Shown here piece by piece: positions 1-64,000 of a DNA stretch of 64,000 nucleotides. Position 1 is the stretch's first letter. Each line of letters opens with the position of its first letter. The translations under genes were made by a program, and so were the position numbers. A model generated the notes under the pieces. The model had not been told where the DNA came from. It saw only the letters and a list, made by a program, of their open reading frames with translations, and did no database searches. Source of the stretch: Chitinophagaceae bacterium (GTDB lineage: Bacteria > Bacteroidota > Bacteroidia > Chitinophagales > Chitinophagaceae); NCBI GenBank assembly GCA_947455215.1, contig CANGNA010000006.1, forward strand, positions 1-64,000. The letters are read 5' to 3'.

Positions 1-1
1 C

Positions 2-1438
2 GATAAGATCGCATCAATTGATTTCAGCACCATGCCGGAGGCGTTGCGCAAAGGGCATGAGTTTGTAAAGAAGGTAACAAGTAACGGGGCGCATTGGGAC
101 AACTACCATGCAAGCGAAACCATTAAGAAAACGATAGATACCTATTTTGAAAAGCTGGCGGCACATTTGAAACAGGGTACTAAACAGCGGCATACGGTTA
201 AGCGGTTTGATAAGTCCTCAAATACTTGGGAGGACACCACCACTAAGAAGCCAAAGAAAGCGGCAGGCAAAGCTAAGAAGCCTGACCTGTACCAGCCTGC
301 AATGGTAGAGCGCATACCGGAAGAGCTACGCTTTATCCGGCGTTTCGTCAACATGAACGGTAAGTCCAAAGACAAGGAAGATATACTCCGGTTTGTCAAT
401 GGCCTGCAAAAAGCCATTTTGGAGAAGCGCATACGCAAAACATCACCGCATGTTGAGCATATCCGGTTCATTCAGGACACGCTTATCGAGGCGTACAATA
501 ACATGGGAAAGACTATCACCATTTCCCTGAAGCCGGACACATTTGAGGCACTAAAGAAAGCAGCCGATGATGAAAAGGTAATGTCGTCCGTAGGCTTTAT
601 CAAGCGGTACATTAACCTGAACGGCAAAACAGGTACAAAGGAAAAGGCAAGGCTACTATTGGGGCAGATCAACAGGGCATACGAGCAGGGCAAGATAGAT
701 GACCGTGACCCTTATGTGGTAGAAATGCATGAGATCAAAAAGAACATAGAAAATTTCCTTTCTGAAAAGTCGGCGAAATTTCTGGAGATCGAGAAGAATA
801 CGCTGAACGGGCTGCAGGGCATTATCGGTGGCTGTTCGTGCAACAACCTGAATGGATTTGATGGTGATGACGGTGCAGGTGTGCAGCCAGTGGTTATGAA
901 TAGCATGGACTTCGCTAACATGCGGTTCAATACGCTGGGGCTGCAAGGCAAGTGGTTGCAGCTCATCGGTGACCCTTCCACCAATTTTTCGATAATGGTG
1001 TATGGCAAGCCTAAAATGGGAAAGTCCTACCTATGCGTGGATTTTGCCGGATACCTGGCTCGTAATCACGGCAAGGTACTGTACGTGGCAAGGGAAGAAG
1101 GTTTGGACAAGACGTTGCAAGATAAACTGAATGATAAAGAGGTAAAACACCCAAATCTGTACATGGCATCCGCTATACCTGCAAGCCTTACTTTCTATGA
1201 CTTTATCTTTTTAGATAGCGTTAACCGGCTCGGCTTAAAGCCGGAGGATTTAAACAAGTTGAGGTCTATGTACCCTGAAAAGTCCTTTGTGTTCATCTTT
1301 CAGACAACAAAGCAGGGAAAGTTCAAAGGGGCTAATACTTTTCAACATGATGTAGATAGTGTAATTGAAGTGCCTGAGAAGGGGAAAGCCGTGCAGTATG
1401 GAAGGTTTAATGCTGGTGGAGAAATGCCTATATTTTAG
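2..1438 (+). CDS. RecA/RadA-like ATPase, 5' truncated by window edge
   Basis: The reading frame is open to the first base, so the first visible ATG at 32 need not be the true start; ten in-frame codons precede it. Numbering from that ATG, residues 98-152 and 186-242 are two diverged copies of one module (FIRRFVNMNGK versus FIKRYINLNGK). A RecA-type ATPase domain follows, with Walker A GKPKMGKS at about 325-332, a Walker B strand FIFLD at 391-395, and a tail (QTTKQGKFKGANTFQHDVD) that resembles the RadA/DnaB-like core. The repeats plus NTPase suggest a replication, repair or transfer protein of a plasmid, phage or integrative element; this is inference, and I do not recognise the family. A hairpin terminator follows the stop, and the next genes converge on it. 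Confidence 0.6.
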   Translation, partial: DKIASIDFSTMPEALRKGHEFVKKVTSNGAHWDNYHASETIKKTIDTYFEKLAAHLKQGTKQRHTVKRFDKSSNTWEDTTTKKPKKAAGKAKKPDLYQPAMVERIPEELRFIRRFVNMNGKSKDKEDILRFVNGLQKAILEKRIRKTSPHVEHIRFIQDTLIEAYNNMGKTITISLKPDTFEALKKAADDEKVMSSVGFIKRYINLNGKTGTKEKARLLLGQINRAYEQGKIDDRDPYVVEMHEIKKNIENFLSEKSAKFLEIEKNTLNGLQGIIGGCSCNNLNGFDGDDGAGVQPVVMNSMDFANMRFNTLGLQGKWLQLIGDPSTNFSIMVYGKPKMGKSYLCVDFAGYLARNHGKVLYVAREEGLDKTLQDKLNDKEVKHPNLYMASAIPASLTFYDFIFLDSVNRLGLKPEDLNKLRSMYPEKSFVFIFQTTKQGKFKGANTFQHDVDSVIEVPEKGKAVQYGRFNAGGEMPIF

Positions 1439-1467
1439 TGTTCATGTTTCTGACAGTATTTATATTG

Positions 1468-1494
1468 GCTGGCCTGTTCTCAGGCTGGCTTTTT
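1468..1494 (+). terminator. Rho-independent terminator after the RadA-like gene
   Basis: A 9-bp stem with two G-U pairs (1468-1476 and 1481-1489) encloses the loop TTCT and is followed by TTTTT. It lies 30 bp past the stop codon. The loop and layout match the terminator at 62583. Confidence 0.7.
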
Positions 1495-1562
1495 ATTCTG
1501 CTAGTATGAAAATGCAGCTAAATGCTCTCGCTTAAAGTCAAAAAAGGACATTCTAAGTTTAA

Positions 1563-4500
1563 TCACTGATTTTTCAGAAGAATACCAGTAATATTTTTCC
1601 ATTCTTCGCCACTTAAGGACGATGTAGATGGTTTTAATTCATCCCATTGTCTGACTGATAGTTGTTGAATTCTTTGTCTCAACTGTCTAAACGAACTAGG
1701 TTCTTCGGAATTGAAATATTGGGAGAAATTTCCGGCAAGGTTTCGAGGGATTCCTACCATCCTATAGGGTATTGATGCTTTATTATTCACTCCATAATAC
1801 AATAATGAGGGTATGTGGGTGTTTTCTGCAATTTCCTCTCCTGATGCTTTTACAATCCCCTCGAGAGCGCTAAGTCCCCAAGAAGATTTAAATGTAGTTT
1901 CAGTTAAATAGTTAATAAAATCGTTTATTCTATCTCCATCTGCTTTTTCTTTAAAAAATGGATGTATAAATGATATTTCCGATAAGTTATCTCCGTTTAC
2001 CCATCCTTTCAAAATGTTTGCAACGAGTTCGGGATTAAAAGGTGCGCTTCCAGCATCTGTACCCAATTTTGCTTCTCTCAATGTCCCTATAACCTCAATT
2101 TTCTTTTTTAAGTATTCGTTCCCGGTGCTGAATAGATTATCAGCATCCCAAGATTCAGGACTGCTAATTTCAGGCATATCTGATTTAGCTCTCATTATGG
2201 AAAGTATCGAAGGAACTGAGAACCCCGTTTTATCTGCAAATTTTAAAACTCCTCTATTTCGGTTTTGTAAATCAATATACAAAGTTTCGCATATCTTCAA
2301 AAAATTTGCTCTCTCTTGGCCTTGTAAGGTGAAATACCCGAAACTATCTTTAAACAATTCTTCCAGTTCGTCTCGATAATGGAATTCTTCAGAGACATTT
2401 AGAAGATGAATTAAATATTGAACTAATACCCCTAGTGATTTATAAGTGTCAAACAATTGAGCTCGTTGTTGGGCGTTATCATGTTGGGCGAATACTTTGA
2501 TTATATTTTCTGCTTGAAGAATTAATTCAGTTAGTGCGCTACTTACACTCAAGGATTGTTGTGAAATTAAATTGTGTGCATTTCTGATACTGGTAGGTGA
2601 ATTATATGGAAAAATGATCTTGCCAACATTATCCACTAGAGTTCTTCCTGCTCTTCCTGCGATATTAAGAAACTCATTTATTGATAAACGCCCCCCTCTT
2701 CCTTTTCTAGTATCGTCAATATATACAGTTGAAATTGGAAAATTAATACCCTGTGCAATCGTAGTCGTTGCACAGATATACTTGATTTCAGCCTTTTTAA
2801 TTAAATGTTCAACAAGAATTTTAGTATCTTCTGTTAGACCGGCATGATGTATACCAATTCCCTTTTTGACTACTCTTGATAAAGTTGTCACTTCTCCAAC
2901 TTCCTCTTCAATAAACTTAGATACTAATTCTTGTAATTCCGAAGTTCTTTGATTTCCTACGTAATTAGAAAGCTTATCAGCCTTTGAATCTGCAGTGCCT
3001 TTACCCCAGCACAGAAAAAGAATAGAATTTTTATTTCCTCCAAATAAATGTGTTGCTGCTTCGAATAGCCTGTCCTTTGGTCTCGTTTCGGTTAATTCGA
3101 AATCTCGTCCAATTGGCAATATTTTCTGCGTAGTGGTTTGTAAAAAGCTGTACGCAGACGGCTCAACAACCATTTGTAGTGTGCCGCCTGTTTCCCTTAA
3201 TCCCATAATTACTTTATCAGAAGGCTTCCACAAGACTTGAATTGGCGAAATAGCATTCTTTCCTCCTGCTAGCCATTCCTTGAGGCTATTAGCATTTGGA
3301 ATAAAAGGAGAAAGCAACAGAAATTTGGCAGTAGGCTTTTCTCTCTTAATTATTGATAACAATAATTCAAGTTTAGCGCCTCTATCTCCCTCTTTAATAT
3401 TATGAGCCTCGTCAACTATTATGAAAGAAACATTCTCAACCGATGGATGTTTCCTTCTGAGCATTAAATCAAATTTTTCAGGCGTTGAAACCAAAATATC
3501 TATCTCCTCTTGTAAAAAGACATCTTCTGTTGGATCAATTTCATTAACCTTCGAAGTCTTTTCTATTGATAAGTTTAATCCCTCAAAATCAGTACGAAGG
3601 TCAGACACTACTTGATTCACTAATGCACGAGTCGGTACAAGATAAACGATTTTAGTATTAGGATTTAATGCTTTAGTTTGAAGGATACAAAACTCAGCAA
3701 GTAATGTTTTTCCAGCGCTTGTTGGCATTGTAACAATTGTGGCGCTTGACGCTGCATCCAGTAAATTTTTACTTATCGCCTCCTGTTGAGAAGGAAGTAG
3801 ATCTATTTTATCAATTTGAGCCAAATTTTTACATAAATCAACAATGCTAGATCCAAGGTTTATTGTGCTAAACCAAATAGAATTTCTCTGTACTTCGATA
3901 CACGCTCTTTCAATAATTGGTATCAAAGAAAATAATCTTGGCGAATTAGTTAACGCTTCACGGGCGTATTTTGAATGCCTAGCTATTTCGGAAGATAAGT
4001 TGCCTTTATAACCATATCCTTGAACTAAATATGTTGCAGTTTCAATTAATACCTTTGTTAAATGGTATAGGCCCAAAAGTTCTACAGCATTTGGTACTTT
4101 TGCGCTTAACTCCAGATTATTTAAATAGACTTCCTCATAATGCTGTTGATGTAGTTTTAAATTATTTACGATGGCTATAACAGCTTCAGCATCCGCTAAT
4201 CCATTTTTCTTTCTAATCAATAATGTTATACCCGCAAGTATTTTATTAAGTAATGTAGTCTTCCAGTCACTTGAATTAACAGTGGAGGGAACATAATTAT
4301 AATCAAATAAGTCAATTCTTACCTTAATACTATTCTTCGACAAAAGGCCGACAGTGGCTAAGTAGAAAAAGTATACGCTTTCTGTAGGTACAGTATCGAT
4401 TCCCCATATAGTTTCAAATTCATCTGAGTGCGTGGTATTAGCAATGTCTATAGCTCTTAACTGATAATAAATACTTTCAAGGTCTTTTAATTCGTCCTCA

Positions 4501-4712
4501 GCCAATGAAACATTTCTATTTGGTTCTTCTAATTTTGAAAGAACGAGATTGAAAAGAAAAAACGAAAATCTAATGCTTTTACTCGCGTTAAAGTCATCGA
4601 TTATTTCTCCTTCATTTATTATCTTATTTAAATAATTAAACCGATTCTCAACTTCAATTTCTTGAAATTGAGACTGGTCAATTAAGTTTTTTATATTAAA
4701 GCTATTAGACAT
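1563..4712 (-). CDS. hamB: HamB-like DEAD/DEAH helicase of a Hachiman-type defence system
   Basis: A 1049-residue superfamily 2 helicase of the Ski2-like type. Visible motifs are a Q-like segment LLPSQQEAI (305-313), Walker A MPTSAGKT (329-336), STPEKFD (409-415), the DEAH box (434-437), HHAGL (622-626), motif V ATTTIAQGINFP (648-659) and motif VI NIAGRAGR (683-690). The first 300 residues are helical and the last 350 contain no domain I can name. The ATG overlaps the hamA stop in TAATG, so translation is probably coupled. In Hachiman systems HamB binds and scans DNA and restrains the HamA nuclease until phage interference releases it; assignment here rests on pairing with a DUF1837-like nuclease. 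The related AbpAB pair is an alternative name. The gene is much more AT-rich than the core genes, which suggests transfer. Confidence 0.85.
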   Translation of the reverse strand: MSNSFNIKNLIDQSQFQEIEVENRFNYLNKIINEGEIIDDFNASKSIRFSFFLFNLVLSKLEEPNRNVSLAEDELKDLESIYYQLRAIDIANTTHSDEFETIWGIDTVPTESVYFFYLATVGLLSKNSIKVRIDLFDYNYVPSTVNSSDWKTTLLNKILAGITLLIRKKNGLADAEAVIAIVNNLKLHQQHYEEVYLNNLELSAKVPNAVELLGLYHLTKVLIETATYLVQGYGYKGNLSSEIARHSKYAREALTNSPRLFSLIPIIERACIEVQRNSIWFSTINLGSSIVDLCKNLAQIDKIDLLPSQQEAISKNLLDAASSATIVTMPTSAGKTLLAEFCILQTKALNPNTKIVYLVPTRALVNQVVSDLRTDFEGLNLSIEKTSKVNEIDPTEDVFLQEEIDILVSTPEKFDLMLRRKHPSVENVSFIIVDEAHNIKEGDRGAKLELLLSIIKREKPTAKFLLLSPFIPNANSLKEWLAGGKNAISPIQVLWKPSDKVIMGLRETGGTLQMVVEPSAYSFLQTTTQKILPIGRDFELTETRPKDRLFEAATHLFGGNKNSILFLCWGKGTADSKADKLSNYVGNQRTSELQELVSKFIEEEVGEVTTLSRVVKKGIGIHHAGLTEDTKILVEHLIKKAEIKYICATTTIAQGINFPISTVYIDDTRKGRGGRLSINEFLNIAGRAGRTLVDNVGKIIFPYNSPTSIRNAHNLISQQSLSVSSALTELILQAENIIKVFAQHDNAQQRAQLFDTYKSLGVLVQYLIHLLNVSEEFHYRDELEELFKDSFGYFTLQGQERANFLKICETLYIDLQNRNRGVLKFADKTGFSVPSILSIMRAKSDMPEISSPESWDADNLFSTGNEYLKKKIEVIGTLREAKLGTDAGSAPFNPELVANILKGWVNGDNLSEISFIHPFFKEKADGDRINDFINYLTETTFKSSWGLSALEGIVKASGEEIAENTHIPSLLYYGVNNKASIPYRMVGIPRNLAGNFSQYFNSEEPSSFRQLRQRIQQLSVRQWDELKPSTSSLSGEEWKNITGILLKNQ

Positions 4713-5518
4713 TATAATGCGTCAATCTTACTATGAAATAAATCTATAACATATTCTATGTTCTTGTCATACGAGTAGATTGCGAATTGCACTTTACCCG
4801 GTCTAAAACTGTCTGTTTCTGTTTTAAGCTTGCCGAAGTCTTTAGGATCATTTAAACAGCTACTATCTCTAACTAAGCAACAGCCATATACCACTTCAAA
4901 AGCAGTATTGTTATCAGTGGAAAGGCAAAACAACACGTAGTGCATAACAGCTGCATGATCACCGGTGAGTTTTTTCGCATAATTAGCTATTCGTCTCTCT
5001 AGATATGCTTTGTCAGTTCTATTTTTCAAATGTGTTTTAAAAATTGAGTCCTCTTTTGAATCTACAACTTGAGGGGTACTATCCTCATTTGAAACTTTTG
5101 CTTCTCCTAATAACAACTCAATTTTACCTAATGAAGTTCTGTATCCAATCCCATCGAATCCTCGTCCAGGTAGATCTACAAGTTCTCGATCCCATAAATT
5201 TTTTAGAGGTAATATGAAATTTTCTGTCGCCTGCTCCTCTTCAAAGTAAATTGTCAACAGTAATTCACCCAAATCACTTCTATAAATGTCATTATAAGCT
5301 TTTCTTTTGTCATCTCCGACTCTTATTGGTTTCGAACTTTGTCGAATAATTTCTTTCAGTGCATCGGTGGAAAATCCAAGGTTTTTAAAAATAGGATGGT
5401 CTTCGTCGACTATAAATTTCGAGCGTAGTTCTATATATTTATTAGCAAGATTAGTAATGTATTCATCACTAACAGTAATATTTTTTACCTCAAAAATATC
5501 TGAACTGAGTGTTGGCAT
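4712..5518 (-). CDS. hamA: HamA-like PD-(D/E)XK nuclease (DUF1837) of a Hachiman-type system
   Basis: A 268-residue protein with a restriction-endonuclease-like core: an acidic helix at about 81-95 (SDLGELL), Asp122 in GRGFDGIGY, and the catalytic pair Glu139-x-Lys141 in LLLGEAKVS. Spacing and length fit HamA/DUF1837. HamA is the effector that degrades DNA when its helicase partner signals infection. The gene is first in a two-gene operon and its TAA overlaps the hamB ATG by one base. Base composition is AT-rich like hamB. I see no clear -7 TAnnTTTG box upstream. The family call comes from motif pattern and gene pairing; a profile search against HamA and AbpA would settle which name fits. Confidence 0.82.
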   Translation of the reverse strand: MPTLSSDIFEVKNITVSDEYITNLANKYIELRSKFIVDEDHPIFKNLGFSTDALKEIIRQSSKPIRVGDDKRKAYNDIYRSDLGELLLTIYFEEEQATENFILPLKNLWDRELVDLPGRGFDGIGYRTSLGKIELLLGEAKVSNEDSTPQVVDSKEDSIFKTHLKNRTDKAYLERRIANYAKKLTGDHAAVMHYVLFCLSTDNNTAFEVVYGCCLVRDSSCLNDPKDFGKLKTETDSFRPGKVQFAIYSYDKNIEYVIDLFHSKIDAL

Positions 5519-6244
5519 TTGATAGACCGAATAAATTATTAGAAATTAACTAGCAGAGAGGGTAAATATATTACATTTTGCAACAACCCTATACTTATCT
5601 ACGTCATGCTCATTTTCTTCAGTTGAAATTCGTTTATAAGTACACTTATTTTATCCATTTGCTATCAAACTAGATCTACTACTACCACTTCTATACTTTT
5701 TTCTTCTATTGCCCCGAAATATCAATAAAATGCTTTTCTAAATTTCCCGGTCATTCCCATTTATCCGTCAATAGACCCCTCAATTAGACTAACTGGCGAC
5801 AAAAGCAGGAATGTCCAGCAGAAATAGCCTTGTTTAGAAGTAGTCGTGCCGTTGATCTTCAAACAACTGCTATTATGCTTACTTATTGTTGCAATATAAG
5901 GTCAACCGCTTCAAAATTTCCATCAATTGGTTCGATAACTTTCCCGTCTGGGGCACAAAAATGAGAAAGGGAGCGGTAAGCGAGAGCAAACCCTCCCTTT
6001 CTCATTTTTCCCTCTTTCTCCGCTCTGTTTCTCGCTCATCCCTTCAATAGATATATTTACCTGCATGATACCATTTTCCCATGTTGGTCATAACTACGAC
6101 CAACCAACCGAATAATCCTCCCTCCCGCTCCGCCCTCACTCCCCCAACACCTAACCAAGATCATCCCCCGTATGTAACAAATGTTACCATCGGCGCTGTT
6201 TACTTGCGCCACCTTTGTATCGTGATCATAAAAACACAGATACA
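5519..6244. other. Gene-free stretch with a perfect 17-bp inverted repeat
   Basis: About 725 bases without a convincing gene. The main structure is an inverted repeat (5957-5973 and 5993-6009) separated by 19 bases, flanked by A and T runs, so it could end transcription in either direction. CT-rich sequence with repeated CCGCTCT/CTCGCTC words follows up to 6040, similar in style to 7056-7115. The segment before the inverted repeat is AT-rich and looks like the tail of the imported hamAB segment. Confidence 0.6.
5957..6009. repeat. Perfect 17-bp inverted repeat, possible bidirectional terminator
   Basis: Left arm 5957-5973, right arm 5993-6009, loop of 19 bases. The arms begin and end with A5/T5, so an RNA from either strand would fold and finish in U residues. 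It sits between hamA and the YgaP-like gene, where it could insulate the two transcription units. Confidence 0.6.
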
Positions 6245-6448
6245 ATGAAAAAGAACATGGGTTCAGCAGACAGCATCATCAGGGTGATAGTAGCCGCAGT
6301 AGTGGCATTCCTCATCTTTAAAGGCATCATTACCGGCACAGTGGCCATCATAGCAGGCATAGTGGCCGCAGTATTCCTGCTTACCAGCGTAGTAGGCTTC
6401 TGCCCGCTCTATACGATCATCGGGCTATCAACAAAAGGCAAGAAGTAG
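6245..6448 (+). CDS. YgaP-like small membrane protein (DUF2892)
   Basis: A 67-residue protein beginning MKKNMGSADSIIR. The upstream ATG at 6215 adds only a polar stretch, so the start at 6245 is preferred. Two hydrophobic segments (about 10-25 and 30-50) and the conserved end GFCPLYTIIGLST match DUF2892, the membrane part of the YgaP family; there is no rhodanese domain. It lies 28 bp before an OsmC-like gene on the same strand and may share its transcript, consistent with a role in sulfur or redox stress at the inner membrane, which is inference. Confidence 0.85.
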   Translation: MKKNMGSADSIIRVIVAAVVAFLIFKGIITGTVAIIAGIVAAVFLLTSVVGFCPLYTIIGLSTKGKK

Positions 6449-6476
6449 TAAGTAAAATCAAGTAAACAACACAACA

Positions 6477-6935
6477 ATGACACACGAAGTAGAGACACAG
6501 TGGATGGGCAAAATGCAATTCAACGCCCTGGTAAACGGACACACTATTGTAATGGACGCACCCGAGCGCGCAGGCGGAGAAGACCTTGGCCCCATCCCCA
6601 AACCATTCGTACTCTCAGCCCTTTCCGGCTGCACAGGTATGGATGTCATAGCCCTCACCCGCAAGGCAGGCCACCCGCTTACCGACCTCGATATAAAAGT
6701 AAGCGGAGAGATCAGCAAGCGTGCACCAATAGAATACGTCAGCATCCACGTACTATACGATATGAAGGGAGCCCCCGAAGACCGCGAAGCCGCCCTCGAC
6801 GCCGTAACACAAAGCCAGGAAAAGATATGCGGCGTAAGCCACATGCTGAAAAAGATAATGCCCGTTACCTGGCAGGTGCTGTACAACAACCAGGAGATAT
6901 TCAACAACAGGCCGCTGGCCGTAGCGGAGAACTAA
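6477..6935 (+). CDS. OsmC family peroxiredoxin-like protein
   Basis: A 152-residue OsmC/Ohr-fold protein. It has the two spaced cysteines of the family, Cys52 in LSGCTGMDVIAL and Cys118 in EKICGVSHML. Family members reduce organic hydroperoxides with this thiol pair in the cytoplasm. The protein lacks the usual Ohr signatures, so it belongs with the general OsmC group and its substrate is unknown. It follows the YgaP-like gene closely and probably forms a two-gene unit with it. REP-like hairpins start about 25 bp after its stop. Confidence 0.88.
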   Translation: MTHEVETQWMGKMQFNALVNGHTIVMDAPERAGGEDLGPIPKPFVLSALSGCTGMDVIALTRKAGHPLTDLDIKVSGEISKRAPIEYVSIHVLYDMKGAPEDREAALDAVTQSQEKICGVSHMLKKIMPVTWQVLYNNQEIFNNRPLAVAEN

Positions 6936-6959
6936 AAGGCACCTCACCTTTCGGTCTCC

Positions 6960-7115
6960 CACAGGCCCTGAAAGGGCCGGCTATAATAGCGTCGGGTTTC
7001 TCTCAGTCGCCGTAGCATTTATGCGAAGGAGACAACCCGACGGCTACAACACCCCGCCGCTCTCCGCTCTGTTACTCCGCTCTCATTGTCCCTCCGCTCT
7101 CATTGTCCCTCCGCT
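6960..7115. repeat. REP-like hairpins and a 17-bp tandem repeat after the OsmC gene
   Basis: 6964-6990 is an inverted half copy of the genome's GCAGGGTT...CCCTGC element family (GGCCCTGAAAGGGCC then GGCTATAATAGC). A long imperfect hairpin with GTCGGGTT/AACCCGAC arms follows. A 17-bp unit is repeated exactly at 7081-7097 and 7098-7114, inside a run of CCGCTCT words. Confidence 0.7.
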
Positions 7116-7116
7116 C

Positions 7117-7728
7117 TCAACTTCCTATTTCCGGCTGCAAAAACTCCGTTATCAGCGTTTGCCACTGCGCTTCCGATAATGCCGCCATAGCGCCCGATGC
7201 CACCGCACCATTGCGCAGATTATCCAGCACACTGCCCGTATCCGTATTCGGCAGCTCGTTACGACCGTGATACGATGCCGTCACCGCATTACCCATACGG
7301 CTGACGATGAAAGTAGACGTGGCCGAGTCTGTAAAAAAATGCGCCGTATCTCCTGCCCTGCCGTTGGGGTTCGTACACGGGCGCAAGCGCATGGCCGCGC
7401 TCTCCTGCTCAGCGTCCGCATCAGCATGCACGGCAATGGCCTCCACCATTACCCAGTCATACCCATCGCCCGCACGCGGACCCGGCCCCGTAATATCAAT
7501 ACGATAGCGGTCGCCCTCCATGGCCAGCCTGTGCGGATCATCCACACCATCCACCAGCATGAACTCGGCACTCAGCGCCCCGCACAACTTATGCCACACC
7601 CTCGGGTTCAGCATCCGCTTATAAGCCCTGGTAAAACACCGCACAGCATGCTCCCTGTCCACCTCCTCGCGCCTGTAATACAAGTCATTCTGCTTACCCG
7701 CCTCTTGTTCCGGTATCAAATGCAACAT
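7117..7728 (-). CDS. Conserved hypothetical protein
   Basis: A 203-residue cytoplasmic protein, with no signal peptide or membrane segment. It has a basic N-terminal third (REHAVRCFTRAYKRM), a mixed beta-rich middle ending in DYGWV-like strands, and an alanine-rich C-terminal helix. I do not recognise the family. Codon use and GC content match the core genes, and the translation is free of the odd composition seen in shadow frames. It stands alone between repeat-rich spacers, with no close neighbour on its strand. Confidence 0.65.
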   Translation of the reverse strand: MLHLIPEQEAGKQNDLYYRREEVDREHAVRCFTRAYKRMLNPRVWHKLCGALSAEFMLVDGVDDPHRLAMEGDRYRIDITGPGPRAGDGYDWVMVEAIAVHADADAEQESAAMRLRPCTNPNGRAGDTAHFFTDSATSTFIVSRMGNAVTASYHGRNELPNTDTGSVLDNLRNGAVASGAMAALSEAQWQTLITEFLQPEIGS

Positions 7729-8556
7729 ACACTTTCATCTTTTAGCCTGCAAGGCAATAAAAATTATGCCCGATACAACTTTGTATGAAAAACGCCAGCC
7801 CACTGACATAGGCATTAAGTTATGCCAACGGGGCCTTAACTAAGAAGCAATTGTTAGCACCAACGACAATTTCTGCCGATAGAAAAAAATGCATGTTGCC
7901 GGCAGTTTTTTTTGAGGTAAGCCTTGTAAGCTGCTGATGTATAGCGCAGGTATAAAAATGTGCTATATGGTGTTTTCTGCCGATGTGGCATTTTTGCCGG
8001 TGGCAAAATGCCGATGGCGAAGGTGTGTGATAGTGTCATAGTAAAAGATCTTTAGTGCCCGGGAACCGCTCCCGAACGCCACAAAGATACGCCTAACGGA
8101 GGGGCGGTTCCAAATAAAGATATGCACAAAATTAATGGCCGAATGCTGCCCAAAGAGTCTTGCCCCGGAACTACAGCGTAACCAACTGAGCCACAGAGTG
8201 TCACACTGAGCCTGCCGAAGTGCGGCACGGACATGGGTGCACTAAATACACGGTCTTTGCGAGGAACACCCTTTCCCGAGCGCTTTCGGGAAATCAATCT
8301 CGCAAGTGAATGGATCGTTTTAGTGCCCGGTTGGTTGGCGCCCGTGTGCTGGTTGTTGGCGGGGACGCCAACAACGGCGGAATGTCTTACCTGATGTGTC
8401 ATTGGCAGCCCCGTCGAAGTGCGGCACGGACATGGGCTATATATTGCAACGCCGCTGTCCTGTCTTCAGACTGACAGCCCACAAGCGGACATTTTCGTTT
8501 TCGGATCTAGGGGGCCTATTGACAAAGTATCGATTTTGGGTACCCAACAGCTAAGC
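7729..8556. other. Gene-free, repeat-rich spacer
   Basis: About 830 bases with no convincing gene. 8180-8240 and 8395-8436 carry words such as GAAGTGCGGCACGGACATGGG, also found inverted at 16285-16325. 8255-8315 has a GCGAGGA...CAATCTCGCAAG element. 8450-8482 is an inverted copy of the repeat found at 21217, 21379, 21540 and 23031, and its homology to those copies fades at about 8508, next to the AT-rich module. Confidence 0.65.
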
Positions 8557-10773
8557 TTAATTCAATTCAATAACCCGATCAAAAATACCGATAACTTTAA
8601 ATGAATGTAGATCGTTTGGGTCCAATATAATATCCCTAAAAGAACTATCGGTAGAATTTGGTTTCAATACTATGCTCTCGTGCATCCATTCACCCTCTGC
8701 TGATTGTTGTTTAGTGCTCTGATATTCTTTAATTGTATAGCGCGACCCAAATAGAGATGTCTGAATATCGGTATCTTCACATAACACTATCAACCCATTT
8801 CTTGAGCCACCGGAATACTTTCTAAATAGACAAATAGCTCCATCCGGTATAACATTATTCATTGAGTTACCGACTACCTTACAAGCAAACATATCACTGG
8901 TATACTTGACATATGAAGGCACTTCAACCCATTTTACATTATCACTTTTTTGAACTTGGCTAAAATCACCAGCCGCGATCTCCAAATCAAAAAAAGGAAC
9001 ATAATTCAGTTCAGTTTTTCTCTCATCATATGACAAAATTGAAATGCCGTTTTTCTCATTTATCCCGTGAACATGATTCCGAAAATACTCTCGTAAGTTT
9101 TTGTCACATACATAAACATAAGCTCCCTTTACCCCTCGCAGCAGCATAGTTTTGTATATATTAATGATATACGGCTTAAGATCTCTTATATCTTTTATTG
9201 ACTGCTTACCGTTAATGTCAAAATAGGAACTTGGTACGACTTTAACCTCATTCACAGTTGGATCGTAAACAATCTCATTCCCGAAAATCACACCAATATA
9301 ATTCAAATCGTACCCTTGGGTTGTATGTATACAACCTACCTCGTTGATCGCATTGGGGGAATTGACCCAATCAATATTGGTGCTATTCCACTTCAACTCT
9401 GTATCTCCGATTTTTATATCATTCAATTGACTATTTGCTTTAGAAATCCATGGCCACGAATAACCTGCAACTACTCTTGACAAACCAAAATCTCTGTCAC
9501 GCTGCTTTATCTGACCAACCATTTCATCAATAGAATCAAATAATTTGAACTCGTAGTTTTTAGGATAAAATTTAGCGTCAGATTTACCGATTCTTACATT
9601 TAAGAGGTCGTCAACAAACTTTATGTAGTCAGCACCACCTAATACACGCATCTGAGATTGTAATCTATGTGTAGCTGTTGTCGATAATTGCTTTAATCTT
9701 TGAAAATGTGCAGAACTAACATCGGAAGGTTTTATTGACTGGTTCTCATCATAAAAAAGAATCAATTTTTTACTTTGCAGCAAAACCCAATCCAATTCAT
9801 CAGCAGTAAATTTATCGAACCCTAGCTTTTCACAAGCTTTATCAAACGCGCCATAATATGCACCGAGATTGACACGCTGTCTTAACCTATGAGATTCATC
9901 AACTAGCAGTATATCGTATTTTTTGCCCGCAACATCTGATGGGCCTATAACCATTTTAGGACTTAATCCTTTTACATTCTTAAACACATTCTGGAGTGTC
10001 TTTCGAAAGGATGACATTGGCACAATCAACGCCATTTCCAAAACAGGATACTTATTTTTAACTGCTATAGCTAAATCACGAATATGAGTTTCGTCTTCAT
10101 CAAACTCTCTGAAGTCTAATGTATCAGATTCAGAATTTAGCAACTTGAATAAAAAAACAGCTAAAATTGTTTTACCAGTACCAGCACCTCCCTCTATCAC
10201 AAACGAGTTCACGGTGTTTGATAATATAGCATTTAAAACAGATGCAATACTTCGCCTTTGTTCTTTAGTTAGAGATTTATAGGGTGAATACTTAAAAAGA
10301 TCGGAGTTATTTATAGACTCTAATGAGTGCTTTACAATTCCCTCTGATCGTAAACAATTCCAAATGGTTGTAAAGGCATTCCAATAGATTTCCTGTTTTT
10401 GGTAATAATTATGATTGGCCACTCCAATATTAGCATTCATCAACTTATATTGCCCGTCTCCAGAAATATATTTTATAAGGTTGGATTCAATATCTAACGT
10501 CGCTGATTTGTTGAAAAGGAAACTAGAAATAAAGTGAACCAGGGTAAGCTTGTTCTTCTTGTTATTTTTTAAGTGAGCAGACATTCTTGCCGTAACGTCA
10601 GTGGTTTCGCCAACGTACGCCTCCTTTTCCTTTTCATCACTTATCAGGTACACAATCGGCCAATTATGTATAACATCATCGTCGGATAATCTATCGACTA
10701 ATTGTTCGTCAAATAAATATCTTTTTAACTTAACTTCCTTTTTAAAATCAAAGTTCGTTATACTTTTTTGCAT
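8557..10773 (-). CDS. GIY-YIG nuclease / DUF2075 helicase / LexA-like S24 peptidase fusion
   Basis: 738 residues with three recognisable parts. Residues 38-105 fit a GIY-YIG nuclease: VYLI, YVG (53-55), Arg63 and Glu96 at the expected places. Residues 190-560 are a DUF2075/Schlafen-type helicase: Walker A GGAGTGKT (195-202), Walker B LLVDESH (289-295), QSQMR (372-376), TTQGYDL (484-490) and LLRGVKGAYVY (544-554). Residues 600-738 resemble LexA/UmuD-type S24 peptidases: a cleavage-like IAAGDFS with Ala601-Gly602, Ser637 in VVGNSMNN, and Lys682 in YTIKEY. Gly-to-Ser spacing (35) is close to LexA. I infer that the protein can cut itself and free the nuclease-helicase part on a damage signal. It overlaps the mazG-like gene by 26 bp and is AT-rich, like the hamAB pair. 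Confidence 0.85.
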   Translation of the reverse strand: MQKSITNFDFKKEVKLKRYLFDEQLVDRLSDDDVIHNWPIVYLISDEKEKEAYVGETTDVTARMSAHLKNNKKNKLTLVHFISSFLFNKSATLDIESNLIKYISGDGQYKLMNANIGVANHNYYQKQEIYWNAFTTIWNCLRSEGIVKHSLESINNSDLFKYSPYKSLTKEQRRSIASVLNAILSNTVNSFVIEGGAGTGKTILAVFLFKLLNSESDTLDFREFDEDETHIRDLAIAVKNKYPVLEMALIVPMSSFRKTLQNVFKNVKGLSPKMVIGPSDVAGKKYDILLVDESHRLRQRVNLGAYYGAFDKACEKLGFDKFTADELDWVLLQSKKLILFYDENQSIKPSDVSSAHFQRLKQLSTTATHRLQSQMRVLGGADYIKFVDDLLNVRIGKSDAKFYPKNYEFKLFDSIDEMVGQIKQRDRDFGLSRVVAGYSWPWISKANSQLNDIKIGDTELKWNSTNIDWVNSPNAINEVGCIHTTQGYDLNYIGVIFGNEIVYDPTVNEVKVVPSSYFDINGKQSIKDIRDLKPYIINIYKTMLLRGVKGAYVYVCDKNLREYFRNHVHGINEKNGISILSYDERKTELNYVPFFDLEIAAGDFSQVQKSDNVKWVEVPSYVKYTSDMFACKVVGNSMNNVIPDGAICLFRKYSGGSRNGLIVLCEDTDIQTSLFGSRYTIKEYQSTKQQSAEGEWMHESIVLKPNSTDSSFRDIILDPNDLHSFKVIGIFDRVIELN

Positions 10774-11068
10774 TGCCTCTGGACTTTTCTATTGGATATT
10801 TTATTGCATTTTGTTGAATCTTATCTAACACTATTTGTTTTATATCAAACTTCATTGTGTCTGCCAACAAAAAAGCATAAGCAAAAACATCAGCTAACTC
10901 CTCCTTAACTTTATCATGGTTCGCCTCTTCAACACTTTTCCATAGAAACTGCTCTAGCAACTCATTTGCCTCTATGCTTAGTGCTATAGAAAGATCTTTT
11001 GGATTATGGAATTTCTCCCAATCCCGATCGTTACGGAATTTTAGCAAGGCATCTATAATCTCCTGCAT
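10748..11068 (-). CDS. MazG-like nucleotide pyrophosphohydrolase
   Basis: A 106-residue single-domain all-alpha NTP pyrophosphatase. RNDRDWEKFHNPKDLS starts the fold, EANELLE supplies the first metal-binding glutamates (ExxE type), and EELADVFAYAFLLAD supplies the second (ExxD). Such proteins hydrolyse NTPs or dNTPs to NMP and pyrophosphate, limiting misincorporation or starving phage replication. The stop lies 26 bp inside the downstream fusion gene, so the two are co-transcribed and probably translationally coupled. A TATATTTG box lies about 20 bp upstream of the ATG. Pairing with a nuclease-helicase suggests a defence or damage-response role, which is inference. Confidence 0.88.
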   Translation of the reverse strand: MQEIIDALLKFRNDRDWEKFHNPKDLSIALSIEANELLEQFLWKSVEEANHDKVKEELADVFAYAFLLADTMKFDIKQIVLDKIQQNAIKYPIEKSRGNAKKYNEL

Positions 11069-11086
11069 CTTAAATTGTTAATGAAA

Positions 11087-11104
11087 CAAATATACAGTAT
11101 ACAA
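11087..11104 (-). promoter_or_regulatory. -7 promoter box and overlapping palindrome upstream of mazG-like gene
   Basis: On the minus strand TATATTTG (11087-11094) matches the Bacteroidota -7 consensus TAnnTTTG. It overlaps the palindrome TATAC-A-GTATA (11091-11101), a shape expected for a dimeric repressor. No -33 TTG is found at the usual 19-20 bp spacing, so strength is uncertain. Confidence 0.4.
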
Positions 11105-11235
11105 CAGTGGAATTTTAGAGAACAATATCTTTTGATGAAATATCATCTCTTTAACCGAATATTTCGGCACACGAATGAACGCTTAGTAACCTACAGATCA
11201 GTAAAATCCGTTGCAATAGTTGATTATGCTCCCGC

Positions 11236-11442
11236 CTATTCACCCTGCTTCAAATACAACGTGGTCAACGTTCTGGCCCAATACCTGGGCACCCCATACT
11301 CGCCCTGCAAATGTGCCACCACATCGTTCGATTTTTTATCTGCGGCCTTGAAGGCATCAAGTATGGCTATCCAGTCGGCAATGTGCTTACCGGTCTTTTC
11401 CATTACCTGTTCGTCGCTAACATTCCAATAATCCTGTTTCAT
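11236..11442 (-). CDS. Small DUF4287 domain protein
   Basis: A 68-residue protein. The stretch from about 13 to 62 (VMEKTGKHIADWIAILDAF, then VAHLQGEYGVPRYWARTLT) fits DUF4287, a short all-helical domain of unknown function, often standing alone or fused to a DUF5655-type domain. Composition is like the core genes, in contrast to the AT-rich mazG module 170 bp downstream, so it probably marks the host side of that module. The ATG at 11442 gives a full-length domain. Confidence 0.8.
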   Translation of the reverse strand: MKQDYWNVSDEQVMEKTGKHIADWIAILDAFKAADKKSNDVVAHLQGEYGVPRYWARTLTTLYLKQGE

Positions 11443-11618
11443 ACTAATTAGTAATACAAAATAAAAAAAATGATCTGAAAATCATGTCATTGCCCCGTTA
11501 GGGGCAACAGGTTTGTAGCAGATAGTAGACAAAAAAAACAGCGTGCCGTAGGTACGCCACAACCACACCGGCACTTAATACCCACTGCTATTATGAATAC
11601 ATACCGCCAAAAACAAAA

Positions 11619-11645
11619 AGCCGTCCCGAAAAAATCGGAACGGCT
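11619..11645 (-). terminator. Terminator of the tRNA-tuf operon
   Basis: On the minus strand an 11-bp stem (arms 11635-11645 and 11619-11629, one G-U pair) is followed by TTTTTGTTTTTGG. It lies about 40 bp after the tuf stop codon. Confidence 0.85.
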
Positions 11646-11683
11646 ATTGTTACTTTATCTGTATGCAGCAATGCTGCAGTAGA

Positions 11684-12871
11684 TTACTTAATGATCTCAG
11701 TTACCTGGCCAGCGCCTACTGTACGACCACCCTCACGGATAGCGAACTTCAGACCCTTTTCCATAGCTATCGGAGCGATCAGCTTAACAAGCAGGTTAAC
11801 GTTGTCACCAGGCATAACCATTTCAACACCAGCTGGCAGTTCGCACTCACCAGTTACGTCGGTAGTACGGAAGTAGAACTGAGGACGGTATTTGTTGAAG
11901 AATGGAGTATGACGGCCACCTTCTTCCTTAGAAAGAACGTAAACTTCGCCCTTGAACTCGGTGTGCGGAGTGATGCTCTTAGGAGCGCAGATAACCATAC
12001 CACGACGGATATCTTTCTTATCGATACCGCGGAGGAGGAGACCGGCGTTGTCACCAGCTTCACCACGATCGAGGAGCTTCTTGAACATTTCAACACCTGT
12101 GCAAGTAGAGGTCAGCGGATCTTCGTTGAAACCAACGATCTCAACGTTGTCACCTACCTTGATCACACCACGCTCGATACGACCTGTAGCAACAGTACCA
12201 CGACCAGTGATAGTGAATACGTCTTCTACAGACATCAGGAACGCCATGTCAACCGGACGTGGAGGCAGTGGGATGTAGCTATCAACAGCATCCATCAGCT
12301 CTTCTACAGCCTTAACCCACTGTGCTTCGCCAGCCAGTGCGCCTGTAGCAGAACCCTTGATGATCGGTGTGTTATCACCATCATATTCGTACTTGCTCAG
12401 CAGTTCGCGGATCTCCATTTCAACGAGTTCCAGGATCTCCAGGTCATCAACAAGGTCAACCTTGTTCATGAATACAACTATACGAGGTACACCTACCTGG
12501 CGAGCCAGCAGGATGTGTTCTTTAGTCTGAGGCATTGGACCATCGGTAGCAGCAACCACGAGGATAGCACCGTCCATCTGGGCAGCACCAGTGATCATGT
12601 TCTTCACATAGTCAGCGTGACCCGGGCAATCTACGTGAGCGTAGTGACGGTTAGCAGTCTGATACTCAACGTGTGCGGTGTTGATAGTGATACCACGCTC
12701 TTTTTCTTCAGGAGCAGCATCAATTTCATCGTAACCTTTTTTCTCAGCCAGACCCTTGTTAGCCAGGATAGTAGTTATCGCAGCAGTCAGGGTAGTTTTA
12801 CCATGGTCAACGTGGCCTATCGTTCCGATGTTAACGTGGGGTTTGTCCCTCTTAAACGTCTCTTTTGCCAT
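11684..12871 (-). CDS. tuf: Translation elongation factor Tu
   Basis: A full-length 395-residue EF-Tu, which delivers aminoacyl-tRNA to the ribosome with GTP. The G domain has GHVDHGKT (19-26), DCPGH (81-85) and NKVD (136-139); the RGITI switch I segment is intact, and domains 2 and 3 follow to the usual end VTEIIK. It is the last gene of a unit that begins with four tRNA genes (Thr-Tyr-Gly-Thr), as in E. coli tufB. A terminator follows. GC content is near 50 per cent with strong codon bias, as expected for a highly expressed gene. Confidence 0.99.
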
Positions 12872-13005
12872 TTTATTTTTGTTTTAAAATTGTTTGTTTT
12901 TTATTAATAACGCTGGTTAAGGCGTTTGTTACTATTTTCATAAGCCGGGATGAGTTACTATCCCTGGGTTGCTCTGCACTAACCGTACTTCACAATATCG
13001 ATGAG

Positions 13006-13077
<72 letters not shown>

Positions 13078-13162
13078 TACTGTATCTGCTACTATCAGAT
13101 TTTTAAAGAACTAGTTTATATCAGAAAAACTAATCAGCATGAGCTAATTAGCTAACTAATAG

Positions 13163-13235
13163 AGCGGGAGACGAGGCTCGAACCCGCGACCTACAGCTTG
13201 GAAGGCTGTCGCTCTACCAACTGAGCTACTCCCGC
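13163..13235 (-). tRNA. tRNA-Gly (TCC anticodon)
   Basis: Acceptor GCGGGAG/CTCCCGC, anticodon stem ACAGC/GCTGT with loop CTTCCAA (anticodon TCC), T loop TTCGAGC. Third tRNA of the operon in transcription order. Confidence 0.95.
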
Positions 13236-13313
13236 GTGCAATATGTTTTAACGTGGCAATATGAAAATGCGAAACTTTCATTTTGCATTTCCACATTGTA
13301 TTCCACATCAACG

Positions 13314-13396
13314 TGGGCAGAGAAGGATTCGAACCTCCGTACTCGTGAGAGAACAGATTTACAGTCTGTCGCCTTTAGCCACTCGGCCATCTACCC
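13314..13396 (-). tRNA. tRNA-Tyr (GTA anticodon)
   Basis: Acceptor GGGTAGA/TCTGCCC with one G-U pair, anticodon stem ACAGA/TCTGT with loop CTGTAAA (anticodon GTA), and the long variable arm typical of bacterial tRNA-Tyr. Second tRNA of the operon. Confidence 0.95.
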
Positions 13397-13425
13397 ATCA
13401 AAACCGGAAGTAATCCCGATCTTAG

Positions 13426-13498
13426 AGCCACTTGCCGGAATCGAACCAGCGACCTACTGATTACAAATCAGTTGCTCTACCAACTGAGCTAAAGTGGC
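13426..13498 (-). tRNA. tRNA-Thr (TGT anticodon)
   Basis: Acceptor GCCACTT/AAGTGGC, anticodon stem ACTGA/TCAGT with loop TTTGTAA (anticodon TGT), T loop TTCGATT. It is first in the operon, about 57 bp after the predicted transcription start. Confidence 0.95.
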
Positions 13499-13562
13499 TT
13501 ATTTACTTAGTATTTAAAGAACTTATTTATTGTACCGTTTCCGTTTTCAATAAATTGGATTG

Positions 13563-13593
13563 CAAAAGTAAAGAACAAAATTGATTTGCCAAA
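13563..13593 (-). promoter_or_regulatory. Bacteroidota-type promoter of the tRNA-tuf operon
   Basis: On the minus strand TACTTTTG (13563-13570) matches the -7 consensus TAnnTTTG exactly, and a TTTG element (13590-13593) lies 19 bp upstream, the usual distance for the -33 TTG. Transcription would start near 13556, ahead of tRNA-Thr(TGT). Confidence 0.75.
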
Positions 13594-13598
13594 TTTAT

Positions 13599-14141
13599 TT
13601 TCGCTGCCCGATAAATTTATTTTTTCACTATTCCCGCACTGCCTTTGCTGTGCGTTGTACCCTGTCAAAACGGGAGTGCAAATATAGTCTTTAGTTCATT
13701 CAAACAAAGGTTTGGGGTAGTTTTTTTCGAAGGTTTTTTTATCACATTTTTTGTGGGGTTTATGTGTGCAGGATAGTGATATAAACATCATGAATATTGT
13801 TGCATACCTAGGGCATGCTGTGTAGGGGCTAGCATGGCTGGCTACAAACATTTTGCCGCCTACGGGGCAATGACGTTTGGTTGGGATATTAAAGAGGTAT
13901 CTGTCGCGCTTTCAGCGCTTATTGTATTCTTGCCGGAAACCCGGGGCTGTCGCCCCGGGCTATTGTCTTACGGTATTTCAGACCGGGGTTATGCCACTTT
14001 AGCTATTAAAAATCGACACGCTGCATCAAGCCTCACCCCGACCCTCTCCAAGGGAGAGGGAGATATTACGCGTACCCCTCTTTGATGTAAAATTGGGGTT
14101 ATTGGTTCATAACACATGGCGTCTGAACGAATTAAAAAAAA
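13599..14141. other. Gene-free spacer with REP-like elements
   Basis: No convincing gene. 13938-13988 is a two-hairpin element: CCCGGGGC/GCCCCGGG, the linker TATTGTC, then CGGTATTTCAGACCG. A related copy lies at 20508-20558. 14031-14065 is a hairpin of the common intergenic CCCTCTCC...GGAGAGGG type. Confidence 0.6.
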
Positions 14142-14167
14142 CGGGCAAAGTGTATGCACTTTGCCCG
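14142..14167 (-). terminator. Terminator of hutU
   Basis: A perfect 11-bp stem (14142-14152 and 14157-14167) with a 4-base loop; on the minus strand it is followed by eight T residues. It lies 28 bp after the hutU stop. Confidence 0.9.
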
Positions 14168-14195
14168 CTGTATATTGTGCCTATATGGCTTATCA

Positions 14196-15851
14196 TTAAA
14201 TAGTAAGGCCGTATTTGTTGGCGGTGTCGATGGCTATATCGTAACCGGCATCGGCATGGCGGATAACGCCCATTGCAGGGTCGTTGTGGAGGACGCGGCG
14301 CAGGCGCTCTTCGGCATCGGCAGTACCATCGGCCACGATGACGATACCTGCGTGCAAAGAATAGCCCATGCCTACCCCGCCGCCATGGTGGAATGATACC
14401 CAGCTGGCGCCGCCTGCGGTGTTGATAAGGGCATTGAGGATCGGCCAATCGGCTACGGCATCGCTACCGTCTTTCATAGCTTCTGTTTCGCGGTTTGGAG
14501 ATGCTACGGAGCCGGTATCAAGGTGATCGCGACCGATAACGATAGGTGCTTTGAGTTTGCCTTCGCGCACCATTTCGTTGAACTTGAGGCCCGCCTTTTC
14601 GCGGTCGCCCATGCCGAGCCAGCAAATACGTGCAGGGAGGCCCTGGAAGGCAATGCGCTCGCGGGCCATTTTGAGCCAGCGATGCAGGCCTACATTATCC
14701 GGGAAGAGCTCCATGAGCGCCTGATCTGTAGCGTAGATATCTTCAGGATCGCCGCTGAGCGCTACCCAACGGAAAGGGCCTTTACCCTCGCAGAAGAGCG
14801 GGCGTATGTATGCCGGTACGAAGCCCGGGAAGTTGAATGCCTTTTCTACATGGCGCTTATCGTGTGCCTGGCCGCGGAGGTTGTTACCGTAGTCGAACGT
14901 GATAGCGCCGCGTTTCTGTAACTCCAGCATCAGGTTCACGTGCTTAGCCATCGTATCGAGCGAGCGGGATGAATATTCGGCCGGGTTGGCTTCGCGCAGG
15001 GCATTAGCCTCTGCTACGCTCAATCCTTCTGGGAAGTAGCCTATCAGCTCGTCGTGCGCTGATGTCTGGTCGGTGAGTGTATCGGGCGTGATGTTGCGAT
15101 CGAGCAGACGCTGCAGGAGGTCTACGATGTTGCAGCATACACCTATAGATATTGCTTCGCCGTTGGCTTTGGCCTCCAGTGCCCAGTCTATGGCTTCATC
15201 GATATTATTCGAGTATTTGTCGAGGTAGCGTGTTTCTATGCGTTTTTGCATGCGCCATTCTTCCATTTCTGCGGCAAGGCATACGCCTTCGTTCATGGTG
15301 ATGGCCAGCGGCTGAGCGCCACCCATGCCGCCAAGGCCGGCGGTAACATTGAGCGTGCCCTTGAGTGAACCGTTATAATGCTGATCGGCCAGGGAGAGAT
15401 AAGTTTCGTAAGTGCCCTGCACGATGCCCTGTGAGCCAATATAAATCCAGCTGCCGGCTGTCATCTGGCCGTACATCATCAGACCCTTGGCTTCGAGCTC
15501 GCGGAAGTGCTCCCATGTGGCCCAGCGTCCTACGAGGTTAGAATTAGCGATGAGCACGCGGGGGGCATTCTTATGTGAGCGCAATACGCCTACAGGCTTG
15601 CCGCTCTGCACCATCAGGGTCTCGTCTTCTTCCAGGTTGCGCAGGCATTCCAGTATCTTATCGAAGCTTTCCCAGTTGCGGGCTGCTTTACCGATACCCC
15701 CATATACCACGAGGTCTTCGGGACGCTCGGCCACTTCGGGGTCGAGGTTGTTCTGTATCATGCGGTAAGCTGCTTCTGCTACCCAGTTCTTACAATTGAG
15801 TTGATTGCCTTTTGGTGCACGCACTACACGTGCTGTTGACGTATTTGACAT
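14196..15851 (-). CDS. hutU: Urocanate hydratase
   Basis: 551 residues from [15 protein letters not shown]; the ATG 48 bp further upstream adds a non-conserved stretch, so 15851 is chosen. The enzyme converts urocanate to imidazolone propionate with a tightly bound NAD+, the second step of histidine degradation. Family signatures are the NAD-binding [13 protein letters not shown], the [13 protein letters not shown] segment with the conserved cysteine, [10 protein letters not shown], and HHGGGVGMG near the C terminus. Length is normal. No other hut gene is in the window, so the pathway is dispersed or lies elsewhere. A TAATTTTG box (minus strand, 15878-15885) lies 27 bp upstream, without a good -33 element. 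Confidence 0.98.
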
Positions 15852-16774
15852 ATTGCTGTTCCTGTGTTTACGGACTGCAAAATTAGGGTAAAGTATCAAG
15901 GAAATGCAGGGGTTTGTTGTGGAGGATGATATTGAACAAGGAGCCGCAGGGTTGTGTTGTGTAGCCGCAGGGGTTGTGTTATGTAGCCGCAGGGTTGAAA
16001 CCCTGCGCTATAATAGCCCGTCCTTACAGGACGGTACGGTGGGTGACGTGTTTTTACGGGGATGGGCGCATTTGCAGTATCGTTTTATTTAGTCTGTCTG
16101 AATCAGGATGGCCAGGATTTGGGGAAAAGGGGGATTGTTTTTTGTGTTGTCTGAATCAGTATGGTCAGTATTGGTGGTATTTGTGGTATTGTTTTGTATG
16201 TGCCGCCGGACGGAATCAGGCGAGCCGGGTTGTGCCGTGGCTATAAGCGACGGCAAACAATGTTGGTACTTTGTCGATGGTAGAGCCCATGTCCGTGTCG
16301 CCCTTCGAGAGGCTGCCAATGACACATTATACATGTCATTGATTTTAAACATCCTAAAACGAATACTTCCCGATACTGCAATCACCCCCGACGTCCGACA
16401 ACACGCCTACGGCTGGTCGGACATCGTCCCCTCTTTTGGCCAACACACAAGGCTTGACAAAGAGGGGAGTTTCCGAAAACGAATACGTCCCGATGCGAGA
16501 CTGCTTCGTTCCCTGCCTACCGGCAGGCAGGCTCGCAGAGACCTGTGTCATTTGCAAAGTTCCTGAGCGCAGCTTATTGTTTACTCAGGGTGACACTCTG
16601 AAGGCTAGGGGGGGGCGTACGAAGGCTAAACGGAGCGGCAATTCATGCAGGTTTCGCAAATCAGGAGATTTGCTTCCGTGGGAGCGTAGTCGGGAGACTA
16701 CGCTCAGCGACTTCAGCAACTATTCTTGCAACTTTTTTGCTACATTCTCAGCTATTTCGAATAGTGTTCTTTTG
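15852..16774. other. Gene-free, repeat-rich spacer
   Basis: About 920 bases with no supported gene. It holds a REP element at 15985-16035, with partial copies of its first arm at 15940 and 15963; two GTCTGAATCAG...CAGTATT words at 16090-16180, a word seen again at 20162; a unit at 16285-16325 inverted relative to 8395-8436; GAAAACGAATACGTCCCGA at 16476; and a CTGCCTACCGGCAGGCAG palindrome near 16514-16531. A 9-bp hairpin (16683-16704, loop GGGA) lies 70 bp past the stop of the B12-linked lipoprotein gene. Confidence 0.6.
15985..16035 (+). repeat. REP-like element, family A
   Basis: Two hairpins in a row: GCAGGGTT-GA-AACCCTGC, the linker GCTATAATAGCC, then CGTCC-TTA(C)-GGACG. The same plan occurs at 20265 and in the 21126-21655 array. 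Confidence 0.75.
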
Positions 16775-17845
16775 TCAATTGACGAAGAGGAAGGTGGCGG
16801 GGCCGATGCCGGTGGTGAAGGCGGTGAGTTTTGTGGCGTCGGGGCGGTAGATGGTGACGTTGCCTTTTTGCTGCCAGCCTTTAGGGTCGCCGATGTATAT
16901 AAAGCCTGTTGCGGGGTCGATGCCGATACTCCAGAAATACTGGTATTGCTGTGCGGCAATGAATGGTGTGGCGGGGAGGGTTGCTGCGTGTATGTCCATG
17001 CGATAGATGCCATTATCGGATGTGCCACCATTGTAGTTGACCTCTATGAAGTAGAGTGTGTCTTTTGTGCTGTTGAGCACGGGCTTTATAGGCTCGGCTG
17101 TTGCAGGGAATGCATATGATCTGAGGATGGCTCCTGTGCTGGGGTCGATGCGTGTCCAATATGCCTGCTTGCCGCGGGGTTGGTTGCCAGAGAGCACCCA
17201 AAGCATCTGTTCTTTATCTACCAGCACATCGTGCGGGGCTGCGCCTGCCACCAGTATGGTTTGTACTACTGTATTGGTGGTGGTGTTTACGCGGTAGATG
17301 TTGCGGCTGGCGGTGTCCCAGGCGCAAATGTATGCATCGCCATTGCAGAGTGTCATGCCTTCGGTGTTCATGGAAGGTATGCTGATGGAATCTACGAGTT
17401 GCAGTGACGAGGTGTTGATGACGTATACCTTATTGTGGTAGAGCGAAGATACATAGGCCCTATCGGCACTTACCGGCAATATGTAGCGAGGTTGGGGGAT
17501 GGTGATAGTGCCTGCGCTTTTTATATCGCCAACGCTTGCGACCTGCACTTTATCGGAGCCGCCATTGAGGGCCATAAAGAGCCGGTTATTTACGAGGCAC
17601 ATACTTTGAAACACATCGCCAAGTGGCTGGCCATTTACGGCACTAAACAGGTCACCATAAACGCTATCAACCTTAGGCTTATATAAGTACAATGATGCCT
17701 CACCGTATCCTAAACGACCTTCGCATACCACATACACACCTGCTTTACCGGAAGGAATGACCGTGGACTGCGTACCGGGCTTATCCTTTACACAGCCTGC
17801 CAGCATGACCAACGCTATCAGCGCCTGATAACCTTTTCTACGCAT
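16775..17845 (-). CDS. Beta-propeller surface lipoprotein, BtuG-like (DUF5074/YncE type)
   Basis: 356 residues with a lipoprotein signal peptide ending in the lipobox LAGC (Cys18). The rest is repeated beta strands of a propeller (VYVINTSSLQLVDSI, IYRVNTTTNTVVQTI, DKEQMLWVLSG). In Bacteroides, BtuG is a propeller lipoprotein that captures vitamin B12 on the surface and hands it to the TonB-dependent receptor BtuB. This gene is third in a unit headed by a cobalamin riboswitch, which supports a B12 role; identity as BtuG is inference. It overlaps the preceding gene by 28 bp. No btuB lies next to it. Confidence 0.75.
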   Translation of the reverse strand: MRRKGYQALIALVMLAGCVKDKPGTQSTVIPSGKAGVYVVCEGRLGYGEASLYLYKPKVDSVYGDLFSAVNGQPLGDVFQSMCLVNNRLFMALNGGSDKVQVASVGDIKSAGTITIPQPRYILPVSADRAYVSSLYHNKVYVINTSSLQLVDSISIPSMNTEGMTLCNGDAYICAWDTASRNIYRVNTTTNTVVQTILVAGAAPHDVLVDKEQMLWVLSGNQPRGKQAYWTRIDPSTGAILRSYAFPATAEPIKPVLNSTKDTLYFIEVNYNGGTSDNGIYRMDIHAATLPATPFIAAQQYQYFWSIGIDPATGFIYIGDPKGWQQKGNVTIYRPDATKLTAFTTGIGPATFLFVN

Positions 17846-18810
17846 GTGGCCCCATTGTTATCGTGTGTTATCAAGAGGTAGATGCCAGGAGCATATGCTT
17901 CCATATCTATCTTATTCTGCCCTTCGTGCAATGTTATTGTTGCTAAGGATCTACCGCTGACGTCGGTAAGCGTAGCCGTAGTGTTGTTTACCGCATCGAC
18001 AAATAGCTGGTCTGCAACCGGCATAGGATACAGCCTGAGGCCTGCATTGCGTGCTGTGTTGCTGATCCCTGTGCCGCTGGTATAGTGGATGATACCTACA
18101 GCATCGAGGTCGAAGCCGCCGGTGGGGAACTGCGTGGGATAAGGATCGTTGATGATACGGCCAACACTATCGCGCGAGGTGTGGCGGACCACATCGCCGA
18201 TGACATCGACAATGCGGATGTGGGTAATGGCCGATTTGTTGATATAGCTGACTGGTGGCAGATCTTCGAGGTCGAAAGGCGTACCATAGCCTGAGCCATA
18301 TTTACCGGCCAATCCGTTGATAAGATTGGCATACATATAAACGCCGGAACCGGGTATCTGCGATGTTACTGGCGTAAGCGAGTTGACAGGGAATCGCTGG
18401 TAGTTAATGCCATCGGAACTGACCTCGACAAAGGCAAGTTCGAGGAAGGCCTGGGAATCGTTAGCGGGGTTGATGAAGCCGTTCTCGAAGATAGCGAAAT
18501 CAGGACCGGGACCATTGTAAATAGTGCCAGGGAAACCTAAGGTTGCGACGCCGCTATCGCCCAGGCTAACCACATCGTGGTCGGGCGCGCCGAGCGCCAT
18601 AGTACTATCGCCGAAAGAGGTGTAGCCGAGCGCCGGGGAATCGATATTGAGATAGCCGCGCTGTATGGTGCACTGACCGGCCCAACGCACAAAAGCACTG
18701 CTGGACTGACTGATAGCTATGCTACCCGCCACGCCCGCCTGCGGCGCGTACTGTGCCGCAAGCGGGAATGAACAGGCGAGTATTACCAATATGGTGAGGA
18801 GATATCTCAT
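17818..18810 (-). CDS. T9SS-exported cell-surface protein, cobalamin-regulated unit
   Basis: 330 residues with a signal peptide (MRYLLTILVILACSFPLAAQ) and a C-terminal type A T9SS sorting domain from about 255 (LRLYPMPVADQLFVD, DVSGRS, APGIYLL, EKVIRR). The middle has NGPGPDFAIFENGF and ELAFVEVSSDGINY, a signature of a Bacteroidota cell-surface protein family often found with B12-uptake genes. The ligand is not known to me. Its start lies one base after the stop of the DUF4465 gene, and its own end overlaps the next gene, so all three are one transcript under the riboswitch. Confidence 0.8.
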   Translation of the reverse strand: MRYLLTILVILACSFPLAAQYAPQAGVAGSIAISQSSSAFVRWAGQCTIQRGYLNIDSPALGYTSFGDSTMALGAPDHDVVSLGDSGVATLGFPGTIYNGPGPDFAIFENGFINPANDSQAFLELAFVEVSSDGINYQRFPVNSLTPVTSQIPGSGVYMYANLINGLAGKYGSGYGTPFDLEDLPPVSYINKSAITHIRIVDVIGDVVRHTSRDSVGRIINDPYPTQFPTGGFDLDAVGIIHYTSGTGISNTARNAGLRLYPMPVADQLFVDAVNNTTATLTDVSGRSLATITLHEGQNKIDMEAYAPGIYLLITHDNNGATCVEKVIRR

Positions 18811-18811
18811 A

Positions 18812-19819
18812 CTACTGTTTTACGAAGCGCATAGTTGCCGTCTTGCCTCCGCCGAGCTGCAACAGGTAAGCGCCTGCAGGCAAAGATGACGTATTTATCT
18901 CGATATGCTTTGCGGCAACATTTTGCATGTACACTACGCTACCCTTCATGTCTATAACAGATATTGCCTGCGTGTTGTCGTCAGCAAGATCGATATACAG
19001 GACATTTGTAGCGGGGTTAGGGTATACCTTAGCGGCTACAGCCTGCGCAGCTGCTACGCCTACAGAAGACTCGTGCGTGGTGAAATTATCGATACAGAAA
19101 TAGGCAGGTGTATTCATGAAACCGAAGCTATTATCGGAAGAGCTGAGCTTGAAGGTAACGCTATCGACATGGCCGAGCGGCATGAGGTTGACCCACTGCC
19201 AGGTGTTGACAATATAATCGGCAGAGCTGGCACCGCGGAAGTCGGCCAGGTAGAAGGTAACGCTATCGGGTTGGCGCACACCGAGGCGGTAGCCATAAAC
19301 ATCGAGCTTAAACCAATCGGGGGCAGTGCCCTGCCCTGTTGTGATGCCCGTACCGGTTGTATCTCCGAACTTCTTAGCATAGGTATCGCCATCGCGCATG
19401 CTGTTATAAGCGTAGGTATTGTTGGTGATGTAAAAACCAGAGACCGGCTGACCAGCTGCGATGCCCTGCAGCTTTACAAAGTTTTCTGTGCCATAAGCCA
19501 CACCATATTTGGCCGAGCCGCTATAACCGATAGCTGTTTTAGCAGAGTACTGGTTGAGGTAGCCGCTGGTGACAGAGTCCGTCATGTTGGAATAGGCGAA
19601 GCCATTGCTCCAGTAACCGGTGCCGAAGCCCGTATCGTAAACACAAGGGAAGTACACAAGCCCATCAGTGAAGCCAACATCGGCGCCGGGGCTGGTGTAG
19701 TTGATGTAAGCGGTATCGGTACCGGCAAGCGAGAGTGCTTCGAAGGTAGATACGGTTTGGGCCTTACTGGCCGAGATGAGCCCCATGGTGGCGGCTAATA
19801 GCAGAGTAAACTTGCGCAT
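18812..19819 (-). CDS. T9SS-exported DUF4465 protein, first gene after a cobalamin riboswitch
   Basis: 335 residues: signal peptide (MRKFTLLLAATMGLISASKAQ), a DUF4465 body with YWSNGFAYSNMTD and GFYITNNTYAYNSM, strands carrying KFGDTTGTG, and a C-terminal type A sorting domain (VYPNPATNVLYIDLA, SLPAGAYLLQL, RFVKQ). DUF4465 proteins are commonly met in B12-riboswitch loci of Bacteroidota, and a related group binds cobalamin at the surface; that link is from memory and unverified here. Here the protein is exported by T9SS and not lipid-anchored. The cobalamin riboswitch ends about 130 bp upstream. Confidence 0.85.
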   Translation of the reverse strand: MRKFTLLLAATMGLISASKAQTVSTFEALSLAGTDTAYINYTSPGADVGFTDGLVYFPCVYDTGFGTGYWSNGFAYSNMTDSVTSGYLNQYSAKTAIGYSGSAKYGVAYGTENFVKLQGIAAGQPVSGFYITNNTYAYNSMRDGDTYAKKFGDTTGTGITTGQGTAPDWFKLDVYGYRLGVRQPDSVTFYLADFRGASSADYIVNTWQWVNLMPLGHVDSVTFKLSSSDNSFGFMNTPAYFCIDNFTTHESSVGVAAAQAVAAKVYPNPATNVLYIDLADDNTQAISVIDMKGSVVYMQNVAAKHIEINTSSLPAGAYLLQLGGGKTATMRFVKQ

Positions 19820-19944
19820 ATGTCAATTGAAATTTTAAACAATTTTCAATGCGGCCTGGAAATAAAAACAATGTAAAAAAAGCCTGGAACGAGCCGTTCT
19901 TTTCTCACCTGTGCCTTTGGTCCCGAAAGCAGCGATAAGCAATA

Positions 19945-20130
19945 TTGGCAAAGGCAGGTCTTCTGACTTGCTTCACTTTTTGCGGCCTTCCCGTGGTGCC
20001 TTGGCGCCACAGTGGCAAGAAGAATGCAAAAAGCTTTTGATGAAGCTCACAGCATCGGGAAATGTTCCGGACTTACACCGGATTCCCTTTTAATCCCGCA
20101 TTGCTGCGGGAACCATTGCTGGCGCAAAGG
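19945..20130 (-). ncRNA. Cobalamin riboswitch
   Basis: On the minus strand the conserved pieces occur in order: GGGAATCCGGTGTAAGTCCGG near 20080, CCCG...CTGTGAGC near 20050, the GCCACTGTGGCGCC stem near 20010, and the B12-box-like end GCAAGTCAGAAGACCTGCC at 19953-19971. It lies in the leader of the three surface-protein genes 19819-16775. Adenosyl- or another cobalamin would shut these genes down when B12 is plentiful. Confidence 0.93.
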
Positions 20131-20741
20131 TAGGGAATTGAAGGGAAATATGTGGGGTGGTTGTCTGAATCAGAATTGGCCAGAATTTTAGAATTTACAG
20201 AATATTTGGTTTAAACGACTACGGACGACCATTTTTTTGATACAAAACGAATACGTCCGCTGAAGCCGCAGGGTTGAAACTCTGCGCTGTAATAGCCCGC
20301 CCTTTCAGGGCGATGAGAAGGGATGGTTGTAACTTGAAAACCGATACATCACGCCCTGATGCTGCTTTGTTCCTGTCAATGACAACCCGACTTATTAAAC
20401 CCTGCCTTCCCGCAATTCTGCAGGACATTGTTCCGGGAGGTGCTTTTTAACTATCGCTTCTGTGGGGCATCTTTCGCTCTTACAGAGCTCGAGCCAACTT
20501 CTTTAAGCCCACCCGGGACTGCATCCCGGGGCTATTGTCTTTCGGTCTTTCAGACCGCCCACTATTCTTGATTAAATGACATTACCCTAAAGGAAGATGC
20601 GCTTATGGTTCAAAAAAAACGAATTGCTCCTTGCTTATTAATAAACCGAAGTGCCGATGTGGTACTTGCAGACACCAGAAAATTAATTGAAGTGTAATGC
20701 AACCGTTGCCTAATTTTAAGCCACATAAAAACCATGACAAA
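20131..20741. repeat. Gene-free spacer with REP-like elements
   Basis: Family A element at 20265-20312 (GCAGGGTT-GA-AACTCTGC, then CGCCCTTTCAGGGCG), preceded by AAAACGAATACGTCCGCTGAA. Family B element at 20508-20558 (CCCGGGACTGCATCCCGGG, linker GCTATTGTC, then CGGTCTTTCAGACCG). 20162-20210 is a GTCTGAATCAG-type spacer. No gene seen. Confidence 0.65.
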
Positions 20742-21122
20742 ATGAAAAAAGTAACGGGTATAGGCGGTGTTTTCTTTAAGTGTAAAGATCCGCAGGCAGT
20801 GAATGAATGGTATAAGAAGCACCTTGGCTTTGAGACCACTCCGTATGGCACCAGCTTTGAATGGCGCCACCTTGATGATCCTGAAAAAAAAGGCACTACG
20901 CAGTGGAATCCTTTTAAGGAGTCGACCAAGTTCTTCGACCCGTCGGCCAGGGATTTTATGATCAATTACCGGGTTGATAACCTTGAGGCGCTGGTAGAAG
21001 AGCTGAAGAAGGAGAACGTGACCATAGTGGATAATATAGAAAGCTATGACTACGGTAAGTTTGTACACATCATAGACCTGGAAGGCAATAAGATACAGTT
21101 GTGGGAGCCTGCGGGTGAGTAG
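20742..21122 (+). CDS. VOC (glyoxalase/bleomycin-resistance) family protein
   Basis: 126 residues from MKKVTGIGGVFFKCKDP; the ATG 45 bp upstream adds a non-family stretch. The fold pattern is clear: an opening beta strand, DPQAVNEWYKKHLGF, a central MINYRVDNLEALVEELKKENV, and the closing DLEGNKIQLWEP with the conserved metal-binding Glu. VOC proteins act on small molecules through a divalent metal; the substrate here cannot be told. It stands alone on the plus strand between repeat arrays. Confidence 0.9.
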   Translation: MKKVTGIGGVFFKCKDPQAVNEWYKKHLGFETTPYGTSFEWRHLDDPEKKGTTQWNPFKESTKFFDPSARDFMINYRVDNLEALVEELKKENVTIVDNIESYDYGKFVHIIDLEGNKIQLWEPAGE

Positions 21123-21125
21123 CTG

Positions 21126-21655
21126 AAGAAACCGCAGGGTTGAAACCCTGCGCTATGATAGCCCGTCCTGACAGGGCGGAACAGTTGGTTGGTGGGTACG
21201 AAAACGAATACGTCCCGACGTGGGCTGTCAGTCTGAAGACAGGACAGCGGCGCTTTGGCTTTTGTTTTCCGAGAACGAATACGTCCGCTGAAGCCGCAGG
21301 GTTAAAACCCTGCGCTGTGATAGCCCGCCCTGACAGGGCGGAACAGTTGGTTGGTGGGTACGAAAACAAATACGTCCCGACGTGGGCTGTCAGTCTGAAG
21401 ACAGGACAGCGGCGCTTTTGTTTTGTTTTCCGAGTACGAATACGTCCGCTGAAGCCGCAGGGTTGAAACCCTGCGCTGTGATAGCCCGCCCTTACAGGGC
21501 GGAACAGTTGGTTGGTGGGTACGAAAACGAATACGTCCCGACGTGGGCTGTCAGTCTGAAGACAGGACAGCGGCGCTTTGGCTTTTGTCTTCGGAAAACA
21601 AATACGTTCGCTGAAGCCGCAGGGTTAAAACCCTGCGCTATGATAGAGTGGTGTT
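21126..21655 (+). repeat. Tandem array, period about 161 bp, built on a REP element
   Basis: Three full units and a fourth start begin with CCGCAGGGTT at 21132, 21294, 21455 and 21617 (periods 162, 161, 162). Each unit holds the two-hairpin REP element (GCAGGGTT..AACCCTGC and CCGCCCT..AGGGCGG), the word GAACAGTTGGTTGGTGGGTACG, then ACGTCCCGACGTGGGCTGTC and CTGAAGACAGGACAGCGGCGC. Unit-to-unit divergence is only a few bases. Reading frames through it are artefacts of the repeat. Confidence 0.9.
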
Positions 21656-22658
21656 ACCACACATTCACTTCGCGCTCGAGTTCTATTCCGAATTTTTCTT
21701 GTACGGATCGGAGGATGTCGGTGGAGAGTTGCCAGATGTCGGTGCCGAGGGCGGCGCCGTAGTTGACGAGAACGAGGGCTTGCTTGGGGTGTACGCCGCA
21801 GTTGCCACGGCGATAGCCTTTCCAGCCGCATTGTTCGATGAGCCAGCCGGCGGGTACTTTTACCGTGTCGGGCGTAACGGGATATGATGGTATGGTGGGG
21901 TGTTGTGCCTTGAGGGTTTCATATTGAGCTATGGGTATGGTAGGGTTTTTGAAGAAGCTGCCGGCATTGCCTGTAACGGCAGGGTCGGGCAGCTTGGAGC
22001 TGCGTATGTTGATGACGGCTTGTGCCACGGTGGCCACGGTAGGGGTGGTGACGTGCATGGTCTGTAGTTCTTGTTCTATGGCTCCGTAGCTGGTGTTGAG
22101 CACGGGGTGCTTGCTGAGTTTGTAGACGACGGAGGTGATGTATACCTGGTCTTTGAGCTGGTGTTTGAAGATGCTTTCGCGGTAGCCGAATTGGCAGTCG
22201 GCCGCGGTGTAGGTGTGCATTTTAGCATCGGCCCAGTGCCAGAAGGTGACGGATTGTATGGTGTCTTTTACTTCGACGCCGTAGGCACCGATGTTTTGCA
22301 TGGGTGATGCGCCAACGGTGCCGGGGATGAGGGCGAGGTTCTCGATACCGCCAAGGCCCTGCTGCACGGTGTGCATGACGAGGTGGTGCCATACTTCGCC
22401 ACTGGCCACACGGAGGTATATGTAGCTGTCGTCTTCCTGTATCTGCTCTATGCCTTTGAGTCGGTTGAGGAGCACAAGGCCGCCGGGGTTGGTGGTGAGG
22501 AGTATGTTGCTGCCGCCGCCGATGATGTGTTTGGGTTGTGGCATGGCGCCGACTTCGGCGAGTTGGTCTTCGATGTTGATGGTGATGAGGTTTGCTGCTT
22601 CGGCGTGGATGCCGAAGGTGTTGAGGGGTTGGAGTGGTATGTTGTGTTGTATGGTCAA
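21654..22658 (-). CDS. murB: UDP-N-acetylenolpyruvoylglucosamine reductase
   Basis: 334 residues, a type I MurB as in E. coli. It reduces UDP-GlcNAc-enolpyruvate to UDP-MurNAc with FAD and NADPH, the second committed step of peptidoglycan synthesis, in the cytoplasm. The FAD site is visible as IIGGGSNILLT (45-55) and IPGTVGASPMQNIGAYG (111-127). Catalytic residues are Arg160 in FGYRES, Ser234 in GNAGSFFKNP, and a C-terminal Glu in LEREVN. The start codon is TTG at 22658; no in-frame ATG precedes it. The stop abuts the tandem REP array. Confidence 0.97.
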   Translation of the reverse strand: MTIQHNIPLQPLNTFGIHAEAANLITINIEDQLAEVGAMPQPKHIIGGGSNILLTTNPGGLVLLNRLKGIEQIQEDDSYIYLRVASGEVWHHLVMHTVQQGLGGIENLALIPGTVGASPMQNIGAYGVEVKDTIQSVTFWHWADAKMHTYTAADCQFGYRESIFKHQLKDQVYITSVVYKLSKHPVLNTSYGAIEQELQTMHVTTPTVATVAQAVINIRSSKLPDPAVTGNAGSFFKNPTIPIAQYETLKAQHPTIPSYPVTPDTVKVPAGWLIEQCGWKGYRRGNCGVHPKQALVLVNYGAALGTDIWQLSTDILRSVQEKFGIELEREVNVW

Positions 22659-23182
22659 AATGTGTGTTGTTTGTTCGTTTTTCTTGCTGGTGTTTTTCTG
22701 CCCGGTTGCTCTTTACTTTTCTTTTGCTTCGCCAAAAGAAAAGTAACAAAAGAAAAGGCGATCGGAAAAATCGCGCCGCCACATCTCGGCTGAGCCGAGG
22801 CCAACGCGAGCTGCCGTTTTCCGAAGGCCAGGCTTCCTGCTCGTGGTGTTGCGGGCTCGACCGCTCCTCGCTATCGCTCGGCCAACGCTGCTTGCTCGTG
22901 GCGTTGCGGGGTTTGTGTGGCGGTGATATGCTACGCAACCCGGGTCCGCAATAATGGATTCGTCCTTCGACAAGCTCAGGATGACACTCACCATGACAGC
23001 TATGTGGTCTCCGAAAACGAATACGTCCCGATGTGGGCTGTCAGTCTGAAGACAGGACAGCGGCGCTTTGGTTACTTATCCAGTTTTCGAAAACGGCTCG
23101 TCCGCTTGCGAGGTTTAACGCATTGGCGGGACTAAAGGCGCGCTTCGTTTCACTGCGCTTCTCGCAATGACCCGTGTTTTGT
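22659..23182. other. Gene-free, repeat-rich spacer
   Basis: About 520 bases with no gene. 22713-22746 is a perfect 14-bp inverted repeat (TTACTTTTCTTTTG, loop CTTCGC). 22964-22990 carries the common CTTCGACAAGCTCAGGATGACAC word, and 23012-23072 another copy of the GAAAACGAATACGTCCCGA / GACAGGACAGCGGCG unit seen in the 21126 array. Confidence 0.65.
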
Positions 23183-24706
23183 TTATATCAGTACATCGCC
23201 GGTCATTTCTACGGGGATGGTGACGCCCATGTATTTGAGGATGGTGGGGGCCAGGTCTCCGAGTTTGCCGGGTTTGATGGTTCCTTTATAGTCGTTGGAG
23301 ATAATGAAGAAGGGCACCGGATTGAGCGTGTGGGCTGTGTTGGGTGTTCCATCTTCGTTTATCATATAATCTGCATTACCGTGGTCGGCGGTAAGGAATA
23401 CGGCATAGTCGTTGGCAAGAGCTGCATCTACCAGCTGGTGCACGCATCCGTCTACGGTTTCTACTGCCTTGGTCACTGCTTCCCATACGCCGGTGTGGCC
23501 TACCATGTCGGCATTGGCGTAGTTGAGCACGATGAAGTCGGCGCTTTTGGCATTGATCTCGGGCAGTATCTTTTCTGTGATCTCGTGTGCGCTCATTTCC
23601 GGCTTCATGTCGTAAGTGGCTACGTCGCGCGGGGATTGTGCCATGATACGGCGCTCGCCCTCGAAAGGTTGTTCGCGGCCACCGGAGAAGAAGAAGGTTA
23701 CGTGCGGGTATTTCTCGGTCTCGGCTATGCGTATCTGTGTTTTGTGGTTGTCTTCCAGCACTTCGCCCAGGGTCTTCACCAGGTCTTTGTTCTCGAATAT
23801 AACGCCAATGCCTTTGTAGCTTTTGTCGTATTCGGTCATAGTAACGTAGTGGAGGTGGAGCGGTGCCATGTTCTGCTCGTGGAAGGCCTCTTGTGTGAGA
23901 GCGATGGTGATCTCGCGGCAGCGGTCGGTGCGGAAGTTGAAGCACACGACTACATCGCCTTCCTTGATGGTGGCCAGCGGGTTGCCGGCTGCATCGCAGG
24001 CTATGATGGGTTTGATGAATTCGTCGGTAACGTTGTTGTCGTAAGATGCCTGTACGGCAGCCAGCGGATCCTGGGTGTGCTCGCCAGTGGCATGTACCAG
24101 TGCATCGTAAGCCAGCTTTACACGGTCCCAGCGTTTGTCGCGGTCCATAGCGTAGTAGCGGCCGGTGATGGATGCCAGTTTGGTACCGGTGGTGTGCATG
24201 TGTGCCGTAAGGTCTTTAAGGAAGCCCATACCACTTTTAGGATCAGTATCGCGACCGTCGGTAAATGCGTGTACGGCTACGTTGGGCACATGGTTCTTCT
24301 GCGCCAGTGTACAGAGTGCTTTTACGTGGTTGATGTGCGAATGCACGCCGCCATCGCTCACCAGGCCTATGAAGTGGAGGGTGACACCATCTTTCTTGGC
24401 CATGTTGAAGGCTGCATTGAGGACGGGGCTGCGCTCCAGCTCGCCCTCGCGGACGGCCACGTTGATGCGCTGCAGTTCCTGGTACACTATGCGGCCGGCA
24501 CCTATGTTGAGGTGACCTACCTCCGAGTTACCCATCTGTCCATCGGGCAGGCCCACGGCCTCGCCGCAGGTGATGAGCTCGGTGTGCGGGTATTTGTTGT
24601 ACAGCGACTTTACGAATGGAACATTGGCGTTGGCAATGGCATCGGCAGATGGGACCTGACCGTGTCCCCAGCCGTCCATAATGACTAGCATTACTCTTTT
24701 AGACAT
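23183..24706 (-). CDS. gpmI: 2,3-bisphosphoglycerate-independent phosphoglycerate mutase
   Basis: 507 residues from MSKRVMLVIMDGWG; the upstream ATG adds nine poorly conserved residues. The enzyme interconverts 3- and 2-phosphoglycerate in glycolysis and gluconeogenesis, using two Mn2+ ions and a phosphoserine intermediate. Seen are Asp11 in VIMDGWG, the catalytic Ser61 in MGNSEVGHLNIGAGR, the substrate segment FTDGRDTDPKSG, and the metal ligands in NYANADMVGHTG and LTADHGNADYM. Length is normal for the family. It is a single gene between repeat-bearing spacers. Confidence 0.98.
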   Translation of the reverse strand: MSKRVMLVIMDGWGHGQVPSADAIANANVPFVKSLYNKYPHTELITCGEAVGLPDGQMGNSEVGHLNIGAGRIVYQELQRINVAVREGELERSPVLNAAFNMAKKDGVTLHFIGLVSDGGVHSHINHVKALCTLAQKNHVPNVAVHAFTDGRDTDPKSGMGFLKDLTAHMHTTGTKLASITGRYYAMDRDKRWDRVKLAYDALVHATGEHTQDPLAAVQASYDNNVTDEFIKPIIACDAAGNPLATIKEGDVVVCFNFRTDRCREITIALTQEAFHEQNMAPLHLHYVTMTEYDKSYKGIGVIFENKDLVKTLGEVLEDNHKTQIRIAETEKYPHVTFFFSGGREQPFEGERRIMAQSPRDVATYDMKPEMSAHEITEKILPEINAKSADFIVLNYANADMVGHTGVWEAVTKAVETVDGCVHQLVDAALANDYAVFLTADHGNADYMINEDGTPNTAHTLNPVPFFIISNDYKGTIKPGKLGDLAPTILKYMGVTIPVEMTGDVLI

Positions 24707-24877
24707 GGTGTAAAGATAATAAAAATGGCTCAATGGCTTAATGGCTCAATTACTCAATGGGTGTAGTCGGGGCGTCATAATGCGGCAATGCGATAATGTG
24801 ATGGAGTGCGACAATACTAATGGCTCGATTGCGCAATGGTTTTCCTTCGGCAGGCTCAGGATGACGGGCGATGGGGC

Positions 24878-25240
24878 TCACGGGGCTGTGTAATGGGCGT
24901 GCACCTGGCATACCTGGCCCTGCGGGTTGAAGAGCATGAACTCGGCCGCGAGTAGGTTGTTGACGCTCCGGTAATATAATACTACCGAATTGACAGCGGT
25001 GAGCACGTGGAACAGCTCGAACGTAAGATCGGGGTAGGCGGTAAGGGCACGAAGGAAGTACTGTTGCAGATCGGGTTTGGTGGTGATGCGGCTGGTGGGG
25101 TCGTTATTGAGGCGGGTAACGAAGGGGGAGGTGAAGGAGATATCATCGGCGTAGTGGTGCATGATGGCCTGTATATCATGGTTGTTCCAGGCAGCTATCC
25201 AGTCGGCAGCAAAGGTGCGGGCGGTTTGTTCTGTGATCAT
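24878..25240 (-). CDS. NTF2-like / SnoaL-type protein
   Basis: 120 residues from MITEQTARTFAADWIAAWNNHDIQAIMHHYADDISFTSP; the longer reading from 25315 has an unlikely leader. The helix followed by WNNHDIQAIMHHYADD and the later beta strands are typical of the NTF2-like superfamily (SnoaL group). Such proteins form a cone-shaped pocket and may be enzymes or binding proteins; function cannot be stated. The gene sits downstream of lpxD and its terminator. Confidence 0.85.
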   Translation of the reverse strand: MITEQTARTFAADWIAAWNNHDIQAIMHHYADDISFTSPFVTRLNNDPTSRITTKPDLQQYFLRALTAYPDLTFELFHVLTAVNSVVLYYRSVNNLLAAEFMLFNPQGQVCQVHAHYTAP

Positions 25241-25339
25241 ATTGCAGTTTTTGATGCAAAGCTGGGGGATAACAGTTGATGATAACAGATACAATTTTGA
25301 CAAACTGAAGCACAACAGTTGTGCTTTGGCGACTAAATA

Positions 25340-25365
25340 AAAAGGCCTGCAATTGCAGGCCTTTT
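25340..25365. terminator. Terminator between lpxD and the NTF2-like gene
   Basis: A 26-base perfect palindrome with GGCCTGCA/TGCAGGCC arms, bounded by AAAA and TTTT, so it can act in both directions. It lies 10 bp past the lpxD stop. Confidence 0.85.
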
Positions 25366-25375
25366 GTTTCGTAAA

Positions 25376-26407
25376 CTACAGTTGCTCGCGGGCCTTTTCG
25401 GCCTTTTCGAGTTTATCTATGCGCTGTACAATGGTATCGAGGTTGCGGAAGTGGATGAATGCTTTGCGGTATTTGCCTGCGTCGAAAGCAGGGCTGCCCA
25501 TCTGCACAGTGCCCTTCTGCGTAATGCTCTTGGATAAGCCGGATTGTGCAGTCACTATCGTGCCGTCGGCTATCTCCAGGTGGCCAACTATTCCTACCTG
25601 ACCGCTACACATAACGTGCTTGCCGATCTTGGTAGAACCTGCCACCACCGTGCATGCTGCAAAGTAACACTCCTCGCCTACTTCTACATTGTGGGCTATA
25701 TGTACCAGGTTATCGAACTTAACGCCGCGACGCAATATGGTAGAGCCGAGGGTTGCGCGATCGATAGCGCAGTTGGCGCCGAGTTCCACATCGTCTTCGA
25801 TGATGACATTGCCGATCTGGGGGATCTTCTTTATTTCGGCCTGCGGATCGAAACGGAAACCATCTGCACCGATAACTGTACCGGAGTGTATGATGCAATC
25901 CTTACCGATAACGCAATCGGAATAGACCTTAACACCTGCAAATAGGGTTGTATTGTCGCCTATCACCACATTCTCACCCACATATACCTGCGGATATATC
26001 TTTACATTGTTGCCGATCTTGGCACCATCACTAATTACAGCAAACTCGCCGGCATATATATTGTTGCCCACAGTGGCCTTGTCTGAAATGTATGCCTGTT
26101 TGGATATACCGGATTTGTTGAGTTTTACCTGGTTGTACATTTCGAGCAGGCGGGCAAATGCAGTGCCGGGATTATCGACACGTACGAGCGTAGCCGTAAC
26201 GGGCGCTGTGAGCTCGAGGTCTTTACCCACAATAACAACGGACGCTGTAGTAGTGTAAATGTAGTGCGTGTATTTCGGGTTGGCAAGGAAGGATATGGTG
26301 CCTGCCCCACCCTCTTCTATCTTAGACAGGTTGTTGACCTTGGCTTCGGGGCTACCCTCTATTGTTCCGCCCAATACACCGGCTATCTGTAGTGCTGTAA
26401 ATTCCAT
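25376..26407 (-). CDS. lpxD: UDP-3-O-(3-hydroxyacyl)glucosamine N-acyltransferase
   Basis: 343 residues. It adds the N-linked 3-hydroxyacyl chain from acyl-ACP in lipid A synthesis. Residues 1-100 are the uridine-binding domain. From about 105 to 300 there is a left-handed beta-helix built of hexapeptides (ATVGNN, AKIGNN, VVIGDN, CVIGKD). The catalytic His239 and His236 lie in [14 protein letters not shown], numbered as in E. coli LpxD. A C-terminal coiled helix ([19 protein letters not shown]) closes the trimer. Other lpx genes are not in the window. Confidence 0.98.
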
Positions 26408-26494
26408 AAACTATTTAGTGCTTATCTATTGAACGCCAATTTAGAAAATATAGTTTATACGCCGCTATATTTTTTAGCCGGGGTAATAAAGAAA

Positions 26495-26518
26495 GGGGCC
26501 GCCATGTGTGGCAGCCCC
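26495..26518 (-). terminator. Terminator of the second OmpA/TSP3 gene
   Basis: A 10-bp stem (26495-26504 and 26509-26518) with loop TGTG; on the minus strand it runs into TTTCTTTATT. It lies about 25 bp after the stop. Confidence 0.75.
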
Positions 26519-26541
26519 TATATACAATAAGTATTCAACTA

Positions 26542-28326
26542 TTATTTCAACTTCATTGTGGCGCGCCTGTTTTTTGCACGACCTTCTCTTGTTTTGTTGG
26601 TCGCCACAGGACGTTTTTCACCGTAGCCTTTGATATGGATCTTTTTAGGATCTGCGCCCATAGCTACCAGCATTGTTTTAACCGCCTTAGCGCGCATCAG
26701 TGACAGCCCATAGTTATAATCATCAGCTCCTGTAGCATCAGTATGTCCATCGATCGTGATCGTCGTCTCCTGACCAGTACTTAAGAGTTTCGCGGCTTTC
26801 TGCAGGGTTGGCAAAGACTCGGCCTTAATGGTTATCTTATTCAGATCGAACATGATCGGCGCATTAACGTCGGCTTCTATCTCAACCCTTACCGTATCTT
26901 TCTTCTCCTCAGGACAACCGCGGTTGCTTATTGGTCCGGCTACTGTAGGACAGTCGTCTACGTTATCCGGCAGACCATCACCATCGGTGTCGGGGCAGCC
27001 GTGGAACTGCGGCAGACCCTTCTTATCCGGACAATCATCATCCTTATCTGGGATGCCATCACCATCGCGGTCGGGGCAGCCTTTGAATTGCACCAGGCCC
27101 TTTACAAACGGGCACTCGTCTTCTTTATCCTGTATACCGTCACCATCGCTATCGGGACAGCCGTAGAACTTAGCAATACCTTTCACCTTGGGGCAAGAGT
27201 CGTTCTTATCTACTATACCATCGCCGTCGCTATCGGGGCAGCCCTGGAAGAGCACAGACCCGGAATCATCAGGACACAGGTCTTTACGATCTATTACGCC
27301 ATCGTGGTCGCGGTCTTTAGGCCTGCCGAAGAAGATACGCACGCCGATGTTGGCACCATAAGATTGTGCATTGGCCTTAGATACGCTTTTGAGCACTGAG
27401 GTATACTCACCAGTATTGTTAGTGAGCTTATAGCCCTGCTGCGCATCATTCTTGTAGGGCTGATAATTGAAGTATGCACCGAGATCGAGGGCGACGGCAT
27501 CGGACAGGAACAGGTTGAATGACGGCTTCAGCAGCAATCCTATAGAACCACTAGTGTAATTTACCTTTCCTGAATTAGTGGTTGGCTTTACGTTCATGCC
27601 AACATTGTAGCCTTGAGCATGAAGGTTGTCGAGATATTTCTGCACATCAATACCGGGATTATGCTCCAGGTATTTTGCGATGGTCATAAAGTAGTCGCCC
27701 GGATCGGGTGTAGTGGCGTTGTCGTATACCGGAACGTCGTTCACCAGTTTGTAGATGGCCTCGTAATTAAAAGACGCATCGGTCTTCCAGGAGTTTTCCA
27801 TCTGTACATTGTATACAGCACCGGCATCGGCAGTAAAGCCCCAGCGTTTAGAGAAGCGATTCTTATACTTAAGTACCAGCGGGATATTGATGGAGGTCAT
27901 ATCTACCTTTTCGGTGAGGCTATTGGCCGTTACGAGCTGGCGGAATATGTTCCCTTTAAAGTCGGTAGATTGATATTCCACATGGAAATTCTCGAGGCTG
28001 ATATCAGCGGCCTGCTTGTAGTAGCTAACGCCGAGGCCCAGGCCCCAGTGGCGCTTATTACCAAAGAAGTAACCCAGCTGCAACTCTCCACCAGCAGACC
28101 AGGCATTGTTGAACCTGAGCGAACCTGTATTGCTGTTCACTGCATTGAGGTAGTTGCCCAGGGTGTTGGCTGCGGTCATATCATGGGTGAGCAAGCCACC
28201 GCGGGCATTGATATCGACACAGAAGCGCGATAATACGCTATCTGCCAGCCAGCCTTTCACTTGTGCACCTGCGTTGAAGGATAAAGCTGTTGCAGCCGCT
28301 GCTAAAAGTATTTTGCTTATTCTCAT
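26542..28326 (-). CDS. Outer-membrane barrel / TSP3 / OmpA protein, cassette copy 2
   Basis: 594 residues: signal peptide (MRISKILLAAAATALSFNAGA), a region of about 310 residues with alternating aromatic strands typical of an outer-membrane beta barrel, five thrombospondin type 3 calcium-binding repeats (DSDGDGIVDKNDSCP and variants, about 345-475), and a C-terminal OmpA domain that grips peptidoglycan (DGHTDATGADDYN, RAKAVKTML, ending with the NRRATMKL motif). It starts 15 bp after the giant T9SS protein gene, so they are one unit. It is a paralogue of the 33374-35173 protein with the same domain order. It may anchor or display its exported partner, by analogy with barrel partners of T9SS cargo; that is inference. 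Confidence 0.9.
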   Translation of the reverse strand: MRISKILLAAAATALSFNAGAQVKGWLADSVLSRFCVDINARGGLLTHDMTAANTLGNYLNAVNSNTGSLRFNNAWSAGGELQLGYFFGNKRHWGLGLGVSYYKQAADISLENFHVEYQSTDFKGNIFRQLVTANSLTEKVDMTSINIPLVLKYKNRFSKRWGFTADAGAVYNVQMENSWKTDASFNYEAIYKLVNDVPVYDNATTPDPGDYFMTIAKYLEHNPGIDVQKYLDNLHAQGYNVGMNVKPTTNSGKVNYTSGSIGLLLKPSFNLFLSDAVALDLGAYFNYQPYKNDAQQGYKLTNNTGEYTSVLKSVSKANAQSYGANIGVRIFFGRPKDRDHDGVIDRKDLCPDDSGSVLFQGCPDSDGDGIVDKNDSCPKVKGIAKFYGCPDSDGDGIQDKEDECPFVKGLVQFKGCPDRDGDGIPDKDDDCPDKKGLPQFHGCPDTDGDGLPDNVDDCPTVAGPISNRGCPEEKKDTVRVEIEADVNAPIMFDLNKITIKAESLPTLQKAAKLLSTGQETTITIDGHTDATGADDYNYGLSLMRAKAVKTMLVAMGADPKKIHIKGYGEKRPVATNKTREGRAKNRRATMKLK

Positions 28327-28341
28327 TTTCAGTTGCGGTGA

Positions 28342-31300
28342 TTAGTTTTTAATGAACCTGGCTGTTGCCAATTTAGTACCCTTGTTATAATAGCCTACAA
28401 TATAGCTTCCCGCGGCAAGTGTACTTACATTCATAACAGCCTTGTTATTGTTCAGCGTTGCCGACATTACTTTACGACCTACCATATCATATACCTCTAC
28501 TGAACCTGTACCTTGCGCGCCGCTCAGTTCTATTGTCATCGCCTGATCGGCAGGGTTAGGATAGATGTTCATGCCCACGGCCTCCCCGTTCACATCGTGG
28601 ATGGCGGTTGGTGCTTTGTAGTATGTCTTCTGCGTACAACCATCGCGGGTGGTCATTACCCAATAATATTTGTTCAGGAAGTCGGGCGCCGTGTTAATAT
28701 AGTCCTGGTTGATCTCGCCAGTGAGTATGGTCGAATCGAGCTGAAGATCATCGTAGCCCCACTGGTAATGGTCTTCATCGCCCGGCAGACAAACGAACTG
28801 CGTATTGTTGAAATAAAGTACCGTAGGGTTATCAGAAAGAGACGAACTAACCGCTACAGCAAATGTGTCGCGCAGGTAACAGCCGATACCTTTAACACTG
28901 GCACTAACGGTTATTACTGCATTACCCGGAGCAGGGAAGTTGACAAGCGAATACTGATCGCTGCTGCCTGTGGCATATACAGTGGCACCAACTGCGGTCC
29001 ATATATATTGTACTACCGTATCGGCAGGGGTTGTAGCCGTACCAAAGTTCTGCCACATGGTGTTGGCACATAATGCTGCCGGCGGATGTGTAGTGATGAC
29101 CGGCGCTGGAGCAGGCAAAGGATCGACAGTGAGCACAAACTGCTGCACATAATTACATGCGTTAGCAGTAAGCGTGAATACATACACCGCATTAAGGCGG
29201 GTAAAGGTGCTGTTCACCAATGTATCGTGTATGGTGTTGGTACCGGAGCCAGTGGCCGGGGTAAGACCAGTTACAGAAGCCCTTGTCCATGCATAGGTAG
29301 TGCCTGCCAATGTGGCATTGGCGGTGTATGCAAACGGAGTGCCACTACATATGGTATCGGCAAGCGCGCCGGTAAGCGATGTTTTGGGGCGAACGTTGAC
29401 GGTTACCACCTGGTCGTAACTACAACCATTGAGGCCGAGTGTGAATGTATAAGGTACGGCGATGGTAGCCGAGGTAGTGTTGTAGAGTATTTCGTTAGGA
29501 TTATCTGTACCACTTGCCGCGAGGTTGCTGATACCACCTACCAGTGGCCTGTGCCATGCAAATGTGGTTCCGGGCAATGACGCACCGGGAGAGTAACTGA
29601 ACAATGTATTACTACATACATCGGGCGGGGTGAGCGATGTTGTAAGCACAGGGCGCGGGTTTACTGTAACATATACTGACTGCTGGTTGGTGCAACCGTT
29701 GACCGTGAGCGTATATACATACGTAACCACTACAGGCACACCTGTAGTATTATGTAACAACTCACTGATACTGCCGGTATCGCTGGCAGCAGGCTCACTG
29801 ATACCAGTAACGGCCGCGCGAGACCAGGCAAACGATACTAATGGCGTTGCGCTGCCAGGTGTATAAGTAAAGGTTGCGCTATCGCATATGGTACGCGATG
29901 CGGTGTCGGTGAGCCATGGTGTTGGCTGAACGGTGATGCTGAACGTATCGCTGAGACCGATGCAGCCATTGGCCGTTGGTGTTACGATGATTGTTGATGA
30001 GATAGGTGTAACAGTAAAATTATGCGCGGTGAAGTTCAAGGTATCGCTGGAACCTATGGCTCCAAGGCCAATGGCGGTATCGCTGTTGTTCCATGCAAAT
30101 GTGGATGGAGTAACTGAACTGACGAATGGAATACTCATCAGAACGCCATTGCATACGTTTTGGTCGGGTACAGGAGTAACTGTTGGTATCGGATATACAC
30201 GGACGGCAGCGGTGTCTGTTACAAGACCGCAATAAGTAGACACTGTATAAGATACAATTGCATTGCCTGAAGTGAGCGCAGTAACCACGCCCGAAGTAAT
30301 TGTAGCAACTGATGGATCGCTAATGGCCCATGTACCTGTAAGGCCGCCACCTGTAGTAGTGAGGGTTAATATAGCACCGGGACATATGGACATAGCCCCC
30401 ATTATAGAATCAACAGGCGGATAAGCACGAACCGTATCCAACATATACGATACTGCAGTGCCGCATGTGTTGGTTACCGAATATAACACAGTATCTGTAC
30501 CGGCTACAAGGCCCGTCAGCACACCTGTTACCGGATCGATAGTAGCTACCGTTGCATCGCTGACTGACCAAACCCCTACTGCACTAGTGCCTGATACTGA
30601 CAAACTGATCTGTCCGCCCATGCATACATAGTCGGAACCAGTTATTGTGCCTGCCACCGGAAGCGGCTTGACGGTAAATGATAATGAGGACACGATAGGA
30701 CCACAGCCGTAATCGACAGTATACTGTATAAATGTATGACCGGCTGCAAGACCGCTTACGGAACCGTCAGTGCCGACTAGTGTAGCAATGGATGGATCGC
30801 TTACAGACCATGTGCCGCCAACCGCTGCATTGGACAACTGTATGGTATCGCCAAAACAAACTGAAGTATCTCCTGTAATAGGCAGTGCAGTAGCTGTATT
30901 CACTATCCCGATCAGCTTGACCGCGGTGTCGCTGCCACAAGTAGGTGTAGTAACTACATATAAGATGGTATCGCCCCCAAGAGCGACACCCGTAATAGTA
31001 ATTGCAGTTCCTGATGGGGCATCTGATGCAACCTCCGGATGTGTATTGACCCAGGTACCACCCGGCAGAGTGGCTGTTAAGGAGATAGACGAACCGATAC
31101 AGGTGCCGTCGGGACCATTGATGCTACCTGCGTTTGGCAAGGGGTTGATAACCATGGCATGTGAGGCGCTCATAGGCCCGCAACTAACCGACTGGTTGGT
31201 ATAATATACAATTACGTTTCCTGCGCTCCTGCCGATGACCCTGCCTGTAGCTGCATCAACGGAGGCAATAGCAGTATCGCTACTGCTCCATACGCCGCCC

Positions 31301-33180
31301 GTAGCGGTTTCACCCAATGCAAATGATGCACCCACACAAAGTGAGGACGGACCGGAAATAATGCCGGTATCAGCAAGCGCTTTGATATCTATCACTAAGT
31401 TAACCGACGCGCTGTCGGAGCCATTGATGACAGTATACACTACAGTATCAAGGCCGGCAGAAACGCCTGTAATAACAGCAGCTGTGTCGGCAGCACCGGT
31501 GCCGCCTATAATTGTTGCATGACCATTTGTAACCCTCCAGATGCCTGTACCAGTTGCGCAATGCGGGCTGGTAAGCGTGGCAGAGGATAACATGCATAAT
31601 GAATCCACTCCCGCAATAGCATTGATTTGCGGCACAGACTTGTTCTTGAAGATAGAAATAGAGCCGCCCGCTTCGTTGGCGGTAACCACATCCGGCTTCA
31701 GGTCGCCATCTATATCGCCTATGCAGAGCCCCTGAGGCTCAGTAACAGCACCTGTGGCGAAGCGGCCACCCAATGAGAACGATGATGCAGCCAGCGTACC
31801 AGAAGTATAGTTATTATATATTACGGCTATTGAATTGGCCTTACCGCGTGTAATTACAATGTCGGCCCGGCCATTACCATCCAGGTCTCCGATAGCCAGA
31901 CCGTAAGAAGAATCGACAAAAGGAACATCGATACGAGAAAAGGATGTAGTATTTATAGTGCCAGAAGATGCACTATTAGCATATACACAAACTGTAGAAG
32001 AGAAGTAATCGGCCACCACAATCTCCGGTTTACCATCGCCATCCATATCTGCAGCTTGTACCTCGGTAGGCAATCCGGCATGCTCAAAATCGACATGAGC
32101 GGCAAAAGAGATGGTGCCTGTTGTTGTAGAAGTGTTCCGTAATACCGAGATGCTAGCATCAAGGCTGTTAGCCGTTACGATGTCAAATTTGCCATCGCCG
32201 TCAAAATCGGCAGTAAAGATACTACCAGGTGCACCAGCGCCAAAACTACTAACAGCAAACGAGTCGAAGGTAGTACCTGAACCAAAAGATGTGGCAGTAA
32301 ATGCGGCGACCGGAACAGATGATATCTGGTTCCTGAATACTTTAACTGATGATGTACTGTAAGAAATTGCCGCTATATCCAGTTTGCCATCACCATCAAA
32401 ATCTGCGATGGCAGTTTCGGGGCAACCAGATAGCGGATGAAGATCTGCCTTAGGGGCAAAGGACAGTGCTCCGACACCGGAGGTAGTATTCCTGATACAA
32501 GAAATAACAGCTGAACCACTGCAAGCTGCAACGATATCCAACTTACCATCGCCATCCAGATCTGCAAGCTTTACATTAGTAGCGAAACCTGATGTACAAA
32601 TAACCGGTGCATCATAAAGAACCATACCGGCAGTGCTGATATTCCGGTAAACAAACACGGCACTAACGCCGGGGGCTACGGTATCGCGTGAACAAACTAC
32701 CAGCTCCGGCTTACCATCGCCATCGAGGTCGCCCATGGCAACATGCTTGGCAAACCTGTTGTCAGAACTGCCGCTGAGTACGATATCGGTGCGCGCGCGG
32801 AAGCCGTTACTACCGGGCAAAAAACACCCATTGTCATAGTACGGAAGATAGAATCCCTTATATATAGCCGACAACCTGGTTTTAAGGTTAAGCACCGTTA
32901 TGTTAGCATAGATGGCCCCGACGGGTACCGTAACAGTAAGCTGCGTAGTGGTAGCTGCCGTTACAATACCGGGTACGCCGCCAAAGTATACCGCATTGCG
33001 GGCTGCAGTATCGCTGAAACCGGAGCCATTAATAACTACACTGGATACAAGAGGTATGCCTGCGTCGGCAGAAACGCTGGTAATACGCGGCGCAAAAATC
33101 GTTGCCGTAACCGTATTGGCAGAAAAGATCGCCAATATGACCAGCGAATACAAAAAGAAGTAAGTTCTTTTCAAGTACAT
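28342..33180 (-). CDS. Giant T9SS-exported FG-GAP/Ig-like protein, cassette copy 2
   Basis: 1612 residues. A signal peptide is followed by an IPT/TIG-like domain (about 32-110, PRITSVSADAGIPLVSSVV). Then come seven FG-GAP/VCBS-type repeats, each with a DxDGDGKxDI calcium loop (GDLDGDGKPELVV, ADLDGDGKLDIVA, ADFDGDGKLDIAA and others), then several bacterial Ig-like (BIG2) repeats with SSSDTAIASVD and a series of Ig/PKD-like modules. The C terminus is a type A T9SS sorting domain (NIYPNPADQAM, STLAAGSYIVGYY, ARFIKN). It would be carried across the outer membrane and displayed or shed, probably as an adhesin. The same architecture is repeated at 35202-40109. Confidence 0.9.
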   Translation of the reverse strand: MYLKRTYFFLYSLVILAIFSANTVTATIFAPRITSVSADAGIPLVSSVVINGSGFSDTAARNAVYFGGVPGIVTAATTTQLTVTVPVGAIYANITVLNLKTRLSAIYKGFYLPYYDNGCFLPGSNGFRARTDIVLSGSSDNRFAKHVAMGDLDGDGKPELVVCSRDTVAPGVSAVFVYRNISTAGMVLYDAPVICTSGFATNVKLADLDGDGKLDIVAACSGSAVISCIRNTTSGVGALSFAPKADLHPLSGCPETAIADFDGDGKLDIAAISYSTSSVKVFRNQISSVPVAAFTATSFGSGTTFDSFAVSSFGAGAPGSIFTADFDGDGKFDIVTANSLDASISVLRNTSTTTGTISFAAHVDFEHAGLPTEVQAADMDGDGKPEIVVADYFSSTVCVYANSASSGTINTTSFSRIDVPFVDSSYGLAIGDLDGNGRADIVITRGKANSIAVIYNNYTSGTLAASSFSLGGRFATGAVTEPQGLCIGDIDGDLKPDVVTANEAGGSISIFKNKSVPQINAIAGVDSLCMLSSATLTSPHCATGTGIWRVTNGHATIIGGTGAADTAAVITGVSAGLDTVVYTVINGSDSASVNLVIDIKALADTGIISGPSSLCVGASFALGETATGGVWSSSDTAIASVDAATGRVIGRSAGNVIVYYTNQSVSCGPMSASHAMVINPLPNAGSINGPDGTCIGSSISLTATLPGGTWVNTHPEVASDAPSGTAITITGVALGGDTILYVVTTPTCGSDTAVKLIGIVNTATALPITGDTSVCFGDTIQLSNAAVGGTWSVSDPSIATLVGTDGSVSGLAAGHTFIQYTVDYGCGPIVSSLSFTVKPLPVAGTITGSDYVCMGGQISLSVSGTSAVGVWSVSDATVATIDPVTGVLTGLVAGTDTVLYSVTNTCGTAVSYMLDTVRAYPPVDSIMGAMSICPGAILTLTTTGGGLTGTWAISDPSVATITSGVVTALTSGNAIVSYTVSTYCGLVTDTAAVRVYPIPTVTPVPDQNVCNGVLMSIPFVSSVTPSTFAWNNSDTAIGLGAIGSSDTLNFTAHNFTVTPISSTIIVTPTANGCIGLSDTFSITVQPTPWLTDTASRTICDSATFTYTPGSATPLVSFAWSRAAVTGISEPAASDTGSISELLHNTTGVPVVVTYVYTLTVNGCTNQQSVYVTVNPRPVLTTSLTPPDVCSNTLFSYSPGASLPGTTFAWHRPLVGGISNLAASGTDNPNEILYNTTSATIAVPYTFTLGLNGCSYDQVVTVNVRPKTSLTGALADTICSGTPFAYTANATLAGTTYAWTRASVTGLTPATGSGTNTIHDTLVNSTFTRLNAVYVFTLTANACNYVQQFVLTVDPLPAPAPVITTHPPAALCANTMWQNFGTATTPADTVVQYIWTAVGATVYATGSSDQYSLVNFPAPGNAVITVSASVKGIGCYLRDTFAVAVSSSLSDNPTVLYFNNTQFVCLPGDEDHYQWGYDDLQLDSTILTGEINQDYINTAPDFLNKYYWVMTTRDGCTQKTYYKAPTAIHDVNGEAVGMNIYPNPADQAMTIELSGAQGTGSVEVYDMVGRKVMSATLNNNKAVMNVSTLAAGSYIVGYYNKGTKLATARFIKN

Positions 33181-33325
33181 GGTAGGTTGTGAAAGTTTAT
33201 CCTGTTCGAATGATATACATGTGCATTATCTTTAATTATAAATGTCAATTAACAATATAATAATATTTACACTATATATTTTGCACAATATTACAATAAT
33301 TTATCCTTAAAACGAAAAAAACAAA

Positions 33326-33351
33326 GCGGGCCGTCTTAACAGACGGCCCGC
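33326..33351 (-). terminator. Terminator of the first OmpA/TSP3 gene
   Basis: A perfect 11-bp stem (33326-33336 and 33341-33351) with a 4-base loop; on the minus strand it is followed by TTTGTTTTTTT. It divides the two cassette copies into separate transcripts. Confidence 0.9.
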
Positions 33352-33373
33352 GTTAATAAAAAGATAATATATA

Positions 33374-35173
33374 CTATTTTTTCTTCGAACTCTGCAGATT
33401 CATAACAGCCCTTCGGTTCTGTGTACGACCTTCCGGCGTGCTATTGTCCGCGGCCGGCTCATCCTCACCATGACCGTAGATCTTCACTTTACCTGGTTTG
33501 ACACCCAATTTGGTCAGCTTATTTTTTACTGCCTGTGCCCTTTTCACGGAGAGATTCTGGTTGTATTTACGTGAACCTATTGCATCGGCGTGGCCATCGA
33601 TCCTGATATATGAATCACGGCTTTCGTTGATCTCTTTGGCGGCTTCCTCCAAGATAGGAGTAGACGAACGATGCACATTAGCACTGTTAAAATCGAACAG
33701 TATTGGCGTAGTTATGTCTATCCTGGTTTCCATAGGTGTATCGACCTTCACTTCAGGGCAACCGAAGTTGCTGGCTACACCAGGCGTGTCGGGACATTTG
33801 TCCTCATTATCCGGGATGCCGTCACCGTCGCGATCGGGGCAACCGTGGAACTTAGCGAGACCCGGCACGTCGGGACAAGCATCATCCTTATCAGGTATAC
33901 CATCGCCATCGCGGTCGGGACAACCCCTGAACTGTGGCAGACCTGCTACATAAGGACAATCGTCTTTCGAATCTATGATACCATCGCCATCGGAATCTGG
34001 GCAACCATGGTATTTAGCCAGGCCACGTACATCAGGGCAAGAGTCTTCCTTGTCTATGATACCGTCTCCGTCGCGGTCGGGGCAACCGTGGTAGATAGCC
34101 AGACCTGAGTCATCGGGGCACAGATCTTTTTTATCCGGCACACCATCGTGATCACGATCCTTCATCTTACCGAGGAAGAAACGAGCACCAATGTTCAAGC
34201 CAAAGTTGTGGCTGGCCACTGATGTAACATTATGTAACGCGGGATTGTAATCGCCTACCCTACCTGTAACTGTGTACCCGCTCACTGCATCGTTCTTGAA
34301 CGTTTGATAGACGTAGTACACACCGAAGTCGAGCGCTACATTATCGGACAAGAACAAATTCATAGATGGTCTTACAATAGCGCCAACAGAACCTGTTTTA
34401 TAAGATACGGTACCTGTTTGTGTGTTTGGCGTAACATTAAGGCCAACGTTGTTACCCTGCGAGCGCAACAGATCGAAATAAGCCTGTACGTTGCCGTTCG
34501 GGTTGTCTCGTAAGAAATTGGCCTTGGTAATAAAATAGTCAGATGCATCGGGCGTTGGGTTATTGTCGTAGACCGTTACACCACCTTCACCAAATTTGTA
34601 TATAGCCTCGTAGTTGAACGAACCGCTTGTGCGATAGTCGTTCTTTGCCTGCACATTAAAGAGCGCACCGATATCGCCGGTGAAGCCCCAATGGCGGGAG
34701 AAACGGTTTTTGTACTTTAACACCAATGGTATGTTCATGTTGGTGATGGACAACCTGTCGGACAACTTGTAGTTGCTGGACACCACCTGCCGATATGTAT
34801 GCCCGTTGTAGTCGGTAGCCTGGTATTCGACATGGAAGTCGCGCAGACCTGCATTACCTTCCTGGTACATATAGTTGAAGCCGGTACCGATACCCCAATG
34901 GCGTTTGTGACCGAAGAAGAAGCCCACCTGGGCATCGCCGCCTACTGACCAGCCACCGTTGAAATCCATATGGCCCATGTTAGAGTTGACGGCATTCGGA
35001 TAATTACCGATAACATTATTGGCGGTATAGTCTTGCATGAGCAAGCCCCCCATAGCATTCACATCTATCACCCACCTTGACAGTGAACTATCCCGTAAAT
35101 ACATTTTTTTATCCTGAGCCCCGGCCAGCAAACAAGCCTGCAAGCCTAACGAGAGCAATAAAATTCTTTTCAT
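33374..35173 (-). CDS. Outer-membrane barrel / TSP3 / OmpA protein, cassette copy 1
   Basis: 599 residues with the same plan as the 26542-28326 protein: signal peptide (MKRILLLSLGLQACLLAGAQ), a barrel-like region to about 345, five TSP3 repeats (DRDGDGIIDKEDSCP and variants) and an OmpA domain with DGHADAIGSRKYN, RAQAVKNKL and QNRRAVMNL. Large stretches align closely with the paralogue, for example FHVEYQATDYNGH here against FHVEYQSTDFKG. It follows the first giant T9SS protein gene by 28 bp. The barrel should sit in the outer membrane and the OmpA end in the periplasm. Confidence 0.9.
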   Translation of the reverse strand: MKRILLLSLGLQACLLAGAQDKKMYLRDSSLSRWVIDVNAMGGLLMQDYTANNVIGNYPNAVNSNMGHMDFNGGWSVGGDAQVGFFFGHKRHWGIGTGFNYMYQEGNAGLRDFHVEYQATDYNGHTYRQVVSSNYKLSDRLSITNMNIPLVLKYKNRFSRHWGFTGDIGALFNVQAKNDYRTSGSFNYEAIYKFGEGGVTVYDNNPTPDASDYFITKANFLRDNPNGNVQAYFDLLRSQGNNVGLNVTPNTQTGTVSYKTGSVGAIVRPSMNLFLSDNVALDFGVYYVYQTFKNDAVSGYTVTGRVGDYNPALHNVTSVASHNFGLNIGARFFLGKMKDRDHDGVPDKKDLCPDDSGLAIYHGCPDRDGDGIIDKEDSCPDVRGLAKYHGCPDSDGDGIIDSKDDCPYVAGLPQFRGCPDRDGDGIPDKDDACPDVPGLAKFHGCPDRDGDGIPDNEDKCPDTPGVASNFGCPEVKVDTPMETRIDITTPILFDFNSANVHRSSTPILEEAAKEINESRDSYIRIDGHADAIGSRKYNQNLSVKRAQAVKNKLTKLGVKPGKVKIYGHGEDEPAADNSTPEGRTQNRRAVMNLQSSKKK

Positions 35174-35201
35174 GTTTCTTTATTTTAGATGATAGTTGTG
35201 A

Positions 35202-38200
35202 TTAATTTTTAACGAACCTTGATGCTGCCATCTTTACATTGTCCCTGTTGCATGTTACGAGGTACGATCCGGCTGCCAGTTCATTTACCTGGAACTGAGC
35301 CTTGCCGTTAGCCAGTGGTGCAGTAGCTACCAGCTGACCCATCATATTGAACACCTGCACCTGAACATCGCCGGCAACAACGCTATTCACTTCCACTGTC
35401 AGCATATTACTGGCAGGGTTAGGATACAGCTTCATGGTCACTTCATCCATATTCACGTTGCTGATGCTATTTGGTGTGCGGTAGTAAGTTTTCTGGTGGC
35501 AATCGCCCTTCGATGTCATTACCCAGTAGTACAGGTTCCAATCAGGTGATGCGTTGATGTAATCCTGGTTGGTCTGACCTGTGAGGATAGTAGAATCCAG
35601 GTTGGCATCATCATAACCCCACTGGTAACTATCCAGATCGGCAGGGAGGCAAACAAACTGCTTATTGAAGTACAACACGGTAGGATCCGGCGCCACGCTG
35701 TTGCTCACATTTACAGTAAACGAATCGGTAGAAGCACAGCTGATATGCAGGATATTAGCAGTAAGGATCACCTGAGCAGTACCCGGACTGGTAAAGCTAA
35801 CTACAGCATTCTGTCCGTTATTACCAACAGCATATAAAGTAGCATTGGTCGCACTCCAAGTGTATTCTACACTATCGGTAGGCGGAACAGATGCACCAAA
35901 GTTCTGGTACATGGTATTCATACATACATTATCAGGACCGGAAGTAGTGATGGTTGGCGTAGGAGTAACCTTAGGATCTACATTAAGAGTGAAAGTATCC
36001 TGGTATGAACAACCGTTGGCCGTAAGCGTGAAGATGTATAATGCACTTATCGGATGCATGGTCTGGTTGATCAGCGTATCGTTGATAGTTGCACCGCTGC
36101 CCATGCTTGTGTCCGGTATTATGCCAGAAACTACAGGCCTTGTCCAGCTGAAGGTTGTACCTGCTACGGGGCTGGTTGCCGTCATGGTAAACGGAGATCC
36201 ACTACAAATCCTGCTAACAGTTTCATTAAGTGTTGGCTTAGGCCATACACGTACTACTACAGCCTGCATGTAAGAACAGCCAGCCACTGTTGTTGTATAC
36301 ATATATGTCACATCCACCGGAGTAGCGAACACGTTATTCAGTACTTCAGCCGGATCGCCTGAACCGCTGGCAGAGGCATTGGTAATGCCAGGGACAGTAG
36401 AACGCGTCCATGTGAATGTGGCGCCAGAAAGATTAGATGTTGGTGTATAATTAAAAGTACTGCCGCTACATACAGCTGACGGGGTAAGCGAGCTGGTAAG
36501 GTAGCCAAGTGGGTTGACCGTAACATACAGGCTCTGCGTATCGGAGCAACCGTTGGCAGAAATAGTGAACAAATAACGAACAAGCACCGGTGCATTTGTT
36601 GTATTAACCAGGTATTCGCCAATGGTATCTACTCCTGAGCCGGCAATGTTATTGATGCCTGTTACCGTATCGCGTGTCCATGTATAGGTGGCACCCGGAG
36701 TAAGGCTGGCAGGGAAGTAGATGAAGGCCGCACTATCGCATACTGTACCTGCATTGGTAGTGCTGCTGAGCATAGGCGTAGGATTGACCTGCACACCCAC
36801 ATTCTGTGAATGCTGGCAACCTGCGGCAGTGAGCGTATACACGTAGGTAACCACATGAGGCACCGGAGTAGTATTGTTCAGGTATTCGGCAATGCCATTA
36901 ACACCTGTTGCGGCACTGTTGCTGATACCAGCTACAGTATTGCGTGACCACTGGTAAGTAACACCACCTGTAGTACTGGCCGGAGTAAAGGCAAACAGGC
37001 TACTATCGCATATAGCACTGGTAGTGGTTGTTGTAAGCATTGGTGTAGCCTTGACATATACGCGTACAGAATCTACAGACGGACAACCGTTGAAGGTCAT
37101 TGTATCGATGTAAGTAACGCGTACCGAATCGGATGTGGTGTTGTGCAATACCTCTGAGATAGTTGCACCAGTTCCGGTTGCAGTAGCATTAGAGATACCT
37201 GTAACAGCCGGCCTGCGCCATGCGAATGTTGTACCTGGCTGGTTGGCCGTAGCTGTGTATGTAAACGTAGCGTTATCGCAAATAGATGCAGGTGTTCTTG
37301 TGCTGGTGAGCCTTGCTGTAGGATTGACCGTAATATCAAAGCTTTCCGGAGTACTCATACAACCAGCAGCAGTAGCCCATACAGTAATTGTTGTTGTGCG
37401 GGATGTTGTAGCTGTATCTGTTGCAGTGAATACAATAGGATTGGTTGAACCAGAATCTGAAAGACCAATGGTAGTATCGCTGCTTGTCCACATTAATGTG
37501 GCAGCTGGTATGCTACTGTTCAGTGGAATACTCACGGCGGAATTGTTACATACATTCCTGTCGGCGATTGCCGCCACTACAGGATTAGGATTAACATGTA
37601 TTGTGATAGAAGTATCTACTGTACCACAGCTGTATGTTACCGTGTAAGTAATATGCGCTATACCGTTATTGAAAGCAGTAACCACTCCACTCAGCGGATC
37701 AACAAAAGCTACAGTTGGCGCGTCGGATACCCATACACCACCGGTAGCAGCATTGTACAATGTAGATGTGGTACCTACACACATTGTGGTATCGCCTATT
37801 ATAGGCAGAGAATTGATACCATCGATAACACCCACAGAATGGAACGCTGTATCGCTACCACATGAAGGAGACGGCATGATATACAAAATAGTGTCCGCAC
37901 CTACAGATTGTCCTGTAACCACGTCGGTAGTTGTTGATGCTACATCAGATGCTATTGCCGGATACTTGTTGACCCATGTACCACCAGTATTGCTGGCTGT
38001 AAGTGTTATTGTCTGGCCTACGCATGTGCCACCCGGGCCAGCTATAGTGCCAGCATAGGGAGCCATGAGAACTGTGATAGCATGCTCTGCAGTAAGCGAA
38101 CCACAGGTGGCCGATGTAGCGGTATACATAATGGTAGCATTGCCAGGTGCGCGACCGAAGACCATACCAGCGGCATCTACAGAGGCTATGGTTGTATCGC

Positions 38201-40109
38201 TGCTGCTCCACATGCCGCCCGTTGCGGTGTTAGAAAGACTAATTGTTGTACCCTGACAAACCTGGACAGGGCCCGTAATGCTACCGGTATCGGCCAATGG
38301 CGCGATATCTATCACCTTCATTACTGTATTGGTATCTGTAAGATACACCACTGTATACATGAGCGTATCCCTACCGCCACTTAAGCCGGAAACAGTAGCC
38401 ATGGTATCATTAGCACCCGCAGTCCATGCTACAGAAGCATGGCCGTTGGTAACACTCCAGTAACCGGTAGCACCAGCAGCGTGCGAGCTGGTATATGTTG
38501 CTGTGCTGTTCACACAAAGTGTATCAGGCCCAGATATACCAGCAATGGCCGGCAGTTCGTAAGATTCGAACAGTGAAATGGTATTGTTGAAGTTATTGGC
38601 TGTGATGACATCGGCCTTAGTGTCGCCATCTACATCGGCTACTGTGATGCCCAGCGGACCGTAGCCGGTACCTACAAAGTAAGTGCTGTCATAGACGAAC
38701 GATGTGGCGTTGATAGTAGAACCAGTCATCTCGTTACGGAGCACCGTAAAAGAATCTGCGAAGAAATCTGATGTTACCAGGTCCATCTTGCCATCGCCAT
38801 TGATATCGCCAATGGCTATACCAAATCCGCCATTAACGGTAGGGTAACTAATAGGAGCAGAGAACGAGGTACTGTTAAGTACGCCCGTTGTTGCATTGTT
38901 CTGCAACACAACTATAGCACTGGCGCCAAAGCATGGCACCACAATATCGGGCTTGCCATCATTGTTAAAGTCGGCAGTGAGCACCTGAAGCGGGGCAGCA
39001 GGCACTGTAAGTGTTGCTGCTACGGTGAACATAAATGAATCGAGAACGGAATTATTCTTGAGTAAAGTAAGCTGGTTGCCTACATTATCAGAAATCACAA
39101 GGTCTATTTTACCATCGCCATCAAAATCGGCAGCGGCAATACTTACCGGGCCGTTGCCGGCAGGAAAGTCGACATGATAACTGGTAACAGTACCTGAGCT
39201 GGTGAACGCGGCTGTCGGAGATGCTGTGATCTTATTGCGGTACATCTGCACATTATTAGCAGCGTAGCAGGCAGCGGCTATATCTGGGCGGCCATCACCA
39301 TCAAAGTCGGCAACGGCTGTTTCATAAGCCCCGGTGGTGAGCGCCAGGTTAAGGTTGGGCGCCATGGCAATATTGCCGGGAGTGCTCATGTTGCGGATAG
39401 CCGATATACGGCCTGAACCGCTGGCAGCTACAATGATATCGAGCTTACCATCGCCATCCATATCTGCCAGGCGTATGTTGCGCGCGCCGAACGACGATGT
39501 GCACACTACCGGAGTATCGTAGGCTATGATGCCGGAACCGCCGATATTACGGTAAATGCTGATAGGGCTGCGCGAAGATCGAAAAGAATCGTACGACGAC
39601 ACCACAAGATCCACTTTACCATCACCATCCATATCACCGGCAAGTGCCAGGTAATTAAGGGCACCGTTGGGGCCAAGCGTAGGCCGCACGGTTATATCCA
39701 TCTGCGATTTGAACGCCCTTGAATACGGGATATACGGTGCAGGATTGAATGTTGGTGTGAAATACTGTGCCGATTGAGCAGACCTTCCCGAGTTCAGGTC
39801 GACCACAGTTACCTGTGAATACGCACTTCCGAGTGGTATGGATACCGTGAGTGCGGTTGGCGTTGCTGCGGTGACGGTGGCCATGGCATCGCCAAAAAAT
39901 ACAACACTACGCGACGGCGTATCGTTGAACCCTAATCCATTAATAACGATGCTCCCCGCGACAGGGATGCCCGTTGTAGCGCTAAGCGATGTGATGACCG
40001 GCGCCGTGGGGTCGGCCATAGATGGCGTGCTCCAGCACAATAACCAAAGGACCATCAATAGTGGCCCTACCCTCCTTACGCTCTTCTGTTGCGTAGATCT
40101 TTTCTTCAT
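35202..40109 (-). CDS. Giant T9SS-exported FG-GAP/Ig-like protein, cassette copy 1
   Basis: 1635 residues from MKKRSTQQKS, chosen because a signal peptide (VGPLLMVLWLLCWSTPSMA) follows; an ATG 27 bp upstream is less likely. Order: IPT/TIG-like domain, seven FG-GAP repeats (AGDMDGDGKVDLVV, ADFDGDGRPDIAA and others), BIG2-type repeats, at least five Ig/PKD-like modules with the phrase NGCS near their ends, and a C-terminal type A T9SS sorting domain (KLYPNPASNMLTVEV, ELAAGSYLVTC, SRFVKN). Its YINASPDWNLYYWVMTS segment matches YINTAPDFLNKYYWVMTT in the paralogue. The mature protein is probably a surface-exposed, calcium-binding adhesin. Confidence 0.9.
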   Translation of the reverse strand: MKKRSTQQKSVRRVGPLLMVLWLLCWSTPSMADPTAPVITSLSATTGIPVAGSIVINGLGFNDTPSRSVVFFGDAMATVTAATPTALTVSIPLGSAYSQVTVVDLNSGRSAQSAQYFTPTFNPAPYIPYSRAFKSQMDITVRPTLGPNGALNYLALAGDMDGDGKVDLVVSSYDSFRSSRSPISIYRNIGGSGIIAYDTPVVCTSSFGARNIRLADMDGDGKLDIIVAASGSGRISAIRNMSTPGNIAMAPNLNLALTTGAYETAVADFDGDGRPDIAAACYAANNVQMYRNKITASPTAAFTSSGTVTSYHVDFPAGNGPVSIAAADFDGDGKIDLVISDNVGNQLTLLKNNSVLDSFMFTVAATLTVPAAPLQVLTADFNNDGKPDIVVPCFGASAIVVLQNNATTGVLNSTSFSAPISYPTVNGGFGIAIGDINGDGKMDLVTSDFFADSFTVLRNEMTGSTINATSFVYDSTYFVGTGYGPLGITVADVDGDTKADVITANNFNNTISLFESYELPAIAGISGPDTLCVNSTATYTSSHAAGATGYWSVTNGHASVAWTAGANDTMATVSGLSGGRDTLMYTVVYLTDTNTVMKVIDIAPLADTGSITGPVQVCQGTTISLSNTATGGMWSSSDTTIASVDAAGMVFGRAPGNATIMYTATSATCGSLTAEHAITVLMAPYAGTIAGPGGTCVGQTITLTASNTGGTWVNKYPAIASDVASTTTDVVTGQSVGADTILYIMPSPSCGSDTAFHSVGVIDGINSLPIIGDTTMCVGTTSTLYNAATGGVWVSDAPTVAFVDPLSGVVTAFNNGIAHITYTVTYSCGTVDTSITIHVNPNPVVAAIADRNVCNNSAVSIPLNSSIPAATLMWTSSDTTIGLSDSGSTNPIVFTATDTATTSRTTTITVWATAAGCMSTPESFDITVNPTARLTSTRTPASICDNATFTYTATANQPGTTFAWRRPAVTGISNATATGTGATISEVLHNTTSDSVRVTYIDTMTFNGCPSVDSVRVYVKATPMLTTTTTSAICDSSLFAFTPASTTGGVTYQWSRNTVAGISNSAATGVNGIAEYLNNTTPVPHVVTYVYTLTAAGCQHSQNVGVQVNPTPMLSSTTNAGTVCDSAAFIYFPASLTPGATYTWTRDTVTGINNIAGSGVDTIGEYLVNTTNAPVLVRYLFTISANGCSDTQSLYVTVNPLGYLTSSLTPSAVCSGSTFNYTPTSNLSGATFTWTRSTVPGITNASASGSGDPAEVLNNVFATPVDVTYMYTTTVAGCSYMQAVVVRVWPKPTLNETVSRICSGSPFTMTATSPVAGTTFSWTRPVVSGIIPDTSMGSGATINDTLINQTMHPISALYIFTLTANGCSYQDTFTLNVDPKVTPTPTITTSGPDNVCMNTMYQNFGASVPPTDSVEYTWSATNATLYAVGNNGQNAVVSFTSPGTAQVILTANILHISCASTDSFTVNVSNSVAPDPTVLYFNKQFVCLPADLDSYQWGYDDANLDSTILTGQTNQDYINASPDWNLYYWVMTSKGDCHQKTYYRTPNSISNVNMDEVTMKLYPNPASNMLTVEVNSVVAGDVQVQVFNMMGQLVATAPLANGKAQFQVNELAAGSYLVTCNRDNVKMAASRFVKN

Positions 40110-40288
40110 AATCAATAATTTGGTGACTTTTGACACAATCAGCGCTCAGTTATAATGAACGCCATGTAATAAAAATTAACACTATTCTTTACCCAACCCC
40201 ATATAAATACTGTGCCAATGCTGTGATTTACAAACGAAAAAAACAGCCGGTAGCCCGGCCAGCAACGAAGAGCCAATTAACAAAAAAA

Positions 40289-40309
40289 GCCCCCTGCGGA
40301 GCAGGGGGC
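40289..40309 (-). terminator. Terminator of korAB
   Basis: A perfect 9-bp GC stem (40289-40297 and 40301-40309) with loop GGA; on the minus strand it runs into seven T residues. About 30 bp after the korB stop. Confidence 0.9.
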
Positions 40310-40338
40310 CTTGAATTGAAAAGCTTAAATTAAGTAGA

Positions 40339-41382
40339 TCAGAGTATTGTCCAGGTCTTATCGCCGGACAGTATCTTGTCCAACGACATTCTGCCTTTAC
40401 GTGCTGTAACTTCTTCTATCTGCATCTGTAATGCATCTTCGTAAGTGGGCCTGTCTTCCGAAAAGAATACGCCGAACGGGCGGGGGAAATATTCCCCATT
40501 ATAGGTCCTGTCGAAGAAGCTGGCCAGGATGTGCGCCTTGGTTTTATCATGTTCATCATGTATCCACAAGTCGCTTGCAGCAATGCCGTCTTTTTCCAGA
40601 TCCACTACTACCGGTGTCAACCCGTCGAACCGGATACCCTTATTATCGGTAGCACCGAATATAAGCGGCTTACCATGTTCCAGCAGCAGCGACTGCTCCT
40701 TTTTGGTATCTTTCTCGGAAAAGGCGAAGAAAGTACCATCGTTGAATACGGGACAGTTCTGGTATATTTCCACGAACGAAGTACCCTTATGTTCGTGCGC
40801 TCGTTTCAGTACCATCTGCATATGCTTAGGGTCGCGATCGAGAGAGCGAGATACAAAGCTGCTACCGGCGGCTAAGGCAAGCTCCGCAGTATTGAACGGC
40901 TCTTCAATAGAGCCAAATGGTGTTGATTTGGCTACCTTACCGCGTTCTGATGTAGGCGAATACTGTCCCTTGGTAAGACCATAGATCTGGTTGTTGAACA
41001 CCATGTAGTTCACATCAAAATTGCGGCGCATCAGGTGAATAAAATGATTACCACCTATGGAGAATGCATCACCGTCGCCAGATACTATCCATACGCTGAG
41101 GTTTGGATTCATAGACTTGACGCCCGAAGCGATAGCTGTAGCACGGCCATGAATGCTGTGCATGCCATACGTATCCATGTAGTAGGTAAACCTTGCCGCA
41201 CAACCTATACCGGATATGAACACGATGTCTTCCTTAGGCACACCAAAATCAGGGAACACGGTTTGCACCTGCTTCAGGATAGAATAGTCGCCACAACCGG
41301 GACACCACTTCACTTCCTGGTTCGACGCAAAGTCTTTGGCCGTGAGCTTAGGTGCTATATCATTTTCTGTCGTTATCGACAT
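40339..41382 (-). CDS. korB: 2-oxoacid:ferredoxin oxidoreductase, beta subunit
   Basis: 347 residues, the thiamin-diphosphate subunit of 2-oxoglutarate (or related 2-oxoacid):ferredoxin oxidoreductase. It holds the Fe-S and TPP site: CPGCGDYSILK at about 27-37, the GIGCAARF cysteine at about 60, and the TPP motif SGDGDAFSIGGNH (about 100-112), followed by NNQIYGLTKGQ. The pair oxidatively decarboxylates 2-oxoglutarate to succinyl-CoA with reduced ferredoxin, replacing or supplementing the dehydrogenase of the TCA cycle. It is 7 bp downstream of korA and ends at a terminator. Confidence 0.96.
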   Translation of the reverse strand: MSITTENDIAPKLTAKDFASNQEVKWCPGCGDYSILKQVQTVFPDFGVPKEDIVFISGIGCAARFTYYMDTYGMHSIHGRATAIASGVKSMNPNLSVWIVSGDGDAFSIGGNHFIHLMRRNFDVNYMVFNNQIYGLTKGQYSPTSERGKVAKSTPFGSIEEPFNTAELALAAGSSFVSRSLDRDPKHMQMVLKRAHEHKGTSFVEIYQNCPVFNDGTFFAFSEKDTKKEQSLLLEHGKPLIFGATDNKGIRFDGLTPVVVDLEKDGIAASDLWIHDEHDKTKAHILASFFDRTYNGEYFPRPFGVFFSEDRPTYEDALQMQIEEVTARKGRMSLDKILSGDKTWTIL

Positions 41383-41389
41383 ATTGTTA

Positions 41390-43264
41390 CTATTTAATCA
41401 ATTCCAAAATCTTGTTCTTCAATTCGGCCGTTGTAAATGGCAGCCCCTGTACCTTAGAGAAACCAACCGCAGGTATCAGGTATTTAGCCCTTATCAGCTG
41501 TATCAGCTGACCGCAGTTCATTTCCGGTATCAGCACCTGTTCGTAGGTCTTCAGCAGATCGCCGAGATTCTTAGGGAACGGGTTGATGTGGTGCAGGTGT
41601 ATATGCGCAACATCATGCCCTTCGGCTATCAGCTCGCGCACAACGGTTTTGATGGCACCACTTGTAGAGCCCCAACCCAACACAGCCATCTTACCACCTT
41701 CCTTGCCACTGTCGGGCTTTATCAGCGGTATGGTATCGGCTATCTTCTCGATCTTCTCTTTACGCAGGTTGGTCATCAACTGATGGTTAGGCGCATCGTA
41801 GGCCACATTACCTGTTTCGTTCTGCTTTTCCAGGCCGCCTATACGGTGCATCAATCCCTTTGTGCCAGGCTTCACCCACGGGCGTACGCCACGCTCATCG
41901 CGCTTGTATGGCAGGAACTTGCCATCAGGACCATTAGGCTCTGTAGCAAAGGTTACCTTGATAGGATTGAGTTCTGATGCAGCAGGGAAACGCCATGGTT
42001 CCGCGCCATTGGCTATATAACCATCGGTGAGACATATAACCGGGGTCATATGCTCGATAGCTATGCGGCTGGCCTCGAGTATAGTATTGAAACAATCGGC
42101 GGGCGAAGAGGCTGCTATAACCGGCAGCGGCGCCTCGCCGTGACGGCCATACATGGCCATCAGCAGGTCGCTCTGTTCAGTTTTTGTTGGCAGGCCGGTA
42201 GAAGGGCCACCACGCTGAATATCAACGATAACCAACGGTATCTCCAGCATAGTTGCCAGGCCCATGGCTTCGGTCTTCAGTGCCATACCCGGACCGGAAG
42301 TAGTAGTAACACCCAGACCGCCGGCATAAGAAGCACCGATGGCAGCGCAAATGGCCGCGATCTCATCTTCTGCCTGGAAGGTCTTTACGTTATTGGTCTT
42401 GTATTTAGACAGTTCGTGCAACACATCGGACGCAGGCGTAATAGGATATGAGCCTAAGAACAATGGCAGACCCGACAATTCTGATGCTGCCACGAGACCT
42501 ATAGCCGTAGCCTGGTTGCCGGATATGTTGCGGTATGTGCCCTTGGGCAATTTAGCTGCTGCTACTTTGAAACGAGTGGTGAACAATTCGGTATGATCGC
42601 CGAAATTCCAGCCAGCCTTCAGTGTTTTGATATTGGCCTCTGCTATCTGCGGGTTCTTGCCGAACTTCTCGTTGATGAAGTTGATGGTGTATTCCATCGG
42701 CTCATCGAACATCCAGAAGAGCAACCCGAGTACGAACATGTTCTTACAACGCTCGATATCCTTGTTGCCCAGACCGGTACCGGCAAGGCATTCCTTGGTA
42801 AAGCGCGTCACATCGATCTTGTGCACTGTGTATCCCTCCAGGGTATTATCTTCCAGCGGATTAGCGCCTTCGGGATAACCGGCCAGGTTGAGGTTCTTTT
42901 TATCGAAGCCAGCAGTATTAGCGATGATAACGCCCCCCTTTTTCAGCTTCGGCAGATCTACCTTGAGCGCAGCCGAATTCATGGCTACCAGCACATCGTA
43001 TGTATCGCCAGGGGTAAATATTTCTTTACTACCAAAATGCACCTGGAAGCCCGATACACCGGCAGTAGTGCCGATGGGGGCACGGATCTCGGCAGGGAAT
43101 TCAGGGAATGTACTGAGGTCGTTGCCCAGGTAGGCCGCGGTATCGGTAAACTGATTACCTGTAAGCTGCATACCATCGCCGGAATCGCCGGAGAAACGGA
43201 TAACCACGCTATCCGCCTCTATAATGGGCACATTCGGTTTAAAATTGCTTTCTAATATTTCCAT
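41390..43264 (-). CDS. korA: 2-oxoacid:ferredoxin oxidoreductase, fused gamma-alpha subunit
   Basis: 624 residues. The first 200 are the gamma-type domain (FSGDSGDGMQLTGNQF, then APIGTTAGVSGFQVHFG). From about 225 comes the alpha domain with the pyrimidine-binding fold and the key segment GNQATAIGLVAASE, SYPITPASDVLHEL, and TTSGPGMALKTEAMGLA, with the catalytic region YPITP that interacts with TPP. The C-terminal third is transketolase-like (GWGSTSGAIKTVVREL). This gamma-alpha fusion is typical of the two-subunit KorAB enzymes of Bacteroidota. The TPP-binding partner korB follows. No ferredoxin gene is adjacent. Confidence 0.96.
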   Translation of the reverse strand: MEILESNFKPNVPIIEADSVVIRFSGDSGDGMQLTGNQFTDTAAYLGNDLSTFPEFPAEIRAPIGTTAGVSGFQVHFGSKEIFTPGDTYDVLVAMNSAALKVDLPKLKKGGVIIANTAGFDKKNLNLAGYPEGANPLEDNTLEGYTVHKIDVTRFTKECLAGTGLGNKDIERCKNMFVLGLLFWMFDEPMEYTINFINEKFGKNPQIAEANIKTLKAGWNFGDHTELFTTRFKVAAAKLPKGTYRNISGNQATAIGLVAASELSGLPLFLGSYPITPASDVLHELSKYKTNNVKTFQAEDEIAAICAAIGASYAGGLGVTTTSGPGMALKTEAMGLATMLEIPLVIVDIQRGGPSTGLPTKTEQSDLLMAMYGRHGEAPLPVIAASSPADCFNTILEASRIAIEHMTPVICLTDGYIANGAEPWRFPAASELNPIKVTFATEPNGPDGKFLPYKRDERGVRPWVKPGTKGLMHRIGGLEKQNETGNVAYDAPNHQLMTNLRKEKIEKIADTIPLIKPDSGKEGGKMAVLGWGSTSGAIKTVVRELIAEGHDVAHIHLHHINPFPKNLGDLLKTYEQVLIPEMNCGQLIQLIRAKYLIPAVGFSKVQGLPFTTAELKNKILELIK

Positions 43265-43340
43265 TACTCGTCAAATAATTTCAAATAGCACGCACACATA
43301 TATAAATATTAAATTATCCGTACGCAGCCAATTAGCGGCG

Positions 43341-43348
43341 CAAAGATA
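43341..43348 (-). promoter_or_regulatory. -7 promoter box upstream of korA
   Basis: Minus-strand TATCTTTG matches TAnnTTTG and is followed by GC. It lies about 77 bp upstream of the korA ATG. No clean -33 TTG is seen at 19-20 bp. Confidence 0.5.
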
Positions 43349-43429
43349 CGCCATTTGCCCTCGCCTAAGGTTGTTAAAACCTGATTTAGGTCAATTATCT
43401 CACTATTTTATGACAATACGGATATAGTT

Positions 43430-43993
43430 TTAAATGATAGATAACCACAGGTCGTTCACAATACTGTAGAGTACGCATTTACGCAGCCGGTCATTGTCCA
43501 TGAGCACCGGGTGATCGAAGAACCGGACGAAAGACATACCGGCCTTTATCATTACCTGTTCAGATGGCTTGTTTACTGCCGGGCAAATGGCATATATCTC
43601 CGGCAGCCCCAGTGTACGGAAAGCATATTCTACACACCTTACAGCCCCTTCTGTGGCATAGCCCTGTCCCCAGGCGTCGGGAGCAAGCCTCCAGCCGATA
43701 TCAATAAAAGGCCCCATATCAGGCAGCCATGTCTGCTCGCCCAGCCCTATAAAGCCAATGAATTGCCCCGTCTCCAACACATCGACAGCAAAGTAACAGC
43801 AGCCGATACGGGCGAGTTGTGCCTGCATGCGATGTATGAACGCATGTGTTTGCTCTGTCGTTTGCACAGCGGGGAAATACTGCATCACCTGGTCGTCTGC
43901 ATTAATACGGCTCATGGGCCCGAGGTCGGCTTCGGTCCAGTTGCGGAAACCCAGCCGCTGCGAGGTAAAGAGATATTTGTCTTCTGTTTTCAT
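43430..43993 (-). CDS. GNAT family N-acetyltransferase, RimJ/RimL type
   Basis: 187 residues. The acetyl-CoA binding segment AWGQGYATEGAVRC (motif A) is clear, preceded by FIDIGWRLAPD, and NKPSEQVMIKAGMSF follows at the usual place (motif B). These proteins acetylate protein N termini or small amine substrates in the cytoplasm. The closest known group is the RimJ/RimL acetyltransferases; the actual substrate cannot be inferred. It diverges from the GH92 gene by 43 bp. Confidence 0.93.
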   Translation of the reverse strand: MKTEDKYLFTSQRLGFRNWTEADLGPMSRINADDQVMQYFPAVQTTEQTHAFIHRMQAQLARIGCCYFAVDVLETGQFIGFIGLGEQTWLPDMGPFIDIGWRLAPDAWGQGYATEGAVRCVEYAFRTLGLPEIYAICPAVNKPSEQVMIKAGMSFVRFFDHPVLMDNDRLRKCVLYSIVNDLWLSII

Positions 43994-44036
43994 TCGGCTT
44001 GTAGCGGCATTTATAAAACAATGGCTAAATTAGTGC

Positions 44037-46316
44037 ATGCCTTACAATATCGGAAAACTGCTGGTGCTTGTTTGTTTGTTCAGCACACATGTATCGGCAC
44101 AAGACAAAGCGCTGCTGCAATACGTGAAACCGCTCACCGGCACCGACCGTATGGGGCACACTTACCCCGGCGCCACAGTGCCCTTTGGCATGGTGCAGCT
44201 AAGCCCGGAGACCGACACGCAGAGCTATGAGCTGAATGGCAAGTACAACAAAGACATTTATAAATACTGCGCGGGCTACCAGTATGGCGATCAAACAATA
44301 GTTGGCTTTACGCATACACACTTCAGCGGTACGGGCCACAGCGACCTGGGCGATATACTGATAATGCCCACAACAGGTAAGCTGCAAATGCACCCAGGCA
44401 CTGCCGATGCGCCAGAAACAGGCTTCCGGTCAAGGTTTTCTCACAGTACAGAAGTGGCCGAGCCCAACTACTACAAGGTGCAGCTGGAAGACCACAATAT
44501 AAAAGCGGAAATGACCACCACTACACGGGTAGGCTTCCATCAATATACATTCCCGAAGAGCGATAGTGCGCACATCATACTCGACATGATGTACGGTATC
44601 TATAACTACGCCGACAAAAACGTTTGGACGTTTTTAAGGGTAGAGAATGATTCTCTGGTAACCGGCTACAGACAAACCAATGGCTGGGGGCGCACACGCA
44701 CCGTGTATTTCGCTATAGCATTCTCTAAGCCCTTTAAACACTATGGCTACCAGGATAATTCACCTAAAGAAGTTTATCGTGGATTCTGGAGAAAGTTTAA
44801 GACAGACGAGGATTTTCCTGAAATAGCGGGCAAACAAATAAGGATGCATTTCGACTTTAGCACCCAACAAGATGAGCAGATAAAAATAAAGGTGGCCTTA
44901 TCGCCTGTGAGTACTGCCAATGCCATGGCCAACATGAAAGCCGAAGTACCTGGTTGGGATTTTACAACCACAAAGCGCGCCGGGCAGCTACGATGGAACA
45001 AGGAACTGAACAAGATAGACATCAACGCCGACGAAGAAACGATGCAGAACTTTTATACCGCCATGTATCATGCGTTCATCAACCCTACAGTTTATATGGA
45101 TGCCGACGGCTCATTCCGGGGTTTAGACCAGCAGGACTATGGCACATCGGGCTTTACCAATTATACCACATTCTCTCTGTGGGATACGTACCGTGCATTG
45201 CATCCTTTCCTGAACCTGGTGCAAACCAAGCGCAATGCCGACATGATACAATCGATGGAAGCACACTACGACCAGAGCGTACATAAAATGCTGCCGGTAT
45301 GGAGCAATTCGGCCAATGAGAACTGGTGTATGATAGGCTATCATGCAGTATCTGTATTGGCCGATGCAGTGGTGAAAGACAATCCATACATAGACGGCAA
45401 GCGGGCACTGGAGGCCTGCGTAACTACAGCAAGGCACCGCAGCTACGACGGCCTTGGGTACTACATGGATATGGGCTATGTACCGGAAGACAAAAATGGC
45501 TCGTCAGTATCTAAAACGCTGGAGTACGCATATGATGACTGGTGTATTGCCCAGATGGCGAAGAAACTGGGCCGCAAGGATATTTACCAGGAGTTCTTTA
45601 ACCGGGCTCAGAATTATCATCATGTGTACGACAGCAGCATTGGCTTTATGCGGCCACGTATGAGCGATGGCACCTTCAAGAAACAGTTTGATATATTGAA
45701 CACAGATGAAGCGGGCTTTATAGAAGGTAATGCGTGGAACTACAGCTTATATGTGCCGCATGCACCGGAAGAAATGATACGTATGATGGGCGGTAACAAG
45801 CGCTTTGTGCCGCACCTGGATTCGCTATTCAATATAGAGCTGCCGGACAAGTATTTTGAAGCTACAGAAGACATAACCCGCGATGGCATAATAGGTAATT
45901 ATGTGCATGGCAATGAGCCCAGCCACCACGTGGCCTACCTGTATAACTGGACGGACCACCCGGAAAAAACACAGGAACGTGTGCGCATGATACTGAAGCG
46001 TATGTACCACCCTACCCCAGCCGGCCTTAGCGGTAACGACGACTGTGGACAAATGAGTGCCTGGTATATCTTCAGCGCTTTGGGCTTCTATCCGGTATGC
46101 CCCGGTTCTGTAAATTATTCGTTGGGTAGCCCGGCTATCAAAGAAGCTACACTGCACTTTGAAAATGGTAAAACACTACACATTGTAGCCAGGAACCAAA
46201 GCGACAAACATGTGCATGTAAAGAAGGTGACCATTAACGGCAGGGAGATCACCAACCATACAATAACCCATGAGGATATTACAGGTGGCGGGGAGTTAGT
46301 ATTTTGGATGAAATGA
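44037..46316 (+). CDS. GH92 family alpha-mannosidase, secreted
   Basis: 759 residues with a signal peptide (MPYNIGKLLVLVCLFSTHVSAQ), so it works in the periplasm or outside. The GH92 core is complete: VKPLTGTDRMGHTYPGATVPFGMVQLSPET at the front, GFTHTHFSGTGHSDLGDI, FINPTVYMDADGSFRG, the acidic catalytic region in GNAWNYSLYVPH, HGNEPSHHVAYLYNW, and GLSGNDDCGQMSAWY. GH92 enzymes are Ca2+-dependent exo-alpha-mannosidases, mostly acting on alpha-1,2 linkages, that trim N-glycan mannose. The gene is not in a susCD locus here. Confidence 0.96.
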   Translation: MPYNIGKLLVLVCLFSTHVSAQDKALLQYVKPLTGTDRMGHTYPGATVPFGMVQLSPETDTQSYELNGKYNKDIYKYCAGYQYGDQTIVGFTHTHFSGTGHSDLGDILIMPTTGKLQMHPGTADAPETGFRSRFSHSTEVAEPNYYKVQLEDHNIKAEMTTTTRVGFHQYTFPKSDSAHIILDMMYGIYNYADKNVWTFLRVENDSLVTGYRQTNGWGRTRTVYFAIAFSKPFKHYGYQDNSPKEVYRGFWRKFKTDEDFPEIAGKQIRMHFDFSTQQDEQIKIKVALSPVSTANAMANMKAEVPGWDFTTTKRAGQLRWNKELNKIDINADEETMQNFYTAMYHAFINPTVYMDADGSFRGLDQQDYGTSGFTNYTTFSLWDTYRALHPFLNLVQTKRNADMIQSMEAHYDQSVHKMLPVWSNSANENWCMIGYHAVSVLADAVVKDNPYIDGKRALEACVTTARHRSYDGLGYYMDMGYVPEDKNGSSVSKTLEYAYDDWCIAQMAKKLGRKDIYQEFFNRAQNYHHVYDSSIGFMRPRMSDGTFKKQFDILNTDEAGFIEGNAWNYSLYVPHAPEEMIRMMGGNKRFVPHLDSLFNIELPDKYFEATEDITRDGIIGNYVHGNEPSHHVAYLYNWTDHPEKTQERVRMILKRMYHPTPAGLSGNDDCGQMSAWYIFSALGFYPVCPGSVNYSLGSPAIKEATLHFENGKTLHIVARNQSDKHVHVKKVTINGREITNHTITHEDITGGGELVFWMK

Positions 46317-46339
46317 GTAGCTGCGTGCTAAACAAGCAG

Positions 46340-47545
46340 CTACTTATGTATCGTGAATGTGAATGTGCTGCCCTCGCCCAAGGTTGATTCTACTTCTATC
46401 TCTCCGCCCATTTTCTGTACCAGACGCTTTACGGTGGCCAGGCCAATGCCATGGCCTTTCTCGTTATTCCGGTCCACGTCACCAACGGTAGTGAAGAGGT
46501 CGAATATAGCAGTATGATTGCCTGTGTCTATGCCGCGACCGTTATCCTGTACAGTAAAACGATAATGCATGTTGGTTTCATCAAGCATTACTACCAGGCG
46601 ACCCTCCGTCTTGTCATTATATTTAATGGCGTTGCTGCAAAGGTTCAGCAATATCTGCATCAGCAGGTGCTTGCTGGTGTATAAAACCAGGTTGTTGCCA
46701 GAGATATTGAAGGTAAACTTATCCGGAATGTTCAGCATCTTACGCAGATCTGCAATGAACTCACCAAACGTAAACCGCTCTTTAACAATGTCATCCTTAT
46801 TTACCGTTTTGGTATGCCGCAGTATACCGTCTACCATTTCCACAATGCCGTGCGATGCATCGGCCATCATCCTGATCATGTCTTCAGCCTCCGGCGTCAA
46901 TCCATCTCCGGCAATATCCTTCAGAAAATCCGTAGCCATCAGGAGGCTGGCACATGGCGATTTGATATCGTGCGCAACTACGTATGAGAATCGCTCTAAC
47001 TCCTGGTTGAGCATCTCCAATTCTTCCTTCTGCCTTTGCAGCTTATAGTTCATTTTTCGCACCTCCATGTAGGCAACGATCTGGCGTGACAAGGCCAGAA
47101 GCGTTTCGCGCTGGCTATCGCTCAACTCTCTCGACTTGTTGTCTATCACACAAAGTGTTCCCAATGCAAGTCCCTGGGGAGATACCAGCGGCACCCCGGC
47201 ATAAAAGAGAACAGGATCTTCATCGGCCAAAACATAAGGATGGTCGGCAAAGCGTTCATCTGTCCTGGGGTCGGGAACAACCATTATTTCGTTGGGATTC
47301 AATATGGCATGTGAGCAGAAACTGATATCCCTTTCTACCTGGTCGCCGGCAACACCGAGCTTAGATTTGTACCATTGCCTGTCGGCGTCTATAAGTCCTA
47401 TCAGAGAACCGGAAGCATTGCATACTTCCCTGGCAATGCGGGTAATATCGTCATATTCGTTCTCTGCAACGGTATCCAGAATATTGTATTCGTACAGGGC
47501 GGAAAGGCGTTCCGCCTCATTAAGTGGTTTTGAAGCAATGATCAT
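46340..47545 (-). CDS. GAF-domain sensor histidine kinase, cytoplasmic
   Basis: 401 residues. Residues 1-160 are a GAF domain of the type found in Bacteroidota hybrid regulators (LIGLIDADRQWYKSKLG, FCSHAI, GTLCVID). A short coiled coil (EVRKMNYKLQRQKEELEMLNQELERF) leads to the phosphoacceptor His192 in VVAHDIKSP. ATPase boxes follow: N box LCSNAIKYND, G1 DNGRGI, F-like FDLFTTV, and G2 GHGIGLATV. No membrane segment, so it senses a cytoplasmic signal. No response regulator gene is adjacent. Confidence 0.95.
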   Translation of the reverse strand: MIIASKPLNEAERLSALYEYNILDTVAENEYDDITRIAREVCNASGSLIGLIDADRQWYKSKLGVAGDQVERDISFCSHAILNPNEIMVVPDPRTDERFADHPYVLADEDPVLFYAGVPLVSPQGLALGTLCVIDNKSRELSDSQRETLLALSRQIVAYMEVRKMNYKLQRQKEELEMLNQELERFSYVVAHDIKSPCASLLMATDFLKDIAGDGLTPEAEDMIRMMADASHGIVEMVDGILRHTKTVNKDDIVKERFTFGEFIADLRKMLNIPDKFTFNISGNNLVLYTSKHLLMQILLNLCSNAIKYNDKTEGRLVVMLDETNMHYRFTVQDNGRGIDTGNHTAIFDLFTTVGDVDRNNEKGHGIGLATVKRLVQKMGGEIEVESTLGEGSTFTFTIHK

Positions 47546-47637
47546 GGTAAAAAGCGATTGGTTGTAAAACTAAAGAACTAACGGACACGAACTTTTAACT
47601 AACTACGAAATTTGTACTAAAACAGTTTTATTACCAG

Positions 47638-47645
47638 TAAATTTG
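47638..47645 (+). promoter_or_regulatory. -7 promoter box upstream of rlmD
   Basis: TAAATTTG matches TAnnTTTG; a TTTG element lies 23 bp upstream at 47611-47614, slightly further than usual. The start codon of rlmD is 25 bp downstream. Confidence 0.5.
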
Positions 47646-47670
47646 CCGCTCAAATAAAAAACAAATTCAT

Positions 47671-49092
47671 TTGTCCCGTAAAAAGAAACGGAGTGCTCCG
47701 TTAACCGACGTAACTATAGATGCCTATGCGGCCGAAGGAAAGAGTATAGCGCACCTGCCCGATGGCAAAGTGCTGTTTGTAGAAGGCGTAGTGCCCGGCG
47801 ATGTGATCAATGCCGTAATTACCAAGGAAAAAAAAAGCTGGGCACAGGGCAGGGTAACACAGCTGGTAAAACCATCGGACCTGCGCGTAGAACCCTTCTG
47901 CCAGCACTTTGGCGTGTGTGGTGGCTGTAAATGGCAGATGCTGCCCTACAGCAAGCAGCTGGAGTATAAACAACAACAGGTAGAAGATCAGCTGAAGCGG
48001 ATAGGCCATGTGGAACTGCCGGAGATACAGCCAATAAGCGGCAGTGCTTATGAGCGTTTTTACCGTAACAAGCTGGAGTTCACTTTCTCATCGCAACGAT
48101 ACAGGACATTTGAGGAGATAGCTGAACGTAGCGAGAAGTTTGCGCCGGAACCGGCACTGGGCTTCCACGCACCCGGGCTCTTCGACAAGGTGGTAGAGAT
48201 ACACACCTGCTACCTGCAGCACGAACCTACCAATACGCTGCTTAAGGTACTGCGCGAATATAGCCAGGCCAATAACCTGTCTTACCACGACATTAAGCAA
48301 CATACCGGATGGCTGCGCAATGTGACCATACGTGTAACTACGACCAACGAGGTACTCATCAACCTGGTGGTGCATCACGAAGACGAGCCGGCACGTATTG
48401 CCATACTGGAGCATATCAAGACCAATGTGCCAGGCATAACATCGCTCCATTATACTATTAATGGCAAGATGAATGACAGCATCTACGATCAGGATGTGAT
48501 CTGCTATTACGGCAAGCCACACATTGAAGAAAAGCTGGAAGACTTCCGCTTTAAGATATCACCGAAGTCGTTCTTCCAGACCAACAGCACACAGGCGGAA
48601 ACACTGTACAGTATAACCCGCGACTTTGCAGGACTCACCGGTAATGAAGTGCTGTATGACCTGTATTGCGGAACCGGCAGTATTGGCATCTTCTGCTCTA
48701 AGGGTGCTAAAAAGGTAATAGGTATAGAACTGATAGAAGACGCTATAAAAGACGCCTACGAGAACGCCGCCATGAACGGACTGGACCACTGTAAGTTCTT
48801 TGCCGGTGATGTGGCCGACATCTGCACCGACGAGTTTTTCGCTGAACACGGCAAGCCTGATGTTATTATCACCGATCCGCCACGTGCAGGCATGCACGAA
48901 AAGCTGGTGCAACAGATATTGAAAATGCGTGCGCCGCGTGTAGTATATGTAAGCTGCAACCCGGCCACCCAGGCCCGCGACCTGCAATTGCTGGATGCTG
49001 CATATAAAATAGTAAAACTGCAACCGGTAGATATGTTCCCGCACACGCACCATATAGAAAATGTGGCGCTGCTGGAGCTGAGAGAAAATTAA
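47671..49092 (+). CDS. rlmD: 23S rRNA (uracil-C5)-methyltransferase, RlmD/TrmA family
   Basis: 473 residues; the start is TTG, since no in-frame ATG precedes it. A TRAM domain lies at about 8-66 (GVVPGDVINAVI). The Fe-S cysteines C77, C83 and C86 (CQHFGVCGGC) are followed by a later cysteine in IHTCYLQ. The SAM-binding part has LYDLYCGTGSIG and ITDPPRAGMHEK, and the catalytic cysteine lies in VVYVSCNPAT. The enzyme makes m5U at a position like 1939 of 23S rRNA; the exact site is inferred from the family. The terminator begins at its stop codon. Confidence 0.95.
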   Translation: MSRKKKRSAPLTDVTIDAYAAEGKSIAHLPDGKVLFVEGVVPGDVINAVITKEKKSWAQGRVTQLVKPSDLRVEPFCQHFGVCGGCKWQMLPYSKQLEYKQQQVEDQLKRIGHVELPEIQPISGSAYERFYRNKLEFTFSSQRYRTFEEIAERSEKFAPEPALGFHAPGLFDKVVEIHTCYLQHEPTNTLLKVLREYSQANNLSYHDIKQHTGWLRNVTIRVTTTNEVLINLVVHHEDEPARIAILEHIKTNVPGITSLHYTINGKMNDSIYDQDVICYYGKPHIEEKLEDFRFKISPKSFFQTNSTQAETLYSITRDFAGLTGNEVLYDLYCGTGSIGIFCSKGAKKVIGIELIEDAIKDAYENAAMNGLDHCKFFAGDVADICTDEFFAEHGKPDVIITDPPRAGMHEKLVQQILKMRAPRVVYVSCNPATQARDLQLLDAAYKIVKLQPVDMFPHTHHIENVALLELREN

Positions 49093-49126
49093 ACAATAAA
49101 GGAGCCGGTTGGCTCCTTTATTGTTT
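49091..49126. terminator. Bidirectional terminator between rlmD and the DUF486 gene
   Basis: A perfect 16-bp stem (49091-49106 and 49111-49126) with loop GGTT, A-rich at one edge and T-rich at the other. It overlaps the rlmD stop codon and faces the convergent DUF486 gene. Confidence 0.9.
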
Positions 49127-49255
49127 ATGATTTGATTTGTCGTGACGCGGCATTATTTCGCCTGCCAATGATAGAACCCTTGACCGTGTCGCACTTCGAC
49201 AAGCTCAGTGTGACACTATGTGGCCCTCGCCATGCCCACTTTTTTGGATTCATTG

Positions 49256-49627
49256 CTACCACTTTTTAAATATCACATAGACTGCGGCGACAATGAGCGC
49301 GAAGCCCAGCAGGTGATTCCAGGCCAGCTTCTGATCGCGGAAGAAAACCAGGGTAAATATCATGAACACGGTAAGTGTTACTGCCTCCTGTATGGTCTTT
49401 AGTTCTACCAGGTTGAAGGCACCACCGTTGTCTTTAAACCCACCTTCATTAGCCGGCACCTGGAACACATACTCGAAGAAGGCCATGCCCCAGCTAATGA
49501 GTATAATGGAGAATAGCCCGAGGTTCTTTCCCCAGTCGTACTGTTTGAATTTGAGATGCCCGTACCAGGCAAAAGTCATGAATATATTAGAGACAACTAG
49601 TAATGCGACGGTTTTCCACCCTTTCAT
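49256..49627 (-). CDS. DUF486 family membrane protein (DMT superfamily)
   Basis: 123 residues with four hydrophobic segments: about 5-23, 37-55, 80-97 and 105-121. The signature NIFMTFAWYGHLKFK near the N terminus and SWGMAFFEYVFQVPANE in the middle match DUF486, a short DMT-like family. Function is unknown; the small size suggests it works as an oligomer. A downstream spacer of about 130 bp holds a CTTCGACAAGCTCAG word. Confidence 0.92.
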   Translation of the reverse strand: MKGWKTVALLVVSNIFMTFAWYGHLKFKQYDWGKNLGLFSIILISWGMAFFEYVFQVPANEGGFKDNGGAFNLVELKTIQEAVTLTVFMIFTLVFFRDQKLAWNHLLGFALIVAAVYVIFKKW

Positions 49628-49703
49628 GGCTATGATCTTATAAGCTGTAAAAATAGGAAAGCCGGTACATAAACTGTACCAACGGCACTAACAACCGCCT
49701 GAC

Positions 49704-49934
49704 CTACAGCCACCTGAGTGGGTTACGCCTGCGCAGGAGTATGTATTCTTTAAGGTTCATCCAGAAGGCGAGCACCATATAGATAATAATGGGTGAGCCC
49801 ATAGTAAGGAAAGAGATGTAAATGAACCACAGCCTGATGCGGGATGTAGCCACGCCCATGCGCTCGCCAATAGCAGAGCAAACGCCGAAGGCTTTCCACT
49901 CGATAAAGTCTTTTATATTGGTGAGGTTACGCAT
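49704..49934 (-). CDS. PspC domain protein
   Basis: 76 residues from MRNLTNIKDFIEWKAFGVC; the upstream ATG is weaker. The PspC fold is visible in AFGVCSAIGERMGVATSRIRLWFIYISFLTMGSP with one hydrophobic segment (about 37-62). PspC-like proteins in this phylum are small membrane proteins whose role is mostly undefined, and the gene has no other psp neighbours. It is single and lies close to aconitase on the same strand. Confidence 0.85.
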   Translation of the reverse strand: MRNLTNIKDFIEWKAFGVCSAIGERMGVATSRIRLWFIYISFLTMGSPIIIYMVLAFWMNLKEYILLRRRNPLRWL

Positions 49935-50029
49935 AGTATTACGACACAAATATAGGACGATAAGTTTAATCTGAACTTAGATTTATTCTTTAATACTCAA
50001 CTGATTAAGATTAATTAACTTAAAGTAAC

Positions 50030-50056
50030 ATGGCCTACCCGATTTGGGTAGGCCAT
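50030..50056 (-). terminator. Hairpin after the aconitase gene
   Basis: A perfect 11-bp stem (50030-50040 and 50046-50056) with loop GATTT, 30 bp after the stop. The minus-strand tail (TTACTTTAAG) is weakly T-rich. Confidence 0.6.
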
Positions 50057-50086
50057 GCCTTATTAACTATTTAACCTTTAAATGGA

Positions 50087-52354
50087 TTAACCTTTTGCGA
50101 ACTCGCTACGGATAACGTTGAGTGCACCACCGGCCTTGAACCACTCGATCTGCTGCTCGTTGTAGGTATGGTTCACCTTGATAGACTCGTGAGAGCCATC
50201 AGCGTGATGCAATACTACTGTAAGCTGAGAACCCGGAGCGAAAGACTTCAGGCCTACGATGTCGATAACATCGTTCTCCTGGATCTTGTCGTAGTCTGCC
50301 TTGTCATCGAAAGTGATGGCCAGCATACCCTGCTTCTTCAGGTTGGTCTCATGGATGCGGGCAAAGCTCTTCACCAGTATGGCGTTCACACCCAGGTGGC
50401 GTGGCTCCATAGCTGCGTGCTCGCGGCTGCTGCCTTCGCCGTAGTTCTCGTCGCCTACTACTACGCTGCCCATACCCTGTGCTTTGTAAGCACGCTGTAC
50501 AGCAGGCACTTCGCCGTAAGAACCGTCCAGCTGATTCTTTACTTTATTAGGCTCCATGTTGAAGGCATTGATAGCGCCAATCAGCATGTTGTTAGAGATA
50601 TTATCCAGGTGACCACGGAATTTCAACCATGGACCAGCCATAGAGATGTGGTCGGTAGTACACTTGCCGAATGCTTTGATGAGGAGCTTCAGGCCCAGGT
50701 AGTCGTTACCATCCCATGGAGCGAATGGCGCCAGCAACTGCAGGCGGCTGCTTTCAGGGCTTACCACTACCTGTACACCAGAACCGTCAGCAGCAGGCGC
50801 TACATAACCAGCGTCTTCTACATCGAAACCGCGCGGAGGCAGTTCAAAGCCCTGTGGCTCAGCCAGCATCACCTCTTCGCCCTTTTCGTTCACCAGCTTA
50901 TCCTTAAGCGGGTTGAAAGACAGGCTACCAGAGATAGCATAAGCTGTGGTGATCTCAGGAGAAGCTACGAAGGCGTGCGTAGAAGCCAAACCGTCGTTAC
51001 GCTTAGCAAAGTTCCTGTTGAATGAAGTAACGATAGTGTTCTTCTTGGCAGGATCGTTTACGTGGCGCGCCCACTGGCCGATGCACGGACCGCAAGCGTT
51101 GGCCAGTACTACACCACCCATCTGGGCAAATGTATCCAGCATACCGTCGCGCTGAATAGTGAAACGCACCAGTTCAGAACCCGGAGTGATGGTGTATTCG
51201 CTCTTCGCCTTCAGGCCCTTGGCCATAGCATCTTTAGCTATGAAGGCTGAACGGCTGATATCTTCGTAAGACGAGTTGGTGCAAGAGCCAATGAGGGCAA
51301 CCTCAACAGCATCAGGCCAGCCATGTTCTTTAACAGCAGCAGCCATCTCGCTGATAGGCGTAGCCAGGTCAGGAGTGAAAGGACCGTTTACATATGGTTC
51401 CAGTTCATCGAGGTTGATCTCGATCAACTGATCGTAATAAACATGTGGTTCAGCGTATACTTCTTTATCAGAACGCAGGTGCTCAGCAACTTTATCAGCC
51501 AGCTCAGCTACGTCTGCACGGCCTGTACCCTTCAGGTAATCAGCCATCTTATGGTCGTAAGCAAACATAGAGCATGTAGCACCTATTTCGGCACCCATGT
51601 TACAGATAGTAGCTTTACCGGTGCAGCTCAGGCTTTCAGCACCTTCGCCAAAGTATTCTACTATAGCGCCAGTACCACCCTTTACAGTAAGGATACCGGC
51701 AACTTTCAGGATGATATCTTTTGCAGATGTCCAGCCGCTCATTTTACCGGTCAGCTTTACACCTATCAGTTTAGGCATTTTCAGCTCCCAAGGCAGGCCG
51801 GCCATTACGTCAACCGCATCGGCACCACCAACACCAATAGCTATCATACCCAGGCCACCGGCGTTAGGCGTGTGGCTGTCGGTACCGATCATCATTCCAC
51901 CAGGGAAAGCATAGTTTTCCAACACAACCTGGTGAATGATACCAGCACCTGCGCGCCAGAAACCAATACCATACTTATTAGATATTGAAGCCAGGAAGTC
52001 GTAAACTTCTTTATTCACGTCAACGGCAGTAGCAAGGTCTTCTGTAGCACCAACCTTTGCCTGTATCAGGTGATCGCAATGCACAGTGCTTGGTACAGCT
52101 ACCTTACTACGACCGCAAGTATCGAACTGCAGGAGGGCCATTTGCGCAGTTGCATCCTGCATAGCTACGCGGTCTGGCGAGAAGTTAACGTAATCTTTAC
52201 CACGGCTGTAAGCGCGGGTCAACCCATCGTAGGCGTGGGAATAAAGTGTCTTTTCAGCCAGAGTCATCGGGCGGCCCAATGTCTTGCGGGCTGCCTCTGT
52301 CTTGCCAGGTAGTTGTTCGTAAACTTTCCTGATCAATTCAATATCAAATGCCAT
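50087..52354 (-). CDS. acn: Aconitate hydratase, mitochondrial type
   Basis: 755 residues of the mitochondrial-type aconitase seen in many Bacteroidota. It isomerises citrate and isocitrate in the TCA cycle with a [4Fe-4S] cluster. The cluster cysteines are in [14 protein letters not shown] and [10 protein letters not shown]. Other active-site segments are [33 protein letters not shown], and the swivel-domain [22 protein letters not shown]. With KorAB this gives the start of a TCA route to succinyl-CoA, although the genes are not linked. Start is supported by the family N terminus. Confidence 0.98.
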
Positions 52355-52384
52355 GAATTAATTATTTAGTGCGTTGAAACTGCG

Positions 52385-52392
52385 CAAATTTA
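52385..52392 (-). promoter_or_regulatory. -7 promoter box upstream of acn
   Basis: Minus-strand TAAATTTG matches TAnnTTTG, 30 bp from the acn ATG. The -33 position holds a TTTC, not a TTG, so strength is uncertain. Confidence 0.45.
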
Positions 52393-52544
52393 CCGAAAAT
52401 GAAAGAGAAAATGAAACTGGGGTGACATTTACAGGATACGTTAACACATAAGCATTATCCGCCGCATAATTACAGTTCTTATTGCCAGGTACTATGATCA
52501 GAAAAGAAGCAACCGACCACCGAGCTATTCAAATTTAAAAAAGG

Positions 52545-52575
52545 TTGATCTGGCACTCTAAAAAATGTATTTTTA
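52545..52575 (+). promoter_or_regulatory. Promoter of the TPR gene
   Basis: TTG (52545-52547) and TATTTTTA (52568-52575) are separated by 20 bp, the spacing of Bacteroidota -33/-7 promoters; the -7 ends in A instead of G. The ATG is 25 bp further on. Confidence 0.5.
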
Positions 52576-52600
52576 TCCCCTGTAACTAATAAAATACCTA

Positions 52601-53688
52601 ATGTGCACTATAAAAGTATTCACTTTCAGCCTCTTATTTTCTTTTTCCTGCTACAATGTTGCTGCGCAATCTGATGCTGCCAAAGCCAAAGAACTGGGCA
52701 TGGCTGCCATCAAACTGGAAGATGAAGGCAAAGCCGACGATGCCCTGGAATTACTTGCCAAAGCCAAGGCCCTTGACCCCAGCAATTATGTTTACAGCTA
52801 TGAAATGGCCTATTGTTATAAAGTAAAAAAAGAATATAAGCAAGGAATAGCCATCATGCAAAACGTTGTAAAGATGAGCGGCATCAGGGAGGAATGTTAC
52901 CAAATGCTCGGCAATCTTTACGATATGGACGGAGACAGCAGCCGGGCATTAAAAACCTATGCTGAAGGGTTGAAAGTTTTTCCCAATGCCGGGCAACTGT
53001 ACCTGGAGACCGGCAATGTATATTTCGGCTATGAAGAATATAACAAAGCACTTCCTTTTTATGAAAAAGGCATAGAGGCAGACCCAACATTTTCTTCAAA
53101 TTATTATCGCGCTACTCAAATATATACCGCATCATCAGAAGCCATATGGGGAATGATCTATGGAGAGATCTTCATGAATCTGGAACGTAACAGTGACCGT
53201 ACAGCCAACGTTAGCAAGTGGTTGTATGACACATACAAAGCAAACATCGAGATCCATTCCAAAGACTCGATGGGCGTGCATTTTAGCAAAAACATAATAG
53301 TAAATGTTGATGATATTACAGACAAACACCACAAATTCAAATTACCCTTTAATATGATTTACGAACCCGTGATGTTGATGTCACTGATCTTAACAGACAG
53401 TATCAATACAGAGACCCTGTGTAGCATGAGAAAGAAATTCATAGAAATTTACTTCGAAAAAAACTACGACACCGACCATCCTAATGTTCTTTTCAGCTAT
53501 CAAAAAAGTATAGAAAAGCAGGTTTTGCTGATGCCTATAACCATTGGATTCTTATGAAGGGCGATGTGGATGCGTTTAGAAAATGGCAGGCAGCCAATAA
53601 ACAAAACTGGGATGACTTTATTGCCTGGTTTAGCAAAAACAAAATACAGATCACAAAGAAGAATGCGTTCATCAGTTCGAAAGCTTAA
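52601..53688 (+). pseudogene. Secreted TPR protein with a C-terminal frameshift
   Basis: The intact frame from 52601 runs 318 codons to a TGA at 53557: signal peptide (MCTIKVFTFSLLFSFSCYNVAAQ), then at least three TPR-like units (DEGKADDALELLAKAKALDPSN, DSSRALKTYAEGLKVFPN, EEYNKALPFYEKGIEADPT). After codon EK at about 53517 the -1 frame continues as AGFADAYNHWILMKGDVDAFRKWQ and further to TAA at 53686, clearly a genuine C-terminal tail. One base appears to be missing near the A-run GAAAAG. It may be a sequencing error, a recent mutation, or real; the slippery A-run is not in register for a programmed shift. TPR proteins of this sort are periplasmic scaffolds of unknown partner. Confidence 0.7.
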
Positions 53689-53692
53689 GTAT

Positions 53693-53729
53693 AAAAACAA
53701 AAGAGAGCAAATTGCTCTCTTTTGTTTTT
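53693..53729. terminator. Bidirectional terminator between the TPR gene and purB
   Basis: Arms 53693-53710 and 53712-53729 are perfect complements; allowing for a loop, about 16 bp pair. A5 and T5 at the edges suit both convergent genes. Confidence 0.9.
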
Positions 53730-53770
53730 ATGGCAAAATCACGCGTCGTTAATGACGGTATTTAACAAGA

Positions 53771-55123
53771 CTACGAATACTTAAACTCCACCCCCACATA
53801 ATTATGTGGCGTAATGGCCAGTAATTCCTTTTTTACCTTGTCGCTTACTTTCAGCTTGTTGATGAAAGTATGGATATCCTTTTTACCTATGCTGGCCTTG
53901 CCGCGGGTGAGCGCTTTCAATGCCTCGTATGGTTTAGGATAGTTCTCGCGGCGCAGTATGGTCTGGATGGCTTCGGCTACTACTGCCCAGTTGTGCTCCA
54001 GGTCGTCTTCCATTTTAGCCGCGTTCAGCAACAGCTTGCCCAGGCCCTTCTCCAGCGAGCGCAGCGCCAGGAAACTATGACTGAGCGGCATACCTACGTT
54101 GCGCAGCACAGTGCTATCCGTAAGATCGCGCTGCAGGCGGCTGATAGGCAGTTTGGCGCTCAGATGTTCGTATAGTGCATTGGCTATGCCCAGGTTACCC
54201 TCTGCATTTTCGAAATCTATGGGGTTTACCTTGTGTGGCATGGCGCTGCTGCCTACTTCACCTTCCTTCACCCTCTGGCGGAAATACTCCATGGAGATAT
54301 ACTGCCACATATCGCGGCACAGATCGATGAGGATGGTGTTGATACGTTTCAGCGCATCAAATTGCGCCGCTATATTATCGTAGTGCTCTATCTGGGTGGT
54401 GTACTGCATACGCTCCAGGCCCAGCTTTTCATTCACAAAAGCATTGCCGAAATCTTCCCAATTGGTTTTAGGGAAGGCTACTTTATGCGCATTGAAATTA
54501 CCAGTAGCTCCGCCAAACTTAGCTGCAAATGGCACGTGGCTCAGCTGCCTTACCTGGCCCTCCAGGCGCTCCACAAATACCATTATTTCCTTACCCAGTG
54601 TGGTTGGCGATGCCGGCTGACCGTGCGTACGTGCCAGCATGGATATCTTGCTCCAATCCTTGGCCATACCTTTCAGGCTAAGGATGACATTGTATAATGC
54701 AGGCAGATATACATCTTCCAGTGCTTCTTTCCACAGCAATGGTGTGGCAGTATTATTGATGTCCTGAGATGTAAGGCCGAAATGCACCCACTCCAGGCTT
54801 TCCCCGGCACCCATGGCCTCCAGCTTTTCTTTAAGGAAATACTCTACAGCCTTCACATCGTGGTTGGTGGTCTTTTCTATGGTCTTGATCTGTTGTGCAT
54901 CAGCTTCAGAAAAAGCTTCGTACACCTCGCGCAGTTTGGCAGCCTTTACCTTGGCGGGCAGTTTGATGATCTTCCTTTCTGCCAGGAACAGGAAATATTC
55001 GACCTCTACACGTACGCGGTAGCGGATCAACCCAAATTCTGAAAAGTAAGGAGATAATGCAGCCAACTGAGAGCGGTAACGACCGTCTATGGGGCTAATG
55101 GCGGTGAGCGTGTTCAATTCCAT
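53771..55123 (-). CDS. purB: Adenylosuccinate lyase
   Basis: 450 residues. It releases fumarate from SAICAR and from adenylosuccinate in purine synthesis. The fumarase/aspartase signature is GSSAMPHKVNPIDFENAEGN at about 290. Other conserved segments are ISPIDGRYRSQL at the N terminus, HFGLTSQDINNTATPL with the catalytic histidine region, ARTHGQPASPTTLGKE, and SALDLTDSTVLRN-like RDLTDSTVLRN. The N terminus matches the family, so the ATG at 55123 is firm; the -7 promoter box lies only 5 bp upstream, suggesting a leaderless mRNA. Confidence 0.98.
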   Translation of the reverse strand: MELNTLTAISPIDGRYRSQLAALSPYFSEFGLIRYRVRVEVEYFLFLAERKIIKLPAKVKAAKLREVYEAFSEADAQQIKTIEKTTNHDVKAVEYFLKEKLEAMGAGESLEWVHFGLTSQDINNTATPLLWKEALEDVYLPALYNVILSLKGMAKDWSKISMLARTHGQPASPTTLGKEIMVFVERLEGQVRQLSHVPFAAKFGGATGNFNAHKVAFPKTNWEDFGNAFVNEKLGLERMQYTTQIEHYDNIAAQFDALKRINTILIDLCRDMWQYISMEYFRQRVKEGEVGSSAMPHKVNPIDFENAEGNLGIANALYEHLSAKLPISRLQRDLTDSTVLRNVGMPLSHSFLALRSLEKGLGKLLLNAAKMEDDLEHNWAVVAEAIQTILRRENYPKPYEALKALTRGKASIGKKDIHTFINKLKVSDKVKKELLAITPHNYVGVEFKYS

Positions 55124-55128
55124 GCGTG

Positions 55129-55136
55129 CAAAGATA
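55129..55136 (-). promoter_or_regulatory. -7 promoter box abutting the purB start codon
   Basis: Minus-strand TATCTTTG matches TAnnTTTG and ends 5 bp from the ATG, so transcription would begin at or near the start codon. No good -33 TTG. Confidence 0.45.
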
Positions 55137-55493
55137 GTTAATAGGGGAAAGAAGTTAATTAGTTAAAAGGGTAATAGGCTAAAAGGTTAAAAAGTAAAAG
55201 GTCAATAAGTCATATCCACCTGGATGCGTGCTTTTGGGGGGATGCTGTATCCCGCTGCTTTCGGCAAAATACTTGCTAATACTCATTTCTTTCTCCCCCG
55301 TTTCTGCATTTCCCTCCTATTAACCCTTTAACTTTTCAGCCTTTTAACCTCCAAAGTCCCCCATTTTTCACCCGTTTTAGCGTTGTTACAAAAACGCTAA
55401 TCACCCCCAATGCGGTAAATGAACGGCTGTAACTCAATATACTTTTACAGCGTCAAACACAACGTCTTTCACACTTTCAAACAGATCAACAAC
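55137..55493. other. Gene-free spacer
   Basis: About 360 bases between divergent genes. An AT-rich run of GGTTAAAAAGTAAAAGG-type words covers 55140-55210. A TTAGCG...CGCTAA inverted repeat lies at 55378-55401. Nothing else recognised. Confidence 0.5.
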
Positions 55494-55865
55494 ATGAAAC
55501 ACATCATCCTTATCGGCAGCTTTATTGCATTAGCTACCGCCACACACGCCCAGACAAGCGACCATTCATCGTACACCACCACACCAGGCAAGCACCATGC
55601 TGCTACAAAGAGCGTGGCCCACGACAGCCAGTTTGCCGCTACAGAAATGACCTACGAGGGCGGTGCTATCTCTTTTTCTAACCTGCCTGCAGAAACCAGG
55701 CAACCATGGGCTATTATTACCGATGAGAACGGTGAAGTAATGACGCAGTCGCGGATAAGCAGCGACCGGTCTATTGATGTACACAAACTATCAAGGGGAA
55801 TGTACTTTGTATCGCTGGTATGCAGGAATAAGACGGAGAAAGCTTTTGTGCTGCAGGTGGAATAA
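55494..55865 (+). CDS. Small secreted protein with a T9SS sorting-like C terminus
   Basis: 123 residues from MKHIILIGSFIALATATHAQ, a clear signal peptide; the longer frame from 55419 is not supported. After a short Ser/His-rich linker (about 20-55) the last 65 residues (IITDENGEVMTQSRISS, HKLSRGMYFVSLV, TEKAFVLQVE) match the later strands of a type A T9SS sorting domain, but the NPA-type opening motif is missing. It would thus be a sorting-like domain with no cargo. A strong bidirectional terminator follows. Confidence 0.7.
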   Translation: MKHIILIGSFIALATATHAQTSDHSSYTTTPGKHHAATKSVAHDSQFAATEMTYEGGAISFSNLPAETRQPWAIITDENGEVMTQSRISSDRSIDVHKLSRGMYFVSLVCRNKTEKAFVLQVE

Positions 55866-55866
55866 A

Positions 55867-55901
55867 ATAACAAGTGCCGTTCGATGAACGGCACTTGTTA
55901 T
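55867..55901. terminator. Bidirectional terminator after the small secreted protein gene
   Basis: A perfect 15-bp stem (55867-55881 and 55887-55901) with loop CGATG. It starts two bases past the stop of one gene and faces the convergent MBL gene. Confidence 0.85.
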
Positions 55902-55920
55902 ATAATACATGTTGAAATAA

Positions 55921-56778
55921 CTATTTACCTATACGCTGTTCCAGCTCAGAGAGCGGGAACGCTTCTTTCAGGCGGATACCTTTTTCAGTATCCTGCAAGG
56001 TGCAGCACTCGTTCTTAGGATCATGTTCCAGGAACAGCACCCATTTGTTGGCTACCGCCTCGCGGAGGATGCGGCCTTTTTCGGCAAGCGTATCCAGCGG
56101 GCGCATATCGTAAGACATGACCCAAGGCATGGATATATGACCAACGCTGGGCAGCAGATCGGCACAAAACAATATAGTGGTATCGTTGAACATGATCTGC
56201 GGCAGCATCATAGATTCTGTATGCCCTGTGCAGTAGCGGATACGGATATCCTGTATCCATTCTGCACCATCGGCTACATCTACAAAGCGCAGCTGGCCAC
56301 TCTCTTCTATTGGCAGGATATTCTCTTTCAGGAAGGAGGCTTTCTCCCTGTCGTTGGGGTTGATGGCTTCGTTCCAATGCTTGTGGTTTGACCAATAGAT
56401 GGCCTTTTTAAAGGTGGGCACCAGCTTGTCGCCTTCTCTCTTTATAGAGCCACCGCAATGATCGAAGTGCAAGTGGGTAAGAAATACATCGGTAATATCA
56501 TCGGTGGTGAAGCCGTGGGCTGCCAGGCTTTTCTCCAGCGTATCATCGCCATGTGGCTGAAAATGGCTGAAGAACTTTTCATCCTGCTTGGTGCCCATGC
56601 CATTATCTATCAGTATGCGATAGTTGCCATGCTCTATCAGCAGGCAGCGCATAGCCCAGGTACACATATTATTGTCATCGGATGGGTTTACCCTGTTCCA
56701 CATAGATTTGGGCACAACGCCGTGCATAGCGCCGCCATCTAATTTAAAGTACCCGGTATTTATTGTGAATAACCTCAT
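55921..56778 (-). CDS. MBL-fold metallo-hydrolase
   Basis: 285 residues with the zinc-binding HxHxDH at His102-His107 (THLHFDHCGG). Later ligands are likely His in CTGHTESMM and Asp in LFCADLLPS, and His in FLEHDPKN. The overall layout resembles the AHL-lactonase-like group of the superfamily, but the substrate is not evident. The start MRLFTINTGYFKLDGG fits the family. Confidence 0.92.
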   Translation of the reverse strand: MRLFTINTGYFKLDGGAMHGVVPKSMWNRVNPSDDNNMCTWAMRCLLIEHGNYRILIDNGMGTKQDEKFFSHFQPHGDDTLEKSLAAHGFTTDDITDVFLTHLHFDHCGGSIKREGDKLVPTFKKAIYWSNHKHWNEAINPNDREKASFLKENILPIEESGQLRFVDVADGAEWIQDIRIRYCTGHTESMMLPQIMFNDTTILFCADLLPSVGHISMPWVMSYDMRPLDTLAEKGRILREAVANKWVLFLEHDPKNECCTLQDTEKGIRLKEAFPLSELEQRIGK

Positions 56779-56825
56779 AAAAAGTAAAAGATAAAAAGTA
56801 AAAAACTTAAAAAATTGGGCTGTTA

Positions 56826-58157
56826 CTATAAAGTAGCCTTAGCCAGGTGTTCTGCTACCTGTTTCTTGTGTGCAAGATACAAAATCAATGCCCCCACTGC
56901 AAAAAACGAAATAAGCGCTAAGATAGCTGCACGCATATTCATCAGGCTATCGATAAAGCCAAATGAGAACATACCAATAACTATGGCGAATTTCTCTGTC
57001 ACATCGTAAAAGCTGAAGAACGACGCGGTATCGTGTGTTACGGGCATCAGCTTGGAATATGTAGAACGGCTAAGCGACTGGATACCGCCCATGACCAACC
57101 CTACCACCCCGGCTATTATATAAAACTGCCCGGCTGTTTGTACAAAATAGGCGCCTATACAAATACCTATCCACAGAAATACCACCAGTAACAATACCCG
57201 GAGATTGCCCCACAAGCCCGCCAGTTTGGCCATAAGATACGCCCCGGCTATAGCCACCAGCTGTATGATGAGAATAGTAGCTATCAGTTGCCCCTGCTCC
57301 AGGTTCAGCTCTTTACTGCCGAAAATGGCCGCAGCCAGCATAACTGTTTGCACACCCATGCTATAGAAAAAGAATGCGCCGAGATAAGTCTTCAACACAG
57401 GCATTTCTTTGAGCTGCGCCCATACTTTTTTTAGTTCTATAAAGCCACTGGCAATGATACCGTGCTCGCGCTCCTGTGGTAATGCTGTGCCCTTGGGCAG
57501 TTTGGCAAAGGTGATCTGTGCAAAGCCGAACCACCAGATACCTACCAACATGAATGACAGACGTGGCCCGAACGATTCGTCCTTGATACCGAACCATTCC
57601 GGCTTAAGAACGAATACAAAACAGATAAGCTGTAACAATACGCTACCTAGATACCCATAAGAAAAGCCCTGTGCGCTTACCTTGTCGCGCTCGTGCTCCT
57701 CGGCTATCTCAGGCAGGTATGCATTGTAGAATACCAGGCTACCGCAATACCCAAGTGCCGCCAATGCCGCTGCAACAACGCCAAGCTCCAGCGTATCTTT
57801 TTTGAAGAAATACAGCGTGCAACACGCCGCAGAGCCGATGTAGCAGAACAATTGCATAAATGCCTTCTTGTTCCCTTTATAATCGGCAATAGATGAAAGG
57901 ATAGGAGAAATGAGCGCAATAATAAGATAGGCTGCAGCAAGCGAATAGCTGAACAACGAACTGTTCTTTACATGCATGCCGAAAAAAGACACTGTATCGT
58001 TGACTATTTTACCATTTTCCTTTACAGAGGTAACTGCCTCGTAATAAATAGGGAATATAGTAGACGTGATGACCAGGTTGTAGGCCGAATTGGCCCAGTC
58101 GTACATGGCCCATGCCCGCTGAACAGACTTTGATGATCTATGGCTTTTTGTATCCAT
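56826..58157 (-). CDS. UMF1-type MFS transporter
   Basis: 443 residues with about 12 hydrophobic segments. The N-terminal AWAMYDWANSAYNLVITSTIFPIYY is diagnostic of the UMF1 family (Atg22-like MFS). Other family marks are LPEIAEEHERDKVSAQGFSYGYLGS and GGIQSLSRSTYSKLMP. Members are probable effluxers of amino acids or other metabolites in the inner membrane; substrate unknown. It lies 48 bp upstream of the MBL gene on the same strand, possibly co-transcribed. Confidence 0.94.
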   Translation of the reverse strand: MDTKSHRSSKSVQRAWAMYDWANSAYNLVITSTIFPIYYEAVTSVKENGKIVNDTVSFFGMHVKNSSLFSYSLAAAYLIIALISPILSSIADYKGNKKAFMQLFCYIGSAACCTLYFFKKDTLELGVVAAALAALGYCGSLVFYNAYLPEIAEEHERDKVSAQGFSYGYLGSVLLQLICFVFVLKPEWFGIKDESFGPRLSFMLVGIWWFGFAQITFAKLPKGTALPQEREHGIIASGFIELKKVWAQLKEMPVLKTYLGAFFFYSMGVQTVMLAAAIFGSKELNLEQGQLIATILIIQLVAIAGAYLMAKLAGLWGNLRVLLLVVFLWIGICIGAYFVQTAGQFYIIAGVVGLVMGGIQSLSRSTYSKLMPVTHDTASFFSFYDVTEKFAIVIGMFSFGFIDSLMNMRAAILALISFFAVGALILYLAHKKQVAEHLAKATL

Positions 58158-58254
58158 GCAACTAAAGTAGGGGATTTTTAAGCGATTGGAAAAATTTACG
58201 CCCAGGCATGCACAATATTTATATTATATTTACGTATACAATTAAACGATTGCT

Positions 58255-58932
58255 ATGAACCGGACTTACGTACCTACGTTATTACTATTGTTTGTTGCTG
58301 TGCTTTTTGCCCGGTGTAGTAAAACGTCTACTAATGTTACTCCAACATCAAGTGTGCATGAAATGTACTATTACCCCGATTCTGCATTAAGTGCTAATTT
58401 CCGTTACAAATCAGGCTCCTATTGGATATACCAGGATTCGGTGTCTGGCAGAATAGATAGCTTTTACGTTGTGAGCAGCGATTCCAATGACCTAAAGCTT
58501 ATTTCGCACGGAATGGGAATGACCGATATCACGCACTATATATCATACGAAATCAAAATAAGGCAAATCAATATAAGCGGTTTAACAGGCACAACACCCT
58601 CAGATTGGTCGTTAAAATTAAGCAACAATAATGCACGTTTAACTCACGCAGATAGCGGACAAACATCTGGCACACTTGCCACCTTTCTCTATCCGCTTAA
58701 TACAGCAATGGGATATTCAGCCGACAGCATGATAATCATGTTCAATTATGATTACTTTCTTACATCATTTAATAGTTATGACGGTGTTGTTGAGATGAAG
58801 CATGTTACAGCTGCAGAAAATGACGACTTTTTTGTTACCGAACATGGCGAAATAGTGATCATGAACATCAACCATCCAGCTCATGGCATTCACCAGGTAT
58901 GGGTAATGTTGCGATCGTTAGTTGTTATGTAA
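58255..58932 (+). CDS. Hypothetical lipoprotein
   Basis: 225 residues with a lipoprotein signal peptide ending in LFARC (Cys21). The mature part is a soluble beta-rich domain with HEMYYYPDSALSANFRYKSGSYWIYQDSVSGRIDS, common in Bacteroidota lipoproteins of unknown function. No named domain. It is AT-richer than its neighbours and stands alone, though the next gene follows by 81 bp on the same strand. Confidence 0.8.
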   Translation: MNRTYVPTLLLLFVAVLFARCSKTSTNVTPTSSVHEMYYYPDSALSANFRYKSGSYWIYQDSVSGRIDSFYVVSSDSNDLKLISHGMGMTDITHYISYEIKIRQINISGLTGTTPSDWSLKLSNNNARLTHADSGQTSGTLATFLYPLNTAMGYSADSMIIMFNYDYFLTSFNSYDGVVEMKHVTAAENDDFFVTEHGEIVIMNINHPAHGIHQVWVMLRSLVVM

Positions 58933-59013
58933 GCTACTTATTCGTTATCATACTCTATTTTGGCACAAACATTGCTTTAACGTGCAGGTAGCCCATCATT
59001 GGGACGAAAACAT

Positions 59014-62000
59014 ATGCCGCACGAACAAAAACAAATTTTCCTTACGTCATCGCCTACCCGCTGGCAGCGTTTTAAATGGACCTTCAGGATAGCTGCATTC
59101 ATCATAGTTGTTTTCATTGCAGTGCTGGGCGTAGCTATTGTGCGCGAGTTCTCACCCAAGATACCCCAGATAAAGCATGACAATAAGCAATACAAGTCCA
59201 TAATAGATAATGGTAAAAATGCCGCTCTGAATAATTTGCTGAGCAAATATTCGGGTTTTGGGAATTACATAAATAAGTCGAGCCAGCTACGTTCTATTAA
59301 ATATGTGAACAGATCGGATAGTCAGTACCACCAAACGATTCCCATCCGTGCAGCCTTTTACGATGCCACAGATGAACAGTCGTACTACTCGCTGAAAAAC
59401 AATATCAATAAGCTAAATATGTTGTTGCCGCTGTGGATGACCATAGACTCGGCGGCCGATACCATTATTGTTAATTCAGAGATACGCGGGCTGGATATTA
59501 TCAAAGGATCGGGCATACCGGTGGTGGCTGTTATCTCCAACTTCTCGGGCGAAGATTTTAACGGGCGACCGCTGCATCGCATATTCAGCAATAAGGCCAG
59601 CAGAACAAAACTGATAGACGGCATTCTACGCACCATTCAGCAAAATCATTTTGCCGGGGTAAATATCGATTTCGAAGAACTGGCTGAAATATCAGACGAG
59701 CCACTTATTACGTTCATGAGAGAACTGTACGAACGGATGCACCCGCTCGGGCTGATAGTGACGCAGGATGTACCGCCGTTCAACCCCGACTTTAACCTGA
59801 AAGAGCTGGCCAAATATAACGACCACCTTTTTGTGATGGCCTATGATGAGTACAATAGTAACAGCGCGGCGGGCCCTATATCGTCGCAGAAATATATAGA
59901 AGCCGCTATGGACGAAGCGATAAGGTCGGTGCCACCGGAGAAACTGGTACTGGCTATTGCCGGATATGGTTATGACTGGGCCAAAGGCAGAGCAGGCGAA
60001 GATGTATCGTATGCCGAAGCGCTGAGCATTGCGGGCGATGAGGACGCCAAGGTAAAATTTGACACAGGCACCTACAACCTGAACTACAGCTACACCGACG
60101 ATGACGACATTCAGCATGATGTGTTTTTTACCGATGCCGCTACCAACTTCAATACCATACGCTTTGCGGCTGAATATGGAGCGGCAGGGGTAGCATTGTG
60201 GCGGTTGGGCCAGGAAGATAGCAGGCTGTGGACATTTTATAATAAAGACCTGAGCGATAATGCGACCGATACCTTCAACTACAAAGTGTTCAACCATGTT
60301 AATGTAACAACGGACGTGAACTATGTGGGTGAGGGTGAGATACTGGATGTGATCACGCAACCAAGGGCGGGTAAGGTGTTCCCGACCATTGACACTGAAG
60401 AATCGCTGGTGGCAGATGAGCGGTATGACAGTCTCCCTTCAATATTCGTCATCCGCAAATACGGTAAGAAAGATAAAAAGGTAGTATTAAGCTTCGACGA
60501 TGGTCCTGACGAAAACTATACGCCGCGCATATTGGACATACTGAGCAAAGAACATGTCCCCGCAGTATTCTTTGTAACGGGAAGAAATGCCATCAATAAT
60601 ATCCCGATCATCAAACGCGAATACCGGGAGGGCTTTGAGCTGGGCAACCATACCTTTTCTCACCCCAACATAGCTGCTATCAGCCAGAACAGGGCTCAAT
60701 TTGAATTGAACAGCACCCGTCTGCTACTGGAGAGCATCACCGGGCATTCTACCATCCTCTTTCGCGCACCCTACAATGCTGACTCTGAGCCAGAGACGAT
60801 GCAGGAACTGGAGCCCGTAGCCTTTGCCAAGGACAATAATTATCTGACCGTTGGCGAATCGATAGACCCAAATGACTGGGAGAAGGGCATCAGCGCCGAT
60901 TCTATTTTTGCGCGTGTAGTGCAGCAGGAAAAGAATGGCAACATCATATTATTGCATGATGCCGGTGGCGACCGCGAGCAGACGATCATTGCGCTGCCGC
61001 GCATCATCAAATACTTTAAAGACAAGGGGTATACCTTCACCACCGTGGCCGATCTTGTGAACGAACAAGATGCCCAGCTGATGCCTGCTGTGCCCCGCAA
61101 TAAAAGTTATTACCTGGTACAGTTTAGCTACTATATGGCCGAAGCCGGCTACTGGGGCAGTAAAACACTGTTTTACCTTTTCCTTGCCTGCATTGGCTTA
61201 TCGATAGGTAAATTATTACTCTTAGCATACCTGGCCATAAAGCAACGCCGGAAAGAAAAAAACAGGCAGTTACCGCCATTGGCCGACAACCCGCTGGTGA
61301 GCATAATAGTACCCGCATATAACGAAGAAGTAAATGCTGTGAACGCACTCACCAAACTGCTGAACAGCACCTACCCCAACTTTGATATTGTTTTTGTAGA
61401 TGATGGCAGTGCTGATAAGACGTACGAAAAAGTATTGGCCGCCTTTAAGGATAATAACAAGGTAAAGGTGCTGACAAAACCCAATGGTGGCAAGGCTTCG
61501 GCACTCAACTATGGTATAGAGCAGACAGAAGCAGAATACGTAGTGTGTATAGATGCAGACACGCATCTGCAGCCCGATGCCATAGCCCTTATGGTGCGCC
61601 ATTTTACGGATGCGGAGACAGGCGCAGTAGCAGGCAATGTAAAAGTGGGCAACGAAGTGAACATACTTACCCGCTGGCAAAATATAGAGTACGTTACCAG
61701 CCAGAATTTTGACCGCTATGCTTTTGCCGCCATCAATGCTATAACCGTGGTACCAGGGGCTATAGGTGCGTTCCGCAAAACAGCTATAGAAGAGGCCGGA
61801 GGATTTACCAGCGATACATTTGCCGAAGACTGCGACCTGACCGTGCGCTTGTTGCGTGCGGGCTATACCATAAAAAACGAGACAGCAGCCATCGCCCTTA
61901 CCGAGGCCCCGGAAACCCTGCAACAATTCCTGAAACAACGCTTTAGGTGGAGTTTCGGTATCATGCAAAGCTTCTGGAAAAACAGGGATGCGCTGTTTAA

Positions 62001-62382
62001 CAGGCAGTATGGATCGCTGGGAATGATAGCCCTGCCCAACATATTGATATTCCAGATACTGATACCATTGCTCTCCCCCCTGGCCGATATTTTTATGATC
62101 GTGGGATTGCTTACCGGCAATGCGCTGATGATATTGAAATACTACGGGCTGTTCATGCTGATAGATGTAGCGGTTGCAATGATGGCATTCTCTTTTGAAC
62201 GCGAAAACCTGCTTAAGCTGGTATGGATGATACCACAACGCATAGCCTATCGCTGGCTGATGCTATATATACTGTACAAAAGCATACGCCGCGCCCTGAA
62301 GGGACAACTACAAAGCTGGGGCGTGCTGAAACGTACCGGCAACATAAAAGAGAATGCAAGACTAAAAAGCTTTAAAATATGA
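59014..62382 (+). CDS. GH18-like / polysaccharide deacetylase / GT2 fusion
   Basis: 1122 residues from ATG 59014; a TTG 15 bp upstream is possible. A single N-terminal membrane segment (about 24-43) leads to three parts. At 108-415 is a GH18-type domain with FAGVNIDFEEL, Glu221 in the catalytic place. At 488-685 is a NodB-type deacetylase: SFDDGPD (Asp495/Asp496), HTFSH (His546, His550), FRAPYN and the LLHDAGG histidine. At 750-1110 is a processive GT2: FVDDGS, DADTH, AEDCDL and Q975-RFRW979, with further membrane segments near its ends. It probably polymerises, deacetylates and trims a GlcNAc-type polysaccharide in one polypeptide. The cleavage domain is external, the GT2 catalytic site cytoplasmic. 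Confidence 0.92.
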   Translation: MPHEQKQIFLTSSPTRWQRFKWTFRIAAFIIVVFIAVLGVAIVREFSPKIPQIKHDNKQYKSIIDNGKNAALNNLLSKYSGFGNYINKSSQLRSIKYVNRSDSQYHQTIPIRAAFYDATDEQSYYSLKNNINKLNMLLPLWMTIDSAADTIIVNSEIRGLDIIKGSGIPVVAVISNFSGEDFNGRPLHRIFSNKASRTKLIDGILRTIQQNHFAGVNIDFEELAEISDEPLITFMRELYERMHPLGLIVTQDVPPFNPDFNLKELAKYNDHLFVMAYDEYNSNSAAGPISSQKYIEAAMDEAIRSVPPEKLVLAIAGYGYDWAKGRAGEDVSYAEALSIAGDEDAKVKFDTGTYNLNYSYTDDDDIQHDVFFTDAATNFNTIRFAAEYGAAGVALWRLGQEDSRLWTFYNKDLSDNATDTFNYKVFNHVNVTTDVNYVGEGEILDVITQPRAGKVFPTIDTEESLVADERYDSLPSIFVIRKYGKKDKKVVLSFDDGPDENYTPRILDILSKEHVPAVFFVTGRNAINNIPIIKREYREGFELGNHTFSHPNIAAISQNRAQFELNSTRLLLESITGHSTILFRAPYNADSEPETMQELEPVAFAKDNNYLTVGESIDPNDWEKGISADSIFARVVQQEKNGNIILLHDAGGDREQTIIALPRIIKYFKDKGYTFTTVADLVNEQDAQLMPAVPRNKSYYLVQFSYYMAEAGYWGSKTLFYLFLACIGLSIGKLLLLAYLAIKQRRKEKNRQLPPLADNPLVSIIVPAYNEEVNAVNALTKLLNSTYPNFDIVFVDDGSADKTYEKVLAAFKDNNKVKVLTKPNGGKASALNYGIEQTEAEYVVCIDADTHLQPDAIALMVRHFTDAETGAVAGNVKVGNEVNILTRWQNIEYVTSQNFDRYAFAAINAITVVPGAIGAFRKTAIEEAGGFTSDTFAEDCDLTVRLLRAGYTIKNETAAIALTEAPETLQQFLKQRFRWSFGIMQSFWKNRDALFNRQYGSLGMIALPNILIFQILIPLLSPLADIFMIVGLLTGNALMILKYYGLFMLIDVAVAMMAFSFERENLLKLVWMIPQRIAYRWLMLYILYKSIRRALKGQLQSWGVLKRTGNIKENARLKSFKI

Positions 62383-62582
62383 CCTACAAACTTTAGTAGT
62401 TTAATGGCAGGAAAAGGGCGTTTCACCCCTATTTTGGCAATATTTACCTCAAAAAAAATAACTAAAAGCCAAATGGCAGTACTTTAGCCAAAACGTTGAT
62501 AATTAATCAACTACAACGACAAAATTTTATAGTGCACTTGTGCATTTATATAAAGGTTTTCATGGTGATAGGGTTTATAGGG

Positions 62583-62611
62583 GCTGGTCTATTCTTAGAC
62601 CGGCTTTTCTT
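62583..62611 (+). terminator. Terminator of the GH18-deacetylase-GT2 gene
   Basis: A 9-bp stem with one G-U pair (62583-62591 and 62596-62604), loop TTCT, then TTTTCTTTTTTT. About 200 bp past the stop codon. Confidence 0.8.
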
Positions 62612-62669
62612 TTTTTAATAAACCGACACCAGATATATATGCTATTTATGGGGAGAATTGTTCCTTAGA

Positions 62670-63641
62670 TCAGCGATTAGCAGGGAGAGAGATCTCAAAG
62701 ATGGCACCATTGGGCTGGTTGTCCTTCACAATTATCTGCCCGCGGTTCTGGGTTATTACTTTACAGGTGAGATAAAGACCTAAACCTGTACCCTTTGCTT
62801 TACGTGTTTCCTCGCTGCCTACCCGATAGAATTTGTCAAACACCTTCTTCTTTTCCTCGTCGGTGATACCGGTGCCCAGATCGCGAACCTGTAGTACTAC
62901 CCTGTTATCTTTCTTTTCAAGAACAACAGTTATGGGTTTGTCGGAAGGAGTGTACTTAACCGCATTTTCCAGCAGGTTGTTCAGGGCTATCTGCAGCATT
63001 ACCTTATCGCCATTAACCATACAGCCGGGGGTAATTTCTTCTTCAAACCGCTGCGGGTGACGGGCTGCATATTCTGCTACGGCGTCCTCAGCCAGCTGCG
63101 ACAGATCAATGGTATCGTGAGTAGTTTTATACGTACCACCTTCCAGCTGCGATGCCAGGAGTATATTATTACACAGATCGTTGAGGCGATTGGCCTCTTT
63201 TACGCTGCGTCCTACTAATGGTGCTATCTTATCGGGGGGCAACTGATGCTTCTCCATGGTCTGGAGGTTAAGCTTGATGGCCGCAATGGGCGTTTTCAAT
63301 TCGTGCGTGACCGCCAGCATAAAATTATTCTGCTGCCTGGATAGCATGAAGCGCCGCTTGAGCGACGAATAGACCACAGCGGCACCAATAAGGATGACAA
63401 CAATAAAGGTGCCCCCCTCACCAATGTACTGCATGGTACGGCGTTCCAAATCGTGCTTACGGCTGGCAAGCTCTGCATTATATTCTACAGGAGTGGCTGT
63501 GCTGTCGATGCGACTTTTCAACGTGATCATCTCCTGCGCGTATATACGGCCGCTCAATTTCTGCAGGCTCATCTCCCAAAAGACCACTGCCGTAATGATG
63601 TAGGCAAGAAGCAACAGGTATAAAGAGGAGAAGATGCGCAT
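62670..63641 (-). CDS. Membrane sensor histidine kinase
   Basis: 323 residues. Two hydrophobic segments (about 3-22 and 78-95) flank a short periplasmic part. The HisKA His113 is in LAVTHELKTPIAAIK. Boxes: N NNLLENAVKYTP, G1 DLGTGI, F FDKFYRVG, G2 GTGLGLYLT. Its start is two bases after the gldH stop, so it is co-transcribed with it. A response regulator is not visible, since the window ends in gldH; one may lie elsewhere. Role in motility or envelope is inference from the neighbour. Confidence 0.95.
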   Translation of the reverse strand: MRIFSSLYLLLLAYIITAVVFWEMSLQKLSGRIYAQEMITLKSRIDSTATPVEYNAELASRKHDLERRTMQYIGEGGTFIVVILIGAAVVYSSLKRRFMLSRQQNNFMLAVTHELKTPIAAIKLNLQTMEKHQLPPDKIAPLVGRSVKEANRLNDLCNNILLASQLEGGTYKTTHDTIDLSQLAEDAVAEYAARHPQRFEEEITPGCMVNGDKVMLQIALNNLLENAVKYTPSDKPITVVLEKKDNRVVLQVRDLGTGITDEEKKKVFDKFYRVGSEETRKAKGTGLGLYLTCKVITQNRGQIIVKDNQPNGAIFEISLPANR

Positions 63642-63643
63642 AG

Positions 63644-64000
63644 TTAGATCTTCTTAAAATAACCGGCACCCACCATTTCCACTCTCATGCCCACGTGCAA
63701 TACCTCGGGCAGCGGGTTGACGCGCATATTTTGCTCCAGCCTTATCTCATAAGTGCCGGTACGATCGAACTTTACTGAGTCGCCAAGGTCTAAATACACC
63801 CGCTCTTCGTAAATGGCGCCCATGCCCCTACCCTTCCATTTACCGGTGGGATCGGCCAGGATGACGTTTACACGCTCCTTTTTAATATTAGGGCTACCCG
63901 GCGTTTTGATGTACATCCACATCCATAAATTACTGTAGGGATATGCCTGTGTATGCTGAATAATGAATGAAGTACGATAATGCGCAGTAGTATCGGTAAT
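63644..64000 (-). CDS. gldH: Gliding motility lipoprotein GldH, N terminus cut by window edge
   Basis: The frame stays open to the last base (119 residues seen, upstream of ATG 63922 as well), so the true start is outside. The segment YPYSNLWMWMYIKT, then VILADPTGKWKGRGMGAIYE, NMRVNPLPEVLHVGMRVE is typical of GldH. GldH is an outer-membrane lipoprotein linked with T9SS-dependent gliding in Bacteroidota. The lipid-attachment cysteine lies in the missing part. It fits with the T9SS-exported proteins elsewhere in the window. Confidence 0.85.
   Translation of the reverse strand: MTDTTAHYRTSFIIQHTQAYPYSNLWMWMYIKTPGSPNIKKERVNVILADPTGKWKGRGMGAIYEERVYLDLGDSVKFDRTGTYEIRLEQNMRVNPLPEVLHVGMRVEMVGAGYFKKI

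What the first reader, a model, noticed from the sequence alone, without database searches (positions are those of the whole stretch)
8557..11068. Self-cleaving GIY-YIG/Schlafen-type helicase fused to a LexA-like peptidase, coupled to MazG
One 738-residue protein carries a GIY-YIG nuclease, a DUF2075 helicase with all the main motifs, and a C-terminal S24 domain with Ser637, Lys682 and an AAG cleavage site (Ala601-Gly602). The distance from Gly602 to Ser637 (35) is almost that of LexA. A single-domain MazG pyrophosphohydrolase overlaps it by 26 bp. The simplest reading is a damage- or phage-activated switch: RecA or another trigger promotes cleavage that frees the nuclease-helicase, while MazG changes nucleotide pools. 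The domains are known; their combination as a system is, as far as I know, not described.
Basis: partly seen in the sequence, partly recalled or inferred. Interest (0 to 1): 0.87.

Follow-up and report, generated by a model that had tools for sequence, protein, structure and literature searches.

The report
LexA-tailed nuclease-helicase paired with MazG
Many bacteria carry a gene pair in which a DNA-cutting motor protein ends in a LexA-like tail that probably cuts itself off when DNA is damaged, always next to a small enzyme related to those that destroy altered DNA building blocks; it looks like an undescribed anti-virus (restriction) system with a built-in damage switch.

Summary
ORF 8557-10773(-) (738 aa) is GIY-YIG nuclease + SF1 Schlafen-group-3 helicase + LexA-type S24 domain; a MazG-like gene (10748-11068) overlaps it by 26 bp. 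It is a large family (344 relatives found; best 80 read), mostly in Bacteroidota and Proteobacteria. In 88 of 88 full-length homologues A601, G602, S637 and K682 are kept. mazG lies immediately upstream in 78 of 78 loci with enough sequence. AlphaFold2 gives the tail the LexA C-terminal fold (Z 15 to LexA; 14-15 to RecA-bound LexA and lambda CI). (1) The same tail ends two unrelated restriction helicases: PLDc-DUF3427 (SauUSI-like type IV) and HsdR-like. (2) The MazG protein is closest to dCTP pyrophosphatase 1, and the NUDIX partner of the DUF3427 enzymes to CTP pyrophosphohydrolases (NudG/Orf135 type); both families have 5-methyl-dCTP hydrolase members. Best reading: a restriction-type operon whose LexA-like tail is a RecA-triggered self-cleaving switch, beside a dNTP-pool sanitiser. 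Whether cleavage turns the enzyme off (restriction alleviation) or on is open; tail conservation between unrelated cores slightly favours off. Nothing was tested biochemically. No published description was found in the papers searched.

The parts
10748..11068 (-). mazG-like gene, 106 aa, all-alpha NTP pyrophosphohydrolase of the DCTPP1/RS21-C6 kind; first gene of the operon
   Evidence: PF12643 8.5e-20; best solved relatives dCTP pyrophosphatase 1, 8.9e-17 single sequence and 2.4e-22 profile; E33/E36/E57/D60 invariant in 88; upstream of the nuclease-helicase in 78/78 loci
8557..10773 (-). GIY-YIG / SLFN-group-3 helicase / LexA-like S24 protein, 738 aa
   Evidence: AlphaFold2 mean pLDDT 83.9; family of 88 aligned
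10456..10668 (-). GIY-YIG nuclease domain (about residues 36-106; R63 and E96 catalytic candidates)
   Evidence: PF01541 2.8e-7; V41, Y42, Y53, G55, R63, H67, E96 invariant or nearly so
9079..10281 (-). SF1 helicase domain (about residues 165-565), Schlafen group 3 / DUF2075
   Evidence: PF09848 5.4e-65; fold matches UvrD Z 17.1, Dda Z 15.7, SLFN11 and SLFN14 Z 15.2
8998..9078 (-). variable linker between helicase and tail (residues 566-592)
   Evidence: mean column conservation 0.39 against 0.66-0.77 for the domains; pLDDT about 55-62
8569..8997 (-). LexA-like S24 tail (residues 593-735)
   Evidence: PF00717 2.8e-5; LexA CTD fold Z 15.0-15.3, rmsd 2.1-2.2 over 121 residues
8968..8976 (-). putative self-cleavage site Ala600-Ala601-Gly602
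   Evidence: A601 and G602 in 88/88, A600 in 87/88; also in all tails of DUF3427, HsdR-like and X-SLFN proteins
8863..8865 (-). Ser637, catalytic serine candidate
   Evidence: 88/88
8728..8730 (-). Lys682, catalytic lysine candidate
   Evidence: 88/88
11087..11094 (-). possible Bacteroidota-type -7 promoter element TATATTTG upstream of mazG (weak)
   Evidence: sequence; TAnnTTTG upstream of mazG in 23 of 88 loci against a shuffled mean of 12, maximum 23

Best explanation
This is a two-gene restriction-type (anti-phage/anti-plasmid) operon. The large protein is a DNA-translocating GIY-YIG nuclease with a LexA-like C-terminal tail. In undamaged cells the intact enzyme polices incoming DNA. When RecA filaments form on single-stranded DNA, the tail cuts its own chain at Ala601-Gly602 using Ser637/Lys682, as LexA, UmuD and lambda CI do, and separates from the nuclease-helicase. 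I think it slightly more likely that loss of the tail (a dimerisation domain in its relatives) turns the enzyme down, as built-in restriction alleviation during host DNA damage, than that it releases an active nuclease. The MazG-like partner is a dCTP-pyrophosphatase-1-like enzyme that removes modified dNTPs, either to keep them out of host DNA or to starve phages that use them. Shown: domains, conservation, pairing, predicted fold. Inferred: self-cleavage, RecA trigger, direction of the switch, DNA as substrate, MazG substrate, defence role.
For: Dyad and AAG site invariant in 88 homologues while flanking residues vary. The predicted tail matches LexA (1jhe Z 15.3) and RecA-bound LexA and lambda CI (8gms 14.8, 8gmu 15.0) at the top of the list; signal peptidases reach only about Z 5.9-7.2. 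The best matches include cleavable-state and RecA-bound forms. The same tail, with AAG/Ser/Lys intact, ends PLDc-ResIII-DUF3427 proteins (7 seen), HsdR-like proteins (2) and other SLFN helicases (3). All 12 strong profile hits in 296 Bacteroidota genomes sit on such helicases. Tail conservation (36-48% identity to the window tail) across unrelated cores points to a core-independent job such as dimerisation plus RecA-triggered cleavage. mazG is upstream in 78/78 loci; the solitary 660-aa SLFN-g3 class in the same phylum lacks it in 19/19, so pairing is specific. MazG is nearest to DCTPP1. The NUDIX partner of the DUF3427 enzymes, present next to tailed and tail-less forms, is nearest to CTP pyrophosphohydrolases including 2rrk. 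5-methyl-dCTP hydrolase activity is reported for E. coli Orf135 and for RS21-C6/DCTPP1 (PMC10742078). SauUSI cuts m5C/hm5C DNA (PMC3874153). Both tailed systems lie side by side in L059 and L062. Sporadic, cross-phylum distribution and a Hachiman-like pair 3 kb away fit defence.
Against: No biochemistry. Ser-to-Lys spacing (45) is longer than in LexA. No modification-sensing domain was recognised in the GIY-YIG protein, and genomes that carry it are not depleted of m5C methyltransferases (6 of 11, against 93 of 198), so dependence on 5-methylcytosine in general is not supported. Enrichment of defence genes around homologues was inconclusive because the control set happened to contain CBASS-type and type I methyltransferase genes. 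No SOS box was found upstream of mazG. Tail-less homologues with mazG exist, so the tail is not essential.
Confidence: 0.5

Rival explanations
1. Cleavage activates. The intact tail holds the nuclease-helicase latent; RecA filaments raised by infection or damage trigger self-cleavage (UmuD-like) and free an aggressive nuclease that destroys phage DNA or kills the cell.
For: Natural tail-less GIY-YIG-SLFN proteins with mazG exist (L037, L128) and resemble the predicted cleavage product, so the core can stand alone. L037 groups with tailed L036 and L038, which fits loss of the tail with an intact core. Linker is flexible and variable.
Against: The tail is conserved between unrelated cores, so a core-specific inhibitory surface is unlikely. 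Tail-less enzymes would then be constitutively on. SauUSI, a tail-less relative of the DUF3427 class, restricts as a single polypeptide without any such trigger (PMC3874153).
Confidence: 0.3
2. The tail is used only as a dimerisation or protein-binding module and no longer cleaves in cells.
For: S24 C-terminal domains are dimer interfaces in LexA, UmuD and CI (general knowledge).
Against: The cleavage dipeptide, Ser and Lys are invariant in 88 homologues and in tails on unrelated enzymes; without cleavage the AAG site would be expected to drift.
Confidence: 0.12
3. It is a DNA repair or mutagenesis system rather than defence: a UvrC/UvrD-like nuclease-helicase with SOS control and a dNTP sanitiser.
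For: GIY-YIG plus SF1 helicase with UvrD-like fold match, LexA-like tail and house-cleaning enzyme all fit repair.
Against: Sporadic distribution (7 of 296 Bacteroidota genomes; absent from the other genomes of its family listed), presence across phyla, and sharing of the tail with restriction enzymes.
Confidence: 0.15
4. The MazG-like protein is the effector: it depletes dCTP (or phage hydroxymethyl-dCTP) during infection, and the nuclease-helicase is the sensor.
For: Nearest characterised relatives are dCTP pyrophosphatases; nucleotide-depleting defences are known (general knowledge); MazG appears among uncharacterised predicted defence domains in PMC13092281.
Against: An always-translated dCTPase would need control that is not visible; the parallel NUDIX partners are of the sanitiser type.
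Confidence: 0.2

Closest known systems
LexA / UmuD / lambda CI self-cleaving S24 domains
   Same: fold (Z 15), Ser-Lys dyad, Ala-Gly cleavage dipeptide at LexA-like distance
   Different: no HTH; attached to the C-terminus of a nuclease-helicase, not to a DNA-binding repressor or polymerase subunit; Ser-Lys spacing 45
SauUSI-like type IV restriction enzymes (PLDc-helicase-DUF3427), PADLOC mREase_IV
   Same: single-chain nuclease plus helicase; some Bacteroidota members carry the same S24 tail; paired with a small NTP pyrophosphohydrolase
   Different: window protein has GIY-YIG and an SF1 helicase, no PLDc, no DUF3427; partner is MazG-like, not NUDIX
Schlafen group 3 helicases (SLFN11/SLFN14) and solitary DUF2075 proteins (PADLOC candidate PDC-S41)
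   Same: SLFN-g3 helicase domain
   Different: N-terminal GIY-YIG found and no Schlafen RNase domain; S24 tail; mazG partner (0 of 19 solitary 660-aa proteins have one)
Bacillota GIY-YIG-DUF2075 proteins (e.g. L126, L129)
   Same: GIY-YIG plus SLFN-g3 helicase
   Different: end after the helicase; no mazG next door
dCTP pyrophosphatase 1 (DCTPP1/RS21-C6)
   Same: MazG-like partner aligns over nearly its whole length
   Different: bacterial, operonic; substrate untested
Type I restriction alleviation (ClpXP degradation of HsdR)
   Same: damage-linked down-regulation of a helicase-nuclease (idea only; PMC4231737, PMC11109961)
   Different: here it would be intrinsic self-cleavage instead of an external protease

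Membership tests
S24 self-cleaving domain (LexA/UmuD/CI) | Ser-Lys catalytic dyad | tested here: met
   S637 and K682 in 88/88
S24 self-cleaving domain (LexA/UmuD/CI) | Ala/Cys-Gly cleavage dipeptide about 34-37 residues before Ser | tested here: met
   A601-G602 in 88/88, 35 residues
S24 self-cleaving domain (LexA/UmuD/CI) | LexA C-terminal fold | tested here: met
   model pLDDT 87.8; LexA Z 15.3, rmsd 2.2 over 121 residues
S24 self-cleaving domain (LexA/UmuD/CI) | RecA-stimulated self-cleavage | not testable with these tools
   needs biochemistry
[quoted passage not shown]
   N-terminus is GIY-YIG plus helicase
Schlafen group 3 | SLFN-g3 helicase domain | tested here: met
   PF09848 5.4e-65; SLFN11 fold Z 15.2
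Schlafen group 3 | N-terminal Schlafen (AlbA-like) RNase core | tested here: not met
   no Schlafen/AlbA domain up to E = 1 in Pfam; GIY-YIG instead
SauUSI-like type IV restriction enzyme | PLDc nuclease plus DUF3427 | tested here: not met
   neither found in the window protein
SauUSI-like type IV restriction enzyme | cleavage of modified-cytosine DNA | not testable with these tools
   indirect test, avoidance of m5C methyltransferases, showed none: 6/11 against 93/198
MazG-like / DCTPP1 pyrophosphohydrolase | ExxE...ExxD metal site | tested here: met
   E33, E36, E57, D60 in 88/88
MazG-like / DCTPP1 pyrophosphohydrolase | closest solved relative is dCTP pyrophosphatase | tested here: met
   8.9e-17 and 2.4e-22; 4qgp, called only 'pyrophosphatase', scores about the same
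Known anti-phage system in PADLOC 2.0 | full-length match to a named system | tested here: not met
   only partial, weak matches (Nhi 9e-13, AbiO, PDC-S14) for the nuclease-helicase; none for MazG

The most novel reading that the evidence does not exclude
A class of SOS-gated restriction systems. Unrelated nuclease-helicases (GIY-YIG-SLFN, PLDc-DUF3427, HsdR-like) share one LexA-type self-cleaving tail that lets RecA filaments switch restriction directly and irreversibly, without a protease. Two of the three kinds are paired with unrelated pyrophosphohydrolases (MazG-like or NUDIX) that may converge on removing modified dCTP so that host DNA does not become a target.
Probability: 0.35. Interest if true: 0.92.

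Novelty: new variant of a known kind. Interest (0 to 1): 0.8.

Why it matters
If true, bacteria wired the SOS signal straight into restriction enzymes by fusing on a LexA-type self-cleaving domain, several times and on unrelated enzymes. That would give a direct molecular answer to how damage-linked control of restriction can work without ClpXP. The parallel pairing of two unrelated dNTP pyrophosphohydrolases with nuclease-helicases makes testable the idea that some restriction systems must also clean the nucleotide pool. The family is widespread and has members in cultured Pseudomonas, Marinobacter and halomonads, so it can be tested.

Tried and rejected
Defence-gene enrichment: 100 neighbour proteins against 100 proteins from other places in Bacteroidota genomes, PADLOC at 1e-15; both sets gave about 55 families and the control contained CBASS-type genes, so inconclusive. 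m5C methyltransferase avoidance: none seen. SOS boxes upstream of mazG: CTAA-N5-TTAG in 3 of 88, GGA-N5-TCC in 2 of 88, E. coli-type 0; not above the shuffled range. Tree of tails: two rows labelled GIY-SLFN (L059, L062) were really the neighbouring DUF3427 tails because one name was used per locus; read with that correction, tails group mostly by host enzyme, with X-SLFN tails next to HsdR-like tails; only the quick tree finished. Look-up in viral contigs found no relative of the full protein; the tail profile found only distant proteins, nearly all of repressor size (200-300 aa), at 23-31% identity. A regular expression to compare motif spacing in those repressors was too strict to be useful. 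No E. coli copy was found by DNA comparison with a Pseudomonas copy. The 'signal peptidase-like fold only' reading was rejected: Z 5.9-7.2 against 15 for LexA. No published description of this architecture or of the MazG pairing was found in PMC open-access papers; subscription papers and preprints were not searchable. Searches failed for tool reasons.

Full report
WHAT IS THERE. The open reading frame at 8557-10773 on the minus strand encodes 738 residues and the one at 10748-11068 encodes 106; they overlap by 26 bp. Pfam finds, in order, a GIY-YIG nuclease (40-77), the Schlafen group 3 helicase domain formerly DUF2075 (191-557, E 5e-65) and Peptidase_S24 (598-666, E 3e-5); the small protein is MazG-like (E 9e-20).

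IT IS A FAMILY, AND THE DETAILS ARE UNDER SELECTION. A scan of genomes of 84,980 species found 344 encoded relatives, of which the best 80 were kept; they come mainly from Bacteroidota and Gammaproteobacteria, with some Betaproteobacteria and a Neomarinimicrobiota MAG. In an alignment of 88 full-length proteins (42 to 99.9% pairwise identity) A601, G602, F604, S637, K682, the GIY-YIG residues R63 and E96, and the core Walker residues are invariant, while residues next to the cleavage site vary. The linker between helicase and tail is the least conserved part (0.39 against 0.66-0.77). The mazG gene is directly upstream on the same strand in 11 of 11 loci of the first survey and in 78 of 78 further loci that reach far enough, mostly with a 4-bp overlap. 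Its metal-binding residues are invariant in 88.

STRUCTURE. AlphaFold2 on 62 aligned sequences gave mean pLDDT 83.9, and the tail alone on 20 sequences 87.8. The helicase matches SF1 enzymes: UvrD Z 17.1, Dda 15.7, human SLFN11 and SLFN14 15.2 (Foldseek). The tail matches LexA (1jhe Z 15.3, rmsd 2.2 over 121 residues), lambda CI bound to RecA (15.0) and LexA bound to RecA (14.8), far above signal peptidases (5.9-7.2). Profile search of PDB sequences also returns only LexA entries (best E 0.026, weak).

THE TAIL IS A MODULE OF RESTRICTION HELICASES. Searching 296 Bacteroidota genomes with a profile of the tail gave 12 hits at E up to 1e-8: seven GIY-YIG-SLFN proteins, four PLDc-ResIII-DUF3427 proteins and one HsdR-like protein. 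In 398 Pseudomonadota genomes (drawn around a genome that carries it) it gave three GIY-YIG-SLFN proteins, two SLFN helicases with a different N-terminus (L161, L162), both next to a MazG gene, and one weak hit to a repressor-sized protein. The AAG site, Ser and Lys are intact in the tails on these other enzymes. DUF3427 proteins are the SauUSI kind, a type IV enzyme that cuts m5C and hm5C DNA using ATP (PMC3874153). In L059 (Flavobacterium MAG) and L062 (Arenibacter nanhaiticus) the MazG/GIY-YIG-SLFN-tail pair is followed by a NUDIX/DUF3427-tail pair; the NUDIX gene in L059 is broken into two ORFs. Because the tail keeps nearly half its residues identical between unrelated cores, its conserved job is probably independent of the core. 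Dimerisation plus RecA-triggered self-cleavage is the obvious candidate (inference).

THE PYROPHOSPHOHYDROLASE PAIRING IS MORE CONSTANT THAN THE TAIL. SLFN helicases without a tail also have mazG: five of seven in the 620-aa class directly upstream, one tail-less GIY-YIG-SLFN in L037 and one on a faecal contig labelled bacteriophage (L128). The solitary 660-aa SLFN-g3 class in the same phylum (PADLOC candidate PDC-S41) has none in 19 loci. DUF3427 proteins have a NUDIX gene next door with the tail (L040-L044) and without it (5 of 5 checked, one in the window's own genome). The closest solved relatives of the MazG protein include dCTP pyrophosphatase 1 (RS21-C6/DCTPP1), and those of the NUDIX partner are CTP pyrophosphohydrolases and MutT proteins. 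PMC10742078 states that E. [quoted passage not shown] Two unrelated folds with the same reported speciality therefore accompany two unrelated nuclease-helicases. The step from family to substrate is inference.

HOW IT PROBABLY WORKS. Restriction-type nuclease-helicase; LexA-like tail as a one-way switch driven by RecA filaments; dNTP-pool sanitiser encoded with it. I lean to cleavage reducing activity (built-in restriction alleviation, compare ClpXP-dependent alleviation of type I enzymes, PMC4231737 and PMC11109961), at about 0.4 against 0.3 for activation. The reasons are that S24 domains dimerise their host proteins (general knowledge), the tail is shared by unrelated restriction enzymes, and damage-time control is a known need of restriction enzymes. 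Against this, tail-less natural forms resemble the cleavage product, which keeps activation alive.

WHAT DOES NOT FIT OR WAS NOT SHOWN. Genomes with the system are not short of m5C methyltransferases (6 of 11 against 93 of 198), so a general 5-methylcytosine target is not supported. The defence-neighbourhood test was inconclusive. No SOS box precedes mazG. The N-terminal domain of the 620-aa class is unidentified. No published account was found, but only open-access papers were searchable.

VERDICT. Observation confirmed; interpretation partly supported; new variant of a known kind with an unusual and testable regulatory idea.

Noticed in passing
window 1563-5518 (-): Hachiman-like pair 3 kb from the finding: 1049-aa HamB-like helicase (PADLOC PDC-M23B 2e-187, HamB 3e-64) and a 268-aa protein with weak HamA/PDC-M23A matches.
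   Followed up: partly
L193 2202-5763 (window's own genome, contig C33): A second system of the parallel kind in the same genome: NUDIX gene overlapping a 1050-aa DUF3427 protein without the S24 tail.
   Followed up: partly
L059 5633-12523; L062 1316-9747: MazG/GIY-YIG-SLFN-S24 followed by NUDIX/DUF3427-S24 in the same orientation; the NUDIX gene is broken in L059.
   Followed up: partly
L153-L157 (e.g. L155 7003-9188): 620-aa SLFN-g3 helicases with an unidentified N-terminal domain of about 240 aa, no tail, with mazG directly upstream; L158 has an HNH gene upstream instead, L159 an unidentified gene (Hjc-like match below cut-off) with mazG one gene further upstream.
   Followed up: partly
L045 3327-7570; L152 6036-9584: HsdR-like SWI2/SNF2 proteins ending in the same S24 tail; L045 has an HNH gene directly upstream.
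   Followed up: partly
L038 7112-10874: Homologue with a linker enlarged to about 90 residues, followed by an overlapping Fic/DUF4172 gene.
   Followed up: no
L029 7796-9982; L072 219-2405: Homologues interrupted by stops or frameshifts in otherwise conserved loci, perhaps decaying copies.
   Followed up: no
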